Of a stretch of 64,000 nucleotides of DNA, positions 1 to 64,000 are shown one piece after another. The stretch comes from an uncultured Pelagibacteraceae bacterium. Lineage in GTDB: Bacteria > Pseudomonadota > Alphaproteobacteria > Pelagibacterales > Pelagibacteraceae. The stretch covers positions 1 to 64,000 of the forward strand of contig CABXZD010000001.1 in NCBI GenBank assembly GCA_902516465.1, given 5' to 3'. Positions within the stretch are counted from its first letter, which is position 1; every line of letters starts with the position of its first letter. The notes below the pieces were generated by a model. That model was not told where the DNA came from, did not search any database, and worked only from the letters and a program-made list of their open reading frames with translations. The position numbers and the translations under genes are program-made.

Positions 1-683
1 CTATTATTAATTCTTATTTTTATCTCCTCAAAAATTTTTTCAAAAAAATTTAACTTAGAGGATTGACCAAACATACTAAATTTTCCTAAAATTTCCTTTT
101 TTTTTGTTGCAGTACCTTTTAGGTCTGATCTAAGTACGCGGAATATAAAATCTCTATCAGCACAATTTTTATAACGTAAATCGTATTTTCCGATGATATT
201 TTGTGCTCTTCTTTTGATAAAAAAACTTATTGAATGAGATGGGTAAATATTAAACTTATGGTAAATTTTTTCTGGAAAAAAATTATGATAAATTCTATCT
301 TTGATTACGCTTCCAAATAAAAAATCAATCTCATTATTTAAAAAATATTTAGATACTATTTTAAAAGAATTTTGATAAAAGTAATCATCAGAGTTCAAAA
401 TTCCAATTATATCTCCTCTAGCTTTGCTAATACCAATATTCATAGCATCATATAATCCTTTATCTTTTTTACTATGCCAATATTTTATATTTTTCGAATT
501 TTTTTTTAAAATTTTAATAGTTTTGTCTGTCGAACCACCATCAATAACGATATGCTCAATTTTATTTTTTGGATAATTTTGAGTAGCAACACTTTTTAAG
601 CATTTTTGAATATTTTTTTGACTATTTAGACATACTGTAACTATTGTAATCAATGGAATCTTTTTTTTTAAATTTTTTTTCAT
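1..683 (-). CDS. Family 2 glycosyltransferase, C-terminus cut by window edge
   Basis: The reading frame opens at an ATG at 681-683 and runs off the left edge without a stop, so about 227 residues are visible. The N-terminal half has the GT-A pattern of family 2 glycosyltransferases: a VTVCLNS strand, IDGGSTD near residue 40, a KGLYDAMN stretch and a metal-binding NSDDYF near residue 90. It probably adds a sugar to a lipid-linked surface glycan at the cytoplasmic face. It lies 12 bases downstream of a GT4 gene on the same strand, in a three-gene minus-strand run. The sugar and the acceptor cannot be told from sequence. Confidence 0.85.
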   Translation of the reverse strand, partial: MKKNLKKKIPLITIVTVCLNSQKNIQKCLKSVATQNYPKNKIEHIVIDGGSTDKTIKILKKNSKNIKYWHSKKDKGLYDAMNIGISKARGDIIGILNSDDYFYQNSFKIVSKYFLNNEIDFLFGSVIKDRIYHNFFPEKIYHKFNIYPSHSISFFIKRRAQNIIGKYDLRYKNCADRDFIFRVLRSDLKGTATKKKEILGKFSMFGQSSKLNFFEKIFEEIKIRINN

Positions 684-695
684 ACTTATAGACTC

Positions 696-1799
696 TTAAA
701 TATCAATAATTTCTGAATAAAAATTTTTTAAATTTTTTTGACCAAATTTTTCAATTCTTTTTTTTGCATATTTAATTCTATTTTTTGCCCTTAAATAATT
801 ATTAATTACGTATTCTATTGTTTTCTCTAATTTTTCTTGGTTATTTATTGGAACTATATATCCTCCTTTTCCATTAAAAAGAATATCCTCTGCTCCACTA
901 ACGTTACTAGAAATTGCTGGAATTTCGTAATTAATCGCATCAATAAGTGCATTTGGTAATCCCTCATAAAAAGAGTTCAAAATAAATAAGTCAGAGGTTA
1001 AATATTCTCTTTTAATATTTCTTTTCCAAGTCTTAAGACTCACGTTTTTATTTCCATAAATTATATTTTGTATCTTAATTTCCTGATTACCTTTTCCAAT
1101 AATTTTAAGATGAATTTTGTAATTTTTATTTATCAGATTGTTTACAGAATCAATAATTGGAATGATATTTTTTTGATATGTAAGTCTTCCGGTTATTAAG
1201 ATAATAAATTTTTTCTTACTTTTTCTTTTTCTTTTTTCTCTACAAATATTCACAATGTATGGGTTATAAATTAATTTTATTTTACTTTTTTTTAAAACAA
1301 TCTTTTTGAGAGACATTTTTGATTTTTTTGAAATAGCTATAATTTTATTAGCAAAATTGTAAAAAATAAATTTTGAAATTAATACAATGATACCTAGTAT
1401 CTTATTATCAGCATATCTAGTAGCTCCCATAGGTTCCTCTGAATTTCTAATGATAATTTTTTTTCCTAAAATTTTTGAGACTACAATGGCAGGTATATGA
1501 CTCTGCATCGAGAATACTATTGAATTTTGATTATTTGACTTAAGATAAGATAATAAATTTAACATAGCAGTTAAAGCAATATTCCATCTAAATGGAATAA
1601 AAAAAAACCAACTGTTTTTTTTACAAACCATTACGTTTAAGAATTTATTTTTATTAACCCTATTTATTTTGTTTTTATTTGTAATTAATGTAACCTTTAC
1701 TTTTTTTTTTGTAAAAAAATTTACAATATTAATTAAATTTTCTGTAGCTCCGCCATCTTCAAACGATGGGTAGAAGATTATTATTTTCTTTGACTTCAT
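696..1799 (-). CDS. GT4-family glycosyltransferase
   Basis: This 367-residue protein has a GT-B fold pattern. The N-terminus carries a glycine-rich acceptor loop (FEDGGATENL). The C-terminal nucleotide-sugar domain starts near residue 195 with ITGRLTYQKN and contains the GT4 signature EGLPNALIDAI near 275, followed by SGAEDIL. The two glutamates of the E-x7-E motif are replaced: it reads EGLPNALID, with Asp in the second position, which is seen in some family members. Its start overlaps the stop of the upstream FkbM gene by four bases, suggesting translational coupling. The specific sugar donor is unknown. Confidence 0.85.
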   Translation of the reverse strand: MKSKKIIIFYPSFEDGGATENLINIVNFFTKKKVKVTLITNKNKINRVNKNKFLNVMVCKKNSWFFFIPFRWNIALTAMLNLLSYLKSNNQNSIVFSMQSHIPAIVVSKILGKKIIIRNSEEPMGATRYADNKILGIIVLISKFIFYNFANKIIAISKKSKMSLKKIVLKKSKIKLIYNPYIVNICREKRKRKSKKKFIILITGRLTYQKNIIPIIDSVNNLINKNYKIHLKIIGKGNQEIKIQNIIYGNKNVSLKTWKRNIKREYLTSDLFILNSFYEGLPNALIDAINYEIPAISSNVSGAEDILFNGKGGYIVPINNQEKLEKTIEYVINNYLRAKNRIKYAKKRIEKFGQKNLKNFYSEIIDI

Positions 1800-2593
1800 C
1801 TTTTTTTAATAAAAACAATATTTAAATAATTAAAATAATTATTTTCAGGTTTTTGGGGATCAATTTTGACTAAATTTTGTCCATAAGGGAAGATTTTATA
1901 AACGCTATACCCATTTAATAATTTAGATAAATGATAAAGACTCACATTTTTAAATAAATGATGCCAATTATATTCTAATTGAATATATTTAGGTTTATAT
2001 CTTTTTATTGTTTTTTTTGCACCCAATAAAACCTCTAGCTCGTTACCTTCAGTATCAATCTTTATTAAATCTAATCTCTTAATTTTGATATTTTTTATTG
2101 TTGTTAAAAAAGAATCTAAGGTTTTTACTTTACAGTTAATTGAATTATTTAAATTTTTAAGATAATTAATTTTTCTCACATTTTCACTCAACGTTGACCA
2201 ATGTAAATTTTTTTTATCAAAATATATCTTTCCATTTTGATTTTTTTCACCAATAGCAAATTTATAATTAAAAAAACGCTTTGGGTATTTTTTTTTAAGT
2301 ATAGTAAGTTTTTTATATGAAGTCGGGATTGGTTCAAAAGCTATTACTCTTGAGTTGCTATTATTAAGAATAAATTTTGAGTAGTTACCAATATTAGCAC
2401 CTATATCAATACACAATTCAGGATTTTCATTACAAATTTTTTTTAGAAATTTACTTTCACCATTTTTATTAATACTAATATTGTGATTGTATCCAATAAA
2501 GCGAATAAAGAGTTTTAAAAAAATAATATTAATAGGTAAAAAAAATTTTCTTGCGAAAATAAAATCTAAAATATTTAAAATAAATATTTTCAT
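1796..2593 (-). CDS. FkbM family methyltransferase (island copy 1)
   Basis: The protein has 265 residues. The SAM-binding motif I reads IDIGANIGNYSKF near residue 62, motif II is FEPIPTS near 87, and the FkbM hallmark IKIDTEGNELEVLLGA lies near residue 177. FkbM enzymes are O-methyltransferases, and in surface-glycan loci they probably methylate sugar hydroxyls. It is the first gene of a three-gene minus-strand run and is divergent from a GT4 gene across a 46-base AT-only spacer that must hold both promoters. Two more FkbM genes in the island share the fold but differ widely in sequence. Confidence 0.85.
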   Translation of the reverse strand: MKIFILNILDFIFARKFFLPINIIFLKLFIRFIGYNHNISINKNGESKFLKKICNENPELCIDIGANIGNYSKFILNNSNSRVIAFEPIPTSYKKLTILKKKYPKRFFNYKFAIGEKNQNGKIYFDKKNLHWSTLSENVRKINYLKNLNNSINCKVKTLDSFLTTIKNIKIKRLDLIKIDTEGNELEVLLGAKKTIKRYKPKYIQLEYNWHHLFKNVSLYHLSKLLNGYSVYKIFPYGQNLVKIDPQKPENNYFNYLNIVFIKKR

Positions 2594-2639
2594 TTATTTA
2601 GATTATAATTATTAATGAAATAAAGTAAGATAAATAAAT

Positions 2640-3794
2640 ATGAAAGTTTATTATTGGAGTCCATTTATATCAAAAGTAGCAACAGTTAATGCTGTTTTAA
2701 ATTCCATTATATCAATTAAAAAGTTCTCTAAAAAAAAAATTGATTTAAGTATTATTAATGTTTTTAAAGAATGGGATTTATATAATGAGGAAATCAAAAA
2801 AAATCAAATTGAATGCATAAATTTAAATAGTCTATTGAATATAAGATATTTACCAAAAAAGGGTTTTCTTAAAAGCAGATTTACTTATTTTATAACTTTC
2901 ATATGCTCTATATTAAGCTTACATAATTTGTTAAAAAGACAAAGTCCAGATTTTTTATTAATTCATTTAATCTCCTCAATACCATTATCTTTAATAATTT
3001 TTTTTAATTACAAAACAAGTTTTATTTTAAGAGTGTCAGGTTATCCAAAATTAAATTTTATAAGAAGATTTTTTTGGAAAACTGCAGGAAAAAAAATTGA
3101 TAAAATATTCTGTCCAACTCAACTTACAAAGGATTTTCTTGTCAAAGAAAAGATATTTTCAGAAAAGAAAATATTTTTGGTTCACGATCCAATAATAGAA
3201 ACTAAAAAAATTAAAATATCACTTAAAAACAAGATTGATCAAAATGAAAATTATTTGAATAACACAAAATATATTATTTCAATAGGAAGACTTTCAAAGC
3301 AAAAAAATTTTAATTTCCTTATTGATAGTTTTAAAATTGTAGCTGAAAATAAAGATATTAAATTAGTTATTATTGGCCAGGGTGAGCAAAAAAAATTTTT
3401 AATCAATAAGATAAAAAAACTTAACCTTCAGGAAAAAGTTTTATTAATTGGTAATAAAAAAAATATTTTTCCATATCTTAAAGGCTCACTTTTTTTTGTT
3501 TTGACATCAGATTGGGAAGATCCAGGTTTTGTTATTATTGAGGCAATGTTTTCTCGAAAATTAATATTATCAAGTGATTGTCCTAATGGCCCTCGTGAGA
3601 TAATACAAAACTCACAAAATGGTTTTTTATATGAACAAAATAATTTTAAAGATTTTGAACAAAAATTAAATGGTGTATTAAATATACTTAATAAAAAAGA
3701 AAAAAAAAATTTTTTATTATTAAATGCTCTTAAAAAAACGAGAAATTATACAATTTTTAATCATTATTTAGAAATTAAAAAACATTTAGAATAA
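2640..3794 (+). CDS. GT4-family glycosyltransferase
   Basis: This is a 384-residue GT-B glycosyltransferase. The C-terminal donor-binding domain begins with ISIGRLSKQKNF near residue 214 and continues with LVIIGQGEQ. The GT4 E-x7-E region reads EDPGFVIIEAM near residue 297, with both glutamates kept, then CPNGPREII. That last stretch is typical of N-acetylhexosamine or hexose transferases in O-antigen and capsule loci. The gene starts the plus-strand pair with an FkbM methyltransferase 8 bases downstream. The donor is not predictable. Confidence 0.87.
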   Translation: MKVYYWSPFISKVATVNAVLNSIISIKKFSKKKIDLSIINVFKEWDLYNEEIKKNQIECINLNSLLNIRYLPKKGFLKSRFTYFITFICSILSLHNLLKRQSPDFLLIHLISSIPLSLIIFFNYKTSFILRVSGYPKLNFIRRFFWKTAGKKIDKIFCPTQLTKDFLVKEKIFSEKKIFLVHDPIIETKKIKISLKNKIDQNENYLNNTKYIISIGRLSKQKNFNFLIDSFKIVAENKDIKLVIIGQGEQKKFLINKIKKLNLQEKVLLIGNKKNIFPYLKGSLFFVLTSDWEDPGFVIIEAMFSRKLILSSDCPNGPREIIQNSQNGFLYEQNNFKDFEQKLNGVLNILNKKEKKNFLLLNALKKTRNYTIFNHYLEIKKHLE

Positions 3795-3802
3795 AATTAA
3801 AA

Positions 3803-4531
3803 ATGAAAAAATATTTAAATAACTTATTAGGTAAAATGGGTTACAAGGTTACTAAGCGAAAAAATTTTCTAAAACTTTTTAGAACACTTGATGAGACAAT
3901 CATATCATTAATAAATAAACAAAATCCAATTATATTCGATGTTGGTGCACACAATGGAGAGACAATTCAAAGATTTAATAAAGTTTTTAAATCACCAATA
4001 TTTCATTGCTTCGAACCTCAAAAAGATTGTTTTGAAAATCTCAAAAAGTTTGATTCAAAAAATGTTTTTTTAAATAATTTTGCCCTAGGTGAAAAAAAAG
4101 AAATTAAAGAAATAAATATTTTAAATGAAAGTGCTTCATCAAGCCTTTATAATTTAGATGAAAATTCTACTTTCCTAAATAATCTAAAAAAAGTTGATAC
4201 ACAAAAAATCAGTATCTCCACAATAGACGACTATGTTATGGAAAATAGCATTAAAACTATTGATTTATTAAAAATCGATGTTCAGGGATATGAGGATCAA
4301 GTCTTGAAAGGAGCTTTTAAAAGTCTTGAAAAATTTTTTCTCATTGAAGTTGAAATAATATTTGTTGATTATTATGAAAAGAAAAAAAGTTTTTATGATA
4401 TAGAGAAAACTTTTTTAAATAATAATTTTGAGCTTTATTCCATATCAACTCCACAATTTACAAAAAATTATAGAGTTAAATGGCTTGATGCACTTTATGT
4501 AAATACAAACTTATTGAGCAATTATCTTTAA
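3803..4531 (+). CDS. FkbM family methyltransferase (island copy 2)
   Basis: This 242-residue SAM-dependent methyltransferase has motif I FDVGAHNGETIQRF near residue 48, CFEPQKDC near 72 and the FkbM motif LLKIDVQGYEDQVLKGA near residue 155. It follows a GT4 gene by 8 bases and probably shares its transcript. Its TAA stop overlaps by four bases the stop of the convergent GMD-like gene, so no terminator fits between them. Methylation of a glycan hydroxyl is the likely role, inferred from the family and context. Confidence 0.85.
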   Translation: MKKYLNNLLGKMGYKVTKRKNFLKLFRTLDETIISLINKQNPIIFDVGAHNGETIQRFNKVFKSPIFHCFEPQKDCFENLKKFDSKNVFLNNFALGEKKEIKEINILNESASSSLYNLDENSTFLNNLKKVDTQKISISTIDDYVMENSIKTIDLLKIDVQGYEDQVLKGAFKSLEKFFLIEVEIIFVDYYEKKKSFYDIEKTFLNNNFELYSISTPQFTKNYRVKWLDALYVNTNLLSNYL

Positions 4532-5430
4532 ATGGATTTATAAATTTCTCTAGCAGCTAAAATAATATTCTTATTAGGTTGCCAATTTAATTTTTTTTTT
4601 GCGTAACTATTATCCCCAATAGGTAAAGATTTTCCAATAATTTTTTTTACAATCGGTAAATCTTTAAACTTATTTTTTTTTAAAAGAAGTCTGATTATAT
4701 TATTTATATATGTTTTTTTTTTAGAAGAAAAAATGATTTTATTTATATTTTTTTTATATAAGATTAGCTTATAAAGACCCAAACAAATGTCGTCCGCATG
4801 GCTGTAATCACCACTAATATTTTCTAAATAAATTTCTTTCAATTGGTCAATTTTTTTTATTTTGATCATTTTAATAATCCTTGGGAGTAGAAACTTTTTA
4901 TTTCTAAATTCTGAGTCGTGATTGAATAGGATTGCCATAACAATATTTGATTTATATTTCTTTTTATTTTTCATCATAAATTTATAGGAAGAAACTCTAA
5001 ATCTTCCATATGAGTTATATGGATTAAACTTAGTTTTAAGATTAATTTTTTTAATATTTCTTTTAAACATTTGAGAACTTCCTATGATGATAAGTTTTTG
5101 TTTTGGCTGATATGTAGAAAAATATTTAATCAAAAAATTTGTAGATCTAAGATTTTTTTCAAAAAAACTCTCTTGTTTTTCCTCAAAATAATTTGGATTC
5201 TCAGAACCAAGATGTACAAGACAGAATGGATTAACTTTTAGTAAGAATTTTTTAAATTTATTTTTATCTGATAAATTTATTTTTTTATAAATCACTCCTT
5301 TTATCGTTGGAGAATTTAACTTTTTTATAATTCCATAAACTATGTAATTTTTTTTAATCAAAAAATTGCTTAAAATCTTTCCATCCTGCCCAAGAGCTCC
5401 GGTGATGACTATGATTTTTTTTTTTTTCAT
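4528..5430 (-). CDS. Divergent GDP-mannose 4,6-dehydratase-like SDR protein
   Basis: This 300-residue extended SDR protein opens with ITGALGQDGKILSNFLI, the cofactor loop characteristic of GDP-mannose 4,6-dehydratase (GQDG), and has the GMD-like ILFNHDSEF. The active site is changed compared with the intact gmd at 17191: TSEMYG becomes SSQMFK (Glu to Gln), and the YGVAK tetrad segment becomes YGRFR, so the catalytic Lys is Arg. It is about 50 residues shorter than gmd. It could be a GDP-4-keto-6-deoxy-sugar reductase or epimerase, another SDR activity, or a decaying paralog. The frame is intact, which argues for function. Confidence 0.7.
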   Translation of the reverse strand: MKKKKIIVITGALGQDGKILSNFLIKKNYIVYGIIKKLNSPTIKGVIYKKINLSDKNKFKKFLLKVNPFCLVHLGSENPNYFEEKQESFFEKNLRSTNFLIKYFSTYQPKQKLIIIGSSQMFKRNIKKINLKTKFNPYNSYGRFRVSSYKFMMKNKKKYKSNIVMAILFNHDSEFRNKKFLLPRIIKMIKIKKIDQLKEIYLENISGDYSHADDICLGLYKLILYKKNINKIIFSSKKKTYINNIIRLLLKKNKFKDLPIVKKIIGKSLPIGDNSYAKKKLNWQPNKNIILAAREIYKSI

Positions 5431-5527
5431 AAAAATTTATAAATTCTTAATTAACTTGTATTAATTATAAAAAACACTTAATAGATAGAAATATTTTTTT
5501 AAAATATAGAATATAATACTTATTTAT

Positions 5528-6751
5528 ATGAAACTTAAAAAATGTAGGGTTTGTAATTCATCAAAATTTATCAACCTTTTTTCACTCGGCAAATTAAGTT
5601 TTACAGGGAAATTTGCTAGATCCACAAAAATTAATATTCCAAAGGATTTTCTAAATTTGATAATTTGTAAAAAATGTAAGTTAGTACAACTTGATAGAAA
5701 TTTTGACCCTAAGTATCTTTATTCAAAAGATTACGGTTATCGAACTGGAATAAATAAAACAATGACTGAACATGTTAAGTTTATAGCCGATAGTGCAATC
5801 AAAATAGTTAAACCAAAAAAAAATGATATGATTTTAGATATTGCAAGCAATGATGCAACTCTCTTAAATTTTTACAGTAATAAGTTTATTACTGTCGGTA
5901 TCGATCCATTAGTCGGAAAATATAAGATGTTTTATAAAAAAATTAATTTTAAAATTTCAAATTTTTTTTCATTAAAAGAGTTAAAAAAAAAAAATGTTCA
6001 TAAAAACTATAAAATAATAACAGCACTATCAATGTTTTACGATTTAAAAAAACCAAATCAATTTATTAAAGATATAAAAAAAATTCTTCATCAAAACGGA
6101 GTATTTATATTAGAACATGCAGATTTACTATCTATAATGAAAAATTGTTTATTTGATACTATCTGTCATGAGCATTTAGAATATTATTCGACAAGAATAA
6201 TAAAGAAATTAATGGAAAAAAATGAGTTGAGAGTCTTTGATATTAAACAGAACGATATTAATGGTGGAAGTATGTGTTATTTTATTTCTCATAATAAATC
6301 TAAATATAAAACGAATAAAAAAGTAATTAATAAAATCTTAGAGGAAGAAAAAAAATTCAAATTAGAAAGTAAAAATACGTATGTAAAATTTTTCAAAAGA
6401 ATCAATTTAATCAAGAATAATTTAAACAAGATCTTAGATAATCATTATAAATCCAATAAAATTATTCATGCATATGGAGCATCAACTAAAGGGAATGTTT
6501 TACTACAATATTTTAATATTTCAAATAACATAATAAAATTTATTGCAGATAGAAATAACAAAAAAGTAAATTCATTTACACCAGGAACAAAAATAAAAAT
6601 AATTTCTGAGGAGCAATCAAGAAAAATGCTACCTGATTACTACCTTGTTTTGCCCTGGCATTTTAAAAAGGAAATTTTAGAAAGAGAGTTGAAAATTAGA
6701 AAAAAAGGAACAAAATTTATTTTTCCTCTTCCAAAACTAGAAATTATATAA
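5528..6751 (+). CDS. Zinc-binding sugar C-methyltransferase-like protein
   Basis: This 407-residue protein has the three-part layout of TylC3/NovU-type methyltransferases. An N-terminal zinc site has two Cys-x2-Cys pairs (CRVC near residue 6 and CKKC near 48). A central SAM domain has DIASNDATLL near 105 and the family signature CHEHLEYYS near 215. A C-terminal domain has HAYGASTKGNVLLQYF near 314 and LPWHF near 393. Relatives C-methylate 4-keto-6-deoxy sugars or process nucleotide-linked sugars. A TATAAT at 5512-5517 lies only 10 bases before the ATG, which hints at a very short leader. Confidence 0.82.
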   Translation: MKLKKCRVCNSSKFINLFSLGKLSFTGKFARSTKINIPKDFLNLIICKKCKLVQLDRNFDPKYLYSKDYGYRTGINKTMTEHVKFIADSAIKIVKPKKNDMILDIASNDATLLNFYSNKFITVGIDPLVGKYKMFYKKINFKISNFFSLKELKKKNVHKNYKIITALSMFYDLKKPNQFIKDIKKILHQNGVFILEHADLLSIMKNCLFDTICHEHLEYYSTRIIKKLMEKNELRVFDIKQNDINGGSMCYFISHNKSKYKTNKKVINKILEEEKKFKLESKNTYVKFFKRINLIKNNLNKILDNHYKSNKIIHAYGASTKGNVLLQYFNISNNIIKFIADRNNKKVNSFTPGTKIKIISEEQSRKMLPDYYLVLPWHFKKEILERELKIRKKGTKFIFPLPKLEII

Positions 6752-6757
6752 TGTTAT

Positions 6758-7897
6758 TTAATTGTAATTTTTTATCATTATTTTTGTATTTTCCTCCAGA
6801 TCGTACTTCTTAACACTTTTATTTTTTAACTTTTTATAAAAATATTTTTGTTTGAATTTTTTGACAATAAAAAAAGCCATATCTCTTGGATTGTAATTTT
6901 TTAATATAAAACCGTTAATATTATTTTTTACTATCTCATTAGCTCCCTTAGTATCAAACGTAAAAACTGGGAGACCAGAAGCAATAGCCTCTATAATTGT
7001 AATTCCGAAAGACTCGACTCTAGCTAAGTTAACATATAAATCATTTTTTTTATAAATTTTAATTAATTTTGAGTTAGGAAAATAAACTTCATTATTATTA
7101 TTTATTTGAGAAATAATCTTAAAATATTTAATATTTTTTTTAATAAAATCTTTTTTTAATAAATTATCTGAATTTCGTCCCACCAAAGTCCATTTAAAAT
7201 TTATTTTTTTTTTGATAAGAATTTTTGATATTTTTTCAATCAGGTCCAACCCTTTTTTTGCTTCTGAGTATCTGGCCACAGTTATTAGACTTAGACATTT
7301 TCTTGTTTTTTTTATTTTCTTTATTTTTATATTTTTAATTTTTTTAATATCTACTGTATTTGGAATACTTATTATTTCACCCTTATAGCCTAACTTTAAA
7401 AGCTCCTTTTTTACATCATTTGAAATTACAAAGACTTTGTCAACTATTCTCAAAGTTTTAACTAACAAATTCTCGTATTTTGAGTCAAATCTATATCCAT
7501 AATCTATACTTTTAAATTTTTGTATGTCCGCTCCTTGAAAAGTAATGCAAATTCTTTGGCCAAGATTTTTTAGTGGCTTGATATAAAGAAGTGTTTTGTA
7601 GTTAACTGAATGAAAATGCCAGATAGAGTAATTTTTTTTTAAAAATTTTTTAAAGCTCAATTGAATTAAAATACTCAGATCTATGGAAAAATAATATTTT
7701 AGTATGAATACTATATTTATTAAAAACTTGTTTAATTTCTTTATGTGATACTTCCTATTATTAATTTTTTCATTATTTAATAAAAATACATCAACAGAAT
7801 TTTTTAGTTCTTGAGATTTGTTTGCCATATTATGTGCTTGAATTTCAGCACCACCAACCCATGGAAGAAATGTAGCAGGGATGTATCCAATTTTCAT
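6758..7897 (-). CDS. GT4-family glycosyltransferase
   Basis: The protein has 379 residues and a GT-B layout. The N-terminus has WVGGAEIQAHNMA near residue 13, the loop that contacts acceptor and donor in GT4 enzymes, and FQGADIQ near 120. The C-terminal domain has a GRNSDN segment near 240 and ARVESFGITIIEAIASGLPVF near residue 292, with both glutamates of the E-x7-E motif, followed by GANEIV. It converges on the C-methyltransferase gene with six bases between stops. Upstream lies the 335-base spacer holding the epimerase remnant. The donor sugar is unknown. Confidence 0.87.
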   Translation of the reverse strand: MKIGYIPATFLPWVGGAEIQAHNMANKSQELKNSVDVFLLNNEKINNRKYHIKKLNKFLINIVFILKYYFSIDLSILIQLSFKKFLKKNYSIWHFHSVNYKTLLYIKPLKNLGQRICITFQGADIQKFKSIDYGYRFDSKYENLLVKTLRIVDKVFVISNDVKKELLKLGYKGEIISIPNTVDIKKIKNIKIKKIKKTRKCLSLITVARYSEAKKGLDLIEKISKILIKKKINFKWTLVGRNSDNLLKKDFIKKNIKYFKIISQINNNNEVYFPNSKLIKIYKKNDLYVNLARVESFGITIIEAIASGLPVFTFDTKGANEIVKNNINGFILKNYNPRDMAFFIVKKFKQKYFYKKLKNKSVKKYDLEENTKIMIKNYN

Positions 7898-8098
7898 AGA
7901 TTTAAAATATTAATTATAAAGTTAAACAATTAAACTATTTATCTATTATAAATTATAAAATAAATCTAATTAAAAAATATAAAAAATAGAAAATCATAAT
8001 TTACTCAATAGATTTCGATTTAAGATTTAATACTTCTAATTTAAGTCATAATTTGTAAATAAACTTTATTATGTTGAAAATTTATATATAAATAATTT
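7898..8098. other. AT-rich intergenic spacer, no gene recognised
   Basis: This is the left part of the only stretch above 300 bases without an intact gene. It is almost pure A and T and separates divergently transcribed genes, so promoters for both sides are expected here. I see no convincing -35/-10 pair, hairpin, tRNA or conserved RNA in it. Confidence 0.5.
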
Positions 8099-8236
8099 AT
8101 GTATTTAATAACTAGTGCCGTAGCCTTCATTGGCTTTCATCTTTATAATTATTTTTTAAAGAAAAAGAAAATAGTTGTTGGCATTGATAATATAAATGAT
8201 TATTACGATAGAAAATTTAAACTTGATAGACAATGA
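8099..8236 (+). pseudogene. Remnant of nucleotide-sugar epimerase N-terminus (45 codons)
   Basis: An ATG at 8099 opens a 45-codon frame ending in a TGA at 8234-8236. Its product strongly resembles the first 45 residues of UDP-glucuronate 4-epimerase/CapI-type SDR proteins: a beta strand, AFIGFHLYNYFL and then GIDNINDYYD, a family hallmark. The Rossmann loop TGxxGFIG has become TSAVAFIG, so the first two glycines are lost, and the rest of the roughly 320-residue enzyme is missing. The stop overlaps the kdsB start as ATGA. I infer a deletion scar; the frame may survive as a leader that couples translation to kdsB. Confidence 0.72.
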
Positions 8237-9009
8237 AAAAAAAAGTTATAGGTCTTATTCCAACTAGATTATCATCCACCCGTCTTCCAAAAAAACCATT
8301 GATAAAAATTAACAATATTCCTTTAATAATTCACACCTATAGACGAGCTAAACTTGCTAAACGTTTAGACGAGGTAATAATTTGTTGCGACGATAAAAAA
8401 ATAATTAATATTGCTAAACGTTATAATGCTAAGGCTATCTTAACATCGAAAAAACATCAAAATGGTACTGAAAGAATTTTCGAAGGATATAAAAAAGTTA
8501 ATAAAAGATTTGATTTAATTATTGACATTCAAGGAGATGAACCATTAATTTCACCTGATCAAATTGATCAAGTAATAAATTTTCATTTAAAAAATTTAAA
8601 AACCGAAATAATACTGCCCTCACTAAAATTTAAAAATATCTCTAGTTTTAATATTGTTAAAGTGATTGCAGATAATGAGCAAAAAGTGATGTATCTCTCA
8701 AGAAGTAAAGTCCCACATAATTTCAACAAAAATTCAGATTACTATCTTAAACATTTATCAATCATATCTTTTTTGCCAAAAGCATTAAGTAAATTTTGTA
8801 AGAGCAAACAAACAAGGTTGGAGAAAATCGAGGGTATAGAATTGATGAGAGCACTTGAAATAGGTTTAAAAATTAAAACAGTTACTCTTAAAGGAAATAG
8901 TTTTTCGGTAGACATTAAAGAGGATTTAAAAAAGGCAAAACAAGTTATGAAAAAAGATAAATTATTTAAATTATATTCAGATGAAAAAAAAAGTAGATAT
9001 TTTAGATGA
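8233..9009 (+). CDS. kdsB: 3-deoxy-manno-octulosonate cytidylyltransferase (CMP-KDO synthetase)
   Basis: The enzyme activates KDO with CTP to give CMP-KDO for lipid A core or capsule synthesis in the cytoplasm. The 258-residue length fits the family. The nucleotide-binding N-terminus reads IPTRLSSTRLPKKPL, followed by the substrate stretch HQNGTERIFEG near residue 75 and the metal site DIQGDEPLI near 98. It is the only KDO gene in the island: no kdsA, kdsC or kdsD is seen nearby. An exporter-linked KDO or related keto-sugar on the surface glycan is possible. The 3-prime end overlaps the next gene by 29 bases. Confidence 0.9.
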   Translation: MKKKVIGLIPTRLSSTRLPKKPLIKINNIPLIIHTYRRAKLAKRLDEVIICCDDKKIINIAKRYNAKAILTSKKHQNGTERIFEGYKKVNKRFDLIIDIQGDEPLISPDQIDQVINFHLKNLKTEIILPSLKFKNISSFNIVKVIADNEQKVMYLSRSKVPHNFNKNSDYYLKHLSIISFLPKALSKFCKSKQTRLEKIEGIELMRALEIGLKIKTVTLKGNSFSVDIKEDLKKAKQVMKKDKLFKLYSDEKKSRYFR

Positions 9010-10030
9010 GATTATAAGTAATTTTAAATTTAGTATTAAAAGCTATAATAAAAAATCTCAAAGTAATCATTGGTTATACAATAACAAAAAAAAAAAAGAA
9101 TTATTCATTAAAAAAAATTTAAGTAATTTTCGTAATAATGGGTTGTCTGATGGGATGGATGATACATTTTATTCAAAAAAAAAATCACTGGAATTATTTA
9201 AAATAATTCAAAAAGAATGCGGTGATAAATTTTTACAAAAAATGCTTTTAAAGACTAATATAGGGAATTCAAAAGAAACTCTTAAATATAGATCATATTT
9301 TTATACTGCACACGAATTATTTCATTTAAAATTTGTTTACGAAATTAAAAAAAAAATTTCTTTAAATAAAAAGAATATAATCTGTGAAATAGGGCCAGCT
9401 TATGGATCAATGATAAGCAAATTAATAAAATTATATGGATCAAAAGCGATATTAATTGATTTACCTGAAGCAAATTTTATGAGTTATTTTTATCTGAAAA
9501 AATTATTTCCGAATAAAAAATTTTTTGTGAGTCAAAACATAAAAAATAATAAAATTTCAGAAGAAGACATAAAAAAAAATGATATTATTATTTTATGTCC
9601 TTGGGAAAAAATACCAAAAATAAAGATAGACTTTTTTATTAATGTCAGATCTATGATGGAGATGACCTATGATGTAATTCAAGAATATTTTGATTTAATA
9701 CAAAAAAAAATTACAAATAATGGATATTTCTTATGTATTAACAGATATTATAAAGATACCGTTGGATATCCTATTGAAATTGATAATTATCCTTATGATA
9801 AAAATTGGAAGGTAATAATTTCTAAAGCCTCATGGAAACAAAATCATATTCATTTTTTACTAACACAAAGAAAAAAAAATTCTAATAATGAGATTTTTGA
9901 GGAACAAAAAAAAATTCGTGTATTATCAAAAAAAGTACGATTGAAAGATAAACTATTTATTAGAAGAATTACACCTAATTTTATTTATAAATCTTATAAA
10001 AAAATCAAATATTCTCTTCTCGGAAAATAA
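8981..10030 (+). CDS. Putative sugar O-methyltransferase
   Basis: This 349-residue protein has a SAM-binding motif ICEIGPAYGSMISKL near residue 133 followed by LIDLPEANFMSYFYL, the arrangement found in the putative sugar O-methyltransferase family of surface-polysaccharide loci. The N-terminal part has SDGMDDTFYS near residue 50, also typical of that family. It overlaps kdsB by 29 bases in another frame, so co-transcription is likely. A run of twelve A residues lies inside the coding sequence at 9086-9097 and is in frame here. Confidence 0.7.
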   Translation: MKKKVDILDEIISNFKFSIKSYNKKSQSNHWLYNNKKKKELFIKKNLSNFRNNGLSDGMDDTFYSKKKSLELFKIIQKECGDKFLQKMLLKTNIGNSKETLKYRSYFYTAHELFHLKFVYEIKKKISLNKKNIICEIGPAYGSMISKLIKLYGSKAILIDLPEANFMSYFYLKKLFPNKKFFVSQNIKNNKISEEDIKKNDIIILCPWEKIPKIKIDFFINVRSMMEMTYDVIQEYFDLIQKKITNNGYFLCINRYYKDTVGYPIEIDNYPYDKNWKVIISKASWKQNHIHFLLTQRKKNSNNEIFEEQKKIRVLSKKVRLKDKLFIRRITPNFIYKSYKKIKYSLLGK

Positions 10031-10034
10031 AATT

Positions 10035-11600
10035 GTGAAAAAAAAAAAATTATTAATATTTCATTCGCAAGCAAAGTTTAAAGTAAAGGAAGAATTTGAT
10101 TTTTATGTGAATTTAGGAGATGGAAATTTGGAAATTAAGAACTCTAAACAAATTTCTCTTAAGAATTATTATAAAAAAAACTACGATTATTTTAGAAAAA
10201 AATTTATTAATTCTCTAAATAAAAAAATTCTACAATCAAGGGATGAGATGAATTTATTCAATGAACTAGAAATATTTAATTTAAGAAATGATAAGATAAA
10301 CGATATAGACACAATAGTTAACATATTGATTTTAAAAAAAATTGTTAGTGAGTTCAAAATTGATAATATATTTCTTATTACCGATAATCAGTTGACCAAA
10401 AGTGTTCTAATTCAAATTTATCCAAATATTGAAATAGTAAATTTTCAAAAAAGAAACACATATCTTTTACCTTTTTTTAAGATAACATCATTTTATTTAA
10501 AAACTTTTTTTATTATCATCATGACTAAGTTTTTTAAAAATTACAGGTTATTAAAAAATAATTATAATGAAGCATGTATTTCCCTTGCACCTTTTTTTTA
10601 TAAAGATCAAAGAGAAAATTTTTTCAAAAATAAAAATAACTTAAAATTAAATTTTTTACTTACAGATGAAACTCATCTAAATTTTTCAATCATAGATATC
10701 TACAAAATTTTAAAGATTAATTATGAAAACTTAGTGCATGTTGAGTCTGCTATAAATTTTAAAGATTTAGTATGTGGTTTATTAAGGTCCTATAAATATA
10801 TTTATTACATAAATGGATTAAATATGAAATTTAATGTTGAAATGACAGATTTTTCGTTATTTTATAAAAAACATTTAATTATCAGTGCAATTAATAGGTC
10901 AAAACTTAATATCTATAATAAAGCAGTTCCAAATTTAATTGAAAGATTTCAAATTAAAAAATTCAATATGTATTTATTTGAATACAGCTTTGGTTTTTAT
11001 CTTATTAAATTAATCAAAATGAAATTTAAAAAAGTAGATATTATTGGTTACCAGCATGGGATTTTTTCAGATAAACTAATGTGGTTTGATATTCTTCTAA
11101 GGAAAAAAAAAAATACTCTGTATTTTCCAAATAAGATTGTTTGTTTTAATTCACAATCATTGAAAGATTATAAGAAAATTTTACCAAATTATATTAATTA
11201 TAAATTAGTTGATAAACCTTTGTCAAAAATTTCAATTTTATTTCAATCACTTAAGAAAAAAAGTTTAAAAAAACATATTTTAATACTTCCAGGAACACAT
11301 GACGCAAAAATTATTTATGAAAGATTTAAAAATAGGGCCTTAAATTTAGATAAATCAAATGAAATCTTTTATTTTAAATTTCACCCAAAAAACATGGTTG
11401 TGGTTTCAGATTATAAAAATTTAAAAATAATAACATCTATAAATAATAAAAAATTTAACTTTGTTTTAATTTCTTCATCATCCACTTTGGTTTACGATTT
11501 TTATAAGTTAAAAAAAAAATTTATGGTATATGATATTGATAACAAGCAAAATTTAATTTCATCAAGCTTTTCGAGTAAAATAAAATTTTTTGAAATTTGA
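10035..11600 (+). CDS. Unknown protein, possibly a GT-B-type surface-glycan transferase
   Basis: I do not recognise this 521-residue protein. It begins with GTG four bases after the previous stop. The N-terminal half is poorly conserved in appearance. The C-terminal half has GYQHGIFSDKLMW near residue 335, ILILPGTHDAK near 415, FHPKNM near 450 and LISSSSTLVYDF near 478. Histidine-rich GYQHG, FHPK and SSST motifs in this order recall polysialyltransferase-like, CDP-glycerol-transferase-like and other GT-B carbohydrate proteins. No signal peptide is seen; one hydrophobic segment lies near residue 155. A transferase acting on the surface glycan is a reasonable guess from motifs and context only. 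Confidence 0.5.
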   Translation: MKKKKLLIFHSQAKFKVKEEFDFYVNLGDGNLEIKNSKQISLKNYYKKNYDYFRKKFINSLNKKILQSRDEMNLFNELEIFNLRNDKINDIDTIVNILILKKIVSEFKIDNIFLITDNQLTKSVLIQIYPNIEIVNFQKRNTYLLPFFKITSFYLKTFFIIIMTKFFKNYRLLKNNYNEACISLAPFFYKDQRENFFKNKNNLKLNFLLTDETHLNFSIIDIYKILKINYENLVHVESAINFKDLVCGLLRSYKYIYYINGLNMKFNVEMTDFSLFYKKHLIISAINRSKLNIYNKAVPNLIERFQIKKFNMYLFEYSFGFYLIKLIKMKFKKVDIIGYQHGIFSDKLMWFDILLRKKKNTLYFPNKIVCFNSQSLKDYKKILPNYINYKLVDKPLSKISILFQSLKKKSLKKHILILPGTHDAKIIYERFKNRALNLDKSNEIFYFKFHPKNMVVVSDYKNLKIITSINNKKFNFVLISSSSTLVYDFYKLKKKFMVYDIDNKQNLISSSFSSKIKFFEI

Positions 11601-11618
11601 AACTTGAGCTAGAACCTA

Positions 11619-12233
11619 ATGTTAAAAAATAAAAAATTAATAATATTTGACCTAGATGGTGTCCTAATTGACTCTATTCCGAACATGAAATACGCTTTAA
11701 AGCAAACTTCTAATTCTTTTGGTTTTAACCTTAATTTTGAAAAATATAGAAAATATATTGGACTTCCTTTTGAGCAAATTATGAAAAAGATGGGATTTAA
11801 AATAAATATTCCACTTATAAAAAAAAGATATATTTTTTTTTCTAATAAAAAAATTAAAAAAATAAAAATAACTAAAAAAAATATTCAAATTTTAAGAAAG
11901 TTGAAAAATAATTATAAGTTAGCTATTTTTACCTCTAAAGATGCTAAAAGAACGAAAAAAATACTTTCGAGGTATAAAGTATTTGATTACGTCGTAACTT
12001 CGGATGACGTCATTAAAGGAAAACCAGATCCAGAAGGATTAAAAAAGATAATAAAATTTTTCAATTTAAAAAAAAAAGAAACAATTTTTATGGGTGATAG
12101 TTATTATGATTACAAATGTGCAGTTAATGCAAAAGTATCTTATTGTCATGCTAATTGGGGATACCATAAATTAAAAAATTCAAAAAAAATTCTTAAAATT
12201 CAGAAAATGGAGCAATTTTTAAAATTATTTTAA
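11619..12233 (+). CDS. HAD-superfamily phosphatase
   Basis: This 204-residue hydrolase has all four HAD motifs: DLDGVLIDS near residue 10 (nucleophile and acid Asp), TSKDA near 105, the KGKPDP lysine near 132, and GDSYYDYKCA near 153. The small helical cap between motifs I and II fits the phosphoglycolate phosphatase-like subgroup. In this setting it may dephosphorylate a sugar phosphate during nucleotide-sugar synthesis, for example a heptose or keto-sugar phosphate, but the substrate cannot be read from sequence. Its stop shares a base with the next start. Confidence 0.8.
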   Translation: MLKNKKLIIFDLDGVLIDSIPNMKYALKQTSNSFGFNLNFEKYRKYIGLPFEQIMKKMGFKINIPLIKKRYIFFSNKKIKKIKITKKNIQILRKLKNNYKLAIFTSKDAKRTKKILSRYKVFDYVVTSDDVIKGKPDPEGLKKIIKFFNLKKKETIFMGDSYYDYKCAVNAKVSYCHANWGYHKLKNSKKILKIQKMEQFLKLF

Positions 12234-12979
12234 TGAAATTAGTATCTGTAATAATACCATACTTTAAAAAAAAAAAATTCGTAATAGAAACTATCAACTC
12301 AATTTTAAAACAGACGTATTCAAAATTTGAGATAATATTAATACACGATGATCCTAACAATCCTGATTATAAATATTTGATTGAATTAAAAAAGAGAGAC
12401 AAAAGGATTAGATTGATGAAGAATAGTAAAAACATAGGTGCAGGTTTTTCAAGAAACAAAGGCATTAAAAGTACGAAAGGTTTTTACATTGCTTTTTGTG
12501 ATGCAGACGACACATGGAGAAAAAATAAATTGAAAAACCAAATAAATTTTATGGAAAAAAATAAGATAGATTTTTGTTTTTCATCTTATAATCAAATCGA
12601 TTATAAAGGAAAAAAAATTAAATCAATTATAGCACCAAAAAATCAAACATTCCTTGATCTCTTAGAGGATTGTAAAATCGGGCTTTCTACAGTGATACTA
12701 AAAAAAAAAATTTTAAAAAATTACAAATTTTCAGATATGAAAACAAAAGAAGATTTATTGTTATGGATTAACTTATCTAAAAAATATAATTTAGTTGGTT
12801 ATAGCAAAATATTATCAAATTGGAGAAAATTAGATGACTCATTATCAGCTAATTTCTATCAAAAAATAAAGAATGGATTTTTATTATATTATAGGTATTT
12901 GAAATTTAACTTTTTAAAGTCTTTATATTTTCTTCTTTTATTGTCTTTTAATTTTGTTAGAAAAAATTTTTTAAGATGA
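12233..12979 (+). CDS. Family 2 glycosyltransferase
   Basis: The protein has 248 residues. It has the GT-A core of GT2 enzymes: VSVIIPYFKKKKFV at the N-terminus, NSILKQTYSKFEIILI near residue 22, GAGFSRNKGI near 67 and the metal-binding FCDADDTWRKNKL near residue 83. The C-terminus is hydrophobic and may associate with the membrane. It overlaps its neighbours by one base (HAD gene) and four bases (MraY-like gene), so the three probably form one translational unit that builds and extends a lipid-linked sugar. Confidence 0.87.
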   Translation: MKLVSVIIPYFKKKKFVIETINSILKQTYSKFEIILIHDDPNNPDYKYLIELKKRDKRIRLMKNSKNIGAGFSRNKGIKSTKGFYIAFCDADDTWRKNKLKNQINFMEKNKIDFCFSSYNQIDYKGKKIKSIIAPKNQTFLDLLEDCKIGLSTVILKKKILKNYKFSDMKTKEDLLLWINLSKKYNLVGYSKILSNWRKLDDSLSANFYQKIKNGFLLYYRYLKFNFLKSLYFLLLLSFNFVRKNFLR

Positions 12980-13995
12980 ATTTAATAATTGAAATTTTAC
13001 TAATAATTCTTGGGTCATATTTTTTAATATATTTTTGCAATAAAAATTCAATTTTAATTCATAATATCGGAGAGGCACATCAAAACTATATCAAGTCGAA
13101 GCAAACACCCTTAATTGGTGGAATAATATTTTTCGCAATTTTTTTTATTGATTATAAGAGTTTATCATATTTACATTTATTTCCTTTTTTAATTTTATTG
13201 ATGGGGGTTTTATCAGATTTAAGAAAAATGACCTCTGCTTATTTAAGACTTTTTATACAATTAATAGTGGTTGTAATGTTTATTCATTTTTACGAGCTAT
13301 CAGTTGATATAACAAGAATATACATCTTAGATAATTATTTAAAAAATTATTTTTTAGCAATTTTATTCACAACCTTTTGTGTTTTAATAATTATTAATGG
13401 AATAAATTTTATTGATGGTTCAAATCTTTTAGTACTAGGATATTTTTTAATTTTAGAATTAACTTTCATTAATTTAAGTCACGAAGGACTAAATTTTGAG
13501 GGAGTGTTATTTTTAAACAATTTTTTGATTGTTTTGCTTGTTTTAATTTTTTTCAATGCTAGCAATAAATTATATCTGGGTGATGGCGGTTCATATCTTT
13601 TGGGCTTTATTTACAGTTTTAAATGTATTTCTCTTTATTTATCAAATCCAAATATTTCCCCCTTTTTTATAACAGTTCTTTTATGGTATCCTGCATTTGA
13701 AATCTTATTTTCAATCTTAAGAAAATATAATTTTAACAAATCTCCCATAAAACCTGATTCAAATCATTTACATCAATTAATCTATTTTTTCCTCATAAAA
13801 CGAGTTTCAAATAATATTCTAAGGAGTAACTTAGTAGGAATTATTATTAATTTATTTAATCTATCTATTATTTATTTTTCATTAATTGATATTTACAATA
13901 CACAACTTCAAATTCTTCTTTTTATATTTGCTATATCTATTTATGTTTTTGTTTATATGAGACTTTTAAGATTTAAGCTAGGAAAGAAAATTTAA
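12976..13995 (+). CDS. MraY/WecA-family polyprenyl-phosphate sugar-1-phosphate transferase
   Basis: This 339-residue polytopic membrane enzyme would start surface-glycan assembly by moving a (N-acetyl)hexosamine-1-phosphate from UDP to undecaprenyl phosphate. Family marks are the QTPLIGG loop near residue 45, LMGVLSDLRKMTSAYLRL near 77, INGINFIDGSNLL near 140, LGDGGSYLLGF near 202 and a late HLHQL histidine motif near 265. Around ten hydrophobic segments are evident. It resembles WbpL/WecA more than MraY, which is larger and lies in the cell-wall cluster. It is the only initiating transferase seen in the island. Confidence 0.88.
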   Translation: MNLIIEILLIILGSYFLIYFCNKNSILIHNIGEAHQNYIKSKQTPLIGGIIFFAIFFIDYKSLSYLHLFPFLILLMGVLSDLRKMTSAYLRLFIQLIVVVMFIHFYELSVDITRIYILDNYLKNYFLAILFTTFCVLIIINGINFIDGSNLLVLGYFLILELTFINLSHEGLNFEGVLFLNNFLIVLLVLIFFNASNKLYLGDGGSYLLGFIYSFKCISLYLSNPNISPFFITVLLWYPAFEILFSILRKYNFNKSPIKPDSNHLHQLIYFFLIKRVSNNILRSNLVGIIINLFNLSIIYFSLIDIYNTQLQILLFIFAISIYVFVYMRLLRFKLGKKI

Positions 13996-14666
13996 ATCTT
14001 TTTATTGAAAAAAATTTTTACGAGAAAAAGCAATATCTTTAAACCATCTTTAAACTCGTTAACTTTTTTCAAGCCAGCGATTCTTTTTCTTTCGTAAGAG
14101 TTAATTGTACCTATTTTAAGATTATTTCTTTTTGCTTTGATAGGGAGCTCTACACAAAAAGTAAAGTCTTTGCTTGTAATGCCTAATTTTTTATATTCTT
14201 GCGTCTTCCCCAAAACAAAAGTGTAAAGGATATCCGAAATTTTTAGATTAAAGAATATCTTGCCAATCAAAGTAAATATTTTATTTCCAATAAATGTGAG
14301 AATAGTATCATCCTCACTTCCAGAATTTTTTTCATATCTAGATGCAAAAATAATATCTAAATTTTCATTCTCTAATTTTTTAATCATTTTTTTAATCTCA
14401 CTTGGATCAAAAGATCCATCAGCATTAAAAATGCAAAAGTATTTTGATTTAATGTTGTCAATTCCTGAAATTAAAGCATCCCCGTATCCTTTATTATTCT
14501 GATAAATTATTTCATCCGAATTCATTTTAATAGCTTCAATAGTTTTTTTATCATCTTTATGTAATATTATTTTTTTTTGAAAATTATAGTCTTCAATTTC
14601 TTTTAAAACTAAAGGAAGAGACTCCGACTCATTTTTTGCAGGAATTATTAATGAAAGATCTATCAT
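13992..14666 (-). CDS. Family 2 glycosyltransferase, polyprenyl-phosphate sugar synthase-like
   Basis: This 224-residue GT2 protein starts with IDLSLIIPAKNESESLPLVLKEI, the usual dolichyl-phosphate mannose synthase-like N-terminus, and has GYGDALISGI near residue 62 and the metal site FNADGSFDP near 79. It has no obvious C-terminal pair of transmembrane helices, only one hydrophobic tail. It may load a sugar onto polyprenyl phosphate for use by a GT-C membrane transferase, and the adjacent membrane protein at 14731 would be a candidate partner. Its stop overlaps the convergent MraY-like gene by four bases. Confidence 0.78.
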   Translation of the reverse strand: MIDLSLIIPAKNESESLPLVLKEIEDYNFQKKIILHKDDKKTIEAIKMNSDEIIYQNNKGYGDALISGIDNIKSKYFCIFNADGSFDPSEIKKMIKKLENENLDIIFASRYEKNSGSEDDTILTFIGNKIFTLIGKIFFNLKISDILYTFVLGKTQEYKKLGITSKDFTFCVELPIKAKRNNLKIGTINSYERKRIAGLKKVNEFKDGLKILLFLVKIFFNKKI

Positions 14667-14730
14667 TATATTTTTCTTTTAACACTTTATTAGTTAATAT
14701 ATAAATTTTTAAGTTTATATATAAATTTAC

Positions 14731-16404
14731 ATGCATTTAAACTTAGCATTTTTGTTTGTTTTTTATTGGCTGTCAATATTTTCATGCCTTGGTTATGGAG
14801 TTTTAATTTCTAAATTAACAAAAAAAAAGTTTTATTTTAGAAATTACGGTTATTTAGGTCTTCTGGGAATTTTATTTTTGATAATATATGCTTACTTGTC
14901 AAATATCTTTTATGCTCATAGTCTTTTACACAATTTGATCATTATTCTTACCGGTATTTTATTGTTCGTTTATTTTGTATTTTCAAATTTTTTTCAAAGA
15001 AATAGAATTTTAAATTTATCAATTATTTTTTTCTTATTATTTATTTCATTTATAATTTACAAACCCCACGATGATTTTTCATATTACCATTTTCAATACA
15101 GTTATTATTTAACACAATTTCCAATGATTATTGGTGCAGGTCAATTAAATCATGGGTTTTCTACTTCTTCATCAATTTTCTATTTAAATTCCTTATTTTT
15201 TTTACCTTTTGCCAAATATTCACTCTTTCATATATCAGCTATTTTAGTTTTTGGTTTTTCAAATGTAGTTATATTAGAAAAATTATTTAGATATTTAAAA
15301 AAAAACTCTCCAAATTATCTGTCATTTTTTTTATTATTAACTTTAGCATTTATAAATATAATTTTCTATCGAATTGCAGAGCACGGTACTGATCGATCAG
15401 CTCAGATCTTGATATTTCTTTTAGTATTCGAGTTAATTCTTTTAATAAACGATAGAAAAAATTTTGATAACTCTTTAAATAAAATTTTTATTTTACTATC
15501 TTTGATAATCAGTTTCAAAGCTTTTTATATTTTATATTTTTTATTTTTATTTCCAGTTTTTATTTATGGTTATAAAAAATTCAAATTTGATTTATTTTTT
15601 TTAATTATAAAAAATAATTTTTTTTGGTATTTAGTAACTACATTTTTTATAATAATTCTTACAAATTTTTTTAATTCTGGTTGCTTTTTATACCCTGTTA
15701 AATTTACGTGCTTTGAAAATTTCGCTTGGGCATTTTCTTTAGATCATGTCTCACATATGAATAATTGGTATGAACAATGGTCGAAAGCAGGCGCAGGACC
15801 CAATTTCAGAGTTGAAAATCCACAGGAATATATATTATATTTTAATTGGATTACTAATTGGATTGATCAGTATTTTTTTAATAAAGTAAGTGATTTTTTA
15901 TTTGGTTTAATAACTATAATCTTAATTTTTTATTTATTTTTTTGCTCAACCTCTAGTAAAAAAATTATCTCTAAAGAAAAAATTTTTTCAATTTATATAT
16001 GTATATTAATTCTTTTTTTTGAATGGTTATATAACCACCCAACCTTAAGATATGGAGGATATGTTTTAATAGGATTGATATTTTTTATTCCGTTTTCATT
16101 AATTTTAGAAAAATTTTCAAAAGATAATTTAAACTATAAATTCAAGATTATCATAGTGTTGATCTTTATTACTTTTATATCAAGAAATATTGATCGGTTA
16201 GATAATGAAATTGAAAAATATTCTTATAAACCTTTTGAAAATTCTCATTATAGGTTTGATGAAAATTATTTTAAAATTGATCAAGTAATTAAATCTTTAA
16301 TAAATAATCATTCATTATGTAACAAATTTGGAAAATGTGATGAAAATTCTACTATTAAAACAGGAAGTATTTTGGGAAAATTATATCTTATAAATAAAAA
16401 ATGA
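14731..16404 (+). CDS. Large polytopic membrane protein, possibly GT-C-type or polymerase
   Basis: This 557-residue protein has about twelve hydrophobic segments. After the fourth or so comes a conserved-looking loop IIYKPHDDFSYYHFQYS near residue 109, where paired acidic residues before the next helix resemble the first extracytoplasmic loop of GT-C glycosyltransferases. A later loop has HPTLRYGGY near residue 432. This layout resembles uncharacterised membrane proteins of O-antigen loci. It could be the Wzy-like polymerase or a GT-C transferase of this locus; no Wzx flippase is otherwise visible. Its end overlaps the FkbM gene by four bases. Confidence 0.6.
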   Translation: MHLNLAFLFVFYWLSIFSCLGYGVLISKLTKKKFYFRNYGYLGLLGILFLIIYAYLSNIFYAHSLLHNLIIILTGILLFVYFVFSNFFQRNRILNLSIIFFLLFISFIIYKPHDDFSYYHFQYSYYLTQFPMIIGAGQLNHGFSTSSSIFYLNSLFFLPFAKYSLFHISAILVFGFSNVVILEKLFRYLKKNSPNYLSFFLLLTLAFINIIFYRIAEHGTDRSAQILIFLLVFELILLINDRKNFDNSLNKIFILLSLIISFKAFYILYFLFLFPVFIYGYKKFKFDLFFLIIKNNFFWYLVTTFFIIILTNFFNSGCFLYPVKFTCFENFAWAFSLDHVSHMNNWYEQWSKAGAGPNFRVENPQEYILYFNWITNWIDQYFFNKVSDFLFGLITIILIFYLFFCSTSSKKIISKEKIFSIYICILILFFEWLYNHPTLRYGGYVLIGLIFFIPFSLILEKFSKDNLNYKFKIIIVLIFITFISRNIDRLDNEIEKYSYKPFENSHYRFDENYFKIDQVIKSLINNHSLCNKFGKCDENSTIKTGSILGKLYLINKK

Positions 16405-17126
16405 TTGCTAAGATTACTTTATTTTTACTGAATATTTTTGATTTTTTTCATAAGCGAAAAATTAAAAATTTTTTTAAAAAAAAACAAATCAATAATTTTG
16501 AACTAATCTTTGATATAGGAGGGCATAAAGGTGAGACCTTAAATTTTTTTCTTAAAAATTTTAAAGTAGAAAAAATTATTTCATTTGAACCTAGTAAAAT
16601 AAATTTCAAGTATTTGGAAAAAAGTTCAATTAAACTAAAATCAAAATTCACAAAGTCGAAAATATACTTAGAAAACTTAGGAATTGGAAATAAAAAAGAA
16701 AAAAAAAAATTGAAACAACACTATGAAAGTTCATCCTCAACTATAAATGATTTTAACGAAAAATCTGATTACTTTAAAAGAAAAAATCTTCTTTTAAATA
16801 TTAATAAAGATATTTTTAAAGAGATAGAAATTGAAATAGTAACTTTAGAAGACTATATAAAAGATAACAAATTCCAAAAGATTGACTTAATAAAGATTGA
16901 TACAGAAGGTTATGAATTCGAGGTTTTATCAGGTCTTAGAGATAAATTAAGTTCTGTAAAATTTTTGATGTTTGAACATCACTACGATGATATGTTATTA
17001 AAGAGTTATACTTTTAGAGATATAAGTAATTTACTTAAAAAGTATAATTTTAAAAAAATTTTAAAATTAAAAATGCCTTTTAGAAAATCTTTTGAATATA
17101 TTTATATAAATGAAAAAAAGTGTTAA
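16401..17126 (+). CDS. FkbM family methyltransferase (island copy 3)
   Basis: This 241-residue methyltransferase has motif I FDIGGHKGETLNFF near residue 37, SFEPSKINF near 60 and the FkbM motif LIKIDTEGYEFEVLSG near 160. Its ATG overlaps the stop of the membrane protein by four bases, so the two genes are coupled. It is about as different from island copies 1 and 2 as they are from each other, which suggests separate acquisition and not local duplication. The likely role is O-methylation of a glycan residue. Confidence 0.85.
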   Translation: MIAKITLFLLNIFDFFHKRKIKNFFKKKQINNFELIFDIGGHKGETLNFFLKNFKVEKIISFEPSKINFKYLEKSSIKLKSKFTKSKIYLENLGIGNKKEKKKLKQHYESSSSTINDFNEKSDYFKRKNLLLNINKDIFKEIEIEIVTLEDYIKDNKFQKIDLIKIDTEGYEFEVLSGLRDKLSSVKFLMFEHHYDDMLLKSYTFRDISNLLKKYNFKKILKLKMPFRKSFEYIYINEKKC

Positions 17127-17190
17127 TATTTATAACTGATTATTTGAAAAAAAAATTCTAAAATGATATGTAAAGGTTTCCTAGAATCAA

Positions 17191-18240
17191 ATGAAAAAAA
17201 AAATAGCACTAGTATTTGGAATAACAGGACAAGATGGCTCATACCTATCAGAATTTTTAATAAAAAAAAAATACATAGTTCACGGCGTGAAAAGAAGATC
17301 ATCGTCCATGAATACCAAACGAATAGATCATATTTATCAAGATCCACTTGAAAGTAGAAGAAATTTTTTTTTACATTATGGAGATATTACGGACTCTAGT
17401 TCAGTTTCTCAAATAATAAGCGACACAAAACCGGATGAAATATATAATCTAGCTGCTCAATCTCATGTTGCTGTTTCATTTGAAGTTCCTGAGTACACCG
17501 CAAATGCGGACGCTCTTGGTGCGTTAAGAATTCTGGAAGCTATAAAATTTCACAAGTTAGAAAAAAAGACAAAGTTTTATCAAGCAGGAACTTCTGAAAT
17601 GTATGGCAATGTACAAAGTATGCCACAAAATGAAAAAACTGACTTCTATCCTCTAAGCCCTTATGGTGTTGCTAAACTTTATGCTCATTGGATAACAAAA
17701 AATTACAGAGAGGCATATGATATACATGGAAGTAATGGAATTTTATTTAACCACGAAAGCCCCAGAAGAGGTGAGACATTTGTAACAAAAAAAATTGTAA
17801 ATGCTTTCTGTAAAATCAAACTAGGTAAACAAAAAAAATTATATTTAGGTAATCTTGATGCAAAAAGAGACTGGGGTCATGCAAAAGATTATGTAGAGGC
17901 AATGTGGAAAATAGTGCAACAGAGAAAACCTGATGATTATGTAATTGCAACTGGTAAACAATATAGTGTTCGACAATTTGTAAATTTAGTTTCAAAAAAA
18001 TTAGGTTTTAAAATTATATGGAGGGGAAAGGGTATAAATGAAAAAGGGTTTGATCAAATTTCAAAAAAAATACTTGTTGAGTGTAATGAAAAATATTTTA
18101 GACCTTTAGATGTAAATACATTACTTGGCGACGCCAAAAAAGCTAGAAAAATACTAAAATGGAAACCGAAAATTAATATTACTCAACTAGTTGATAGTAT
18201 GGTATCTGAAGAAATAATATCCCTTAAAAAAAATGATTAA
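17191..18240 (+). CDS. gmd: GDP-mannose 4,6-dehydratase
   Basis: The enzyme converts GDP-D-mannose to GDP-4-dehydro-6-deoxy-D-mannose, the first step to GDP-L-fucose and related 6-deoxy sugars. At 349 residues it has the family length. The cofactor loop is FGITGQDGSYLSEFL at the N-terminus, the NADP-specific HGVKRRSSSMNTKRIDH segment follows near residue 32, and the catalytic residues are in GTSEMYGN near 128 and YGVAKLYAHW near 152. The start at 17191 is chosen because it opens just before the family N-terminus. The next gene, fcl, overlaps it by 8 bases. Confidence 0.96.
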   Translation: MKKKIALVFGITGQDGSYLSEFLIKKKYIVHGVKRRSSSMNTKRIDHIYQDPLESRRNFFLHYGDITDSSSVSQIISDTKPDEIYNLAAQSHVAVSFEVPEYTANADALGALRILEAIKFHKLEKKTKFYQAGTSEMYGNVQSMPQNEKTDFYPLSPYGVAKLYAHWITKNYREAYDIHGSNGILFNHESPRRGETFVTKKIVNAFCKIKLGKQKKLYLGNLDAKRDWGHAKDYVEAMWKIVQQRKPDDYVIATGKQYSVRQFVNLVSKKLGFKIIWRGKGINEKGFDQISKKILVECNEKYFRPLDVNTLLGDAKKARKILKWKPKINITQLVDSMVSEEIISLKKND

Positions 18241-19192
18241 TAAAAGTTCTAAGATTTTTTTAGCAGGTCATAAAGGCCTTGTTGGAGGAGCGATTTTAAG
18301 AAAGTTGAAATTAAGTGGATATAAAAATATAATTACAATTTCAAAAAAAAAATTAGATTTAAGAGATCAAAAAAAAGTTTTCCTCTTTATTAAAAAAAAA
18401 AAACCTCAAATTATAATTAATGCAGCAGCTACAGTCGGTGGTATTGTGGCTAATAATAGCTTTAGAGCAGATTTTATTTACAACAATATTTCTATTCAAA
18501 GTAATTTAATTTATTCAGCTTTTAAAAATAATATTAAAAATTTGATATTCTTGGGTTCAAGCTGTGTTTATCCAAGAGAATGTAAACAACCAATTAAAGA
18601 GGAGTATTTACTTTCTGGATACCTAGAAAAAACCAATGAACCTTATGCTATAGCTAAAATTTCAGGGATAAAAATGTGCGAAAGTTTCAATCATCAGTAT
18701 AAGACTAGTTATATATGTTTGATGCCATGCAATACATTTGGTCCTAATGATAATTATGATTTAAAAACATCTCATTTTTTTCCAGCTTTAATAAGAAAAA
18801 TTATTGAAGCCACGAAACAAAAAAAAAAATCAATTACACTTTGGGGCACAGGAAAAGTAAAAAGAGAATTGGTATATGTAGATGATGTTGCGGATGCCTG
18901 TATATTCTTTATGAAAAAAAAAACTAAACATTCATTAATTAATATCGGAAGTGAAGATGAACAAACTATTGCAACTTTTGCAAAATTAATTGCTAAAAAA
19001 ATCAAATCAAAAATTAAGATTAAATTTGATAAAAATGTTAAAATGAATGGTACACCTAGGAAAATTCTAAATTGTTCACTAGCAAGATCTTATGGATGGC
19101 GTAAAAAAATTAGTTTTGATAAAGCTTTAGATTTGACAATTGAAGATTTCTTGAAAAACAAAAAATATAAAAAAATAAAATCTTATAACTGA
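18233..19192 (+). CDS. fcl: GDP-L-fucose synthase
   Basis: This bifunctional 3,5-epimerase/4-reductase turns the product of Gmd into GDP-L-fucose. The 319-residue length fits. Evidence includes the cofactor loop LAGHKGLVGGAILRKL near residue 9, the AATVGGIVANN segment near 65, the catalytic LGSSCVYPRECKQPI near 104 and YAIAKISGIKMC near 137, and CNTFGPNDNYD near 164. It overlaps gmd by 8 bases, giving a complete two-step GDP-fucose pathway, so fucose or a fucose derivative is probably part of the surface glycan. Confidence 0.95.
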   Translation: MINKSSKIFLAGHKGLVGGAILRKLKLSGYKNIITISKKKLDLRDQKKVFLFIKKKKPQIIINAAATVGGIVANNSFRADFIYNNISIQSNLIYSAFKNNIKNLIFLGSSCVYPRECKQPIKEEYLLSGYLEKTNEPYAIAKISGIKMCESFNHQYKTSYICLMPCNTFGPNDNYDLKTSHFFPALIRKIIEATKQKKKSITLWGTGKVKRELVYVDDVADACIFFMKKKTKHSLINIGSEDEQTIATFAKLIAKKIKSKIKIKFDKNVKMNGTPRKILNCSLARSYGWRKKISFDKALDLTIEDFLKNKKYKKIKSYN

Positions 19193-19202
19193 TTTAAATT
19201 TA

Positions 19203-20081
19203 ATGAAAAATATAATTATTGTTACTGGAGGCGCTGGGTTTATAGGCTCGAATCTAATTGAACAATTAGTTAATAAAACTAAATTTAATATTATCAGTAT
19301 TGATAATTACTCCTCTGGTTCTAAAAAAAATCACCTTAAAAATAAAAGAGTCAAGTATTTAAATTCTCATACAAAAGATATTGCTACAATATTAAAAAGA
19401 TATAAAAAAAATATAGACTCCCTATTTCATTTTGGTGAGTTTGCTAGAATCTATCAAAGCTTTTTAAAAATGAATGAATGTATTAGTTCTAATACAGTTG
19501 GTTCACATGAAGTATTTAATTTCTGTTTATCAAATAAAATAAGACTTATCTATTCAGCTACATCAGCTAGTATCGGCAATAAAGGAAACGACAAAAACTT
19601 ATCACCGTATGCTTTTACAAAAGCTAAAAATCTTGAAATGTTAGAGAATTTAAAACTTTGGTTTGGTTTTAAATTTGAGATAGTTTATTTTTATAATGTT
19701 TATGGACCAAAACAAATCAAAAGTGGAAATATGGCAACAGTAATTGGAATATTTGAAAATCAATACAAAAATAAAATACCACTCACTGTTGTAAAACCTG
19801 GAAATCAATCACGAAGATTTACTCATGTATCAGATACAATAGATGCATGTTTTTTTGCTTGGAGAAAAAGAAAGTGCCGTCATTACAGTATTGCTAATAA
19901 AAAAAGCCATACTATTTTACAGGTCGCAAAAATGTTTAAAACAAAGATAGAATTTTTACCTCCTCGAAGAGGTGAAAGGTATGCCTCAGCTTTAACAAAC
20001 ATGAATTTGTCTAATAAAGTTTATAAAATGTTTGGTAAAATTCAGTTGTCTAATTATGTATCGAATTTATTGAGAAATTAG
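19203..20081 (+). CDS. Extended SDR nucleotide-sugar epimerase/dehydratase
   Basis: This 292-residue protein has the NAD loop VTGGAGFIGSNLIEQL at the N-terminus, SIDNYSSG near residue 34, and the catalytic Tyr-x3-Lys as YAFTKAKNLEML near residue 138, then FYNVYGPKQ near 165. It looks like the UDP-glucose 4-epimerase side of the family, and is slightly short (usual about 310-340). It may make a second UDP-sugar for the glycan. It is the last protein gene of the island, 10 bases after fcl and 55 bases before the 5S rRNA gene. Confidence 0.85.
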   Translation: MKNIIIVTGGAGFIGSNLIEQLVNKTKFNIISIDNYSSGSKKNHLKNKRVKYLNSHTKDIATILKRYKKNIDSLFHFGEFARIYQSFLKMNECISSNTVGSHEVFNFCLSNKIRLIYSATSASIGNKGNDKNLSPYAFTKAKNLEMLENLKLWFGFKFEIVYFYNVYGPKQIKSGNMATVIGIFENQYKNKIPLTVVKPGNQSRRFTHVSDTIDACFFAWRKRKCRHYSIANKKSHTILQVAKMFKTKIEFLPPRRGERYASALTNMNLSNKVYKMFGKIQLSNYVSNLLRN

Positions 20082-20104
20082 ATTAAAAAAACGATAATTC
20101 ATTG

Positions 20105-20132
20105 TTTACAATAATTTTTAATCAAGTATAAA
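20105..20132 (+). promoter_or_regulatory. Candidate promoter of the 5S rRNA gene
   Basis: TTTACA at 20105-20110 and TATAAA at 20127-20132 are 16 bases apart, matching sigma-70 boxes at five of six positions each. The start of transcription would fall about 5 to 8 bases later, right at the 5S gene. Because the 5S gene here is detached from 16S and 23S, it needs a promoter of its own, which supports the reading. In DNA this AT-rich, chance matches are common. Confidence 0.45.
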
Positions 20133-20136
20133 ACTA

Positions 20137-20254
20137 CCGCCGGTGATTATTGCGAAGGTGTTATACCCGATCCCATTCCGAACTCGGAAGTCAAGCCCTT
20201 CTGCGCTGATGATACTTTGTCTTAAGACACGGGAAAGTAAGTCGTTGCCGGCAT
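20137..20254 (+). rRNA. rrf: 5S ribosomal RNA
   Basis: The roughly 118-base RNA is recognised by its terminal stem (GCCGG at 20139-20143 pairing with CCGGC at 20248-20252), the loop A/B core TACCCGATCCCATTCCGAAC, then CTCGGAAGTCAAG and a late GGGAAAGTAAGTCGTTGCC. There is no 23S gene on its left: surface-glycan genes adjoin it instead. This is the arrangement known in SAR11, where a hypervariable region separates 23S from 5S. The bL36 gene starts 12 bases after it with no terminator between. Confidence 0.93.
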
Positions 20255-20266
20255 TAATTTTATTAT

Positions 20267-20392
20267 ATGAAAATAAAAAGTTCTTTAAAGTCAGTAAAAA
20301 AAAGAGATTTAAATTCAAAACTCGTAAGAAGACGTGGTAGAGTTTACATAATAAACAAAATTAATCCTAAATTTAAAGCAAGACAAAAATAG
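20267..20392 (+). CDS. rpmJ: 50S ribosomal protein bL36
   Basis: This 41-residue basic protein reads [14 protein letters not shown] at the start, then [13 protein letters not shown] and NPKFKARQK. It matches the longer, zinc-free type of bL36 that lacks the four metal ligands. It is a small protein of the 50S subunit near the peptidyl-transferase side. The gene is too short for the usual ORF cut-off. It sits 12 bases after the 5S RNA, so it may share a transcript with the RNA of the same subunit. No clear Shine-Dalgarno is present. Confidence 0.92.
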
Positions 20393-20397
20393 TTTTT

Positions 20398-20508
20398 ATG
20401 GATGATAAAAACCATAAAAATACCTGGAATAATTTTACAAAATTCGTTTTGTGGGGAACTGTCGCGGTTGTAACGATTTTAGTTCTAATGGCTATATTCT
20501 TATTGTAA
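20398..20508 (+). CDS. aa3-type cytochrome c oxidase subunit IV-like peptide
   Basis: This 36-residue peptide has a short charged N-terminus (MDDKNHKNTWNNFTKF) and one transmembrane helix (GTVAVVTILVLMAIFLL). The pattern WxxFxKxxxWGTVxVxxxLxLMAIFL is that of the small bacterial aa3-oxidase subunit IV family. In many alphaproteobacteria this gene sits just upstream of pntA, as it does here, with 9 bases between. It probably binds the oxidase in the inner membrane. Its contribution to activity is not known from sequence. Confidence 0.8.
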   Translation: MDDKNHKNTWNNFTKFVLWGTVAVVTILVLMAIFLL

Positions 20509-20517
20509 GTTTTTTTT

Positions 20518-21606
20518 ATGAAAATTGTTTCAGTTGCAGAAAATATAAATATTGAAAAAAGAGTTGCAATTACTCCTGAGATTGCAAAGAAATACAATTC
20601 AAATGGTTTTGAGGTTTCGTTAATAAAAAATTATGGAACACATTTAGGTTTCCGAGACGATGAATATATGGAGAACGGTGTTAAAATCATAAATGACAAC
20701 AAAGAGATATTATCAAGTGCTGACATAATTGTTCAACTAGGTTTGCTTTCAGATGAAAACTTTTCATATCTAAAAGAGAATCAAATTCTTATTGGAGTTT
20801 TAGATCCATTTTCAAATAAAAACAAACTAGATGATTTAAAAAAGAAAAAGATAAATATTTTTTCCTTAGAATTACTTCCAAGAATTACTAGAGCTCAGTC
20901 CATGGATATTTTATCATCCCAAGCAAACTTGGCAGGATACAAAGCTGTAATAGAGTCATTTTCAAATTTTGAAAAAGCTATTCCAATGATGATGACAGCA
21001 GCTGGCACAATTCCTGCAGCAAAAGTTTTAGTAGTTGGTGCTGGTGTAGCTGGCTTACAAGCTATAGCTACAGCAAAAAGAATGGGTGCAATGGTTTTTG
21101 CTACCGATGTTAGGATAGCCTCGAAGGAACAAGTTGAGAGTTTAGGTGGAAAATTCTTGACTGTAGAAGGTTCAGAAAATCAAGAGACCGAAGGTGGGTA
21201 CGCTAAAGAAACCTCTGAAGATTTTAAAAAAAAACAAGATGAGTTATTAGCTGAAACTTTAAAAAAAATTGATATCGTCATATGTACGGCATTAATACCT
21301 GGAAAAAAAGCTCCAGTTATTATCAAAGAGGAAATGATACAAAATATGAAATCTGGATCTATTATTTATGATTTAGCAGCCTCTCAAGGAGGTAATACTG
21401 CTTTCAGTGAAGTTGATAAGATAATTGATAAAAATGGAGTTAAAATTATGGGAGAAAAAAATATTCTTAACAAACTACCAACTTCTGCTTCAAATCTTTA
21501 TTCTAAAAATTTATATAACTTTGTTATAAACTTATATGACAATGAAAATAAAAAAATTAATATTAACTTAGAGGATGAAATAATTGAAAAAACTATGATT
21601 AAATAA
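20518..21606 (+). CDS. pntA: NAD(P) transhydrogenase subunit alpha, part 1 (NAD-binding domain I)
   Basis: This 362-residue cytoplasmic domain binds NAD(H) in the proton-translocating transhydrogenase. The N-terminus has EKRVAITPE near residue 14, the centre has LLPRITRAQSMD near 119, and the dinucleotide fold VLVVGAGVAGLQAIATAKRMG lies near residue 170. The alpha chain is split into two genes, as in Rhodospirillum and most alphaproteobacteria. With the other two subunits it makes NADPH from NADH using the proton gradient, important for an oligotroph. Confidence 0.96.
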   Translation: MKIVSVAENINIEKRVAITPEIAKKYNSNGFEVSLIKNYGTHLGFRDDEYMENGVKIINDNKEILSSADIIVQLGLLSDENFSYLKENQILIGVLDPFSNKNKLDDLKKKKINIFSLELLPRITRAQSMDILSSQANLAGYKAVIESFSNFEKAIPMMMTAAGTIPAAKVLVVGAGVAGLQAIATAKRMGAMVFATDVRIASKEQVESLGGKFLTVEGSENQETEGGYAKETSEDFKKKQDELLAETLKKIDIVICTALIPGKKAPVIIKEEMIQNMKSGSIIYDLAASQGGNTAFSEVDKIIDKNGVKIMGEKNILNKLPTSASNLYSKNLYNFVINLYDNENKKININLEDEIIEKTMIK

Positions 21607-21608
21607 TT

Positions 21609-21917
21609 ATGGAAATAGACCCTTTTATATTCAGATTAAGTATTTTTATATTATCCATTTTTGTTGGATATTATGTTGTATGGAGTGTAACACCATCTTT
21701 ACATACACCATTAATGTCTGTAACAAATGCTATATCATCAGTAATAATAGTTGGAGCGATTATAGCCGCTCTAGCAAATTCTGATGGAGAAGTTTTTTCA
21801 AATTCTAGTCTATTTGGTTTTTTAGCAATAACTTTGGCTGCAATAAATATTTTTGGTGGTTTTCTTGTAACCCAAAGAATGTTGGCAATGTATAAAAAGA
21901 AAAAAAAAGATAAATAA
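21609..21917 (+). CDS. pntAB: NAD(P) transhydrogenase subunit alpha, part 2 (membrane)
   Basis: This 102-residue membrane subunit has three to four hydrophobic helices. The family marks are GYYVVWSVTPSLHTPLMSVTNAISS near residue 20 (a conserved loop and helix) and FGGFLVTQRMLAMYKKK at the C-terminus. It begins two bases after the pntA stop and shares a base with the pntB start, so the three are one translational unit. It forms the proton channel with the membrane part of PntB. Confidence 0.95.
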   Translation: MEIDPFIFRLSIFILSIFVGYYVVWSVTPSLHTPLMSVTNAISSVIIVGAIIAALANSDGEVFSNSSLFGFLAITLAAINIFGGFLVTQRMLAMYKKKKKDK

Positions 21918-23314
21918 TGATTTCTGCAAACTTATCAGCAATATTCTATTTAATTTCGGGGGTTCTTTTCATACTTGCATTAAGAGGATTATCTTCACCA
22001 GAAACATCAAGACAAGGAAATTTTTTTGGAATAGTGGGAATGATAATTGCAATTTCAGTTACATTCTTAGCTGTAGGAAATTTTTCCACTGGCCTTTTAT
22101 ATGTTTTTGTTTTTTTATTAGTAGGTGGCAGTATTGGAGCTTTTATAGCTTACAAAATACCAATGACAGCAATGCCAGAATTAGTTGCTGGGTTTCATAG
22201 TTTAGTAGGCTTAGCAGCTGTTTTTGTTGCAATTTCAGCGTTTATAAATCCTGGTGCATTCAACCTTGGATCTCCAGGAAATATTAAACTTGCTAGTTTG
22301 ATAGAGATGTCAATTGGTGCAGCAGTAGGAGCAATTACTTTTTCAGGATCTGTTATTGCATTTTTAAAACTTCAAGGAATAATGTCTGGTTCGCCAATCA
22401 CTTTTAAAGGACAGCATATTTTAAATGCAATTATTCTTATCTCTATATTTGTTTTAACTTATTATCTGTGTGCAACACAGTCATCGAATTTATTTTGGAT
22501 ACTTATTGCAGTATCATTTTTAATTGGATTCTTGTTGATTATTCCAATTGGTGGAGCGGATATGCCAGTAGTAATATCTATGTTAAATTCTTACTCTGGT
22601 TGGGCAGCTGCAGGAATAGGATTTACTTTAGAAAATACTGCATTAATTATTACTGGAGCTCTTGTAGGTTCATCAGGGGCTATTTTATCTTACATAATGT
22701 GTAAAGGAATGAATCGATCATTCTTTAATGTTATTTTGGGAGGGTTTGGCGCTACAGAACAATCCAAATCAAATCAAAATAAAGAGCAAAAACCAGTTAA
22801 GAGTGGTAATGCGGATGACGCAGCTTTTTTAATGAAAAATGCCTCATCTGTAATTATTGTTCCTGGTTATGGTATGGCGGTTGCACAAGCTCAACATGCT
22901 TTAAGAGAAATGGTTGATGCTCTGAAGAAACTAGATGTTAAGGTATCTTACGCAATTCATCCAGTTGCAGGCAGAATGCCAGGCCACATGAATGTTCTTT
23001 TAGCGGAAGCAAACGTTCCCTATGACGAAGTTTTTGAACTAGATGAAATAAATAATGATTTCGCTAATGCTGATGTTGCTTATGTGATAGGAGCAAATGA
23101 CGTTACAAATCCGGTTGCAAAAACGGATCCCCAAAGCCCAATCTATGGCATGCCTGTATTAGATGTGGAAAAATGTAAGTCTGTTTTATTTGTTAAAAGA
23201 AGCTTGTCTGCAGGATACGCAGGTATTGATAATGATTTATTTTATAGAGACAATACTCTTATGCTATTTGCTGATGCAAAAAAAATGACGGAGGAAATAA
23301 TTAAAAGTTTATAG
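21917..23314 (+). CDS. pntB: NAD(P) transhydrogenase subunit beta
   Basis: This 465-residue subunit joins a membrane domain of about eight or nine helices to a C-terminal NADP(H)-binding domain. The membrane part has FHSLVGLAAVFVA near residue 93 and GGADMPVVISMLNSYSGWAA near 212. The soluble part starts near residue 300 with SVIIVPGYGMAVAQAQH, then IHPVAGRMPGHMNVLLAEA near 355 and the YVIGANDVTNPVA loop near 390. It completes the transhydrogenase encoded by the two genes before it. Confidence 0.96.
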   Translation: MISANLSAIFYLISGVLFILALRGLSSPETSRQGNFFGIVGMIIAISVTFLAVGNFSTGLLYVFVFLLVGGSIGAFIAYKIPMTAMPELVAGFHSLVGLAAVFVAISAFINPGAFNLGSPGNIKLASLIEMSIGAAVGAITFSGSVIAFLKLQGIMSGSPITFKGQHILNAIILISIFVLTYYLCATQSSNLFWILIAVSFLIGFLLIIPIGGADMPVVISMLNSYSGWAAAGIGFTLENTALIITGALVGSSGAILSYIMCKGMNRSFFNVILGGFGATEQSKSNQNKEQKPVKSGNADDAAFLMKNASSVIIVPGYGMAVAQAQHALREMVDALKKLDVKVSYAIHPVAGRMPGHMNVLLAEANVPYDEVFELDEINNDFANADVAYVIGANDVTNPVAKTDPQSPIYGMPVLDVEKCKSVLFVKRSLSAGYAGIDNDLFYRDNTLMLFADAKKMTEEIIKSL

Positions 23315-23372
23315 ATTAAAGCAAATAATTTTTTATGGGATATTTTTAAAAATTTGACTATAGAGACTACAA

Positions 23373-24065
23373 ATGACTAAAATATTTTGTGATATAGCTG
23401 ACATTAAAATAATCAAAAAATTCAATAAAAGAAAAATCGTAAAGGGTTTTACGACTAATCCTAGCTTGATTAGGAAAGCAGGTGCAAAAAATTATTCAGA
23501 ATATTGTAAAAATATTCTAAGGACTGTAAAAAAACCTATTTCATTTGAAGTGTTTGCTGATAGTGAAAAAAAGATAATTGATCAAGCACTATCAATAAAT
23601 AAATGGGGAAAAAACGTTTATGTAAAAATTCCGGTTACTAATTCAAAAGGAAAGTTTCTTGGCAAAGTAATAAAGAAACTTAATAGTGATAATATCAAAT
23701 TAAATATCACTGCAGTTTATACAGCAAAACAAACAAATAAAATTCTTAAAGTGATAAATAAAAAAACAAAATTAATAATATCAATTTTTGCTGGTAGAGC
23801 AGGAGATACTGGTAAAGACCCGGTACCTGAAATTAAAAAAAGTATTCTTTTAGCAAAAAAATTTAAAAACGTTCAAATTTTATGGGCAAGTGTGAGGGAA
23901 CCATATAACTATATTCAAGCGAAAAAGCTTGGATGCAGCATTATAACTGTTCCTCCAGCAACAATCCAAAAGATAGAGAAATTTGGAAAATCATTTAATC
24001 AGTTGACTATTGAGACAGTTAAAGCGTTTTTAATTGACAGTAAAAAATCAAGATTTAAAATTTAA
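23373..24065 (+). CDS. Transaldolase / fructose-6-phosphate aldolase family protein
   Basis: This 230-residue TIM-barrel protein is of the short transaldolase group. It has GFTTNPSLIRKAG near residue 25, the Schiff-base lysine in VYVKIPVTNSKG near 80, NITAVYTAKQ near 110, SIFAGRAGDTGKDP near 136 and ILWASVRE near 168. The short group covers both transaldolase and fructose-6-phosphate aldolase activity, which cannot be split here. Together with tkt on the other strand it would run the non-oxidative pentose phosphate pathway. It is convergent with the tRNA-fMet gene 5 bases away. Confidence 0.85.
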   Translation: MTKIFCDIADIKIIKKFNKRKIVKGFTTNPSLIRKAGAKNYSEYCKNILRTVKKPISFEVFADSEKKIIDQALSINKWGKNVYVKIPVTNSKGKFLGKVIKKLNSDNIKLNITAVYTAKQTNKILKVINKKTKLIISIFAGRAGDTGKDPVPEIKKSILLAKKFKNVQILWASVREPYNYIQAKKLGCSIITVPPATIQKIEKFGKSFNQLTIETVKAFLIDSKKSRFKI

Positions 24066-24070
24066 TATGT

Positions 24071-24147
<77 letters not shown>

Positions 24148-24153
24148 ATATAA

Positions 24154-24360
24154 TTAAATCCTATTTTTTAGTTTATTAAGCTTTTTAACTCTTTTAATAT
24201 TTTCTTGGAGAATTCTTTTCTTTTTTTCAGAGGGTTTTTCGTATGTATTTTTTAATTTAATAATTTTAAAAAAACCATCTCTTTGGAGTTTTCTTTTTAA
24301 AACTCTTAAAGCTTGTTCTACATTATTGTCTTTAACTTCTATTTTAATAACTACCTCCAA
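24154..24360 (-). CDS. rpsU: 30S ribosomal protein bS21
   Basis: This short basic protein carries the bS21 signature DNNVEQALRVLKRKLQRDGF followed by YEKPSEKKKR. The widest frame starts at TTG 24360 and gives 68 residues, but GGAGG at 24353-24357, a strong Shine-Dalgarno, would then lie inside the gene. An ATT at 24346-24348, five bases past GGAGG, would give 64 residues beginning MKIEVKDNNV, which aligns better with the family. An in-frame TGA lies upstream and no ATG, GTG is in a better place. bS21 acts in translation initiation on the 30S subunit. It ends just before tRNA-fMet. Confidence 0.9.
   Translation of the reverse strand: MEVVIKIEVKDNNVEQALRVLKRKLQRDGFFKIIKLKNTYEKPSEKKKRILQENIKRVKKLNKLKNRI
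24353..24357 (-). promoter_or_regulatory. Strong Shine-Dalgarno of rpsU that bears on the start codon
   Basis: The minus strand reads TTGGAGGTAGTTATT. GGAGG is a full Shine-Dalgarno core, rare in this window. It sits five bases upstream of ATT at 24346-24348 and overlaps the TTG at 24360, so it can only serve a start downstream of TTG. Confidence 0.6.
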
Positions 24361-24383
24361 AAAAAACGATAAGTATCATTTTT
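24359..24383 (-). terminator. Weak hairpin plus T-run ahead of rpsU, possible attenuator
   Basis: On the minus strand AATGAT, a four-base loop ACTT and ATCGTT can pair (one G-T), extended by flanking A-T pairs, and are followed by a run of T ending at the rpsU Shine-Dalgarno. This resembles a weak intrinsic terminator. It could limit read-through from trcR into rpsU or protect the rpsU transcript. The stem is mostly A-T, so chance is a real alternative. Confidence 0.3.
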
Positions 24384-24413
24384 GCAAATTTTTGTCTATA
24401 AATTTTATTATTA

Positions 24414-24992
24414 TCATTGAACTTTATTTAAGTTTTTAAGTTTTTCTTTTTCTTTTTTTTCTCTCTTAATTCTTCTTTCAGCTTTTTCTAGGGCCTCTAC
24501 TAAATCTTTTTGGCTAAAAAGATTTAAAGCTACAGGATCCTTTGGATTTAAATTATTATAATTCCAATAATTTTTATTTCTAATTGAACTAACTGAATTT
24601 TTAGTTATGCCGACTAACTTAGCTATTTGTGAGTCTTTCAATAAACTATGTTGCTTTATCAACCACAAAGCTGAATCAGGTTTGTCCTGTCTCTTAGAAA
24701 GAGGAATATATTTCTTAATTTTTTTTTCAGAATTTGATATTTCAATATCTGCACTCTGAATTTTAAGGGGTCTACTCTCGTCTTTAGAGGATAAATCAAT
24801 CTCTTCTCTAGATAATTGTCCAGATATTATGGGATTATAAGCCTTAATTCCCTTTGCAACCTCACCATCGGCGATACCTTGAATTTCTACCTCATGTAAA
24901 TTACAAAAATTTGCAATTTGCTTAAAAGTTAAAGTTGTGTTTTCTACAAGCCATACAGCAGTAGCTAAAGGCATTAAAGGCGCGTTAGACAT
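24414..24992 (-). CDS. trcR: Cell cycle transcriptional regulator TrcR (DUF1013)
   Basis: This 192-residue protein matches the alphaproteobacterial DUF1013/TrcR family: MSNAPLMPLATAVWLVENT at the start, then LTFKQIANFCNLHEVEIQGIADGEVA near residue 20 and a second helix-turn-helix-like half, SLLKDSQIAKLVGITKNSVSSIRN, near 115. In Caulobacter TrcR acts with the cell-cycle regulators. The C-terminus is a charged helix. It starts one base downstream of the rpmE stop, in the carbon-and-translation operon. Confidence 0.85.
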   Translation of the reverse strand: MSNAPLMPLATAVWLVENTTLTFKQIANFCNLHEVEIQGIADGEVAKGIKAYNPIISGQLSREEIDLSSKDESRPLKIQSADIEISNSEKKIKKYIPLSKRQDKPDSALWLIKQHSLLKDSQIAKLVGITKNSVSSIRNKNYWNYNNLNPKDPVALNLFSQKDLVEALEKAERRIKREKKEKEKLKNLNKVQ

Positions 24993-25223
24993 TTAATTTT
25001 TTTTATCTGATTTAAAATTTTGAAATTTTTTATTGAATTTACTTATTCTACCTTTATCCATTAATTTTTGTTTTCCCCCAGTCCAAGCAGAATGAGATTT
25101 TGGGTCAATCTCTAATTTTAATAAATCTCCCTTAGCCCCCCACGTCGATTTTGTCTCAAATTGAGAGCCATCTGTCATTTCTACTTTGATGGTGTGATAG
25201 TCTGGATGTAAGTTTTTTTTCAT
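24993..25223 (-). CDS. rpmE: 50S ribosomal protein bL31
   Basis: This 76-residue protein has the bL31 pattern [28 protein letters not shown] and [21 protein letters not shown]. It lacks the four cysteines of the zinc-binding form, as is usual for alphaproteobacteria. It bridges the subunits near the central protuberance. It lies between suhB and trcR in the minus-strand block; the trcR start follows its stop directly. Confidence 0.95.
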
Positions 25224-25258
25224 TTTGAGATTTATAGCAAAAGAATTTTCTAAAACAA

Positions 25259-25999
25259 TTAAAAGTTATCTAATTTTTTAAGTAATTTCGAGCTAATATT
25301 GGCACTTGAAGCAATAACTTTAATATTAATGTTATTATTTAGGTTGATTTCATTTATTGAACCTCCAGCTTCTTTAACAAGTATAATCCCAGCTGCGATA
25401 TCCCATAGGTTTAAATTTTTTTGAAAATATCCATCATATCTTCCTGAAGCAACGTAAGCCATATCCAAAGCTGCACAGCCTGATTTTCTAAGCGTTAAAT
25501 CTAAGTTTTTATTTATTTGGCCACCAGTTGCAAATAAACAATCATTAAGCAAATTTTTTTTTGAAACCCTAATTCTGTGGTTATTAAAAAAAGCACCTGA
25601 ATTTTTTTCAGCATAGAACATTTCATTTTTAATAGGATCAAATATTAATCCAGAAATAATTTCACCAGAAGATTTTAGTGCTATAGAAATTGCAAAATGG
25701 GGTATGCCATGTAAAAAATTTATTGTTCCGTCTATTGGATCTATAATCCATACGTTATTTTTATCTGTATTATTTTCAGAACCATCCTCTTCACTTATTA
25801 TTGAATAATTTGGTCTAGCTTTTTTTAATTCTTCAATAATTATTTTTTCTACTCTTCTGTCCGAGCTAGTAACAAAGTCTTTTGGTCCTTTTCTAGAGAC
25901 TTGTAAGTTTTCAATTTCACCAAAATCTCTAATAATTACTTTTGAAGCTTTTTCAGAAGCTTTGATCATTATATTCATATTTGGAGAAATTGAATTCAT
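25259..25999 (-). CDS. suhB: Inositol monophosphatase family protein (SuhB-like)
   Basis: This metal-dependent phosphatase of about 246 residues has the family motifs: the SEEDGSE metal site near residue 67, [19 protein letters not shown] near 82, and the late [16 protein letters not shown] near 200. The ATG at 25999 is chosen because the family begins at about MNSISP; a TTG at 26008 in the same frame would add three residues and overlap the efp stop. Besides inositol phosphate, SuhB acts in rRNA transcription antitermination in E. coli. It follows efp closely. Confidence 0.9.
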
Positions 26000-26004
26000 T
26001 CTAA

Positions 26005-26565
26005 TCAAATTTTTTTAACGTATTCTATATTTCTCGTATCGATTATAATTTCGTCTCCTGCTTCAATAAATGGAGGCACCTGTACACTTAAACCATTGTT
26101 TAGAATGGCAGGTTTATATGAAGAAGTAACTGTTTGACCTTTCAATGCAACATCTGTTTCTTCTATCTTACAAGTTACTTGATTGGGTAAATTGACTGAT
26201 ATTGGAGTATTATTATAAAAACTGACTAATACATCTAAGTTTTCAGTCAGTAATTTACCTTTAGTGCCTATTATATTTTTTTTTATTTCTATTTGTTCAA
26301 AAGATTTTGGTTCTATAAAAAAATAATTACTTTCATCCTCATATAAGTATTGGTAATTTATTTCTTCTAATGATGCTTTTTCAACATTTTCACTAGATCT
26401 AAATCTTTCATTTAATTTTGTATTTTTATTTACACTTTTCATTTCTACTTGTGCAAACGCCCCACCTTTTCCAGGTTTTACGTGTTGAGTTTTAAGAACT
26501 TGCCATAAATCATTTTTATACTCCAACAACATTCCTACTCTTATTTCACTAGCATTAATTTTCAT
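26005..26565 (-). CDS. efp: Translation elongation factor P
   Basis: This 186-residue protein has the EF-P layout of a KOW-like first domain and two OB domains. It has LEYKNDLWQVLKTQHVKPGKGGAF with the conserved lysine loop (KPGKGG near residue 33), MEQF-like FEQIEI near 88 and the C-terminal GLSVQVPPFIEAGDEIIIDT. It helps ribosomes through proline stretches. The modification lysine in KPGKG is present, but no epmA or epmB is in this window. The ATG overlaps the thiE stop by four bases. Confidence 0.96.
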   Translation of the reverse strand: MKINASEIRVGMLLEYKNDLWQVLKTQHVKPGKGGAFAQVEMKSVNKNTKLNERFRSSENVEKASLEEINYQYLYEDESNYFFIEPKSFEQIEIKKNIIGTKGKLLTENLDVLVSFYNNTPISVNLPNQVTCKIEETDVALKGQTVTSSYKPAILNNGLSVQVPPFIEAGDEIIIDTRNIEYVKKI

Positions 26566-27176
26566 TTCAATTTTTTTATTGCATCTATCGGTTTTAGTTT
26601 TTTATTATTCCAAATGTAGCCTGAGATAGCTAAAAAGTTAGCTTTATTCAATAGTAGTTTTTTATAATTATTTGCGTTTATACCGCCGATAGCAACTATA
26701 GGCGTTTTAGTAAGCTTTCTTGCTTTTTTTAATAAATCAATAGAGGCTTTATGTTTTACATTTTTAGTTTTTGATGAATTGAACGCCCCAAGAGCTATAT
26801 AATTAGCTTTATCTTCTATAGCCTTTTTTAATAATTTGATTGAGTTATTACAAGTAATTCCTATTATTTTATTTCCAATTAATTTTCTAGCTTTAAAAAT
26901 ATTCATGTCCCTTTGACCTAAATGGCATCCATCAACATTTAATTTTTTTGTGAGAAAAACATTATCGTTTATTAAAAATTTAACATTAAATCTTTTACAT
27001 ATTTTTTTAATTTTTCTTCCAATGATTAATTTTTTTTTGAAACTTTGATTTTTTAGCCTTAGTTGAAAAAAACTTACTTTTTTCTGTTTAAGAACTTTGG
27101 TTAAATCACCATAGAAAAATTCGTTAATTTTTAATGGTGAAATGAGGTAAATAAATTTTTTTTTATTAAATCTCAA
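26562..27176 (-). CDS. thiE: Thiamine-phosphate synthase
   Basis: This 204-residue TIM barrel joins HMP pyrophosphate with the thiazole phosphate to give thiamine phosphate. It has FFQLRLKN near residue 36, KFLINDNVFLT near 67, GCHLGQRDMN near 83 and IIGITCNNS near 105, then TPIVAIGGINANN near 163. The start is a TTG at 27176, inside the last codons of fba (11-base overlap); there is no ATG before the conserved region. It is a slightly divergent member, so the assignment is good but not certain. thiD lies at 45969. Confidence 0.85.
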   Translation of the reverse strand: MRFNKKKFIYLISPLKINEFFYGDLTKVLKQKKVSFFQLRLKNQSFKKKLIIGRKIKKICKRFNVKFLINDNVFLTKKLNVDGCHLGQRDMNIFKARKLIGNKIIGITCNNSIKLLKKAIEDKANYIALGAFNSSKTKNVKHKASIDLLKKARKLTKTPIVAIGGINANNYKKLLLNKANFLAISGYIWNNKKLKPIDAIKKLK

Positions 27177-28173
27177 GATCTTTTGACCAATTTCCCTGAG
27201 CAGCTAATGTGTTCATTTTTGCTCGATGGTTAAAAACCTCTTGAGTGCCTTCAATATTGTCAATATCCCTTGACCAAAATTTTAAAGCACTTTGCTGAAG
27301 AGCTCTTCCATAAGAATAACTAATTATAAAATCAGTATCGTTAATCTTATTAATTAAATCTAGATTTTCTGTCGATTCTATTTCTGACTGTCCACCAGAT
27401 AAAAAAGCAATTCCAGGAACCTCAGTTGGTACTGAATTTTTTAAACACTTTAAAGTTAATTTAGCAACCTCTTTATTCGAAATTTTAACTTTAGATTTAT
27501 TTCCTGCTAAGATCATATTTGGTTTAAGTATAATTCCTTTTAAATCAACTTTATGTAAAATTAATTCCTCAAAGCATTTTTTAATTACCTCTGAAGTTTT
27601 TTCAAAACAATCGTTTGCTGAATGTTCACCCTCCATCAAGACCTCTGGCTCTACTATTGGAACCATATCATTTTCTTGAACTAATGCAGAATATCTTGCT
27701 AATGCGTGAGCATTAGATTGAATCGATAGTTTGCTTGGATAATTTTCAGATATATTGTAAACACCTCTCCATTTTGTAAATTTTGCGCCAAGTTTGTAAT
27801 ATTCTTTCAACCTTTCTCTTAATCCGTCTAAGCCTTCAGTAATTTTTTCATTTGTTGAGCCGGCTAAGATTTTTGCACCAGTATCAACCTTTATACCAGG
27901 GATAGAACCCATTTCTAAAATCAATTCAGGAATTTTATTTCTTTTTGAGCTTTCTTGTTTTATTGTTTCGTCATAAAGAATTACACCTCCAATACACTCA
28001 CTCATACATGACGCGCTAAATAGAGTCTCTCTAAACAATAATCTATTTTCTGGAGTTGACGGAACATTAACACCATCTAATCTTTTAGTCATTGTTCCAG
28101 TACTCTCATCCGCAGCCAAAATACCTTTCCCTTTTTCCAAAATTTTAACAGCTATGGTATTTAATTCAGACAT
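27166..28173 (-). CDS. fba: Class I fructose-bisphosphate aldolase
   Basis: The 335-residue enzyme cleaves fructose 1,6-bisphosphate or makes it in gluconeogenesis. It is the class I, Schiff-base type of animal-like aldolase: KGILAADESTGTMTKRL near residue 14, GVILYDETIKQ near 62, KWRGVYNI near 131, VPIVEPEVLMEG near 165 and the Schiff-base lysine region GIILKPNMILAG near 210, then FLSGGQSE near 254. It follows pgk with one base between. It belongs to the glycolysis/gluconeogenesis run tkt-gap-pgk-fba. Confidence 0.95.
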   Translation of the reverse strand: MSELNTIAVKILEKGKGILAADESTGTMTKRLDGVNVPSTPENRLLFRETLFSASCMSECIGGVILYDETIKQESSKRNKIPELILEMGSIPGIKVDTGAKILAGSTNEKITEGLDGLRERLKEYYKLGAKFTKWRGVYNISENYPSKLSIQSNAHALARYSALVQENDMVPIVEPEVLMEGEHSANDCFEKTSEVIKKCFEELILHKVDLKGIILKPNMILAGNKSKVKISNKEVAKLTLKCLKNSVPTEVPGIAFLSGGQSEIESTENLDLINKINDTDFIISYSYGRALQQSALKFWSRDIDNIEGTQEVFNHRAKMNTLAAQGNWSKDLEI

Positions 28174-28174
28174 A

Positions 28175-29353
28175 TTATTTTAGTGCTTTTATACCAGGAA
28201 GCTCTTTTCCTTCAAGGTATTCCAAGAATGCTCCACCAGCAGTTGAAACAAAGTTGAAATTATTTATTGCATTAATTTTATTTATTAAAGCCACAGTTTC
28301 TCCACCCCCAACGACAGAAAAAACGGATTTATCTTTATTTTTCTTAATTATAGCTTTTGCAATTTCATAACTACCATTTGCAAAATTTGGGTTTTCAAAA
28401 TAACCAGCAGGCCCGTTCCACAGAACTGTTTCACTAATTTCTATAATTTTTTGAATTTTGTCAATAGTTTTTGGCCCAATATCTAATATTAAATCATCGC
28501 TTTTAATTTTATTTAATTCTTTAACTTGTGAGGAATCATTCATATGTTTGCCAACTAAAACATCTTCTGGATAGATAATTTTGCAAGAGTGATTTTTAGA
28601 AATTTTAAAAATTTCATCAATTATTGGTTCGCAATTTTCCTCTTTAATTGACTTTCCTATTTGATTTCCTTTATAACCAAGAATAGAATTTGCCATTCCA
28701 CCAACAATAATAATATTGTTAAATTTTGGTATTAAATTTTTAATTATTCCAATTTTTGTTGAGATTTTTGATCCTCCAATAATACATGTAATTGGTTTTT
28801 TAATTTCAGTTGTAACTTTTTTTAAGGCATTTAATTCTGTCTCTAATTGTAATCCTGCAAAAGATGGTAAAAATTCTGTGATTTTACACAATGAAGCGTG
28901 GGATCTGTGCGAACAAGAAAACGCATCATTTACAAACAAATCAGCAAGTTGGGCCAATCTTTTTGCAAATGAGGCATCATTATTTTCTTCTCCTTCATAA
29001 AATCTAATATTTTCCAAAAAAACTATCTGATCATTAGAGTGTTTAAATAAATCCTCTTTTTTCAACTTAAAAATATCTTCATTAATAATACCAATCTTTC
29101 TTTGAAATTTCTTTTCTAAATTTTCACATATTGGTTTGAGAGATAGATCTTTATTTTTTTTCCCTTTTGGTCTTCCCACGTGGGAGACTATTATTACTTT
29201 TGAGTTATTACTTATTAAAAATTTAATTATTGGTAAGATTTTATCAATTCGTGTTTGATCTGTAATAACACCATCTTTTAATGGAACATTTAAATCTAAT
29301 CTAAGTAAAACTTTTTTTTGATTAAGATTCCCATAATCTCTAATATTGTTCAT
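28175..29353 (-). CDS. pgk: Phosphoglycerate kinase
   Basis: This 392-residue glycolytic kinase has VLLRLDLNVPLKDG near residue 15, SHVGRPKG near 57, FLENIRFYEGEE near 109, DLFVNDAFSCSHRSHAS near 132 and the nucleotide site VVGGGETVALI near 346. It transfers phosphate between 1,3-bisphosphoglycerate and ADP. It shares one base with the end of gap, so the two are tightly coupled. Confidence 0.97.
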   Translation of the reverse strand: MNNIRDYGNLNQKKVLLRLDLNVPLKDGVITDQTRIDKILPIIKFLISNNSKVIIVSHVGRPKGKKNKDLSLKPICENLEKKFQRKIGIINEDIFKLKKEDLFKHSNDQIVFLENIRFYEGEENNDASFAKRLAQLADLFVNDAFSCSHRSHASLCKITEFLPSFAGLQLETELNALKKVTTEIKKPITCIIGGSKISTKIGIIKNLIPKFNNIIIVGGMANSILGYKGNQIGKSIKEENCEPIIDEIFKISKNHSCKIIYPEDVLVGKHMNDSSQVKELNKIKSDDLILDIGPKTIDKIQKIIEISETVLWNGPAGYFENPNFANGSYEIAKAIIKKNKDKSVFSVVGGGETVALINKINAINNFNFVSTAGGAFLEYLEGKELPGIKALK

Positions 29354-30354
29354 TAAGAATTCTTATGAAGATACTCTACTATATCACACATTCTATTTGA
29401 AAAGGCCCACTCATTATCATACCAAGCTGAAATTTTTCCCATATTCTTCGTAACCACATTTGTTAAACTTGCATCGACTATTGAAGAAGCAGGATTGTGG
29501 TTGAAATCCACAGAAACAAGTTTCTCATTTGTGATTTTAAGAACTTTATTTTTTTTACTAAACCTCTGAAATGCCAAATTAATTTTTTCAATACTCAAGT
29601 CTTTTTTTGTGCAAAATACAAATTCAATTAAAGAAACATTTGGAGTAGGCACTCTCATTGCTATACCTTCCAATTTACCTTTTAAGGAGGGTATAATTTC
29701 ACCAATTGCCTTAGATGCACCCGTAGATGTTGGTACTATAGATTGATTTGCTGATCGAGCTCTTCTTGGATCTTTGTGGGAATTATCTAAAATTCTTTGA
29801 TCATTTGTAAAAGCGTGGATTGTTGTCATAAAACCTTTTTCAATTTCAAAATTTTCATTAAGAACATGTGCCACTGGCGCTAGACAGTTTGTAGTACATG
29901 ACGCGGCTGAAATAATTTTATCCTCTTTTTTAAACTCTGTCTCATTTACCCCAAACACAATAGTTTTGTCAGCATTTTTACATGGAGCAGAAACTATCAC
30001 TTTTTTTATTCCGTTATTTAGATGAGGTAATAATTTTTCTTTAGAATTAAATTTACCGGTACATTCAAAAACATAATCCACATCATGTTTTTTCCAATTA
30101 ATATTTTTTATATCTACTTCTTGGCTAAAAGAGATTTTATTTTTATTTATAAAAAGATATTTTTCATCAAAATTTATTTGGGCATTAAATTTACCATGAA
30201 TGGAGTCGTGTCTTAAAAGATTTGAGCAAACTTCAAGATTTGTTCTATTATTAATATGTTTAATTTCTATATCTTTAAAATTATTCTCTATAATAGATCG
30301 AATAATCATTCTTCCTATTCGCCCCATACCATTTATTCCAATTTTTATTTTCAT
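29353..30354 (-). CDS. gap: Glyceraldehyde-3-phosphate dehydrogenase
   Basis: This 333-residue enzyme has [14 protein letters not shown] at the N-terminus for NAD binding, HDSIHGKF near residue 48, the catalytic cysteine in [14 protein letters not shown] near 149, and [15 protein letters not shown] near 208, then [11 protein letters not shown] near 310. It oxidises glyceraldehyde 3-phosphate, or works in reverse for gluconeogenesis. Its start overlaps the tkt stop by four bases. Confidence 0.97.
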
Positions 30355-32294
30355 AATCTCTTTTTTATTTTATCGGCAATACTCACTGGATTTAATCCAA
30401 AATATTTGTATATTTTTTTATATGGTGCACTTTTTCCAAAATCATTTACTCCAAAATTCAATCCTTTAATACCAGTATATTTTTTCCAATAACTTGTCTC
30501 AGAGGCCTCAATAGACACAACAAGTTTAGTTTCAGCTAAAATTTTATTTTTGTAGCCTTCACTTTTTTTATCAAATAATTCGTGGCAAGGCATTGAAATC
30601 ACTTTTGAATAAATGCCATCTGTGGCTAATTTATGACTTACATCAATTGCCACCTTGGTTTCTGATCCAGTTGCAAGGATTGTTAAACTTATATTTTCTC
30701 CGGATCTTAAAATTTCGTAAGCACCATTAGAAGACTCATTCTTTGATGAATTTTTTAGTCGAACAGGTTCAATTCCTTGTCGGGTTAAAGCAATTACACT
30801 CGGAGTATTTCTATTTTCGATCGCTAACTGCCAACATTCGAAAGTTTCGATTAAATCAGATGGCCTAAAAACATTTAAATTTGGAATAGATCTTAAACTT
30901 GTTAATTGTTCAACAGGCTGATGAGTAGGGCCATCTTCACCTAGTCCAATAGAGTCATGTGTGAATACATATATAACTCTTTGTTTCATCATTGCTGCCA
31001 GTCTAATGGATGGTTTGCAATAATCACTGAATATTAAAAATGTACCACCGTATGGAATTAAATTACCATGCAATGCAATTCCATTCATTATTCCACACAT
31101 TGCATGTTCTCTGACTCCATAGTGAATATAGTTTCCAGAAAAATTTCCTGGTTTCATTATTTTATGATCTTTAGTTTTGGTATTATTCGATCCAGCCAAA
31201 TCTGCTGAACCCCCAATTAGATTTGGAAGTTTTGATATGATATTTAAAAATATTTCAGATGATTTTCTTGTAGCAAGCGGATTGGAATTTTTTAAATAGT
31301 CATTTTTTTTTTTTTCAATTAAACTTTTAAATGAGTTCAAATTTTGGAAATTTTTAAGAATTCTTTTATATTTATTTTGATGTTTACTTGCTTTTTTTGA
31401 GGCACTTTTTCCAATTTTTCTCCATTGAACTAACAGTTCATTTGGTATTTTAAAAGGTTCATAGTTCCAATTGAGTTCTTTTCTAACAAGTTTAATTTCA
31501 TCTTCTCCCAAAGGACTTCCGTGGGATGATGCTTTGCCACTTTTATTTGGAGATCCATAACCAATTGTTGTTTTGCATGAAATTGCTATTGGCTTCTTTG
31601 ATTTACATGCTTTTTTAAGAGCGTTTGATATTTCTTTATAGTTATGACCATTGATTTTTAAGAAATCCCAACCATAACTCCGAAACCTTTTTTCATGATC
31701 ATCAGAAACTGCCAAGCTTGTAGGTCCATCGATTGAAATAGAATTATTATCAAAAAGCAATATTAAATTTTTAAGTTTAAGATGACCAGCTAAGCTTAAA
31801 GCTTCATGACTAATTCCCTCCATTAAGCAACCATCGCCTGCTAATACATAAGTTTTGTGATCAATTTTATTTTTTCCAAATTTTTTTTTTAAAATTTCTT
31901 CAGATATTGCAAAACCAACTGCATTCGATATTCCTTGACCTAAAGGGCCAGTTGTTGTCTCAATACCTGTGTTAGGATGATATTCGGGATGACCAGCACA
32001 AATCGAGTCTAATTGTCTAAAATCTTTAATATCATTTAATGAAACGCTTTTGTAACCCGTTAGATACAAAAGAGAGTAAAGCAACATAGACCCGTGACCG
32101 GCAGAAACAACAAATCGATCTCGATTTATCCAATCTGGATTTTTTGGACTGAAATTTAAAAAATCTTTAAATAAAACAGTAGCAACATCAGCCATTCCCA
32201 TAGGCATTCCTGGATGCCCCGAATTAGCTTTCTGAACAGCATCAATAGATAAAAACCTGATACAATTAGCTAGTTTCCTATATTGTTTATTCAA
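30351..32294 (-). CDS. tkt: Transketolase
   Basis: This thiamine diphosphate enzyme has family marks [21 protein letters not shown] near residue 13, [13 protein letters not shown] near 57, the ThDP motif [16 protein letters not shown] near 146, and [16 protein letters not shown] near 402. A frame extends to 32396, but its first 34 codons are antisense to the next gene. I choose TTG 32294 (647 residues), preceded by AGGA with five bases of spacing, and homology begins right after it. It is the first gene of the minus-strand carbon block. Confidence 0.94.
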
Positions 32295-32347
32295 AATTAT
32301 CCTGTCTAGACTAAGAAGATTCGATTTAATAATATATTTATATATAT

Positions 32348-32671
32348 ATGAATTCTGTGATCGAAAAAGAAAAAAAATTAAATTTAGCGCTAACAAAATT
32401 AAAAAATTTAAATCTAGAAAACCCAGATATTAAAAATAATCTCAAAAATCTCACACTTCAAAAAAATCAATTAGAAATTGAAAAACAGGAATTAGAGGAA
32501 AAATATAAAAATTTAATGATGGATTTTAATAATTTAACTAAAAAATTTGATGAGTTTAAAGAGCGAGAGGATATTGAACAAAAAAAACAACTTGAGTTTT
32601 CAGAAAAAATTGATGAATTAAATCAAGAAACAGATACTTTGTTAGATGAAATAGATAAATGGCAAACGTAA
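32348..32671 (+). CDS. Small coiled-coil protein upstream of zapA
   Basis: This 107-residue protein is almost entirely a predicted coiled coil with heptad-like Leu, Ile and charged residues and no Gly or Pro after residue 26. It resembles the DUF4164 type of short alphaproteobacterial proteins found next to zapA. Its end overlaps zapA by 13 bases, so the two are probably co-translated. A role alongside ZapA at the division ring is a guess from position. It is divergent from tkt across 53 bases. Confidence 0.65.
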
Positions 32672-33102
32672 GTATTAAATTTAATGGAAAAGAATTTTTA
32701 TTATCTTGTGATGACGGACAAGAGGATCATTTAGAGGAGTTATTAATTCAAATTAATCAAAAGTTTAATGAACTTAAGAACGATTTGGGAAATTTAGGTG
32801 AAAATAAACTTTTATTAATTACTGCTGTAAAAGTAATGGATGAATACCACGAAACCAAAAAAAAAGTAGAACAGAAAAAAATTGAGCTTAAGAATCTTTC
32901 AAATAAATTTAAAGAATTAAAATCATTAATTTATGATTATAAGGATCAAAAAGAGTTAGAAATCACAGAGTTAAACAAAAATCATATTAAACTAAAAAAT
33001 GAAATTGAAATAAATAAAAAAAACTACGAAAAATTAATCGACGAGGCCGCCGATGAAATCACAGACTTTGTCGAAAAAGCGAATTTAGAAAACTTATCTT
33101 AA
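32659..33102 (+). CDS. zapA: Cell division protein ZapA
   Basis: This 147-residue protein has the ZapA globular part, [30 protein letters not shown] in outline (residues 4 to 33), then LLLITAVKVMDEY near 50, followed by a long coiled coil. ZapA crosslinks FtsZ filaments in the division ring. It is longer than E. coli ZapA (109) because of an extended tail. The folate cyclo-ligase gene follows at 10 bases, the same neighbour as in many proteobacteria. Confidence 0.88.
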   Translation: MANVSIKFNGKEFLLSCDDGQEDHLEELLIQINQKFNELKNDLGNLGENKLLLITAVKVMDEYHETKKKVEQKKIELKNLSNKFKELKSLIYDYKDQKELEITELNKNHIKLKNEIEINKKNYEKLIDEAADEITDFVEKANLENLS

Positions 33103-33111
33103 TAAATTTTT

Positions 33112-33648
33112 GTGCATAAATCAAAAATAAGAAAAAAAATATTAAAAATTAGAAAAAGAGACCATTTAAAAAAGAATATAATAAATTTTAAAGCAATACT
33201 TAATATTATTAAAAAAAAAAAGATTATCGGAAAAAATATAGGAGGATATTATCCCTATAATTATGAAGTTGATGTTATGCAAATTTTAAATAAATTTCAA
33301 AAATTGAAATTTACTGTTTCAATGCCTAAAATTAAAAAAAATTTTCAAATGGATTTTTTTAAATGGTCTTCAAAAGACCCGTTAATTGTTAACAAATATG
33401 GAATCCCAGAACCAATTTCAAATAAGATCAAATATCCTGATATTTTGTTAGTACCAGTTGTGGCTTACGACAAATATTTGAATAGAATTGGTTATGGTGG
33501 CGGATTTTACGATAGATATATTAAAAAAATTAAGAAAAAAAAAAAAATTACTGCAATTGGATTGGCTTATTCATTTCAAGAGGTAAGAAAAGTACCTACA
33601 AAAAATTATGATATTAAACTTGATTTCGTAATAACTGAAAAAGATTAA
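33112..33648 (+). CDS. 5-formyltetrahydrofolate cyclo-ligase
   Basis: This 178-residue enzyme converts 5-formyltetrahydrofolate to 5,10-methenyltetrahydrofolate with ATP, recycling folate. It starts with GTG 9 bases after zapA. The family marks are a basic N-terminus KSKIRKKILKIRKR, IGGYYPYNYEVDV near residue 44, ILLVPVVAYDKYLNRIGYGGGFYDR near 110 and KLDFVITE at the end. The zapA-cyclo-ligase pair is common, but the 6S RNA often found between them does not fit in the gap here. Confidence 0.9.
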   Translation: MHKSKIRKKILKIRKRDHLKKNIINFKAILNIIKKKKIIGKNIGGYYPYNYEVDVMQILNKFQKLKFTVSMPKIKKNFQMDFFKWSSKDPLIVNKYGIPEPISNKIKYPDILLVPVVAYDKYLNRIGYGGGFYDRYIKKIKKKKKITAIGLAYSFQEVRKVPTKNYDIKLDFVITEKD

Positions 33649-33649
33649 A

Positions 33650-34453
33650 ATGAGAATATTATTTCTAGGAGATGTTGTGGGAATTTCAGGTTGTTCGAAA
33701 TTAACTGAAAATCTTTCATACCAACTAAAATTAAATAAAATAGATTTTGTAATAGTAAATGGAGAAAATGCAGATAAAACTGGAGTAGGTTTAACAAAAA
33801 AAATTTGCGAGGATTTTTTTATTTGTGGGGTGAATGTAATAACAACAGGTAACCACGTCTGGGACCAAAAGGAAATAATGAATTTTATTGATGAAGAAAG
33901 TCGAATACTACGACCTAAAAATTTATTTGAGCCCTCTCCTGGAAAGGGTTTTACAATTTACACCACAAAAGAAAATATGAAAATTGGTGTACTTAATTTG
34001 ATGGGAAACGTTTTTATGAAGAAATGCGATGATGTTTTTATAACTGCAAAAAAATTTATGAATGAATATAAGTTAAAAAAGGATTATGATTTTCTAGTAG
34101 TTGATTTTCATGGAGAAATCACAAGTGAAAAAAATGCAATAGGTCATTATTTTGATGGTAAAGCAACTCTTGTAGTGGGAACTCATACACACATTCCAAC
34201 TAACGACCTTAGAATTTTAAAAAATGGAACTGCATATCAAACAGATGCAGGAATGTGTGGAGATTATGACTCAGTCATAGGAATGGATAAAATTAATTCT
34301 ATAAATCGATTTATGAAAAAAGACTCTGTAAAACATTTTCCTGCAAAGGGAGAGGCTACCTTAAGTGGGGTAATAGTTGAGTGTGATATTAAAACTGGTT
34401 TAGCTAGTAAAGTTGAAAGTTACATTTTCGGAGGTCAGTTAAATCGTACCTAA
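33650..34453 (+). CDS. YmdB-family metallophosphoesterase
   Basis: This 267-residue protein has the TIGR00282 pattern: ILFLGDVVGISGC at the N-terminus, VNGENADKTGVGLT near residue 36, ITTGNHVWDQKE near 64, VDFHGEITSEKNAIGHYFDGK near 150 and GTHTHIPTNDLRIL near 177, with the GMCGDYDSVIGM loop near 200. In Bacillus, YmdB hydrolyses 2',3'-cAMP and affects biofilm formation. Here its role is unknown. It is followed 7 bases later by yebC. Confidence 0.9.
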   Translation: MRILFLGDVVGISGCSKLTENLSYQLKLNKIDFVIVNGENADKTGVGLTKKICEDFFICGVNVITTGNHVWDQKEIMNFIDEESRILRPKNLFEPSPGKGFTIYTTKENMKIGVLNLMGNVFMKKCDDVFITAKKFMNEYKLKKDYDFLVVDFHGEITSEKNAIGHYFDGKATLVVGTHTHIPTNDLRILKNGTAYQTDAGMCGDYDSVIGMDKINSINRFMKKDSVKHFPAKGEATLSGVIVECDIKTGLASKVESYIFGGQLNRT

Positions 34454-34460
34454 TTTATTT

Positions 34461-35183
34461 ATGGCAGGTCATTCACATTGGGCAGGAATTAAACACAAAA
34501 AAGGTAAGGCCGATAAACAGAGATCTAAAATTTTTTCTAAATTATCTAAAGAAATTACTGTGGCAGCTAAGTTAGGTGACAAAGATCCAGCCATAAACCC
34601 AAGACTTAGATCAGCTATCCAATCAGCTCGGTCGGCAAATATGCCAAAGGAAAATATTGAGAGAGCTATTGATAAGTCATCAATTAATACGGAGTTAAAT
34701 TTTGAAAATTTAAGATACGAGGGTTTTGGTCCTGAAAAAGTTGCAGTTATTATTGAGGCTTTGACAGATAATAAAAATAGAACCGCATCAAATATAAGAA
34801 CAATTTTTCAAAAAGCTGGAGGAAGTCTTGGTTCTCAGGGGTCAGCTTCACATAACTTTAATCAATTAGGAGTGATTAAAATTGATAAACAAGAGATTTC
34901 AGATGAGAAAATTTTTGAATTAGCTACCGAAGCTGGAGCGTATGAATGTCAATCAAGTAATGATATTCATGAAATCCAATGTCCAATTAATGAAATTTAC
35001 AAAGTTAAAAAAGAATTGGAGAAAGAAATAAATAATTTTATATCTACAGAAATAGAGTGGATAGCTTTGAATAATGTTGAAATCTCAAAAGAAAAAAAAG
35101 AGGATTTAATAAACTTTTTTGAAACTTTAGAGGATGATGATGATATACAAAATATATACACTAATGCGAAATTTTTAAAATAG
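34461..35183 (+). CDS. yebC: YebC/PmpR-family protein
   Basis: The 240-residue protein matches the YebC family end to end: AGHSHWAGIKHKKGKADKQRSKIFSKL at the start in outline, then DPAINPRLRSAIQSARSANMPKENIERAI near residue 40 and YEGFGPEKVAVIIEALTDNKNRTASNIRTIF near 88. Family members are DNA-binding regulators or, as shown for some relatives, translation factors that relieve ribosome stalling. In many alphaproteobacteria it precedes ruvCAB; here only a RuvC-like gene follows. Confidence 0.95.
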   Translation: MAGHSHWAGIKHKKGKADKQRSKIFSKLSKEITVAAKLGDKDPAINPRLRSAIQSARSANMPKENIERAIDKSSINTELNFENLRYEGFGPEKVAVIIEALTDNKNRTASNIRTIFQKAGGSLGSQGSASHNFNQLGVIKIDKQEISDEKIFELATEAGAYECQSSNDIHEIQCPINEIYKVKKELEKEINNFISTEIEWIALNNVEISKEKKEDLINFFETLEDDDDIQNIYTNAKFLK

Positions 35184-35186
35184 ATC

Positions 35187-35681
35187 ATGTTAATTATTGG
35201 AATAGACCCTGGGATATCTGGATCAATTTGTTTTTTAAAGGATGGTAAAATTCTTGATGTTGTTGATATGCCCACAATGGCAGATGGAAAAAAAAATAAA
35301 AAACAAGTTAACGGTTCACAGATTTATAATGAAATTTCAAAAAAAATTGGGAAAGAGGAAAATCAAAACATAAGAGTGATAATTGAACATGTTTCTGCTA
35401 TGCCAGGACAAGGAGTCACAAGCATGTTTAACTTTGGACAATCATTTGGAATTCTCAAAGGAATATGTTCAGCAATGCAATTACCAATGTATTTTGTGAG
35501 ACCAGCTAAATGGAAAAAATATTTTAACCTTATCAATTCCGAGAAAGATGCAAGTAGGACAAAAGCAATAGAAATATTTCCATATTTTTCATCTCAATTA
35601 TCAAAAAAAAAGGACTCTAATAAGGCTGATGCTATCTTGATCTCAAATTTCTATTATGAAACTTATAAAATTGACGAATAA
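35187..35681 (+). CDS. RuvC-like endonuclease (phage-type RNase H fold)
   Basis: This 164-residue RNase H-fold protein has the acidic catalytic pattern: GIDPGISGSICFL at residue 5, the glutamate in VIIEHVSAMPGQGVTSMFNFG near 69, and a C-terminal DSNKADAILIS near 147. Classical RuvC reads GIDPGxxxTGWG and lacks the AMPGQG-x-SMFNFG motif, which is typical of phage-type and alphaproteobacterial RuvC-like resolvases. It occupies the slot of ruvC after yebC, but no ruvA or ruvB follows. Holliday-junction cleavage is the likely role. Confidence 0.78.
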   Translation: MLIIGIDPGISGSICFLKDGKILDVVDMPTMADGKKNKKQVNGSQIYNEISKKIGKEENQNIRVIIEHVSAMPGQGVTSMFNFGQSFGILKGICSAMQLPMYFVRPAKWKKYFNLINSEKDASRTKAIEIFPYFSSQLSKKKDSNKADAILISNFYYETYKIDE

Positions 35682-35732
35682 TCAAAAATTATTAAGACAA
35701 AATCATGACACATTTAAGTGTGAGAAGACTTT

Positions 35733-36407
35733 ATGGAAGCTGATATTTCGACCCAAGCTGTAGGTTTAGCCTCTAGTGCTGATTTTTCAATAATAAATTT
35801 ATTTGTTCGTGCAGACATTATAGTTAAAACAGTAATACTTTTGTTGATTGCTTGCTCCATTTACTCATGGGCAGTAATCATAGAAAAGCTGAAGTTATTT
35901 AAAAAGATTAATAAATCAACAGAGGAATTCGAGGCAAAGTTTTGGAATTCTAAGTCTGCTGAATCTTTTTATAATAACCTTCCTGCAAATATAGATGACC
36001 CCATGGCATTAGTTTTTAAAGATGCGATGCAAAATTTATTGAAAAAAAAATCTAAGATAGATTTAAATAACAGAATGACTACCCTGTTAGAAACAGGTAT
36101 TGAAAAACAAATGTCAAAAATTAGTAAAGGATTTACTTTTTTAGCAACAGTTGGTTCTACTGCACCATTCATTGGATTGTTTGGAACTGTTTGGGGTATA
36201 ATGAATTCTTTTCAATCAATTGCAATTTCAAGAAATACTAGTTTGGCCATTGTAGCACCAGGTATTGCAGAAGCTCTTTTTGCCACAGCTTTAGGTTTAT
36301 TGGCAGCAATTCCTGCTGTGATTGCATATAATAAATTTAATAATGACTCAATTAAGTATACTCAAAAATTAGAAAACTTTTCAAAAAGATTTCTTACAAT
36401 AATTTGA
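35733..36407 (+). CDS. tolQ: Tol-Pal system inner membrane protein TolQ
   Basis: This 224-residue protein has three transmembrane segments (residues about 20-43, 132-155, 170-195) and the TolQ/ExbB marks LATVGSTAPFIGLFGTVWGIMNSF near residue 140 and APGIAEALFATALGLLAAIPAV near 177. With TolR it forms the proton-driven motor that energises TolA and draws the outer membrane in during division. It opens the tolQRAB-pal-cpoB cluster. Confidence 0.96.
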   Translation: MEADISTQAVGLASSADFSIINLFVRADIIVKTVILLLIACSIYSWAVIIEKLKLFKKINKSTEEFEAKFWNSKSAESFYNNLPANIDDPMALVFKDAMQNLLKKKSKIDLNNRMTTLLETGIEKQMSKISKGFTFLATVGSTAPFIGLFGTVWGIMNSFQSIAISRNTSLAIVAPGIAEALFATALGLLAAIPAVIAYNKFNNDSIKYTQKLENFSKRFLTII

Positions 36408-36408
36408 A

Positions 36409-36825
36409 ATGGCATTTAAATTTAATCGCTCACCAAAAGAACCAATGAGTGAAATAAATGTTACTCCCTTCGTGGATGTAATGTTGGTACTTTTGATTAT
36501 ATTCATGGTTACTGCGCCTTTATTAACAGTAGGTGTTCAGGTTGATCTACCTGAAAGTTCAGCAGACTCTTTACCAGAGGAAGCAGAACCTCTTACTTTA
36601 TCTATTAATGCGAAGGGAGAAATTTTTATTCAAGAATCTAAGGTAGAGTATGAAAAAATTATCGCAAAAGTTTTAGCTGTCTCTAAAAATAGAACTGATA
36701 CGAGAATTTATGTAAGAGGTGATAAAACTATTAATTATGGAAGAGTATTAGAAATTATGGGTCTCTTATCTGGTTCTGGATTTACAAAAGTAGCGCTTAT
36801 TTCAGAGCCTTATAAAGAAAGGTAA
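36409..36825 (+). CDS. tolR: Tol-Pal system protein TolR
   Basis: This 138-residue protein has a short cytoplasmic tail, one transmembrane helix with the essential aspartate in EINVTPFVDVMLVLLIIFMV (residues about 14-35), and a periplasmic ExbD-like domain ending with YGRVLEIMGLLSGSGFTKVALIS. It starts one base after tolQ. It is part of the TolQR motor. Confidence 0.96.
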   Translation: MAFKFNRSPKEPMSEINVTPFVDVMLVLLIIFMVTAPLLTVGVQVDLPESSADSLPEEAEPLTLSINAKGEIFIQESKVEYEKIIAKVLAVSKNRTDTRIYVRGDKTINYGRVLEIMGLLSGSGFTKVALISEPYKER

Positions 36826-36830
36826 CTAAA

Positions 36831-37640
36831 GTGAATAGAAGTATATTTGTTTCTTCTTTCATTCATTTAATAATAATTATGATTACAGCAATGAGCTTGC
36901 CTTTTTTAGCAAAAAAACCAATAGATCTACCTCCAATTGTTTCTGTGGAGTTAATACAAATTACAGATAAAACAAACATTCCTTTTGCACCTAAAGCAAA
37001 AAAAATTATCGAAAAGATCAAAGATAAAGAAAAGAAATTAGTTTCTGAGCAAGCACCACCAAAAAAAGTTAAAAAAATTAAACCAGATTCAGTGCCTATG
37101 CCTGAGGATAAAGTTAAGAAAGTTGAGAAAATAAAAGAGGATAAACAAAATCCTGAAAAAATTGATAATGAAGTAAAGCAAGTCTCAGAATTTGAAAAAG
37201 ATGAATTGTTTGATCCAAATAATATTGCTGCTTTAATTGATAAATCAAAAATTGAAGAAGCTGAAACTATTAACAAAAATAATAAAATTACTCAGGATCA
37301 AGAAAAGAGTGTTGATATTTCTGGTTTATCTTTAAGTGAAGAAGATGCGCTTAAGGCTCAAATATTCGGTTGTTGGAGTATTCCTTTAGGATTGCCATAT
37401 AATGAAAATTTACTTGTGAGAATAAAACTTCAATTAAACCCTGATGGAACAATATCTCAGTCAGAAATATTAGACCATGCCAGAATGAATAAACCTGGCC
37501 AAGGTTTTTATAAAGTTTTGGCAGAAAGTGCTTTAAGAGCTGTGAAACTTTGCCAACCACTTAGAGTACCAACCACTGGATATGAGAGGTGGAAAGAATT
37601 GCAATTAAATTTCGATGCAAGAGAAATGTTGGAGGGATGA
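36831..37640 (+). CDS. tolA: Tol-Pal system protein TolA
   Basis: This 269-residue protein starts with GTG. It has an N-terminal membrane anchor (residues about 6-25), a Lys/Glu/Pro-rich periplasmic spacer with repeated VKKxxK-like units (about 55-115), and a C-terminal TonB-like domain from about residue 180, with FGCWSIPLGLPYNENLLVRIKL and SALRAVKLCQPLRVP. The spacer is much shorter than in E. coli TolA (421 residues), as expected in small alphaproteobacterial versions. Confidence 0.9.
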   Translation: MNRSIFVSSFIHLIIIMITAMSLPFLAKKPIDLPPIVSVELIQITDKTNIPFAPKAKKIIEKIKDKEKKLVSEQAPPKKVKKIKPDSVPMPEDKVKKVEKIKEDKQNPEKIDNEVKQVSEFEKDELFDPNNIAALIDKSKIEEAETINKNNKITQDQEKSVDISGLSLSEEDALKAQIFGCWSIPLGLPYNENLLVRIKLQLNPDGTISQSEILDHARMNKPGQGFYKVLAESALRAVKLCQPLRVPTTGYERWKELQLNFDAREMLEG

Positions 37641-37650
37641 TATTACTTAG

Positions 37651-38991
37651 ATGATAAGAAATTTATTTATAATTTTTTTTACAATTTTATCAACAAAATC
37701 TCTAGCTTTGATAGAAGTTGATATCACTAGGGGAAACTTAAACCCACTTCCAATAGCAGTATCACCATTATCAATTGATGAGGACTCAAGAAAAAGTTTT
37801 GAAAAAATTATAAAAAAAAAAAATATAGGTGCTGAAATTTCAGGTGTTATCGAAAATAATCTTATAACTTCAGGACTTTTTAATCCTTTGGATAAAAATG
37901 CCTTCCTTCAAGCTCCTGATATTGCGAATTTAAAACCAAGATTTGAGGACTGGAATTTAATTAAAGCTCAAGCTTTAATTACGGGAAAAGTTAATTTTGT
38001 AAATGAAAAATTGAGAGTTGAATTTAGATTATGGGATGTTCTCGCAGGAAAAGAAATGATGGCTTTAGCATTTACGACAGTTCCAAATAATTGGAGAAGG
38101 GTAGGACATATCATTACTGATAAAGTTTATGAAAGACTAACTGGAGAAAAGGGTTATTTTGATACGAGAATTATTTATGTATCTGAAGAAGGTCCTAAAA
38201 CTAGAAGAATTAAAAAACTTGCTATAATGGATCAAGATGGTGCAAATAATAAATTTTTGACATTAGGTAATGAATTGGTTTTAACTCCAAGATTTAATCC
38301 TACCAGTCAAATGGTAACCTATCTATCTTATTTTAGAAATTTGCCAAGAGTTTACCTTCTAGACATAGAAACAGGTATGCAAGAAGTAGTTGGAGATTTT
38401 CCTGGGATGACTTTTGCTCCTAGATTTTCTCCCAATGGTCAAAAAATAATTATGAGTTTTGCTAAAGATGGAAACTCAGATATTTTTACTATGGATTTAG
38501 AAAATAGAATAGTTGAAAGAATTACAAATCATCCTTCAATTGACACCTCACCATCATATTCTCCTGACGGCAAATTTATTTGCTTTAATTCTGATAGAAG
38601 CGGTTATCAGCAAATATATATTATGAAAAGTGACGGAAGCAATGTAAAGAGAATTTCTTTTGGTAAAGGTTTATATGGAACCCCTGTGTGGTCTCCAAGA
38701 GGAGATTTGATTGCATTTACAAAACTTCATAAAGGTAAATTTTATATTGGAGTAATGAGAGTAGACGGAAGCGGAGAAAGATTACTAACAGAAAATTTTT
38801 ATCAAGAAGCACCTTCATGGTCACCTAATGGTAGAGTTTTAATTTTTTATAGAGAAACAAAAACAGACAGTAAAGGAGAAGGATTCTCAGCTAAATTATG
38901 GTCTATAGATTTAACAGGCTATAATGAGAGGCTTGTTGGCACTCCTACAGATGCCTCAGACCCATCATGGTCAGCTTTATTAAGTAATTAA
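37651..38991 (+). CDS. tolB: Tol-Pal system beta-propeller protein TolB
   Basis: The 446-residue protein has a signal peptide (cleaved near residue 19), an N-terminal domain with [17 protein letters not shown] near 92, and a six-bladed propeller of WD40-like repeats, seen as [63 protein letters not shown] and a last DPSWS. It lies in the periplasm and binds Pal. Confidence 0.96.
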
Positions 38992-39064
38992 CTAAATATT
39001 ATCTTGATTTTTAACTTGAAACATCTATCTAATTGTGAAAAAGTTAGAATAAGTAATATTGATC

Positions 39065-39070
39065 AAGGAG
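39065..39070 (+). promoter_or_regulatory. Shine-Dalgarno fixing the pal start
   Basis: AAGGAG lies five bases before the ATG at 39076. It decides between this start and an upstream in-frame ATT-type extension to 39004 with no signal peptide at its head. The ATG product begins with a perfect lipoprotein signal. Confidence 0.7.
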
Positions 39071-39075
39071 CAATA

Positions 39076-39555
39076 ATGAAATTAAACAAAATTCTAAAAA
39101 ATGCTTTTTTAATAACAATCGCATGTATTGCACTCTCTGCATGCGCTACTTCTAAGAAAACAACAGGACAAATGCAAGGAGATGTTTATACTGGAACAGA
39201 TACAGTCGAGTATTTAGCATCTGGTGTTCCTGATAGAGTTTTCTTTGCAACAAATGAATCAGTTTTAACTACTGCATCTAGAGAAACTCTAAGAAAACAA
39301 GCTGCATGGCTAAGAAAAAATTCTAACATTACTATAGTCTTAGAAGGACATGCTGATGAAAGAGGTACTAGAGAATATAACTTGGCACTTGGTGAAAGAA
39401 GAGCTAATGCTGCAAAAGATTATTTAATGACATATGGTATTTCCTCAGACAGAATTTCTGTGTTAAGCTACGGGAAGGAAAGGCCAGTCGACTCAGGATC
39501 TAATCCATTAGCTTGGTCAAAAAATAGAAGATCAGTGTCAGTAAAAGCAAACTAA
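39076..39555 (+). CDS. pal: Peptidoglycan-associated lipoprotein Pal
   Basis: This 159-residue outer-membrane lipoprotein has a signal peptide ending in the lipobox LSAC (Cys at residue 24) and an OmpA-like domain: VFFATNESVLTTASRETLRKQAAWL near 55, IVLEGHADERGTREYNLALGERRA near 88 and ISVLSYGKERPVD near 130. It binds peptidoglycan and TolB. The start was chosen by the AAGGAG at 39065 and the signal peptide. The cluster's only clear terminator follows. Confidence 0.96.
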   Translation: MKLNKILKNAFLITIACIALSACATSKKTTGQMQGDVYTGTDTVEYLASGVPDRVFFATNESVLTTASRETLRKQAAWLRKNSNITIVLEGHADERGTREYNLALGERRANAAKDYLMTYGISSDRISVLSYGKERPVDSGSNPLAWSKNRRSVSVKAN

Positions 39556-39567
39556 TTTTTCATATTT

Positions 39568-39606
39568 AAGACCCTTGAACATTAATTGTTTAAGGGTCTT
39601 TTTTTT
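39568..39606 (+). terminator. Intrinsic terminator after pal
   Basis: AAGACCCTTGAAC (39568-39580), loop ATTAATT, then GTTTAAGGGTCTT (39588-39600) form a 13-pair stem with one G-T pair, followed by eight T residues. It is the best rho-independent terminator in the window and separates tolQRAB-pal from cpoB. Confidence 0.92.
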
Positions 39607-39633
39607 GCCATTATTTTAATAATAACCTGAAAT

Positions 39634-40632
39634 ATGATATGTTTGCTAAAAAAATTTATTTTATCATTGGTGGTATTATTTAATTTTTTTTCTTTTACTC
39701 AATCATTAGCTGATAATCACAATTTTTATGAAATTTTAGAAAAACTTCAAAATGATGTAAAAACTTTAGAGAAAGCCGTTTATTCTGAAAGTATTCAACT
39801 AAATGAAAATTTAGATACAAATAATAATTCAATTAATAAGCCTAATAACAATTCCGAAGATGTTCTTACAAGACATCTGTTAAAGTTATCTGAAATTGAA
39901 AATCAGTTTCAAGAACTTACAAATAAATTTGAGGAAATTAATTTTAAATTAGACAAACTATCCAATAGAATTTCAAAAGTTCAAGCCGATAATCAAATGA
40001 GATTTCAAGATTTGGAAGGCTTAGCTTTGTCTCAACAAACAGGAAAAGTTTCAAAAAAAATAGATAATAAAGATAATGAGATACTTCCAGGCAGTTCTGA
40101 GCCTCAAGATTTAGGGTCAATATCTTATAATGATACAGCAACAAATGAAAAATCTCAAAAAATTCAGTCAGTAGATTCAACTGCTACAATTATAACTGAG
40201 ACTTTTAATTCAGAGGAAAAAATTCTTCCAGATGAGACTGCAGATAAACAATATGATTTTGCAACAAGTTTTTTAAAAGTAGGTGACTATTCAATGGCGG
40301 AAAGAGCTTTTAGAGAATTCGTAACTATAAATCCAAATCATGAATTAGCAGGTAATGCTCAATATTGGTATGCAGAAACTTTTAGGATTAGACAACTTTA
40401 CACCGACGCAGCTTCCGCTTATTTGGAGGGATATCAGAAATATCCAAAAGGTGAAAAGGCTCCAATAAATTTATTAAAATTAGGAGTATCAATGGTGCAG
40501 ATTGGGGAAAAAGATCAAGGTTGCAAAATGATAAATGGAGTTGAAAAACAATATCCTAAAGCTAATCTATCAGTGATTCAAAAAGCTAAATATGAGTCCC
40601 AAAAATTTGAATGCAAAAATCAAAATTCCTAA
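39634..40632 (+). CDS. cpoB: Cell division coordinator CpoB (YbgF)
   Basis: This 332-residue periplasmic protein has a signal peptide (residues about 1-27), a coiled-coil N-terminal part (about 30-130), a low-complexity linker and a C-terminal TPR block from about residue 205: YDFATSFLKVGDYSMAERAFREFV, NAQYWYAETF and QYPKANLS. It couples outer-membrane constriction to septal peptidoglycan synthesis in E. coli. It comes after the pal terminator, so it may have its own promoter in 39607-39633. Confidence 0.88.
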   Translation: MICLLKKFILSLVVLFNFFSFTQSLADNHNFYEILEKLQNDVKTLEKAVYSESIQLNENLDTNNNSINKPNNNSEDVLTRHLLKLSEIENQFQELTNKFEEINFKLDKLSNRISKVQADNQMRFQDLEGLALSQQTGKVSKKIDNKDNEILPGSSEPQDLGSISYNDTATNEKSQKIQSVDSTATIITETFNSEEKILPDETADKQYDFATSFLKVGDYSMAERAFREFVTINPNHELAGNAQYWYAETFRIRQLYTDAASAYLEGYQKYPKGEKAPINLLKLGVSMVQIGEKDQGCKMINGVEKQYPKANLSVIQKAKYESQKFECKNQNS

Positions 40633-41620
40633 GCTTCTAAAAATTAATTTAGATAATAAAAAAATTAGTCAAATTTTTAAAAAGTTTGAAAAATCTTTAA
40701 TCATTAAAGAAAACTTTATAGTGGCTGTTTCTGGTGGCCCGGACAGCCTTGCTTTAGCTTATTTAGCTAAAATTTACGCATTAAAATATAATCTAATTGT
40801 TAAATTTATAATTATCGATCATAAACTTAGATTAGAGTCGACTAAAGAGGCCAGAAAAGTAAAAAAAATTTTAAAGGATTTTTATATTGAAAGTAAAATT
40901 TTAACTTGGCGAGGCCCAAAACTAGATAAAAATACCCAAGCATGTGCAAGAAAAGAAAGATATAACTTATTATTTAAGGAATGTAAAAAATATGAAATTA
41001 GAAATATATTATTAGCCCATCATCAAGATGATTTATTAGAAAACTTTTTTATAAGAATATTAAGAGGTAGTGGATTAAAGGGTTTAATCTCATTGAATAA
41101 AAAAACTAATATAGATAATATAAATCTACTTAGACCATTATTAGATCAAAAAAAAGAAGATTTAATTTTTCTTTCAAAAAAGGTATTTAATTTTTTTGTC
41201 ATTGATCCAACAAATAAAGATGACAAATATCAAAGAGTAAAAATTAGAAATTTAATTATGGAATTAAATAATAACGGACTAGATAAAAGAAAATTAATAA
41301 AAACCATCGAAAATTTAAAAGACTCAGATTTTGTTGTTAACTTTTATGTGAATAAAAATCTAAAGAAAAATAGTTTTTTTTCATTAAAGAGTAAAAAATT
41401 AATTTTAAATAATGATTTTTTTCAACAGCCGTACGAAATAATTTTTAGGTCGTTCTCAGAGACTATTAATTCTATTGGAAAAAAATATTATCCACCTAGA
41501 GGAAAAAAACTGGATAGATTAATTAAAAATATCAAAAAAAATAGATCATTTAGGGCGACATTAGGTGGATGCGTCATTGAGAAGTGCAATCAAACAGTAA
41601 TTATCTCAAAAGAAGGTTAA
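40592..41620 (+). CDS. tilS: tRNA(Ile)-lysidine synthase
   Basis: This 342-residue enzyme modifies C34 of the CAT-anticodon tRNA-Ile to lysidine. The PP-loop [14 protein letters not shown] lies near residue 46, followed by [12 protein letters not shown] near 72, [10 protein letters not shown] near 116 and [27 protein letters not shown] near 132. It overlaps cpoB by 41 bases in another frame; this start is supported by family homology a few dozen residues later but an internal start is possible. The C-terminal domain is shorter than in E. coli. Confidence 0.92.
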
Positions 41621-41682
41621 ATTATCTCAACATTATTCAATTTGTCACTTGTTTAATTGATAATAATTCTTATTTTATACGT

Positions 41683-43584
41683 ATGAGTATGAAAAATTTA
41701 GCTATGTGGGCTATAATAGTTTTTTTAACTATCGGGCTTTACAATATGTTTAAAAGTCCTCAATCAAATGTGAGAGCTGGAGATAAAGTAATTTTTTCAG
41801 AATTTTTAACTTCGGTTGAAAATGGAGAAGTTGTTAAAGTCGAGATACAGGGTAACAACATTAAAGGTGTTTATTCCAATGGTAATAACTTTACCACCTA
41901 TTCTCCTAACTTCCCAAATCTAATTGAAAAACTTTCTGAAAAAGGCGTTAGTATTTCAGCAGCTCCTATAGAGGAAAAGATGCCTTCTCTATTTGGAGTT
42001 TTACTTTCTTGGTTTCCTATGTTGTTACTAATTGCAGTTTGGATTTTCTTTATGAGACAAATGCAAGGAGGCAAAGGTGGGGCAATGGGATTTGGAAGAT
42101 CAAAAGCTAAAATGATGAATGAGTTAAAAGGTAAAATCACTTTTAATGACGTGGCGGGTGTTGAAGAAGCAAAAGAGGAAGTTGAGGAAATTGTTGAGTT
42201 TCTAAAAGATCCAAAAAAATTTAGTAGACTTGGTGGAAAGATACCAAGAGGTGCATTGTTGGTTGGACCTCCTGGTACAGGAAAAACATTACTTGCCAGA
42301 GCTATTGCAGGTGAAGCTGGGGTACCCTTTTTTACTATATCTGGATCAGACTTTGTAGAAATGTTTGTTGGTGTAGGAGCATCAAGAGTTAGAGATATGT
42401 TTGAACAAGGTAAAAAAAATTCACCATGTATAATTTTTATTGATGAGATAGATGCAGTGGGTAGAAGTAGAGGAGCAGGTTTAGGTGGAGGAAATGATGA
42501 AAGAGAACAAACTTTAAATCAGCTTTTGGTAGAGATGGATGGATTTGATACAAATGAGGGTGTTATAATAATCGCTGCAACTAATAGACCAGATGTATTA
42601 GACCCAGCTTTATTAAGACCAGGTAGATTTGATAGACAAGTTGTAGTTTCTAATCCTGATATTATTGGAAGAGAAAAAATTTTAAAAGTTCATGTAAAAA
42701 AAATTAAAATGGCACCCGATGTAAACTTGAGAACTGTTGCGAGAGGTACTCCTGGATTTTCTGGAGCAGATCTTGCGAATATCGTTAATGAAGCCGCTTT
42801 GCTTGCAGCAAGAAAAAACAAAAGGATAGTAACTTTAAACGAATTTGAAGAAGCAAAGGATAAAGTAATGATGGGTGCAGAAAGACGATCAATGGTAATG
42901 ACTGAAGACGAAAAAAAATTAACTGCATATCATGAGGGAGGCCATGCTTTAGTTTCATTTAATATGCCTAGTTATGACCCAATACACAAGGCTACAATTA
43001 TTCCAAGAGGAAGAGCTTTGGGTATGGTAATGAACCTTCCTGAAAGAGATCAACATGGTCACTCAATTAAATACTTAAAAGCTAGATTGGCAGTTTGTTT
43101 TGGTGGTAGAGTTGCTGAAGAAGTAATTTTTGGTAAAGACAATATATCCACTGGCGCAGGTGGAGGAAGTGGGTCAGATATCAATCAAGCTACACAATTG
43201 GCTAGGGCGATGGTAACTAAATACGGAATGAGTGAGGAAATGGGGCCAGTTGAGTATGGTGAAAATCAAGAGGAAGTTTTTTTAGGAAGATCTGTTACAC
43301 AAACACAATCAGTTTCAGAGGAAGTTGCTCAAAAAATAGATAAAGAAATTAGAAAATTGGTTGATGAAGGTTACAATAAAGCAAAACAGATTTTGACTGA
43401 CAAAATTGATGATTTACATAAAATTGCAAAAGCTCTTATTACTTATGAAACTTTGACAGGTGAAGAAATTGAAAATATTATCAATAAAAATATATATCCA
43501 GTAGACAAACAAGATTTAAAAGTTGAAGATGAAAAAGGTTCTGCTATGGGTGCTTTGGGACTTAAACCAAAAATAGTTCATTAA
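41683..43584 (+). CDS. ftsH: ATP-dependent zinc metalloprotease FtsH
   Basis: This 633-residue membrane protease degrades misfolded membrane proteins and regulators. It has two transmembrane helices (about residues 6-22 and 100-120), an AAA domain with Walker [14 protein letters not shown] near 195 and Walker [17 protein letters not shown] near 250, the SRH region, and the zinc site HEGGHALV near 416. A longer frame begins at 41584 but its first 33 codons overlap tilS and lack homology; ATG 41683 (or 41689) is preferred. Order tilS-ftsH-folP-glmM is typical for alphaproteobacteria. Confidence 0.97.
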
Positions 43585-43589
43585 ATTGA

Positions 43590-44639
43590 ATGTCTAGATA
43601 TTACACAAGGGCGTGTAATTTCTATTATGGTTCAAAATCAAAACTTCTAGTAAAACAGAAAAAAGCTATTCCATTGAATGGTAATAATGAAATTTCTTTT
43701 GATAAAATAGAAATTATTTCAAGAAAAACTCAAAAAAAAATTTCTTTAAAAAAGATCAATTCTCTTCCAAAAAATTTAAAAAAATTAGTAAAAAAGAATC
43801 TTAAACTTATTTCTAAAAAAAAAAAAAGTTTTGAAAATCTTAATTTTCGAAATAATCCAAATATAATGGGTGTTTTGAATATGACACCAGATAGTTTTTC
43901 TGATGGTGGAAAATTTAATAAATATAATTTAGCAATAAAACAATCAAATTATCTTTTTAAAAGTGGTGCTAATTTAGTAGATATTGGGGGTGAGTCTACT
44001 AGGCCAGGTTCTAGGCCTGTTAAGTCCAGTATTGAATGGGATAGAATAAAAAACGTTCTAAAAAAAATAAATAAAAAAAATATGGTATCATTAGATACTA
44101 GAAAATCAGAAATCATGGAAAGAGGTATAAATTTGGGAGTAAATTTGATTAATGATGTCTCTGGATTTAATTATGACAAAAACTCAATAAATATTATAAG
44201 AAAGTATAAGATACCATTTGTACTTCAGCATTCGCTTGGAAATCCTGATAAAATGCAAAATAACCCAAAATATAAAAATGTATTATTAGATATATATGAT
44301 TTTTTTGAAGAAAAGATTAAATTTTTTAGAAGTGTAGGCATAAATCATAATAAAATTATCCTAGATCCAGGAATAGGATTTGGAAAAAATTTGAAACATA
44401 ATATGACAATAATCAAAAATATATCAATTTACCATTCTTTAGGATTCCCTATATTACTTGGTATATCGAGAAAAAGATTCATTAAAGAAATATCGTTAGA
44501 CAATGATAGTTCTTTAAGATTAGGGGGAACTATTAGTTCAAGTATATTCGCAATGATGCAAGGTGTTCAAATATTAAGAGTTCATGATGTAAATGAGATA
44601 ATTCAAAGTATTAAAGTATTTAAAGAGCTAATTAAGTAA
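43590..44639 (+). CDS. folP: Dihydropteroate synthase
   Basis: The enzyme joins p-aminobenzoate and dihydropterin pyrophosphate in folate synthesis. The catalytic TIM barrel begins near residue 88 with IMGVLNMTPDSFSDGGKF, then LVDIGGESTRPGSRPV near 128, ISLDTRKSE-like VSLDTRKSEIMERG near 164, LINDVSGFN near 180, and PILLGISRKRFI near 288. The 349-residue length includes an 87-residue basic N-terminal extension, which many alphaproteobacterial copies share. Confidence 0.92.
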   Translation: MSRYYTRACNFYYGSKSKLLVKQKKAIPLNGNNEISFDKIEIISRKTQKKISLKKINSLPKNLKKLVKKNLKLISKKKKSFENLNFRNNPNIMGVLNMTPDSFSDGGKFNKYNLAIKQSNYLFKSGANLVDIGGESTRPGSRPVKSSIEWDRIKNVLKKINKKNMVSLDTRKSEIMERGINLGVNLINDVSGFNYDKNSINIIRKYKIPFVLQHSLGNPDKMQNNPKYKNVLLDIYDFFEEKIKFFRSVGINHNKIILDPGIGFGKNLKHNMTIIKNISIYHSLGFPILLGISRKRFIKEISLDNDSSLRLGGTISSSIFAMMQGVQILRVHDVNEIIQSIKVFKELIK

Positions 44640-44641
44640 AG

Positions 44642-45967
44642 ATGAAATACTTTGGTACAGATGGAATAAGAGGACCTGTCAATAGCAAAAACATAAATGG
44701 TGATATGTTTTTTAAATTTGGATTAGCTGCAGGTAAATATTTCACAAATTTAAAAAAAAAAAAACAAATAGCTATAATTGCTAAAGATACAAGACTTTCA
44801 GGTTATGCTCTTGAGCCCGCATTAGTTTCAGGGTTAGCTTCTGCAGGTATGCATGTTTATACACTGGGACCATTACCAACTAATGGTCTGGCTATGCTAA
44901 CAAAATCGATGAATGCTAATTTAGGTATAATGATAACAGCATCTCATAATTTATTTAATGATAACGGTTTAAAATTGTTTGGTCCTGATGGATTAAAACT
45001 GTCTGATAAAATTGAAAAAAACATTGAATATTTGATTGATAGCAAAGCTCAGAAACATTTTGCTAAACCTAAGTTTTTAGGTCGAGTTGAAAGATTAGAG
45101 TCAGGCACAGAAGAATATATTAAGATTCTCAAAAAAAAAATTCCACATAATTTTAAAATAAAAAATATGAAAGTTGTATTAGATTGTGCGAATGGAGCTG
45201 GATATAAATCGGCACCTAAAATACTTAAATCTTTGGGAGCAAAATTAATAGTTCTAGGTAATAAGCCGAATGGTTTCAATATTAATAAAAATTGTGGATC
45301 AACTTTTCCAGAAAAACTTAAAAAAAACGTAAAAAAATATAAAGCGCATTTAGGGATTTCTTTAGATGGAGATGCAGATAGAGTAATAATGTGTGATGAA
45401 CAGGGATCAATAATTGATGGGGATCAAATTATAGCAGCCCTAGCAGTTTTTTGGAAAAAAAAAAAAATTCTTAAAGGCGGGGTTGTTGGAACTTTAATGT
45501 CAAATTATGGATTAGAAAATTTCTTTAAAAGAAAAAAAATTAGATTTATTCGAGCAAATGTTGGCGACAGATATGTTAAAGAAATTATGCAAAAAAAGAA
45601 ATTTAATTTAGGTGGGGAACAATCAGGTCATATAATACTTGGAAAATTCGCAACAACTGGCGATGGACTTTTAGTTGCTCTGGAGGCTATTAAAGCATTA
45701 GATAAAAACGTAAAGGCTAGTAATTTTTTTAATGTATTTAAGAAAACACCTCAAAAATTAGAAAATGTAAACTTTGAAGAAAATGACATACTCCAAAAAC
45801 TGCCTGTAAAAAAAGCAATCAAGATTGCAAAAAAAATGATTAAAGGACATGGGAGAATTCTTGTAAGAAAATCTGGGACAGAGCCTAAAATAAGAATAAT
45901 GGGTGAAAGTCAAAACCTAGCATTACTAGATAAATGTATCAAAATTATAAAAAAAACAATAAACTAA
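44642..45967 (+). CDS. glmM: Phosphoglucosamine mutase
   Basis: The 441-residue enzyme interconverts glucosamine 6- and 1-phosphate for UDP-GlcNAc, needed for peptidoglycan and lipid A. It has KYFGTDGIRGPVN at the N-terminus, the phosphoserine loop GIMITASHNLFNDNGLK near residue 96, ISLDGDADRVIMCD near 240 and GEQSGHIIL near 328, then RKSGTEPKIRIMGE near 412. Two runs of thirteen A residues (44752-44764 and 45455-45467) lie inside the gene and stay in frame. Confidence 0.96.
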   Translation: MKYFGTDGIRGPVNSKNINGDMFFKFGLAAGKYFTNLKKKKQIAIIAKDTRLSGYALEPALVSGLASAGMHVYTLGPLPTNGLAMLTKSMNANLGIMITASHNLFNDNGLKLFGPDGLKLSDKIEKNIEYLIDSKAQKHFAKPKFLGRVERLESGTEEYIKILKKKIPHNFKIKNMKVVLDCANGAGYKSAPKILKSLGAKLIVLGNKPNGFNINKNCGSTFPEKLKKNVKKYKAHLGISLDGDADRVIMCDEQGSIIDGDQIIAALAVFWKKKKILKGGVVGTLMSNYGLENFFKRKKIRFIRANVGDRYVKEIMQKKKFNLGGEQSGHIILGKFATTGDGLLVALEAIKALDKNVKASNFFNVFKKTPQKLENVNFEENDILQKLPVKKAIKIAKKMIKGHGRILVRKSGTEPKIRIMGESQNLALLDKCIKIIKKTIN

Positions 45968-45968
45968 A

Positions 45969-48963
<2,995 letters not shown>

Positions 48964-49002
48964 ATTGGTTTATCTAATTAATATTATATTTTTTTCAATA
49001 TT

Positions 49003-49980
49003 TTATTTATACGTGTTTCTTAGCATTTTTAAAATTATTTCAAGCTCATGTGGCAAAATTGAGTTAAAGATCATTTCTTTGTTTTTTTTGGGATGTATGA
49101 ATCCAATAGTTTTAGCATGAAGAAATTGTCTATTTAAATCAGTAATTTTTTTTTCTAAAATTGGATCAATATTTTTTATTTTTTTGAACCTCTTTTTATA
49201 CTTATCATCGCCCACAATACTATTTCCCAAATAATTCATATGAACTCTAATTTGGTGAGTTCTTCCAGTTTCTAATTTACATTCTAAAAAACTTAATGTT
49301 GGTGTATTTTTATTTTCAAAAATTTCCATTGTTTTGTAATTTGTAATAGCTTTTTTTCCCTTAATATTACTTACCTGCATCATTTGTCTATTTTTAAAAC
49401 TTCTGGTAATCAGTGTTTCAATTTTACCTTTAGAGGGTCTAAGCTTTCCCCAAACTAGTAATTGGTAAATCCTAGTGATTGAATGTTTGCTAAATTGATT
49501 TGAAAGATGTTCGTGAGTTTGATTGTTTTTAGCAATAACAACTAAACCAGATGTATTCTTGTCTATTCTATGGACAATTCCAGGTCTTAGTTCATCTCCA
49601 ATATTAGACAATGAGTTTTTATCGTAATCTAATAAAGCATTTACTATTGTTTTATCAAAATTCCCTGCGCCAGGATGCATTACAATTCCTGCAGGCTTAT
49701 TTAAAATTATTAAGTCTTTATCTTCATAAATAATATCTAGTTTATATTTATAAGGCTTTAGTGAATTTTTTTTTGGACTAGGAATTATTAACTCCAATAC
49801 ATCACCCACAGAGACTTTTTTTGAGGGGTTTTCTATTATCTTATAATTTAACTTTAATTTTTTGTTTAAAATTAAATTTTTAATTCTAGTTCTGCTGATT
49901 TTATTTTCTTTTTTATTAATAAAGACATCTACCCGCATATTTTTATCTGCATCTTCAACAATCAAATTTATTTTTTTCAT
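49003..49980 (-). CDS. rluD: 23S rRNA pseudouridine synthase RluD
   Basis: This 325-residue enzyme has an N-terminal S4 domain (MRVDVFINKKENKISRTRIKNLI in outline) and the RluA/RluD catalytic core: LIILNKPAGIVMHPG near residue 90, the active-site Asp in RPGIVHRIDKNTSGLVVIAK near 132, LETGRTHQIRVHM near 234 and GHPIVGD-like NSIVGDDKY near 250. It makes pseudouridines in helix 69 of 23S rRNA. Its start is 23 bases from tRNA-Arg on the other strand. Confidence 0.93.
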   Translation of the reverse strand: MKKINLIVEDADKNMRVDVFINKKENKISRTRIKNLILNKKLKLNYKIIENPSKKVSVGDVLELIIPSPKKNSLKPYKYKLDIIYEDKDLIILNKPAGIVMHPGAGNFDKTIVNALLDYDKNSLSNIGDELRPGIVHRIDKNTSGLVVIAKNNQTHEHLSNQFSKHSITRIYQLLVWGKLRPSKGKIETLITRSFKNRQMMQVSNIKGKKAITNYKTMEIFENKNTPTLSFLECKLETGRTHQIRVHMNYLGNSIVGDDKYKKRFKKIKNIDPILEKKITDLNRQFLHAKTIGFIHPKKNKEMIFNSILPHELEIILKMLRNTYK

Positions 49981-50003
49981 AAAATGTTATATTAGTATTA
50001 TAT

Positions 50004-50080
50004 GCGCTTGTAGCTCAATTGGATAGAGCGCCTGACTTCGGATCAGGAGGTTCTGGGTTCAACTCCTAGCAGGCGCACCA
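50004..50080 (+). tRNA. tRNA-Arg (TCG anticodon)
   Basis: A 77-base tRNA with encoded CCA. The acceptor stem pairs GCGCTTG (50004-50010) with CAGGCGC, the D arm reads TAGCTCAATTGGATAGAGC, the anticodon stem CCTGA/TCAGG encloses CTTCGGA, giving anticodon TCG, and the T arm has GGTTCAACTCC. It reads CGA and possibly other CGN codons. It lies in a 101-base gap between divergent rluD and the convergent ABC permease, whose stop is 2 bases away. Confidence 0.95.
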
Positions 50081-50081
50081 C

Positions 50082-50873
50082 TCATTCACCCATATTTATC
50101 AGAGTTCCTTTAACACGTGCTTTTAAAAAAGAGAAATAAAATAAAGTAATTCCAAAAGTTAGATAAATTAAATTTAAATAATACGCCTTTTTTAAATTTT
50201 CGTAATTTACAAAATTATTTAATAAAATATTTCTTGTTTCGTCAAAAATATAAACTAGTGGCAAACATTTAGCTATTGTTTGAAAGAAGCTAGGAAGGAT
50301 TTCTATTGGATAATATATACAACCTAAAGGAGCCAATAAAAATAAAGACGACCAAGCAATATTTTCAAAAGAGGGTCCAAATCTCATTAGACCGGCACTA
50401 ACGAATAAACCTAATGTAATTCCAAAAATGTATAAACTTAGAAATAGAAGGAGAAAAGGAAAACCCAATTTTAAAACTGAAACTCCAAATAAAGGAGATG
50501 TTAATATAATTGCTGGCACTAAACCAATTAATGTTCTTATTAAAGCGGTAAAAATAAGCGATGTTATTATTTCTTTCAATTTTAAAGGGGCAATAAATAA
50601 ATTAGTAAAGTTTCTAGACCAAATTTCCTCTAAAAAAAGCATATTAAAACTTATGCTAGACCTAAAAAGAATATCATATAGAATTGCACATGTTAGAATT
50701 ACCCCTAAAGTATTGTTATAATAATCACTGTAAATTGAAAAAAACTTAGAAATAAAACCCCAAAGAATAATCTGAATAGTTGGCCAATAAACAAGATCTA
50801 AAATTCTTGGAAGAGAACTTCTAATTAGATAAAAATGTCTTAAAAAAAGACCATACATTTTATTAAAATTCAT
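50082..50873 (-). CDS. ABC-2 type transporter permease
   Basis: This 263-residue membrane protein has six hydrophobic segments and the ABC-2 permease layout: an N-terminal amphipathic stretch LFLRHFYLIRSSLPRILDLVYWP, then EEIWSRNFTNLFIAPLKLKEI near residue 82, and the late LGCIYYPIEILPSFFQTIAKCLPLVY near 185, a stretch typical of NodJ/DrrB-like exporters. Its ATG overlaps the end of the ATPase gene by four bases. With that protein it forms an exporter of an unknown lipid or polysaccharide-type substrate. Confidence 0.87.
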   Translation of the reverse strand: MNFNKMYGLFLRHFYLIRSSLPRILDLVYWPTIQIILWGFISKFFSIYSDYYNNTLGVILTCAILYDILFRSSISFNMLFLEEIWSRNFTNLFIAPLKLKEIITSLIFTALIRTLIGLVPAIILTSPLFGVSVLKLGFPFLLLFLSLYIFGITLGLFVSAGLMRFGPSFENIAWSSLFLLAPLGCIYYPIEILPSFFQTIAKCLPLVYIFDETRNILLNNFVNYENLKKAYYLNLIYLTFGITLFYFSFLKARVKGTLINMGE

Positions 50874-51598
50874 ATTTTATCTCTTGTTAATTTTAAAAAA
50901 ACTTCTTCCATATTTTTTCTACCATGTTTTTTGATCAGCTCTTCTGGACTACCTTTATCAATAATTGATCCGTTATTCATCATTAGAACTGAGGAACATA
51001 ATCTTTCTACCTCAGCCATATTATGAGAGGCCAGTAAAATTGAAGTTTCTTTTTCTTTTTGATATTCTTCTAAAAAACTTCTTACAAAATCTCCCGTTTC
51101 AGGATCAAGGGATGCAGTTGGTTCATCTAAAAGTAGAATTAATGGATCATTAATAATTGATTTTGCAAGAGATACTCTATTCTTTTGTCCAGAAGATAGC
51201 TCTCCAGTAATCTTATTTATGATTCCATTTAGTCTAAGTTTTTCACAAAGATATTCTATTTTTACTTTTAAATTTTTTATGTCATAGAGCCTACAGTAAA
51301 CTTCTAGATTTTGCTTTACGGTGAGCTTTTTCGGTAATTCAACATAAGGGGAAATAAAATTTAAATTTTCTAACAAGTTGACCCTTTTAGTTTCTATTTC
51401 AATCCCATCTATAAGCACTTTACCACTAGATGGTTTTAATAATCCCAAAATCATTCCAATAGTAGTAGTTTTTCCACAACCATTGGGACCAAGAATTCCC
51501 ACAACTTCATTTTTATTTAATTTAAAGGATATATTTTTCACTGCTTCTTTATTGTTATAAATTTTTGACAGGTTTATTAGTTCAAGTGTTACTCCCAT
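50870..51598 (-). CDS. ABC transporter ATP-binding protein
   Basis: The 242-residue ATPase has Walker A GPNGCGKTTTIG near residue 37, the Q-loop NFISPYVELP near 80, the signature GELSSGQKNRVSLAKS near 130 (LSSGQ for LSGGQ), Walker B LILLLDEPTASLDPETG near 153, and the H-loop SHNMAEVERL near 191. It is of the DrrA/NodI type with a single nucleotide-binding domain. The permease gene overlaps it by four bases, and it starts at the base where the Sua5 gene ends. Confidence 0.9.
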   Translation of the reverse strand: MGVTLELINLSKIYNNKEAVKNISFKLNKNEVVGILGPNGCGKTTTIGMILGLLKPSSGKVLIDGIEIETKRVNLLENLNFISPYVELPKKLTVKQNLEVYCRLYDIKNLKVKIEYLCEKLRLNGIINKITGELSSGQKNRVSLAKSIINDPLILLLDEPTASLDPETGDFVRSFLEEYQKEKETSILLASHNMAEVERLCSSVLMMNNGSIIDKGSPEELIKKHGRKNMEEVFLKLTRDKI

Positions 51599-52530
51599 TA
51601 AAATTTTGATGCCCTTAGTAGCCTATCGTTAATCGTTTTTCCTAAACCCTTATTAGGTATTTTATCTACTGCTATTGATTTATAGTTATTTTTTTTTATT
51701 TTTCTTAAAATACTATATAAATTTTTTGCTGCTTCATCTAAATTGCCCTTATTAGATAAAAAAAAATAATTAGTTTTATTTGGTTTTTTTTTTCTTAACA
51801 TTAAATAAGCCTCTCCATTTTTAATTTTTTTTACATTTAATCTGATAGGGATGCCAGGAGAATAATGAAGTTTTAATTGACCGGGGGAAGAAACTTTTAA
51901 TGGATTAATGTTAGTTACAATTTTTTTGTTTAATGTTTTTTGAATAATTGAAAGATCTAAGCCTCCTAATCTTAATATTTTTGGTTTATTTCTAAGATCC
52001 ACTATTGTTGACTCAAGCCCGATTGATGATTTTCCACCCTCAAGAATATATTTAATTTTTTTACCAAAATCTTCTTTAACATCGTTTGAGTGGACAGCAC
52101 TTATTTTAGATGAAATATTTGCGCTTGGGGCTGCCAGAGGAAATTTTAAATTTCTTAATAAATTTCTTGTTACAGGATGTCTTGGAAATCTAACTGCCAA
52201 AGTTTTTTTTTTATTAGTTGCAACCTTGGAAATTTTTGAGTTTTTCTTTAAATCTAAAATAAATGTTATTGGTCCAGGGCAAAATTTTTTATAAAGTTTA
52301 AGAAATTTATTATTGAAATAACAATCTTTTTTAAGATCGGAATTATTATAGTAATGAACTATAAGAGGATTACTTCTTGGTCTTTTTTTTAATCTAAATA
52401 TTTTTCTACATGCAGCATTAGAGTAGGCATTCCCCGCCAACCCATAAACAGTTTCAGTAGGTATAGCCACACATTCACTTTTATTTAGTAGTTTTTGAGC
52501 TTTTTTAATATTTGCAAGATTAATTTTCAT
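51598..52530 (-). CDS. Threonylcarbamoyl-AMP synthase (Sua5 type)
   Basis: This 310-residue protein makes threonylcarbamoyl-AMP for the t6A modification at position 37 of ANN-decoding tRNAs. The YrdC domain has VAIPTETVYGLAGNAYS near residue 21, RPRSNPLIVHY near 50, VAVRFPRHPVTRNLL near 110, LAAPSANISSKISAVH near 132, and IEST-like GLESTIVD near 172. A C-terminal Sua5 domain follows HYSPG near 225, so the longer Sua5 form is present, not the short TsaC form. Confidence 0.9.
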   Translation of the reverse strand: MKINLANIKKAQKLLNKSECVAIPTETVYGLAGNAYSNAACRKIFRLKKRPRSNPLIVHYYNNSDLKKDCYFNNKFLKLYKKFCPGPITFILDLKKNSKISKVATNKKKTLAVRFPRHPVTRNLLRNLKFPLAAPSANISSKISAVHSNDVKEDFGKKIKYILEGGKSSIGLESTIVDLRNKPKILRLGGLDLSIIQKTLNKKIVTNINPLKVSSPGQLKLHYSPGIPIRLNVKKIKNGEAYLMLRKKKPNKTNYFFLSNKGNLDEAAKNLYSILRKIKKNNYKSIAVDKIPNKGLGKTINDRLLRASKF

Positions 52531-52550
52531 GTATTATTTGAGAGTAATAT

Positions 52551-52805
52551 ATGAAAGATAAAAATTTACCAAACGATTATAATTCTCAATCTCTTGAGGA
52601 ATTAACTAAAAAAGCTAATAAGATGATTGAGGACTTAGAGAATCAAAATGATCTGGAAAATTCAATAGAAAAATACCAAAATTTACTAAAACTCAATAAT
52701 ATTATTGAAAATAAGTTTAAAAAAAATGCCAAAAATATCCATAAACAAACTAAAGAAAATATTCTGAAAATAATTTCAAAAAAAAATGCAAAAAGAATTA
52801 AATAA
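52551..52805 (+). CDS. xseB: Exodeoxyribonuclease VII small subunit
   Basis: This 84-residue, highly helical protein has the XseB pattern: SLEELTKKANKMIEDLENQN followed by LENSIEKYQNLLKLNNIIENKFKKN. It binds XseA, whose gene is not in this window. The 3-prime end overlaps ispA by 20 bases. The xseB-ispA-dxs order is widespread in proteobacteria and supports the call. Confidence 0.85.
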   Translation: MKDKNLPNDYNSQSLEELTKKANKMIEDLENQNDLENSIEKYQNLLKLNNIIENKFKKNAKNIHKQTKENILKIISKKNAKRIK

Positions 52806-53658
52806 AATTGCTAAAGATACTAATTTGTTTTTAAAAAAATTTATTAAAAAACAAAAAAAATCAGAATTAATTGTTCCAATGCAATATGGTTTATTTTCTG
52901 GTGGTAAAAAAATAAGATCAAAAATTTTAATTGATATTGGATTTTTGTTTAAGTTAAATTATAAGACTTTGATTATAATTGGATCAGCAATTGAATGTAT
53001 TCACGCATATTCTTTAATCCATGATGATCTTCCTTGTATGGATAATGACTTAACTAGACGTGGAAAACCAGCAACACATGTAAAATTTGGTCAGTCCACT
53101 GCTGTCTTAGCTGGCAACTCACTTTTGACAATGGCCTTTGAAATTTTAAGTCATAAAAATTTAAATGTCTCTGAAAAAATTAAAATAAATCTAATTAACA
53201 AAATTTCTGAAAGTTCTGGACATTTAGGTATAGCAGGTGGTCAATATTTAGACTTAAGTTATGAGCATAAAAGAATTTCTAAAAAAAGAATTGTTGAAAT
53301 GGAAATTAAAAAAACAGGTAAACTTTTTAGTTTTTGTTGTGTAGCACCCTTAATTTTAAAAAAAATGGGTAAAAAAGAAATTAAGAAATTTGAAAGTATA
53401 GGTGCAGATATAGGATTACTATTTCAAGTAGCTGACGATTTAATTGATCTAAAAAGTAGTTCGATATTAGCAGGAAAAAAAACTGGAAAGGATAAACAAA
53501 AGGGTAAAGCTACTCTAATTAGTTTACTAGGATATAAAAATACTATTATATATGCTAATAAATTAATTTTACAAATAAATAATAAATTAAAAAAGTATGG
53601 TCCAAGAGTAAGAAAATTATCTAAAACTTTAGACTATATTTTGAACAGAAAAAAATGA
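52786..53658 (+). CDS. ispA: Farnesyl diphosphate synthase / polyprenyl synthetase
   Basis: This 290-residue short-chain prenyl synthase has the first Asp-rich motif [10 protein letters not shown] near residue 83 and the second [10 protein letters not shown] near 217, plus [10 protein letters not shown] near 36 and GQYLDL near 149. With the two residues inserted in the first Asp-rich motif it is the bacterial FPP/GPP type. It makes C15 for undecaprenyl, quinone and other isoprenoids. Its start codon lies in the A-rich end of xseB. Confidence 0.93.
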
Positions 53659-55568
53659 ATAAGGATCAAAGCTTTTTAGAACAAATAAATTTTCCATCTG
53701 ATTTAAAAAAAATCCCTGAGTCGCAGTTACAAAAAGTAGCTGACGAGTTGAGAGAGGAAATGATAGATGCAGTTTCTGTTACTGGAGGACATCTTGGAGC
53801 GAGTTTAGGAGTTGTTGAGTTAAGTGTAGCATTACATTATATTTTTAATACCCCTAATGATAAATTAATATGGGATGTAGGTCATCAGTGTTATCCACAT
53901 AAAATTTTGACAGGAAGAAAAGCTAGAATCAGGACTCTAAGACAAGGTGGTGGACTTTCTGGTTTTACAAAAAGGTTAGAGAGTGAATATGATCCTTTTG
54001 GTGCAGCACATAGTTCAACTTCTTTATCTTCAGCCTTGGGTATAGCAGTTGCGAATAAGCTTTCTAATAAATCAGATAATGTCATAGCTGTTATTGGTGA
54101 TGGTGCGATAAGTGCAGGTATGGCTTATGAGGCAATGAATAATGCAGGTGCCTCAAAAACTAAAATGATTGTAATATTAAATGATAATGACATGTCAATA
54201 GCTAGACCAGTTGGAGCAATGGGTACTTATTTAGCTAAAATTTTTTCAGGCAAGATCTACTTCAGTCTAAGAGAAACAATTAAACTTATCACATCTGCAT
54301 TTTCAAAAAGATTTACTGCTAAAGCAGGTAAAGCAGAAGATCTTCTTAGATCTGTTGTTACGGGAGGGACATTGTTTAGCTCACTAGGATTTTACTATAT
54401 CGGCCCTATAGATGGACATGATTTGAGTTCATTAATCCCAATTTTAAAAAATGCTAGAGACTCTAAACATGAGGGCCCAATTTTGATTCATATCAAAACA
54501 AAAAAAGGTAAAGGATATTCTTTCGCTGAAGCAGCAAAAGACAATTATCACGGGGTGTCTAAATTTAATGTTAAAACAGGAGAGCAATTTAAAAACACAA
54601 ATAAACTACCTTCCTACACTAAGGTGTTTGCAAATACTCTAATTGAACATGCAAAAAAAGACAGCAAAATAGTTTCTATAACTGCTGCAATGCCAGATGG
54701 AACAGGCCTAGATATCTTTCGTAAGGAGTTTCCAGATAGAACATTTGATGTTGGGATTGCGGAACAGCATGCGGTTACATTTGCAGCCGGTTTAGCTACA
54801 GAAAATTATAAACCTTATGCCGCTATTTATTCAACTTTTTTGCAAAGAGCTTATGATCAAGTAGTTCATGATGTAGCTATTCAAAGCTTACCAGTAAGAT
54901 TTGCAATAGATCGAGCTGGGCTAGTTGGTGCAGATGGGCCAACTCATGCTGGTAGTTTTGATACAACTTATCTATCAACATTGCCAAATTTTGTAGTAAT
55001 GGCAGCTAGTGACGAGGCTGAGCTAGTAAGAATGATTAATACGTCAACAGAAATAAATGACAGACCTTGTGCTTTCAGATATCCACGGGGTACCGGATTA
55101 GGATCAGTCTTGCCCTCAATTTATGAAAAAATAGAAATAGGAAAATCTAGAATTATTCTAGAAGGAAAAAAATTAGCTATTTTAAATTTTGGTGCGAGGT
55201 TGCATGAAACACTTAAAGCTGCAGAAAATTTAAAAAAAAAAGGTGTCAATATAACAATTATAGACGCCAGGTTTGCAAAACCTCTAGATGAAAATTTAAT
55301 TTGGCAATTAGCAACAACACATGAAGCTATTATAACAATTGAAGAAGGGTCTATAGGAGGCTTTGGTTCTCATGTTGTTGATTTTTTATCAAAAAAAGGA
55401 TTGTTGGATAATAATTTGAAATTTAGATCTATGAACCTTCCAGATATCTTTATTGATCAAGACACACCAGATAACATGTATAAAATAGCAAATTTAGATG
55501 CAAAGTCTATTGAGGAAAAAGTTTTAGATGTATTAAATTCAAATATTGTATTGCAAAAACAGAAATAA
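53655..55568 (+). CDS. dxs: 1-deoxy-D-xylulose-5-phosphate synthase
   Basis: The 637-residue ThDP enzyme starts the MEP isoprenoid pathway from pyruvate and glyceraldehyde 3-phosphate. It has [21 protein letters not shown] near residue 43, [18 protein letters not shown] near 76, the ThDP motif [20 protein letters not shown] near 149, [17 protein letters not shown] near 366 and [17 protein letters not shown] near 418. It overlaps ispA by four bases. It converges on aroC with five bases between. Confidence 0.97.
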
Positions 55569-55573
55569 TTTAT

Positions 55574-56656
55574 CTAGCCACATTGTGCTTTATTCATTAA
55601 ATAATGATCTAATAAAACACACGATAGCATAGCTTCACCTACTGGCACGGCTCTTATCCCTACACAAGGATCATGCCTACCTTTCACATTTATGGTGGTA
55701 TTTTTTCCAAATTTATTTATTGTTTTTCTACTTTTAAGAATTGAGGAAGTTGGTTTGACAGCAAATGATACAATTATTTCTTGCCCAGATGAAATACCCC
55801 CAAGTATTCCACCAGCTTTATTTGAAGCAAATTTGATTTTTTTTTTATTTTGAGAAATTTCATCAGAATTTTCTTCACCAGATAACTGAGCAGAATTCAT
55901 TCCAGAACCAATATTTACACCTTTCACTGCGTTTATACTCATCATAGCTGAAGCTATATCAGAGTCTAATTTTGAGTAAATTGGAGCACCTAATCCTGCT
56001 GGAATACCGTTGGCTCTAACTTCAATTATAGCACCACAAGATGATCCAGCTTTTCTAATACTCAATAAATATTTTTCCCATATTTTTAACATTGATTTAT
56101 CTGGGCAAAAGAACGGATTTTTATAAATTATTTTATCGTTCCATTTTTTAGTGTCACACCCAAGAATACCAAGTTGTGTAACAGCAGCAGAAATTTTAAA
56201 TTTTTTACCTATTTTTTTTTCTAAAACTTTTTTTGCTACAGCGCCCGCAGCAACTCTTGAAGCTGTTTCTCTAGCTGACGATCTACCACCGCCTCTATAG
56301 TCTCTAATCCCGTATTTCTCAAAGTAGGTGAAATCAGCGTGCCCCGGTCTAAATTTATCTTTAATATTATCATAATCTTTTGATCGCATATCTTCATTAT
56401 AAATTATCAATGAAATCGGAGTACCAGTAGTTTTGCCCTCAAAAACCCCAGACAAAATTTCTACTTTGTCACTTTCCTTTCTTTGAGTAGTGAATTTAGA
56501 TTGTCCTGGTTTTCTCTTGTCCAGCTCCTTTTGGATATCTCCCTCTTTTAATTGAATTAAAGGTGGACATCCATCAATTATACAGCCAATAGCAGGTCCA
56601 TGAGACTCTCCCCAAGTTGTAAAGCGAAAAACCTTTCCAAATGTATTAAATGACAT
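55574..56656 (-). CDS. aroC: Chorismate synthase
   Basis: This 360-residue FMN enzyme makes chorismate. It has [23 protein letters not shown] at the N-terminus, [37 protein letters not shown] in outline from residue 105, and the C-terminal [22 protein letters not shown] near 325. It stands alone on the minus strand, divergent from pdxH over 33 bases that must hold both promoters. Confidence 0.97.
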
Positions 56657-56689
56657 TATTTATATTATATAGATTATTTTGTTTAAATT

Positions 56690-57316
56690 ATGAATCAAAA
56701 AAACTCACTAGGGCTTGATAAATGCTTTTTAGATCTAGATAATCCTTTTGAATTATTTCAAATATGGTTTGAGGAGGCTGAAAAAAAAGAAATAAACGAT
56801 CCAAATGCTTTGGCACTTGGCACAGCCAGTAAAGAAGGTGTTCCATCAGTAAGAATGGTTCTTCTCAAAGGACATGATGAAAATGGATTTGTTTTTTATA
56901 CAAACTTAAATAGTCAAAAAGGAAATGAAATTAAAGAAAATCCAAATGCAACTATGTGTTTTCATTGGAAAAGCCTTTTAAGACAAATAAGAATAGTTGG
57001 AAAATTAGATCAAGTAGATGAACAAACTGCAGATAAATACTATAACTCAAGAGCTTATGATAGCAGAATAGGTGCTTGGGCCTCTAAACAAAGCAGTGTA
57101 CTTAAAAATAGAGGTGAACTTTTAAATGCTTTAGAAAATTTTAAAAAAAAATTTAAGGATAAAAATAATGTACCAAGACCAGATCATTGGTCAGGTTGGA
57201 ATTTAAAGCCATCAAGTATTGAATTTTGGCTTGATGGAGAGAACAGAATTCATGAAAGATTAAAGTATACTCGAGATAAAAAGAATAATTGGAGTAAAAG
57301 TCTTTTAAGTCCTTAA
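56690..57316 (+). CDS. pdxH: Pyridoxine/pyridoxamine 5'-phosphate oxidase
   Basis: This 208-residue FMN protein has ALALGTASKEGVPSVRMVLLKGHDENGFVFYTNLNSQKG in outline from residue 43, CFHWKSLLRQIRIVG near 85 and RPDHWSGWNLKPSSIEFW near 163, followed by RIHERLKYTR. These are the FMN- and PLP-binding motifs of PdxH. It makes or salvages pyridoxal 5'-phosphate. Its stop overlaps that of the convergent ispB by four bases. Confidence 0.95.
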   Translation: MNQKNSLGLDKCFLDLDNPFELFQIWFEEAEKKEINDPNALALGTASKEGVPSVRMVLLKGHDENGFVFYTNLNSQKGNEIKENPNATMCFHWKSLLRQIRIVGKLDQVDEQTADKYYNSRAYDSRIGAWASKQSSVLKNRGELLNALENFKKKFKDKNNVPRPDHWSGWNLKPSSIEFWLDGENRIHERLKYTRDKKNNWSKSLLSP

Positions 57317-58326
57317 AAATCTCTAGATAAACTAAATGATGTTAAATTTTCAAGGATATTTTTTTCATTACAATCTTTAAATATTGACAATGAACTAGAT
57401 GCTAAATTTATGTAATGATGTGCCTTTTGATAACATCCTTTGATGACTTCATAATTTTTAATCAAGTTTAAAGTATAATCAAAATCATTTTCGTCTCTTA
57501 TTTTTTTAGAAAAAATTTTTTTTAGGTTTTCTTTCTCTAAAGAGTTTCCTTTTTGGTATAATAATATTATTGGTAGGGTAATTTTTCCCTCATAAAAATC
57601 TTTTCCAATTTTTTTTCCGAATAACTTCAATTCAGAATTATAATCTAAAGTATCATCAGCAATTTGAAATGTTAAACCAAGATTTCTTCCGTAAAACTCT
57701 AAAGCTTCCTTCTCTTTTGTTTTCATGTCAGATAAAATAGCACCAACTTTAGTAGCCGCAGCAAATAATTCAGCAGTTTTAGCAGAAATAATTCTTAAGT
57801 AAGTCTCCTCTAACATATCGACTTCACCTTTATGTTGGAGTTGGAGAATTTCACCTTGTGCAATTTTTGATGAAGTTGAGGATAGTAATTTTAAAACTTC
57901 GATATTACCATCGTCTACCATCATTTCAAAACATCTACTGAGTAAATAGTCACCAACTAAGACCGAGGGATGATTATCCCAAATTTTATTTAATGTTTCT
58001 TTGCCTCTTCTAATAGATCCATTATCTATTACATCGTCATGCATTAAAGTTGCAGAATGAATTAGTTCCACGCAAGCAGCTAAATTTATGTCTCGAGCAC
58101 CTTTTGTATAACCACATAATTTTGCTGAACCTAAAGTCAGCAAAGCTCTTAATCTTTTTCCACCTGTTTCTAGATGATAAGTTGTCATTTTTTGAACCAA
58201 GTTGACGTCGCTCTCTAATTTAGACTTTATTTTTTCTTCAACTAACGTCAATCTATCTTCTACTGAGTCTTTTAATTGAAAATAAGAATTGTTAATTTTG
58301 TTTTTTAATTGTATTACATTGCCCAT
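57313..58326 (-). CDS. ispB: Polyprenyl (octaprenyl-type) diphosphate synthase
   Basis: This long-chain prenyl synthase supplies the ubiquinone side chain. It has the GGKRLRALLTLGSAKL motif near residue 52, the first Asp-rich motif LMHDDVIDNGSIRRG near 87 and the second FQIADDTLDYN near 215. The first motif has no two-residue insert, unlike ispA, in line with a long-chain product. A frame reaches back to 58392, but I choose ATG 58326 (338 codons with stop) because typical IspB proteins start there. Confidence 0.9.
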   Translation of the reverse strand: MGNVIQLKNKINNSYFQLKDSVEDRLTLVEEKIKSKLESDVNLVQKMTTYHLETGGKRLRALLTLGSAKLCGYTKGARDINLAACVELIHSATLMHDDVIDNGSIRRGKETLNKIWDNHPSVLVGDYLLSRCFEMMVDDGNIEVLKLLSSTSSKIAQGEILQLQHKGEVDMLEETYLRIISAKTAELFAAATKVGAILSDMKTKEKEALEFYGRNLGLTFQIADDTLDYNSELKLFGKKIGKDFYEGKITLPIILLYQKGNSLEKENLKKIFSKKIRDENDFDYTLNLIKNYEVIKGCYQKAHHYINLASSSLSIFKDCNEKNILENLTSFSLSRDF

Positions 58327-58440
58327 TTTTACCGCAAAATAGTGTAATAGGTTTCTATTGATACTTATCAATTGACGCACCTGATTCTTCAATTATAAGG
58401 TGTCTTTGATATTCATAAAAAAATTCTATAAACATTAGAA

Positions 58441-59247
58441 ATGTTCTCCTTATTCAAAAAGAAAAAAATTGTCCCACACATCAAATTAACTGGTGTTATT
58501 GGAAATGTGGGAAAATTTAAACAAGGTATAGATTTTTCTGGTCAAGAAGAAATTATTTTAAAAGCTTTTTCAGTTAAAAAAGCTTCGTGTGTTGCGATTA
58601 CAATTAATTCTCCTGGAGGTTCTCCAGTACAGTCGCATCTAATTTATAGCTTTATAAGACAACAGGCAAAAAAAAATAAAAAAAAAGTAATAGTTTTCGC
58701 TGAAGATGTTGCCGCCTCAGGTGGTTATTTAATAGCGTGCGCTGGGGATGAAATATATGCAAACTCAAGTTCAATAATTGGTTCTATAGGTGTTATTTAT
58801 TCCTCTTTTGGTTTTACTGAATTAATTAAAAAAGTAGGTGTAGAGAGAAGAGTTCATACTGCTGGAAAAAATAAAAGTACATTAGACCCATTCCTTGATG
58901 AAAAAAAAGAAGACATTGAAAGATTAAAAAATATTCAATTAGATCTACATAAAGATTTTATAGATGTTGTCGAAAAAAGTAGATCCTCTAAATTAAAAAA
59001 ATCTGAAGTAGAATTGTTTTCTGGTGAATTTTGGTCTGGTAGGAAAGCCAAAGCACTTGGTTTAATAGATGAAATTGGAAACGCTAACCAGATTTTAAAA
59101 GAAAAATTTGGAGAGGATGTTATTATCAAAAAATTTGAAAAATCGAAAAGTTGGATTAGTAAAAAATTATCATCCTCAAATGATCATGTCGATCAGCTCT
59201 CAAACATTTTGGAGGAAAAATCAGTTTGGCAAAAATATGGTCTCTAA
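58441..59247 (+). CDS. S49-family peptidase (SohB/SppA-like)
   Basis: This 268-residue serine peptidase has [15 protein letters not shown] near residue 57, the catalytic serine region [31 protein letters not shown] near 90, and the lysine in a later helix ([13 protein letters not shown] near 200). It has no visible signal peptide or membrane anchor: it starts with a few basic residues and goes straight into the fold. It might therefore act in the cytoplasm or at the membrane surface. The glyQ start overlaps its end by 11 bases. Confidence 0.85.
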
Positions 59248-60118
59248 AAAAAATAAAAAGAAACCAAAATTTCAAACTTTCCAAGATACAATTTTAAATC
59301 TTCAAAAGTTTTGGAGTAAAAATGGATGCGTAATTTTACAACCATATGATATGGAGGTTGGAGCGGGAACATTTCATCCTGCTACTACCCTGAAGTCACT
59401 GGGACCAAAAGCATGGAAAGCAGCTTATGTACAACCTTCGAGAAGACCTACTGATGGAAGATATGGAGATAATCCAAATAGACTTCAACACTATTATCAG
59501 TTCCAAGTTATAATAAAACCTTCTCCATTAAATATCAAAAGACTTTATTTAAATAGTTTATCTGTAATTGGAATTAATCATAAAGATCATGATATAAGAT
59601 TTGTTGAGGATGATTGGGAAAGTCCTACTCTCGGGGCTGCTGGTCTTGGGTGGGAAGTATGGTGTGATGGAATGGAAGTATCTCAATTTACGTATTTTCA
59701 AAAAATGGCTGGCTTTGAATGTAAGCCAGTTTCAGTCGAAATTACTTATGGTTTGGAGAGAATTTGTATGTTTACTCAACAAAAAAAAAATGTATTCGAT
59801 TTAATTTGGAATAATGAGGGCATAGAGTATAGGGAGGTTTTTCATCAAGCAGAAAAAGAATTTTCAGCATATAATTTCGATCATGCAAATACTGAAAATT
59901 TATTTAAGATTTTCGATATGTTTGAAAATGAAGCAAAATCATTAGTAGAAAAAAAGATATCTTTACCAGCTTATGATCATTGTTTGAAAGCTAGTCATGT
60001 CTTTAATGTATTAGATGCTCGTGGAGCTTTAAGTGTTGCTCAAAGAGCAGAATATATTGGAAGAATAAGAGAGATCACAAAATTAGCTGCTGCAATTTGG
60101 ATTGATACACAAATATAA
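59237..60118 (+). CDS. glyQ: Glycyl-tRNA synthetase alpha subunit
   Basis: This catalytic subunit charges tRNA-Gly together with GlyS. It is 293 residues long, with [39 protein letters not shown] in outline near residue 14, [31 protein letters not shown] near 60, and [18 protein letters not shown] near 266. A longer frame reaches 59108, but those codons overlap the peptidase gene in another frame and lack homology; ATG 59237 fits the family. The glyS ATG follows after one base. Confidence 0.96.
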
Positions 60119-60119
60119 G

Positions 60120-62193
60120 ATGTCAGAATTTTTTTTTAGAACTTTTTAGTGAAGAAATTCCTGCTGGACTACAAAAGAACTTAAGAGAAAAAATTTTTGA
60201 GGATTTTAAAGTTTTATTTGAGAAAAAATCTATAAAATCCAAAAAAAGTTTTTCTTTATCTTCTCCTAATAGATTAGTAATAGTTTTTGAGGGACTCAAT
60301 AAACAGATAGAGATTAAGCCTAAAGAGATAAAAGGTCCAAAAACTAATGTACCTGACCTAGCCTTGGAGGGTTTTTTAAGATCAAATAGAATTGAAAAAA
60401 AAGATTTATTAAAAAAAAAAACTGAAAAAGGTGAATTTTACTTTTACAAGACGAAACCAGGCGTTTTAAAAACTCATAATTTACTTGCAGAATTCATTCC
60501 AAAAATTTTGGGAGGTTATCAATGGAAAAAATCAATGAAATGGGGTGAATTTGACTTAAATTGGGGAAGACCATTGAAATCGATTTTATCAATATTTGAT
60601 AAGAAAATTGTTAGTTTTAAGTTTCATCATTTAATTTCCTCAAATTTAACTTTTATAGATAAAGATTTTGAAGAAAAGAAAAAATCTTTTGAAAACTTTA
60701 AGGTATATGAAAAATTTTTTGAAAAAATTGGGGTCATCATCAATCACAATAAAAGGCAAAAGATCATTAATAGATCTTTCTCAAAAATATTGAGTAAAAG
60801 AAAATTAAAGATTAATGAAAATCCTAAGCTTATTGATGAGGTAGTAAATTTAGTCGATAGTCCAAATATCTTATTATGCAAGTTTGATCAAAAATTTTTA
60901 TTGGTTCCTAGAGAGATTTTAACCTTGACTATGGAGTCTCATCAAAAATATTTTCCAACCTTTAATGACAAAAATGAGATCACTAATGAGTTTTTAATTG
61001 TAACTAATAAAAAAGATCAAAAAGGACTTATCAAAATTGGTAATGAAAGAGTAGTAGATGCAAGATTAAGTGATGCGGAATTTTTCTGGAATAAGGATAA
61101 ATCACAAAACTTAGTAAAAAAAGTTTCAGAATTAAAATCAATGAATTTTTTTAACGGCCTTGGAAGCTATTTTGATAAAGTACAACGTATGCGAAAACTT
61201 GGTGGAATGATTTCAGATGAATTATTAATCAGCAAAGAAAAAGTGGAATTGTCAGCCTCAATTTGTAAAACAGATTTAACATCTGAACTAGTAGGTGAAT
61301 TCCCAGAGCTTCAAGGTTTATTGGGAGGATATTTTTCTGAACATCAAGGGTTTGACAAAGATATTTCTCTAGCTATATCAGAGCAATATTTACCAATTGG
61401 TCTCAATTCTCAAGTTCCAAGGAAATCATTTAGCATAGCATTATCTATTACAGATAAAATAGATTCTTTAGTAGGTTTTTTTGGCATCAATGAAAAACCG
61501 TCAAGTTCAAAAGATCCTTTAGCATTGAGAAGAACTGCCTTAGGTATTATTAGAACTGTAATAGAAAACAAGAAGAATTTAAAAATAAATGATCTATTAA
61601 TTTATTCCTCACGTTTATATGAAGATCAAGGGTTCAGTCTTAACAATAAAAATTTACAAAAAGAATTACACTTTTTTTTAAAAGATAGATTTAAATACTA
61701 TTTAAAGGAAAAAGAAATCCGTTACGATATAATTGAGGCCACCATGTCATCAATCTCATTAAATAAATTATTTTCTTCTTTTGAAAAAGCTAAATGCCTT
61801 AATAAAGTTATAAATAGTCAAATTGGTGTAGATATAAACTCAAGTTACAAAAGGGCCTCAAACATTTTAGATAACGAAATGAAAAATAACCAAATAGAGA
61901 TAAATGATGCGACCGATCCAAATATTTTTAAAAGTGATTTTGAAAAAAATTTATTTAAAAGAATTAATGAAATTAAAAAATATTATTCTTCTATAAATGA
62001 TGATGAAAATTACCATAAATCGTTATTAATTTTAGCCGAAACTAAAAAGGAAGTTTTTGATTTTTTTGATAACGTAAAAGTAAATGAAGAGAATGAAATT
62101 TTAAGAAAAAATCGTTTGGAACTCATTAATATGTTATGTAAAACATTTCAGAATTATATAAATTTTCAATTGTTAAAAGCAAATAATGAATAA
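60120..62193 (+). CDS. glyS: Glycyl-tRNA synthetase beta subunit with frameshift near the start
   Basis: This subunit pairs with GlyQ. The expected start ATG at 60120 encodes MSEF, then a run of nine T residues (60129-60137) puts the rest out of frame: the ATG frame stops at a TAG after nine codons. If the run had eight T residues the frame would read MSEFFLELFSEEIPAG, which is the normal GlyS start (SEEIPA motif), and continue about 690 residues to 62193 with GLLGGYFSEHQG near 399 and RRTALGIIR-like motifs. Without the shift only a TTG at 60364 could start it, losing the conserved first 80 residues. It is an essential gene, so the shift is an error, a slippage site, or a very recent mutation. 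Confidence 0.88.
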
Positions 62194-64000
62194 ACTTATT
62201 TTAAATTTTAACTCAAAAGATACAAAAAAAATAAAAGATCCAAAAAATTTTTTAGGGGGCAAAGGTGCCAATTTATCTGAAATGGGCGGGATGGGATTAC
62301 CGGTACCGCCTGGTTTTACTATCTCAACAAATGTTTGTGAAATATTTTATAAAGATAAAAAAAAATTAAACTCTAAATTGATAAATCAAATTAAAAAGGA
62401 ACTTAAAATAGTAGAAAAAGATGTATCCAAAAAATTTGGTGATTTAAAAAATCCTCTTCTTTTATCTGTTAGATCGGGAGCGAGAATATCAATGCCAGGT
62501 ATGATGGATACAATTCTTAACCTTGGACTTAATGATAAAACTGTGCTCGCATTAACTAACAAAACTTCAAATGGAAGATTCGCAAAAGACAGCTACAGAA
62601 GATTTATTCAAATGTATGGTAGTGTTGTTATGGGTATTGAGAGCTATCACTTTGAGGAGTTAATAGAAAATTTTAAATTAACTAAAGGTGTATTATTAGA
62701 TACAGAATTGGACGAGGAAGATTGGAATGGTTTAATAAAAGATTTTAAAAATTTGGTCAAAGAAAAGACTAAAGAAGAATTCCCACAAGATGTTTATAAA
62801 CAACTATTTGGAGCTATAAGTGCTGTATTTCTATCTTGGAATAGTAAAAGAGCGAAAGTTTATAGAAAATTAAATCAAATTCCATCAGAGTGGGGCACAG
62901 CAGTTAATGTCCAATCTATGGTTTTTGGAAATATGGGAAATAATTGTGCAACAGGCGTTGTATTTACAAGAAACCCGTCCGATGGATCAAATGATATTTA
63001 TGGAGAGTATCTCATTAATGCTCAAGGTGAGGATGTTGTTGCTGGTACGAGAACACCTCAATACATAACAAAAAAAGCAAAGAATAATGCAAAAGTTAGT
63101 GATACTTCAATGGAAGAGTCGATGCCAAAAGTTTATTCTGAATTATATAAGATTTTAAAAAAACTTGAGAAACATTATAAAGATATGCAAGACGTAGAAT
63201 TTACAGTTGAAAATAAAAAACTCTGGATATTACAAACTCGCTCAGGCAAAAGAACGTCAAAATCTGCAGTCAAAATAGCTGTTGATATGGTTAAAGAAAA
63301 ATTAATTTCAAAAAAAGATGCTGTTTTAAGAATTGATCCAAATTCACTTGATACTTTGTTACATCCAACCTTGGACGAAAAAAGTTCAATTAATGTAATT
63401 GCTAATGGATTGCCCGCTTCACCTGGTGCTGCAAGTGGAAAAGTTGTTTTCAGCTCTGAAGATGCTGAAAGATTAAACGATATGATGCAAGATACTATAT
63501 TAGTTAGATTAGAAACGTCACCGGAGGATATCCAAGGGATGCATGCTGCAAAAGGAATTTTAACTGCCAGGGGCGGCATGACGAGTCATGCTGCGGTAGT
63601 TGCAAGAGGAATGGGAAGACCATGCGTTTCTGGTACTAGTGAAATCGATATTAATTATGAAAAAAAAATCTTTAAAACATCTTCAGTTGAAGTTAGAGAA
63701 GGAGAAATTATTACAATAGACGGCTCTACTGGAAGAATTATTTTAGGAAATGTTCCAACAGTAAAGCCAGAAATTTCAGGGGATTTTTCAAAGTTAATGA
63801 GATGGGCGGACAGTGTAAGAAAATTAAAGGTTAGAACTAATTCTGAAACACCGATTGATACAAAGATAGCAAGAGAATTTGGAGCAGAAGGAATTGGTCT
63901 TTGCAGAACGGAACATATGTTTTTTGAGGAAGAAAGAATTTTATCTGTTAGAGAAATGATTTTATCAAAAACTCAAGAAGATAGAGCTAGAGCTTTAGAA
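62186..64000 (+). CDS. ppdK: Pyruvate, phosphate dikinase, C-terminus cut by window edge
   Basis: The ATG at 62186 overlaps the glyS end by 8 bases, and the frame is open to the window edge, giving 605 visible residues of about 880. It has GGKGANLSEMGGMGLPVPPGFTIS near residue 22, the nucleotide-binding LSVRSGARISMPGMMDTILNLG near 93, and the phosphohistidine motif GGMTSHAAVVARGMGRPCVSG near 463. The start of the PEP/pyruvate barrel is seen in GAEGIGLCRTEHMFFE near 565. It interconverts pyruvate and PEP, allowing gluconeogenesis, or glycolysis with pyrophosphate. Confidence 0.95.
   Translation, partial: MNKLILNFNSKDTKKIKDPKNFLGGKGANLSEMGGMGLPVPPGFTISTNVCEIFYKDKKKLNSKLINQIKKELKIVEKDVSKKFGDLKNPLLLSVRSGARISMPGMMDTILNLGLNDKTVLALTNKTSNGRFAKDSYRRFIQMYGSVVMGIESYHFEELIENFKLTKGVLLDTELDEEDWNGLIKDFKNLVKEKTKEEFPQDVYKQLFGAISAVFLSWNSKRAKVYRKLNQIPSEWGTAVNVQSMVFGNMGNNCATGVVFTRNPSDGSNDIYGEYLINAQGEDVVAGTRTPQYITKKAKNNAKVSDTSMEESMPKVYSELYKILKKLEKHYKDMQDVEFTVENKKLWILQTRSGKRTSKSAVKIAVDMVKEKLISKKDAVLRIDPNSLDTLLHPTLDEKSSINVIANGLPASPGAASGKVVFSSEDAERLNDMMQDTILVRLETSPEDIQGMHAAKGILTARGGMTSHAAVVARGMGRPCVSGTSEIDINYEKKIFKTSSVEVREGEIITIDGSTGRIILGNVPTVKPEISGDFSKLMRWADSVRKLKVRTNSETPIDTKIAREFGAEGIGLCRTEHMFFEEERILSVREMILSKTQEDRARALE

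Follow-up and report, generated by a model that had tools for sequence, protein, structure and literature searches.

Introduction

HVR2 of SAR11 has been described as a surface region whose sequence and gene order change rapidly (PMC2217521), and replacement flexible genomic islands are set out in a second report (PMC4033161). Reinitiation at ATGA is known in other systems (PMC6728339). We analyzed a 45-codon frame in a stretch of 64,000 nucleotides (the window) from an uncultured Pelagibacteraceae bacterium. A sequence-only reading had taken this frame for the start of an epimerase gene fused to kdsB.

Results

The frame lies at 8099-8236 on the plus strand. The first 44 residues of its 45-residue product (8099-8230) are homologous to the N terminus of extended-SDR nucleotide-sugar epimerases; a CAA codon and a TGA stop follow, and the stop overlaps the ATG of kdsB (8233) as ATGA (8233-8236). 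Matches to the peptide at E≤1e-8 were found in 89 of 399 same-genus genomes, the source genome being one of the 89, and at E≤1e-9 in 32 of 397 family genomes, again counting the source genome; the two samples overlap. The best nonself E values were 2.5e-14 (G127, same-genus sample) and 6.8e-15 (G440, family sample), and the top three matches by E value (G440, G555, and G127) showed 61-67% identity over 42-44 residues. The nearest solved structure was PDB 5u4q (E=5.5e-8). Curated profiles scored weakly because the peptide is so short (Pfam GDP_Man_Dehyd, E=0.14; NCBIfam TviC, E=0.027). The matches are far beyond chance, and the 89 same-genus matches and the ATGA at 8233 bear out the claim of an epimerase N-terminal frame whose stop overlaps the kdsB start. 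That such a frame abuts kdsB is thus confirmed.

Each of the 88 other same-genus matches falls in an open frame of 187 aa or more; the only two shorter than 300 aa, in G121 (229 aa) and G322 (187 aa), are both cut by contig ends. The 31 other family matches lie in frames of at least 319 aa. A functional 45-mer common to many genomes was therefore ruled out, and the peptide as such was absent from every other genome in the same-genus and family samples. With its significant homology and its truncation, the frame is the remnant, or stub, of an epimerase gene. At the looser threshold of E≤0.001, 45 of 101 relatives (source genome included) gave matches, with short frames in two, G012 and G032. 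The G012 frame was rejected as a similar stub, as the remainder of its epimerase continues in another frame; in this gene (L033, 1629-667, minus strand) the reading frame changes after about 46 codons, splitting the epimerase. The epimerase of G032 is independently broken (L164, G032:C4:57500-61500, about 2426-2095, minus strand), with its N terminus retained to about residue 72 and its glycines intact. Beyond that N terminus, a weak C-terminal piece was found in another frame (best E, 0.011) and the middle is missing.

In an alignment of 56 homologues, from which the frameshifted L033 was excluded, K41 and R44 of the stub match invariant columns, whereas the glutamine at position 45 occurs in none of the 56. 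Arg44 is therefore the last homologous residue, and the recognizable epimerase part ends at 8230. A DNA search with 7898-8236 gave matches in 292 of 399 genomes at E≤0.001, many of them short and confined to the AT-rich spacer. Next to the source genome itself, the seven top-ranking places, one per genome, are epimerase starts that were also found by the peptide search, and among the matches listed, only the source genome continues past window position 8231.

UDP-glucuronate 4-epimerase is a plausible parent enzyme as judged from neighboring genes. Three full-length homologues reached no cutoff among the NCBIfam profiles. At 12 of 64 epimerase loci, the examined stretch includes a UDP-glucose 6-dehydrogenase gene, and in G127, G290, and G372 this gene follows the epimerase directly, which fits a UDP-uronate 4-epimerase as the putative parent. 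The source genome also carries an intact epimerase of the stub's kind on contig C3 (342-aa frame, 48% identity over the stub).

The sequence-only reading held that the Rossmann glycines and the rest of the enzyme had been lost. For the glycines this is correct at two of three positions: G6 is replaced by serine and G9 by alanine, but G12 is kept. G6 and G9 are invariant in all 63 intact homologues (the 56 aligned and 7 further ones). The absence of the rest was borne out as well, since homology stops at Arg44 and seven queries for the remaining epimerase (E≤1) returned from the window only other intact SDR genes and chance-level matches. A full-length catalytic domain takes about 310-340 aa, against 45 codons in the stub. 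Truncated and deprived of two of three Rossmann glycines, the stub is dead as an enzyme.

Over 13 conserved columns, the stub scored 34.5, below every one of the 56 homologues (48.4 ± 1.6), while over the other 32 columns its score was low but in range, as 4 of the 56 reached the stub's score or fell below it. Against eight intact homologues, the dN of the stub was 0.29-0.34, much as among intact homologues themselves (median 0.33, 66 pairs; dS was saturated in several of the selection comparisons). Decay beyond the glycines is therefore not evident. The glycine changes also bear on the idea that the epimerase start was joined to kdsB by an assembly or amplification chimera. The genome is a draft in 20 contigs with 87% completeness, and its joint was seen in no other genome sampled, but a chimera formed from an intact gene should have retained the glycines, and the two changes occur in none of the 63 intact homologues. 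We consider such an artifact very improbable.

The kdsB gene itself (8233-9009, plus strand) is intact and is the first gene of a module common to G184 and G166. Its product belongs to the CMP-Kdo synthetase family (CTP_transf_3, E=1.1e-44) and scores above the cutoffs of NCBIfam NF003952 and TIGR00466. G184 (84%) and G166 (74%) carry its nearest relatives; dN was 0.165 and dS 1.21 against the latter, and the gene looks to be under purifying selection. A second, more distant kdsB (35%) lies on contig C2 of the source genome. A search of phage records gave no match, and no viral contig carrying kdsB was confirmed. The next gene in the shared module encodes a putative sugar O-methyltransferase of the NanM family, TIGR04371 (8981-10030, plus strand). 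We note that the two genes overlap by 29 bases (8981-9009), an overlap of equal length in G184 (L036, 2249-2277).

At the joint (8231-8236, plus strand), two bases, CA, follow the last homologous codon and precede the ATGA. We compared this arrangement with 25 distinct kdsB relatives (L036-L052, L096-L101, L103, and L104, after four duplicate loci and the source locus were dropped). Twelve have a 4-nt overlap before kdsB (10 ATGA, one TTGA, and one GTGA) with other genes upstream, while three have a 1-nt overlap, one an 8-nt overlap, and nine none; for L050 and L099, which had no assigned start in the overlap survey, the values were taken from the upstream-gene comparison. The upstream genes are varied, with short-chain dehydrogenase, aminotransferase, and other labels assigned by eye rather than by profiles. 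The overlap thus belongs with the start of kdsB itself and provides weak evidence of fusion; as proof of fusion it was rejected. No clear microhomology was seen by eye at the joint across 16 homologues. A full epimerase at the same place, directly before kdsB, was proposed as well, but none of the 25 relatives carries an epimerase of the stub's type there. In that scan, 55 epimerase queries of intact length or longer, plus the stub, were set against the 1,300 nt upstream of every kdsB (283 nt for L096); all matches, which fell in four of the regions, were to distant SDR sequences at 28-37% identity.

Because the frame is still open, retains its ATG, and overlaps kdsB as ATGA, the stub could be a selected leader whose translation would bring ribosomes to kdsB by termination-reinitiation, an explanation compatible with either history of the joint. 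In other systems, coupling at overlaps of this kind is established (PMC6728339), and the 4-nt overlap recurs in the 12 relatives noted above. However, the lack of overlap in nine of 25 relatives means that coupling is not obligatory, and the stub is not conserved among the other genomes sampled. The open frame is also not unlikely after modest neutral decay: the chance of its staying open after 10, 15, and 20 random changes was about 0.43, 0.33, and 0.23, respectively. Nor was a promoter-like site found upstream. A scan of 7700-8500 gave one sigma-70-like site, inside kdsB (mean for shuffled sequences, 7.4), and so does not bear out the earlier suggestion that kdsB had acquired the epimerase's expression signals, and an Rfam search over 6500-10500 gave no match. 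Overall, we think a selected leader unlikely.

We compared the slot between the glycosyltransferase gene at 2640-3794 (plus strand) and kdsB with those of G184 and G166, which share both of these genes. The left flank is collinear in the two relatives, with homologues of the genes at 696, 1796, and 2640 in the same order, and so is the right flank, comprising kdsB, the O-methyltransferase gene, and the genes at 10035, 11619, 12233, 12976, 13992, and 14731. The islands are not identical gene for gene, as an additional glycosyltransferase separates the homologues of 1796 and 2640 in G184. Between these flanks, the slot holds one glycosyltransferase in G166 and, in G184, a homologue of that glycosyltransferase plus a GMD-like gene; in both, the last slot gene overlaps kdsB as ATGA. 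In the window, the differing segment (3803-8232), which we take as the putative replaced block, contains four genes, a spacer, and the stub: an FkbM methyltransferase gene (3803-4531, plus strand), a GMD-like gene (4528-5430, minus strand), a C-methyltransferase gene (5528-6751, plus strand), a glycosyltransferase gene divergent from the stub (6758-7897, minus strand), and the spacer between the latter and the stub (7898-8098), in which no sigma-70-like site was found. Thus, among the three genomes, collinear flanks enclose different slot contents, as in a replacement island.

At E≤1e-20, no homologues of the genes at 3803, 4528, and 5528 were found in G184 or G166. The GMD-like gene at 4528 is distantly related to that of the G184 slot (27%, 6.5e-13); none of the other three shows any clear similarity to what the relatives carry in the slot. 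The glycosyltransferase at 6758 has a homologue of about 60% in G184, located at the island's far left, and this gene, adjoining the stub here, appears from its positions to have moved within the island. Homologues of it are split into two frames in G311 (L151, 10187-11357) and G166 (L152, 5270-6413), which are frameshifts or sequencing errors.

A local deletion, as the sequence-only reading proposed, would start from an ancestor in which the epimerase, perhaps followed by UDP-glucose 6-dehydrogenase, preceded kdsB, and would have removed everything from epimerase codon 45 through the intervening DNA. Such an order, epimerase, Ugd, and kdsB on one strand, is present in G290, the epimerase-Ugd adjacency recurs in G127 and G372, and the G032 epimerase was broken in place by an internal deletion. 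However, identity to the kdsB of G290 is only 47-48%, other genes occupy the slot in the nearest kdsB relatives (84% and 74%), and the upstream scan found no epimerase of the stub's type directly before kdsB in any of the 25 relatives. We therefore hold local deletion to be a possible but distinctly less probable origin; the epimerase remnant stands, while synteny favors replacement of the whole segment between 2640 and kdsB.

Discussion

Collinear flanks with different slot contents in G184 and G166 mean that the stub is most simply read as the edge of a replaced block, and replacement is, we think, the probable explanation, with the stub as the block's truncated right edge. A gene block of about 3803-8232 would have displaced the segment that in the two relatives separates the 2640 glycosyltransferase from kdsB, and the genome of the window would be the one that changed. 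We infer that recombination of this kind, rather than deletion, made the joint. The block's right edge would fall within the epimerase gene, just behind codon 44 and two bases short of the kdsB start codon, and would have left behind a stub that cannot be an enzyme, with two Rossmann glycines lost, and presumably without selected function. The ATGA would be supplied by kdsB, which begins with these bases, so that an upstream frame truncated in the matching register would end on the TGA; by chance, about one in three would be in that register. We found no donor in which the window's block ends with an intact epimerase. The stub is ordinary island turnover, a very clean scar of gene shuffling, and the earlier view of it as a sign of such turnover is upheld by the remnant and by the different slot content between collinear flanks.

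The kdsB start might, further, be a recurrent island joint, at which the last gene of a new block could be cut almost anywhere with the block still driving the module, because kdsB begins with ATGA and about one-third of truncated upstream frames therefore end on its TGA and can feed ribosomes to it. We give this idea little credence, and equally little to its corollary that the stub is a trapped leader kept open by weak selection. With block replacement as the preferred reading, the mark of one such exchange in a surface-sugar island of SAR11 is placed to within two bases, and relatives show alternative contents of the slot. This raises the questions of whether exchange joints in such islands prefer start codons and whether genes downstream continue to be translated by way of short remnant frames.

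Among known systems, the stub is closest in sequence to the extended-SDR nucleotide-sugar epimerases in the WbgU, WbpP, TviC, and GalE neighborhood, of which PDB 5u4q is nearest. Residues 1-44 align along the N-terminal beta-alpha-beta start and keep F10, I11, G12, G28, D30, Y35, Y36, K41, and R44; unlike these enzymes, the stub ends at codon 44, has S6 and A9 in place of G6 and G9, and is without the catalytic part. With the overlapping ATGA gene pairs for which translational coupling is described (PMC6728339), the joint shares the 4-nt stop/start overlap, but its upstream partner is a gene remnant. Replacement flexible genomic islands (PMC4033161) and the HVR2 surface-polysaccharide region of SAR11 (PMC2217521) share with the window surface-sugar genes of varied content between shared flanks. 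By analogy, the locus fits that picture, and differs from those islands in its single-slot scale and in the truncated gene at its edge.
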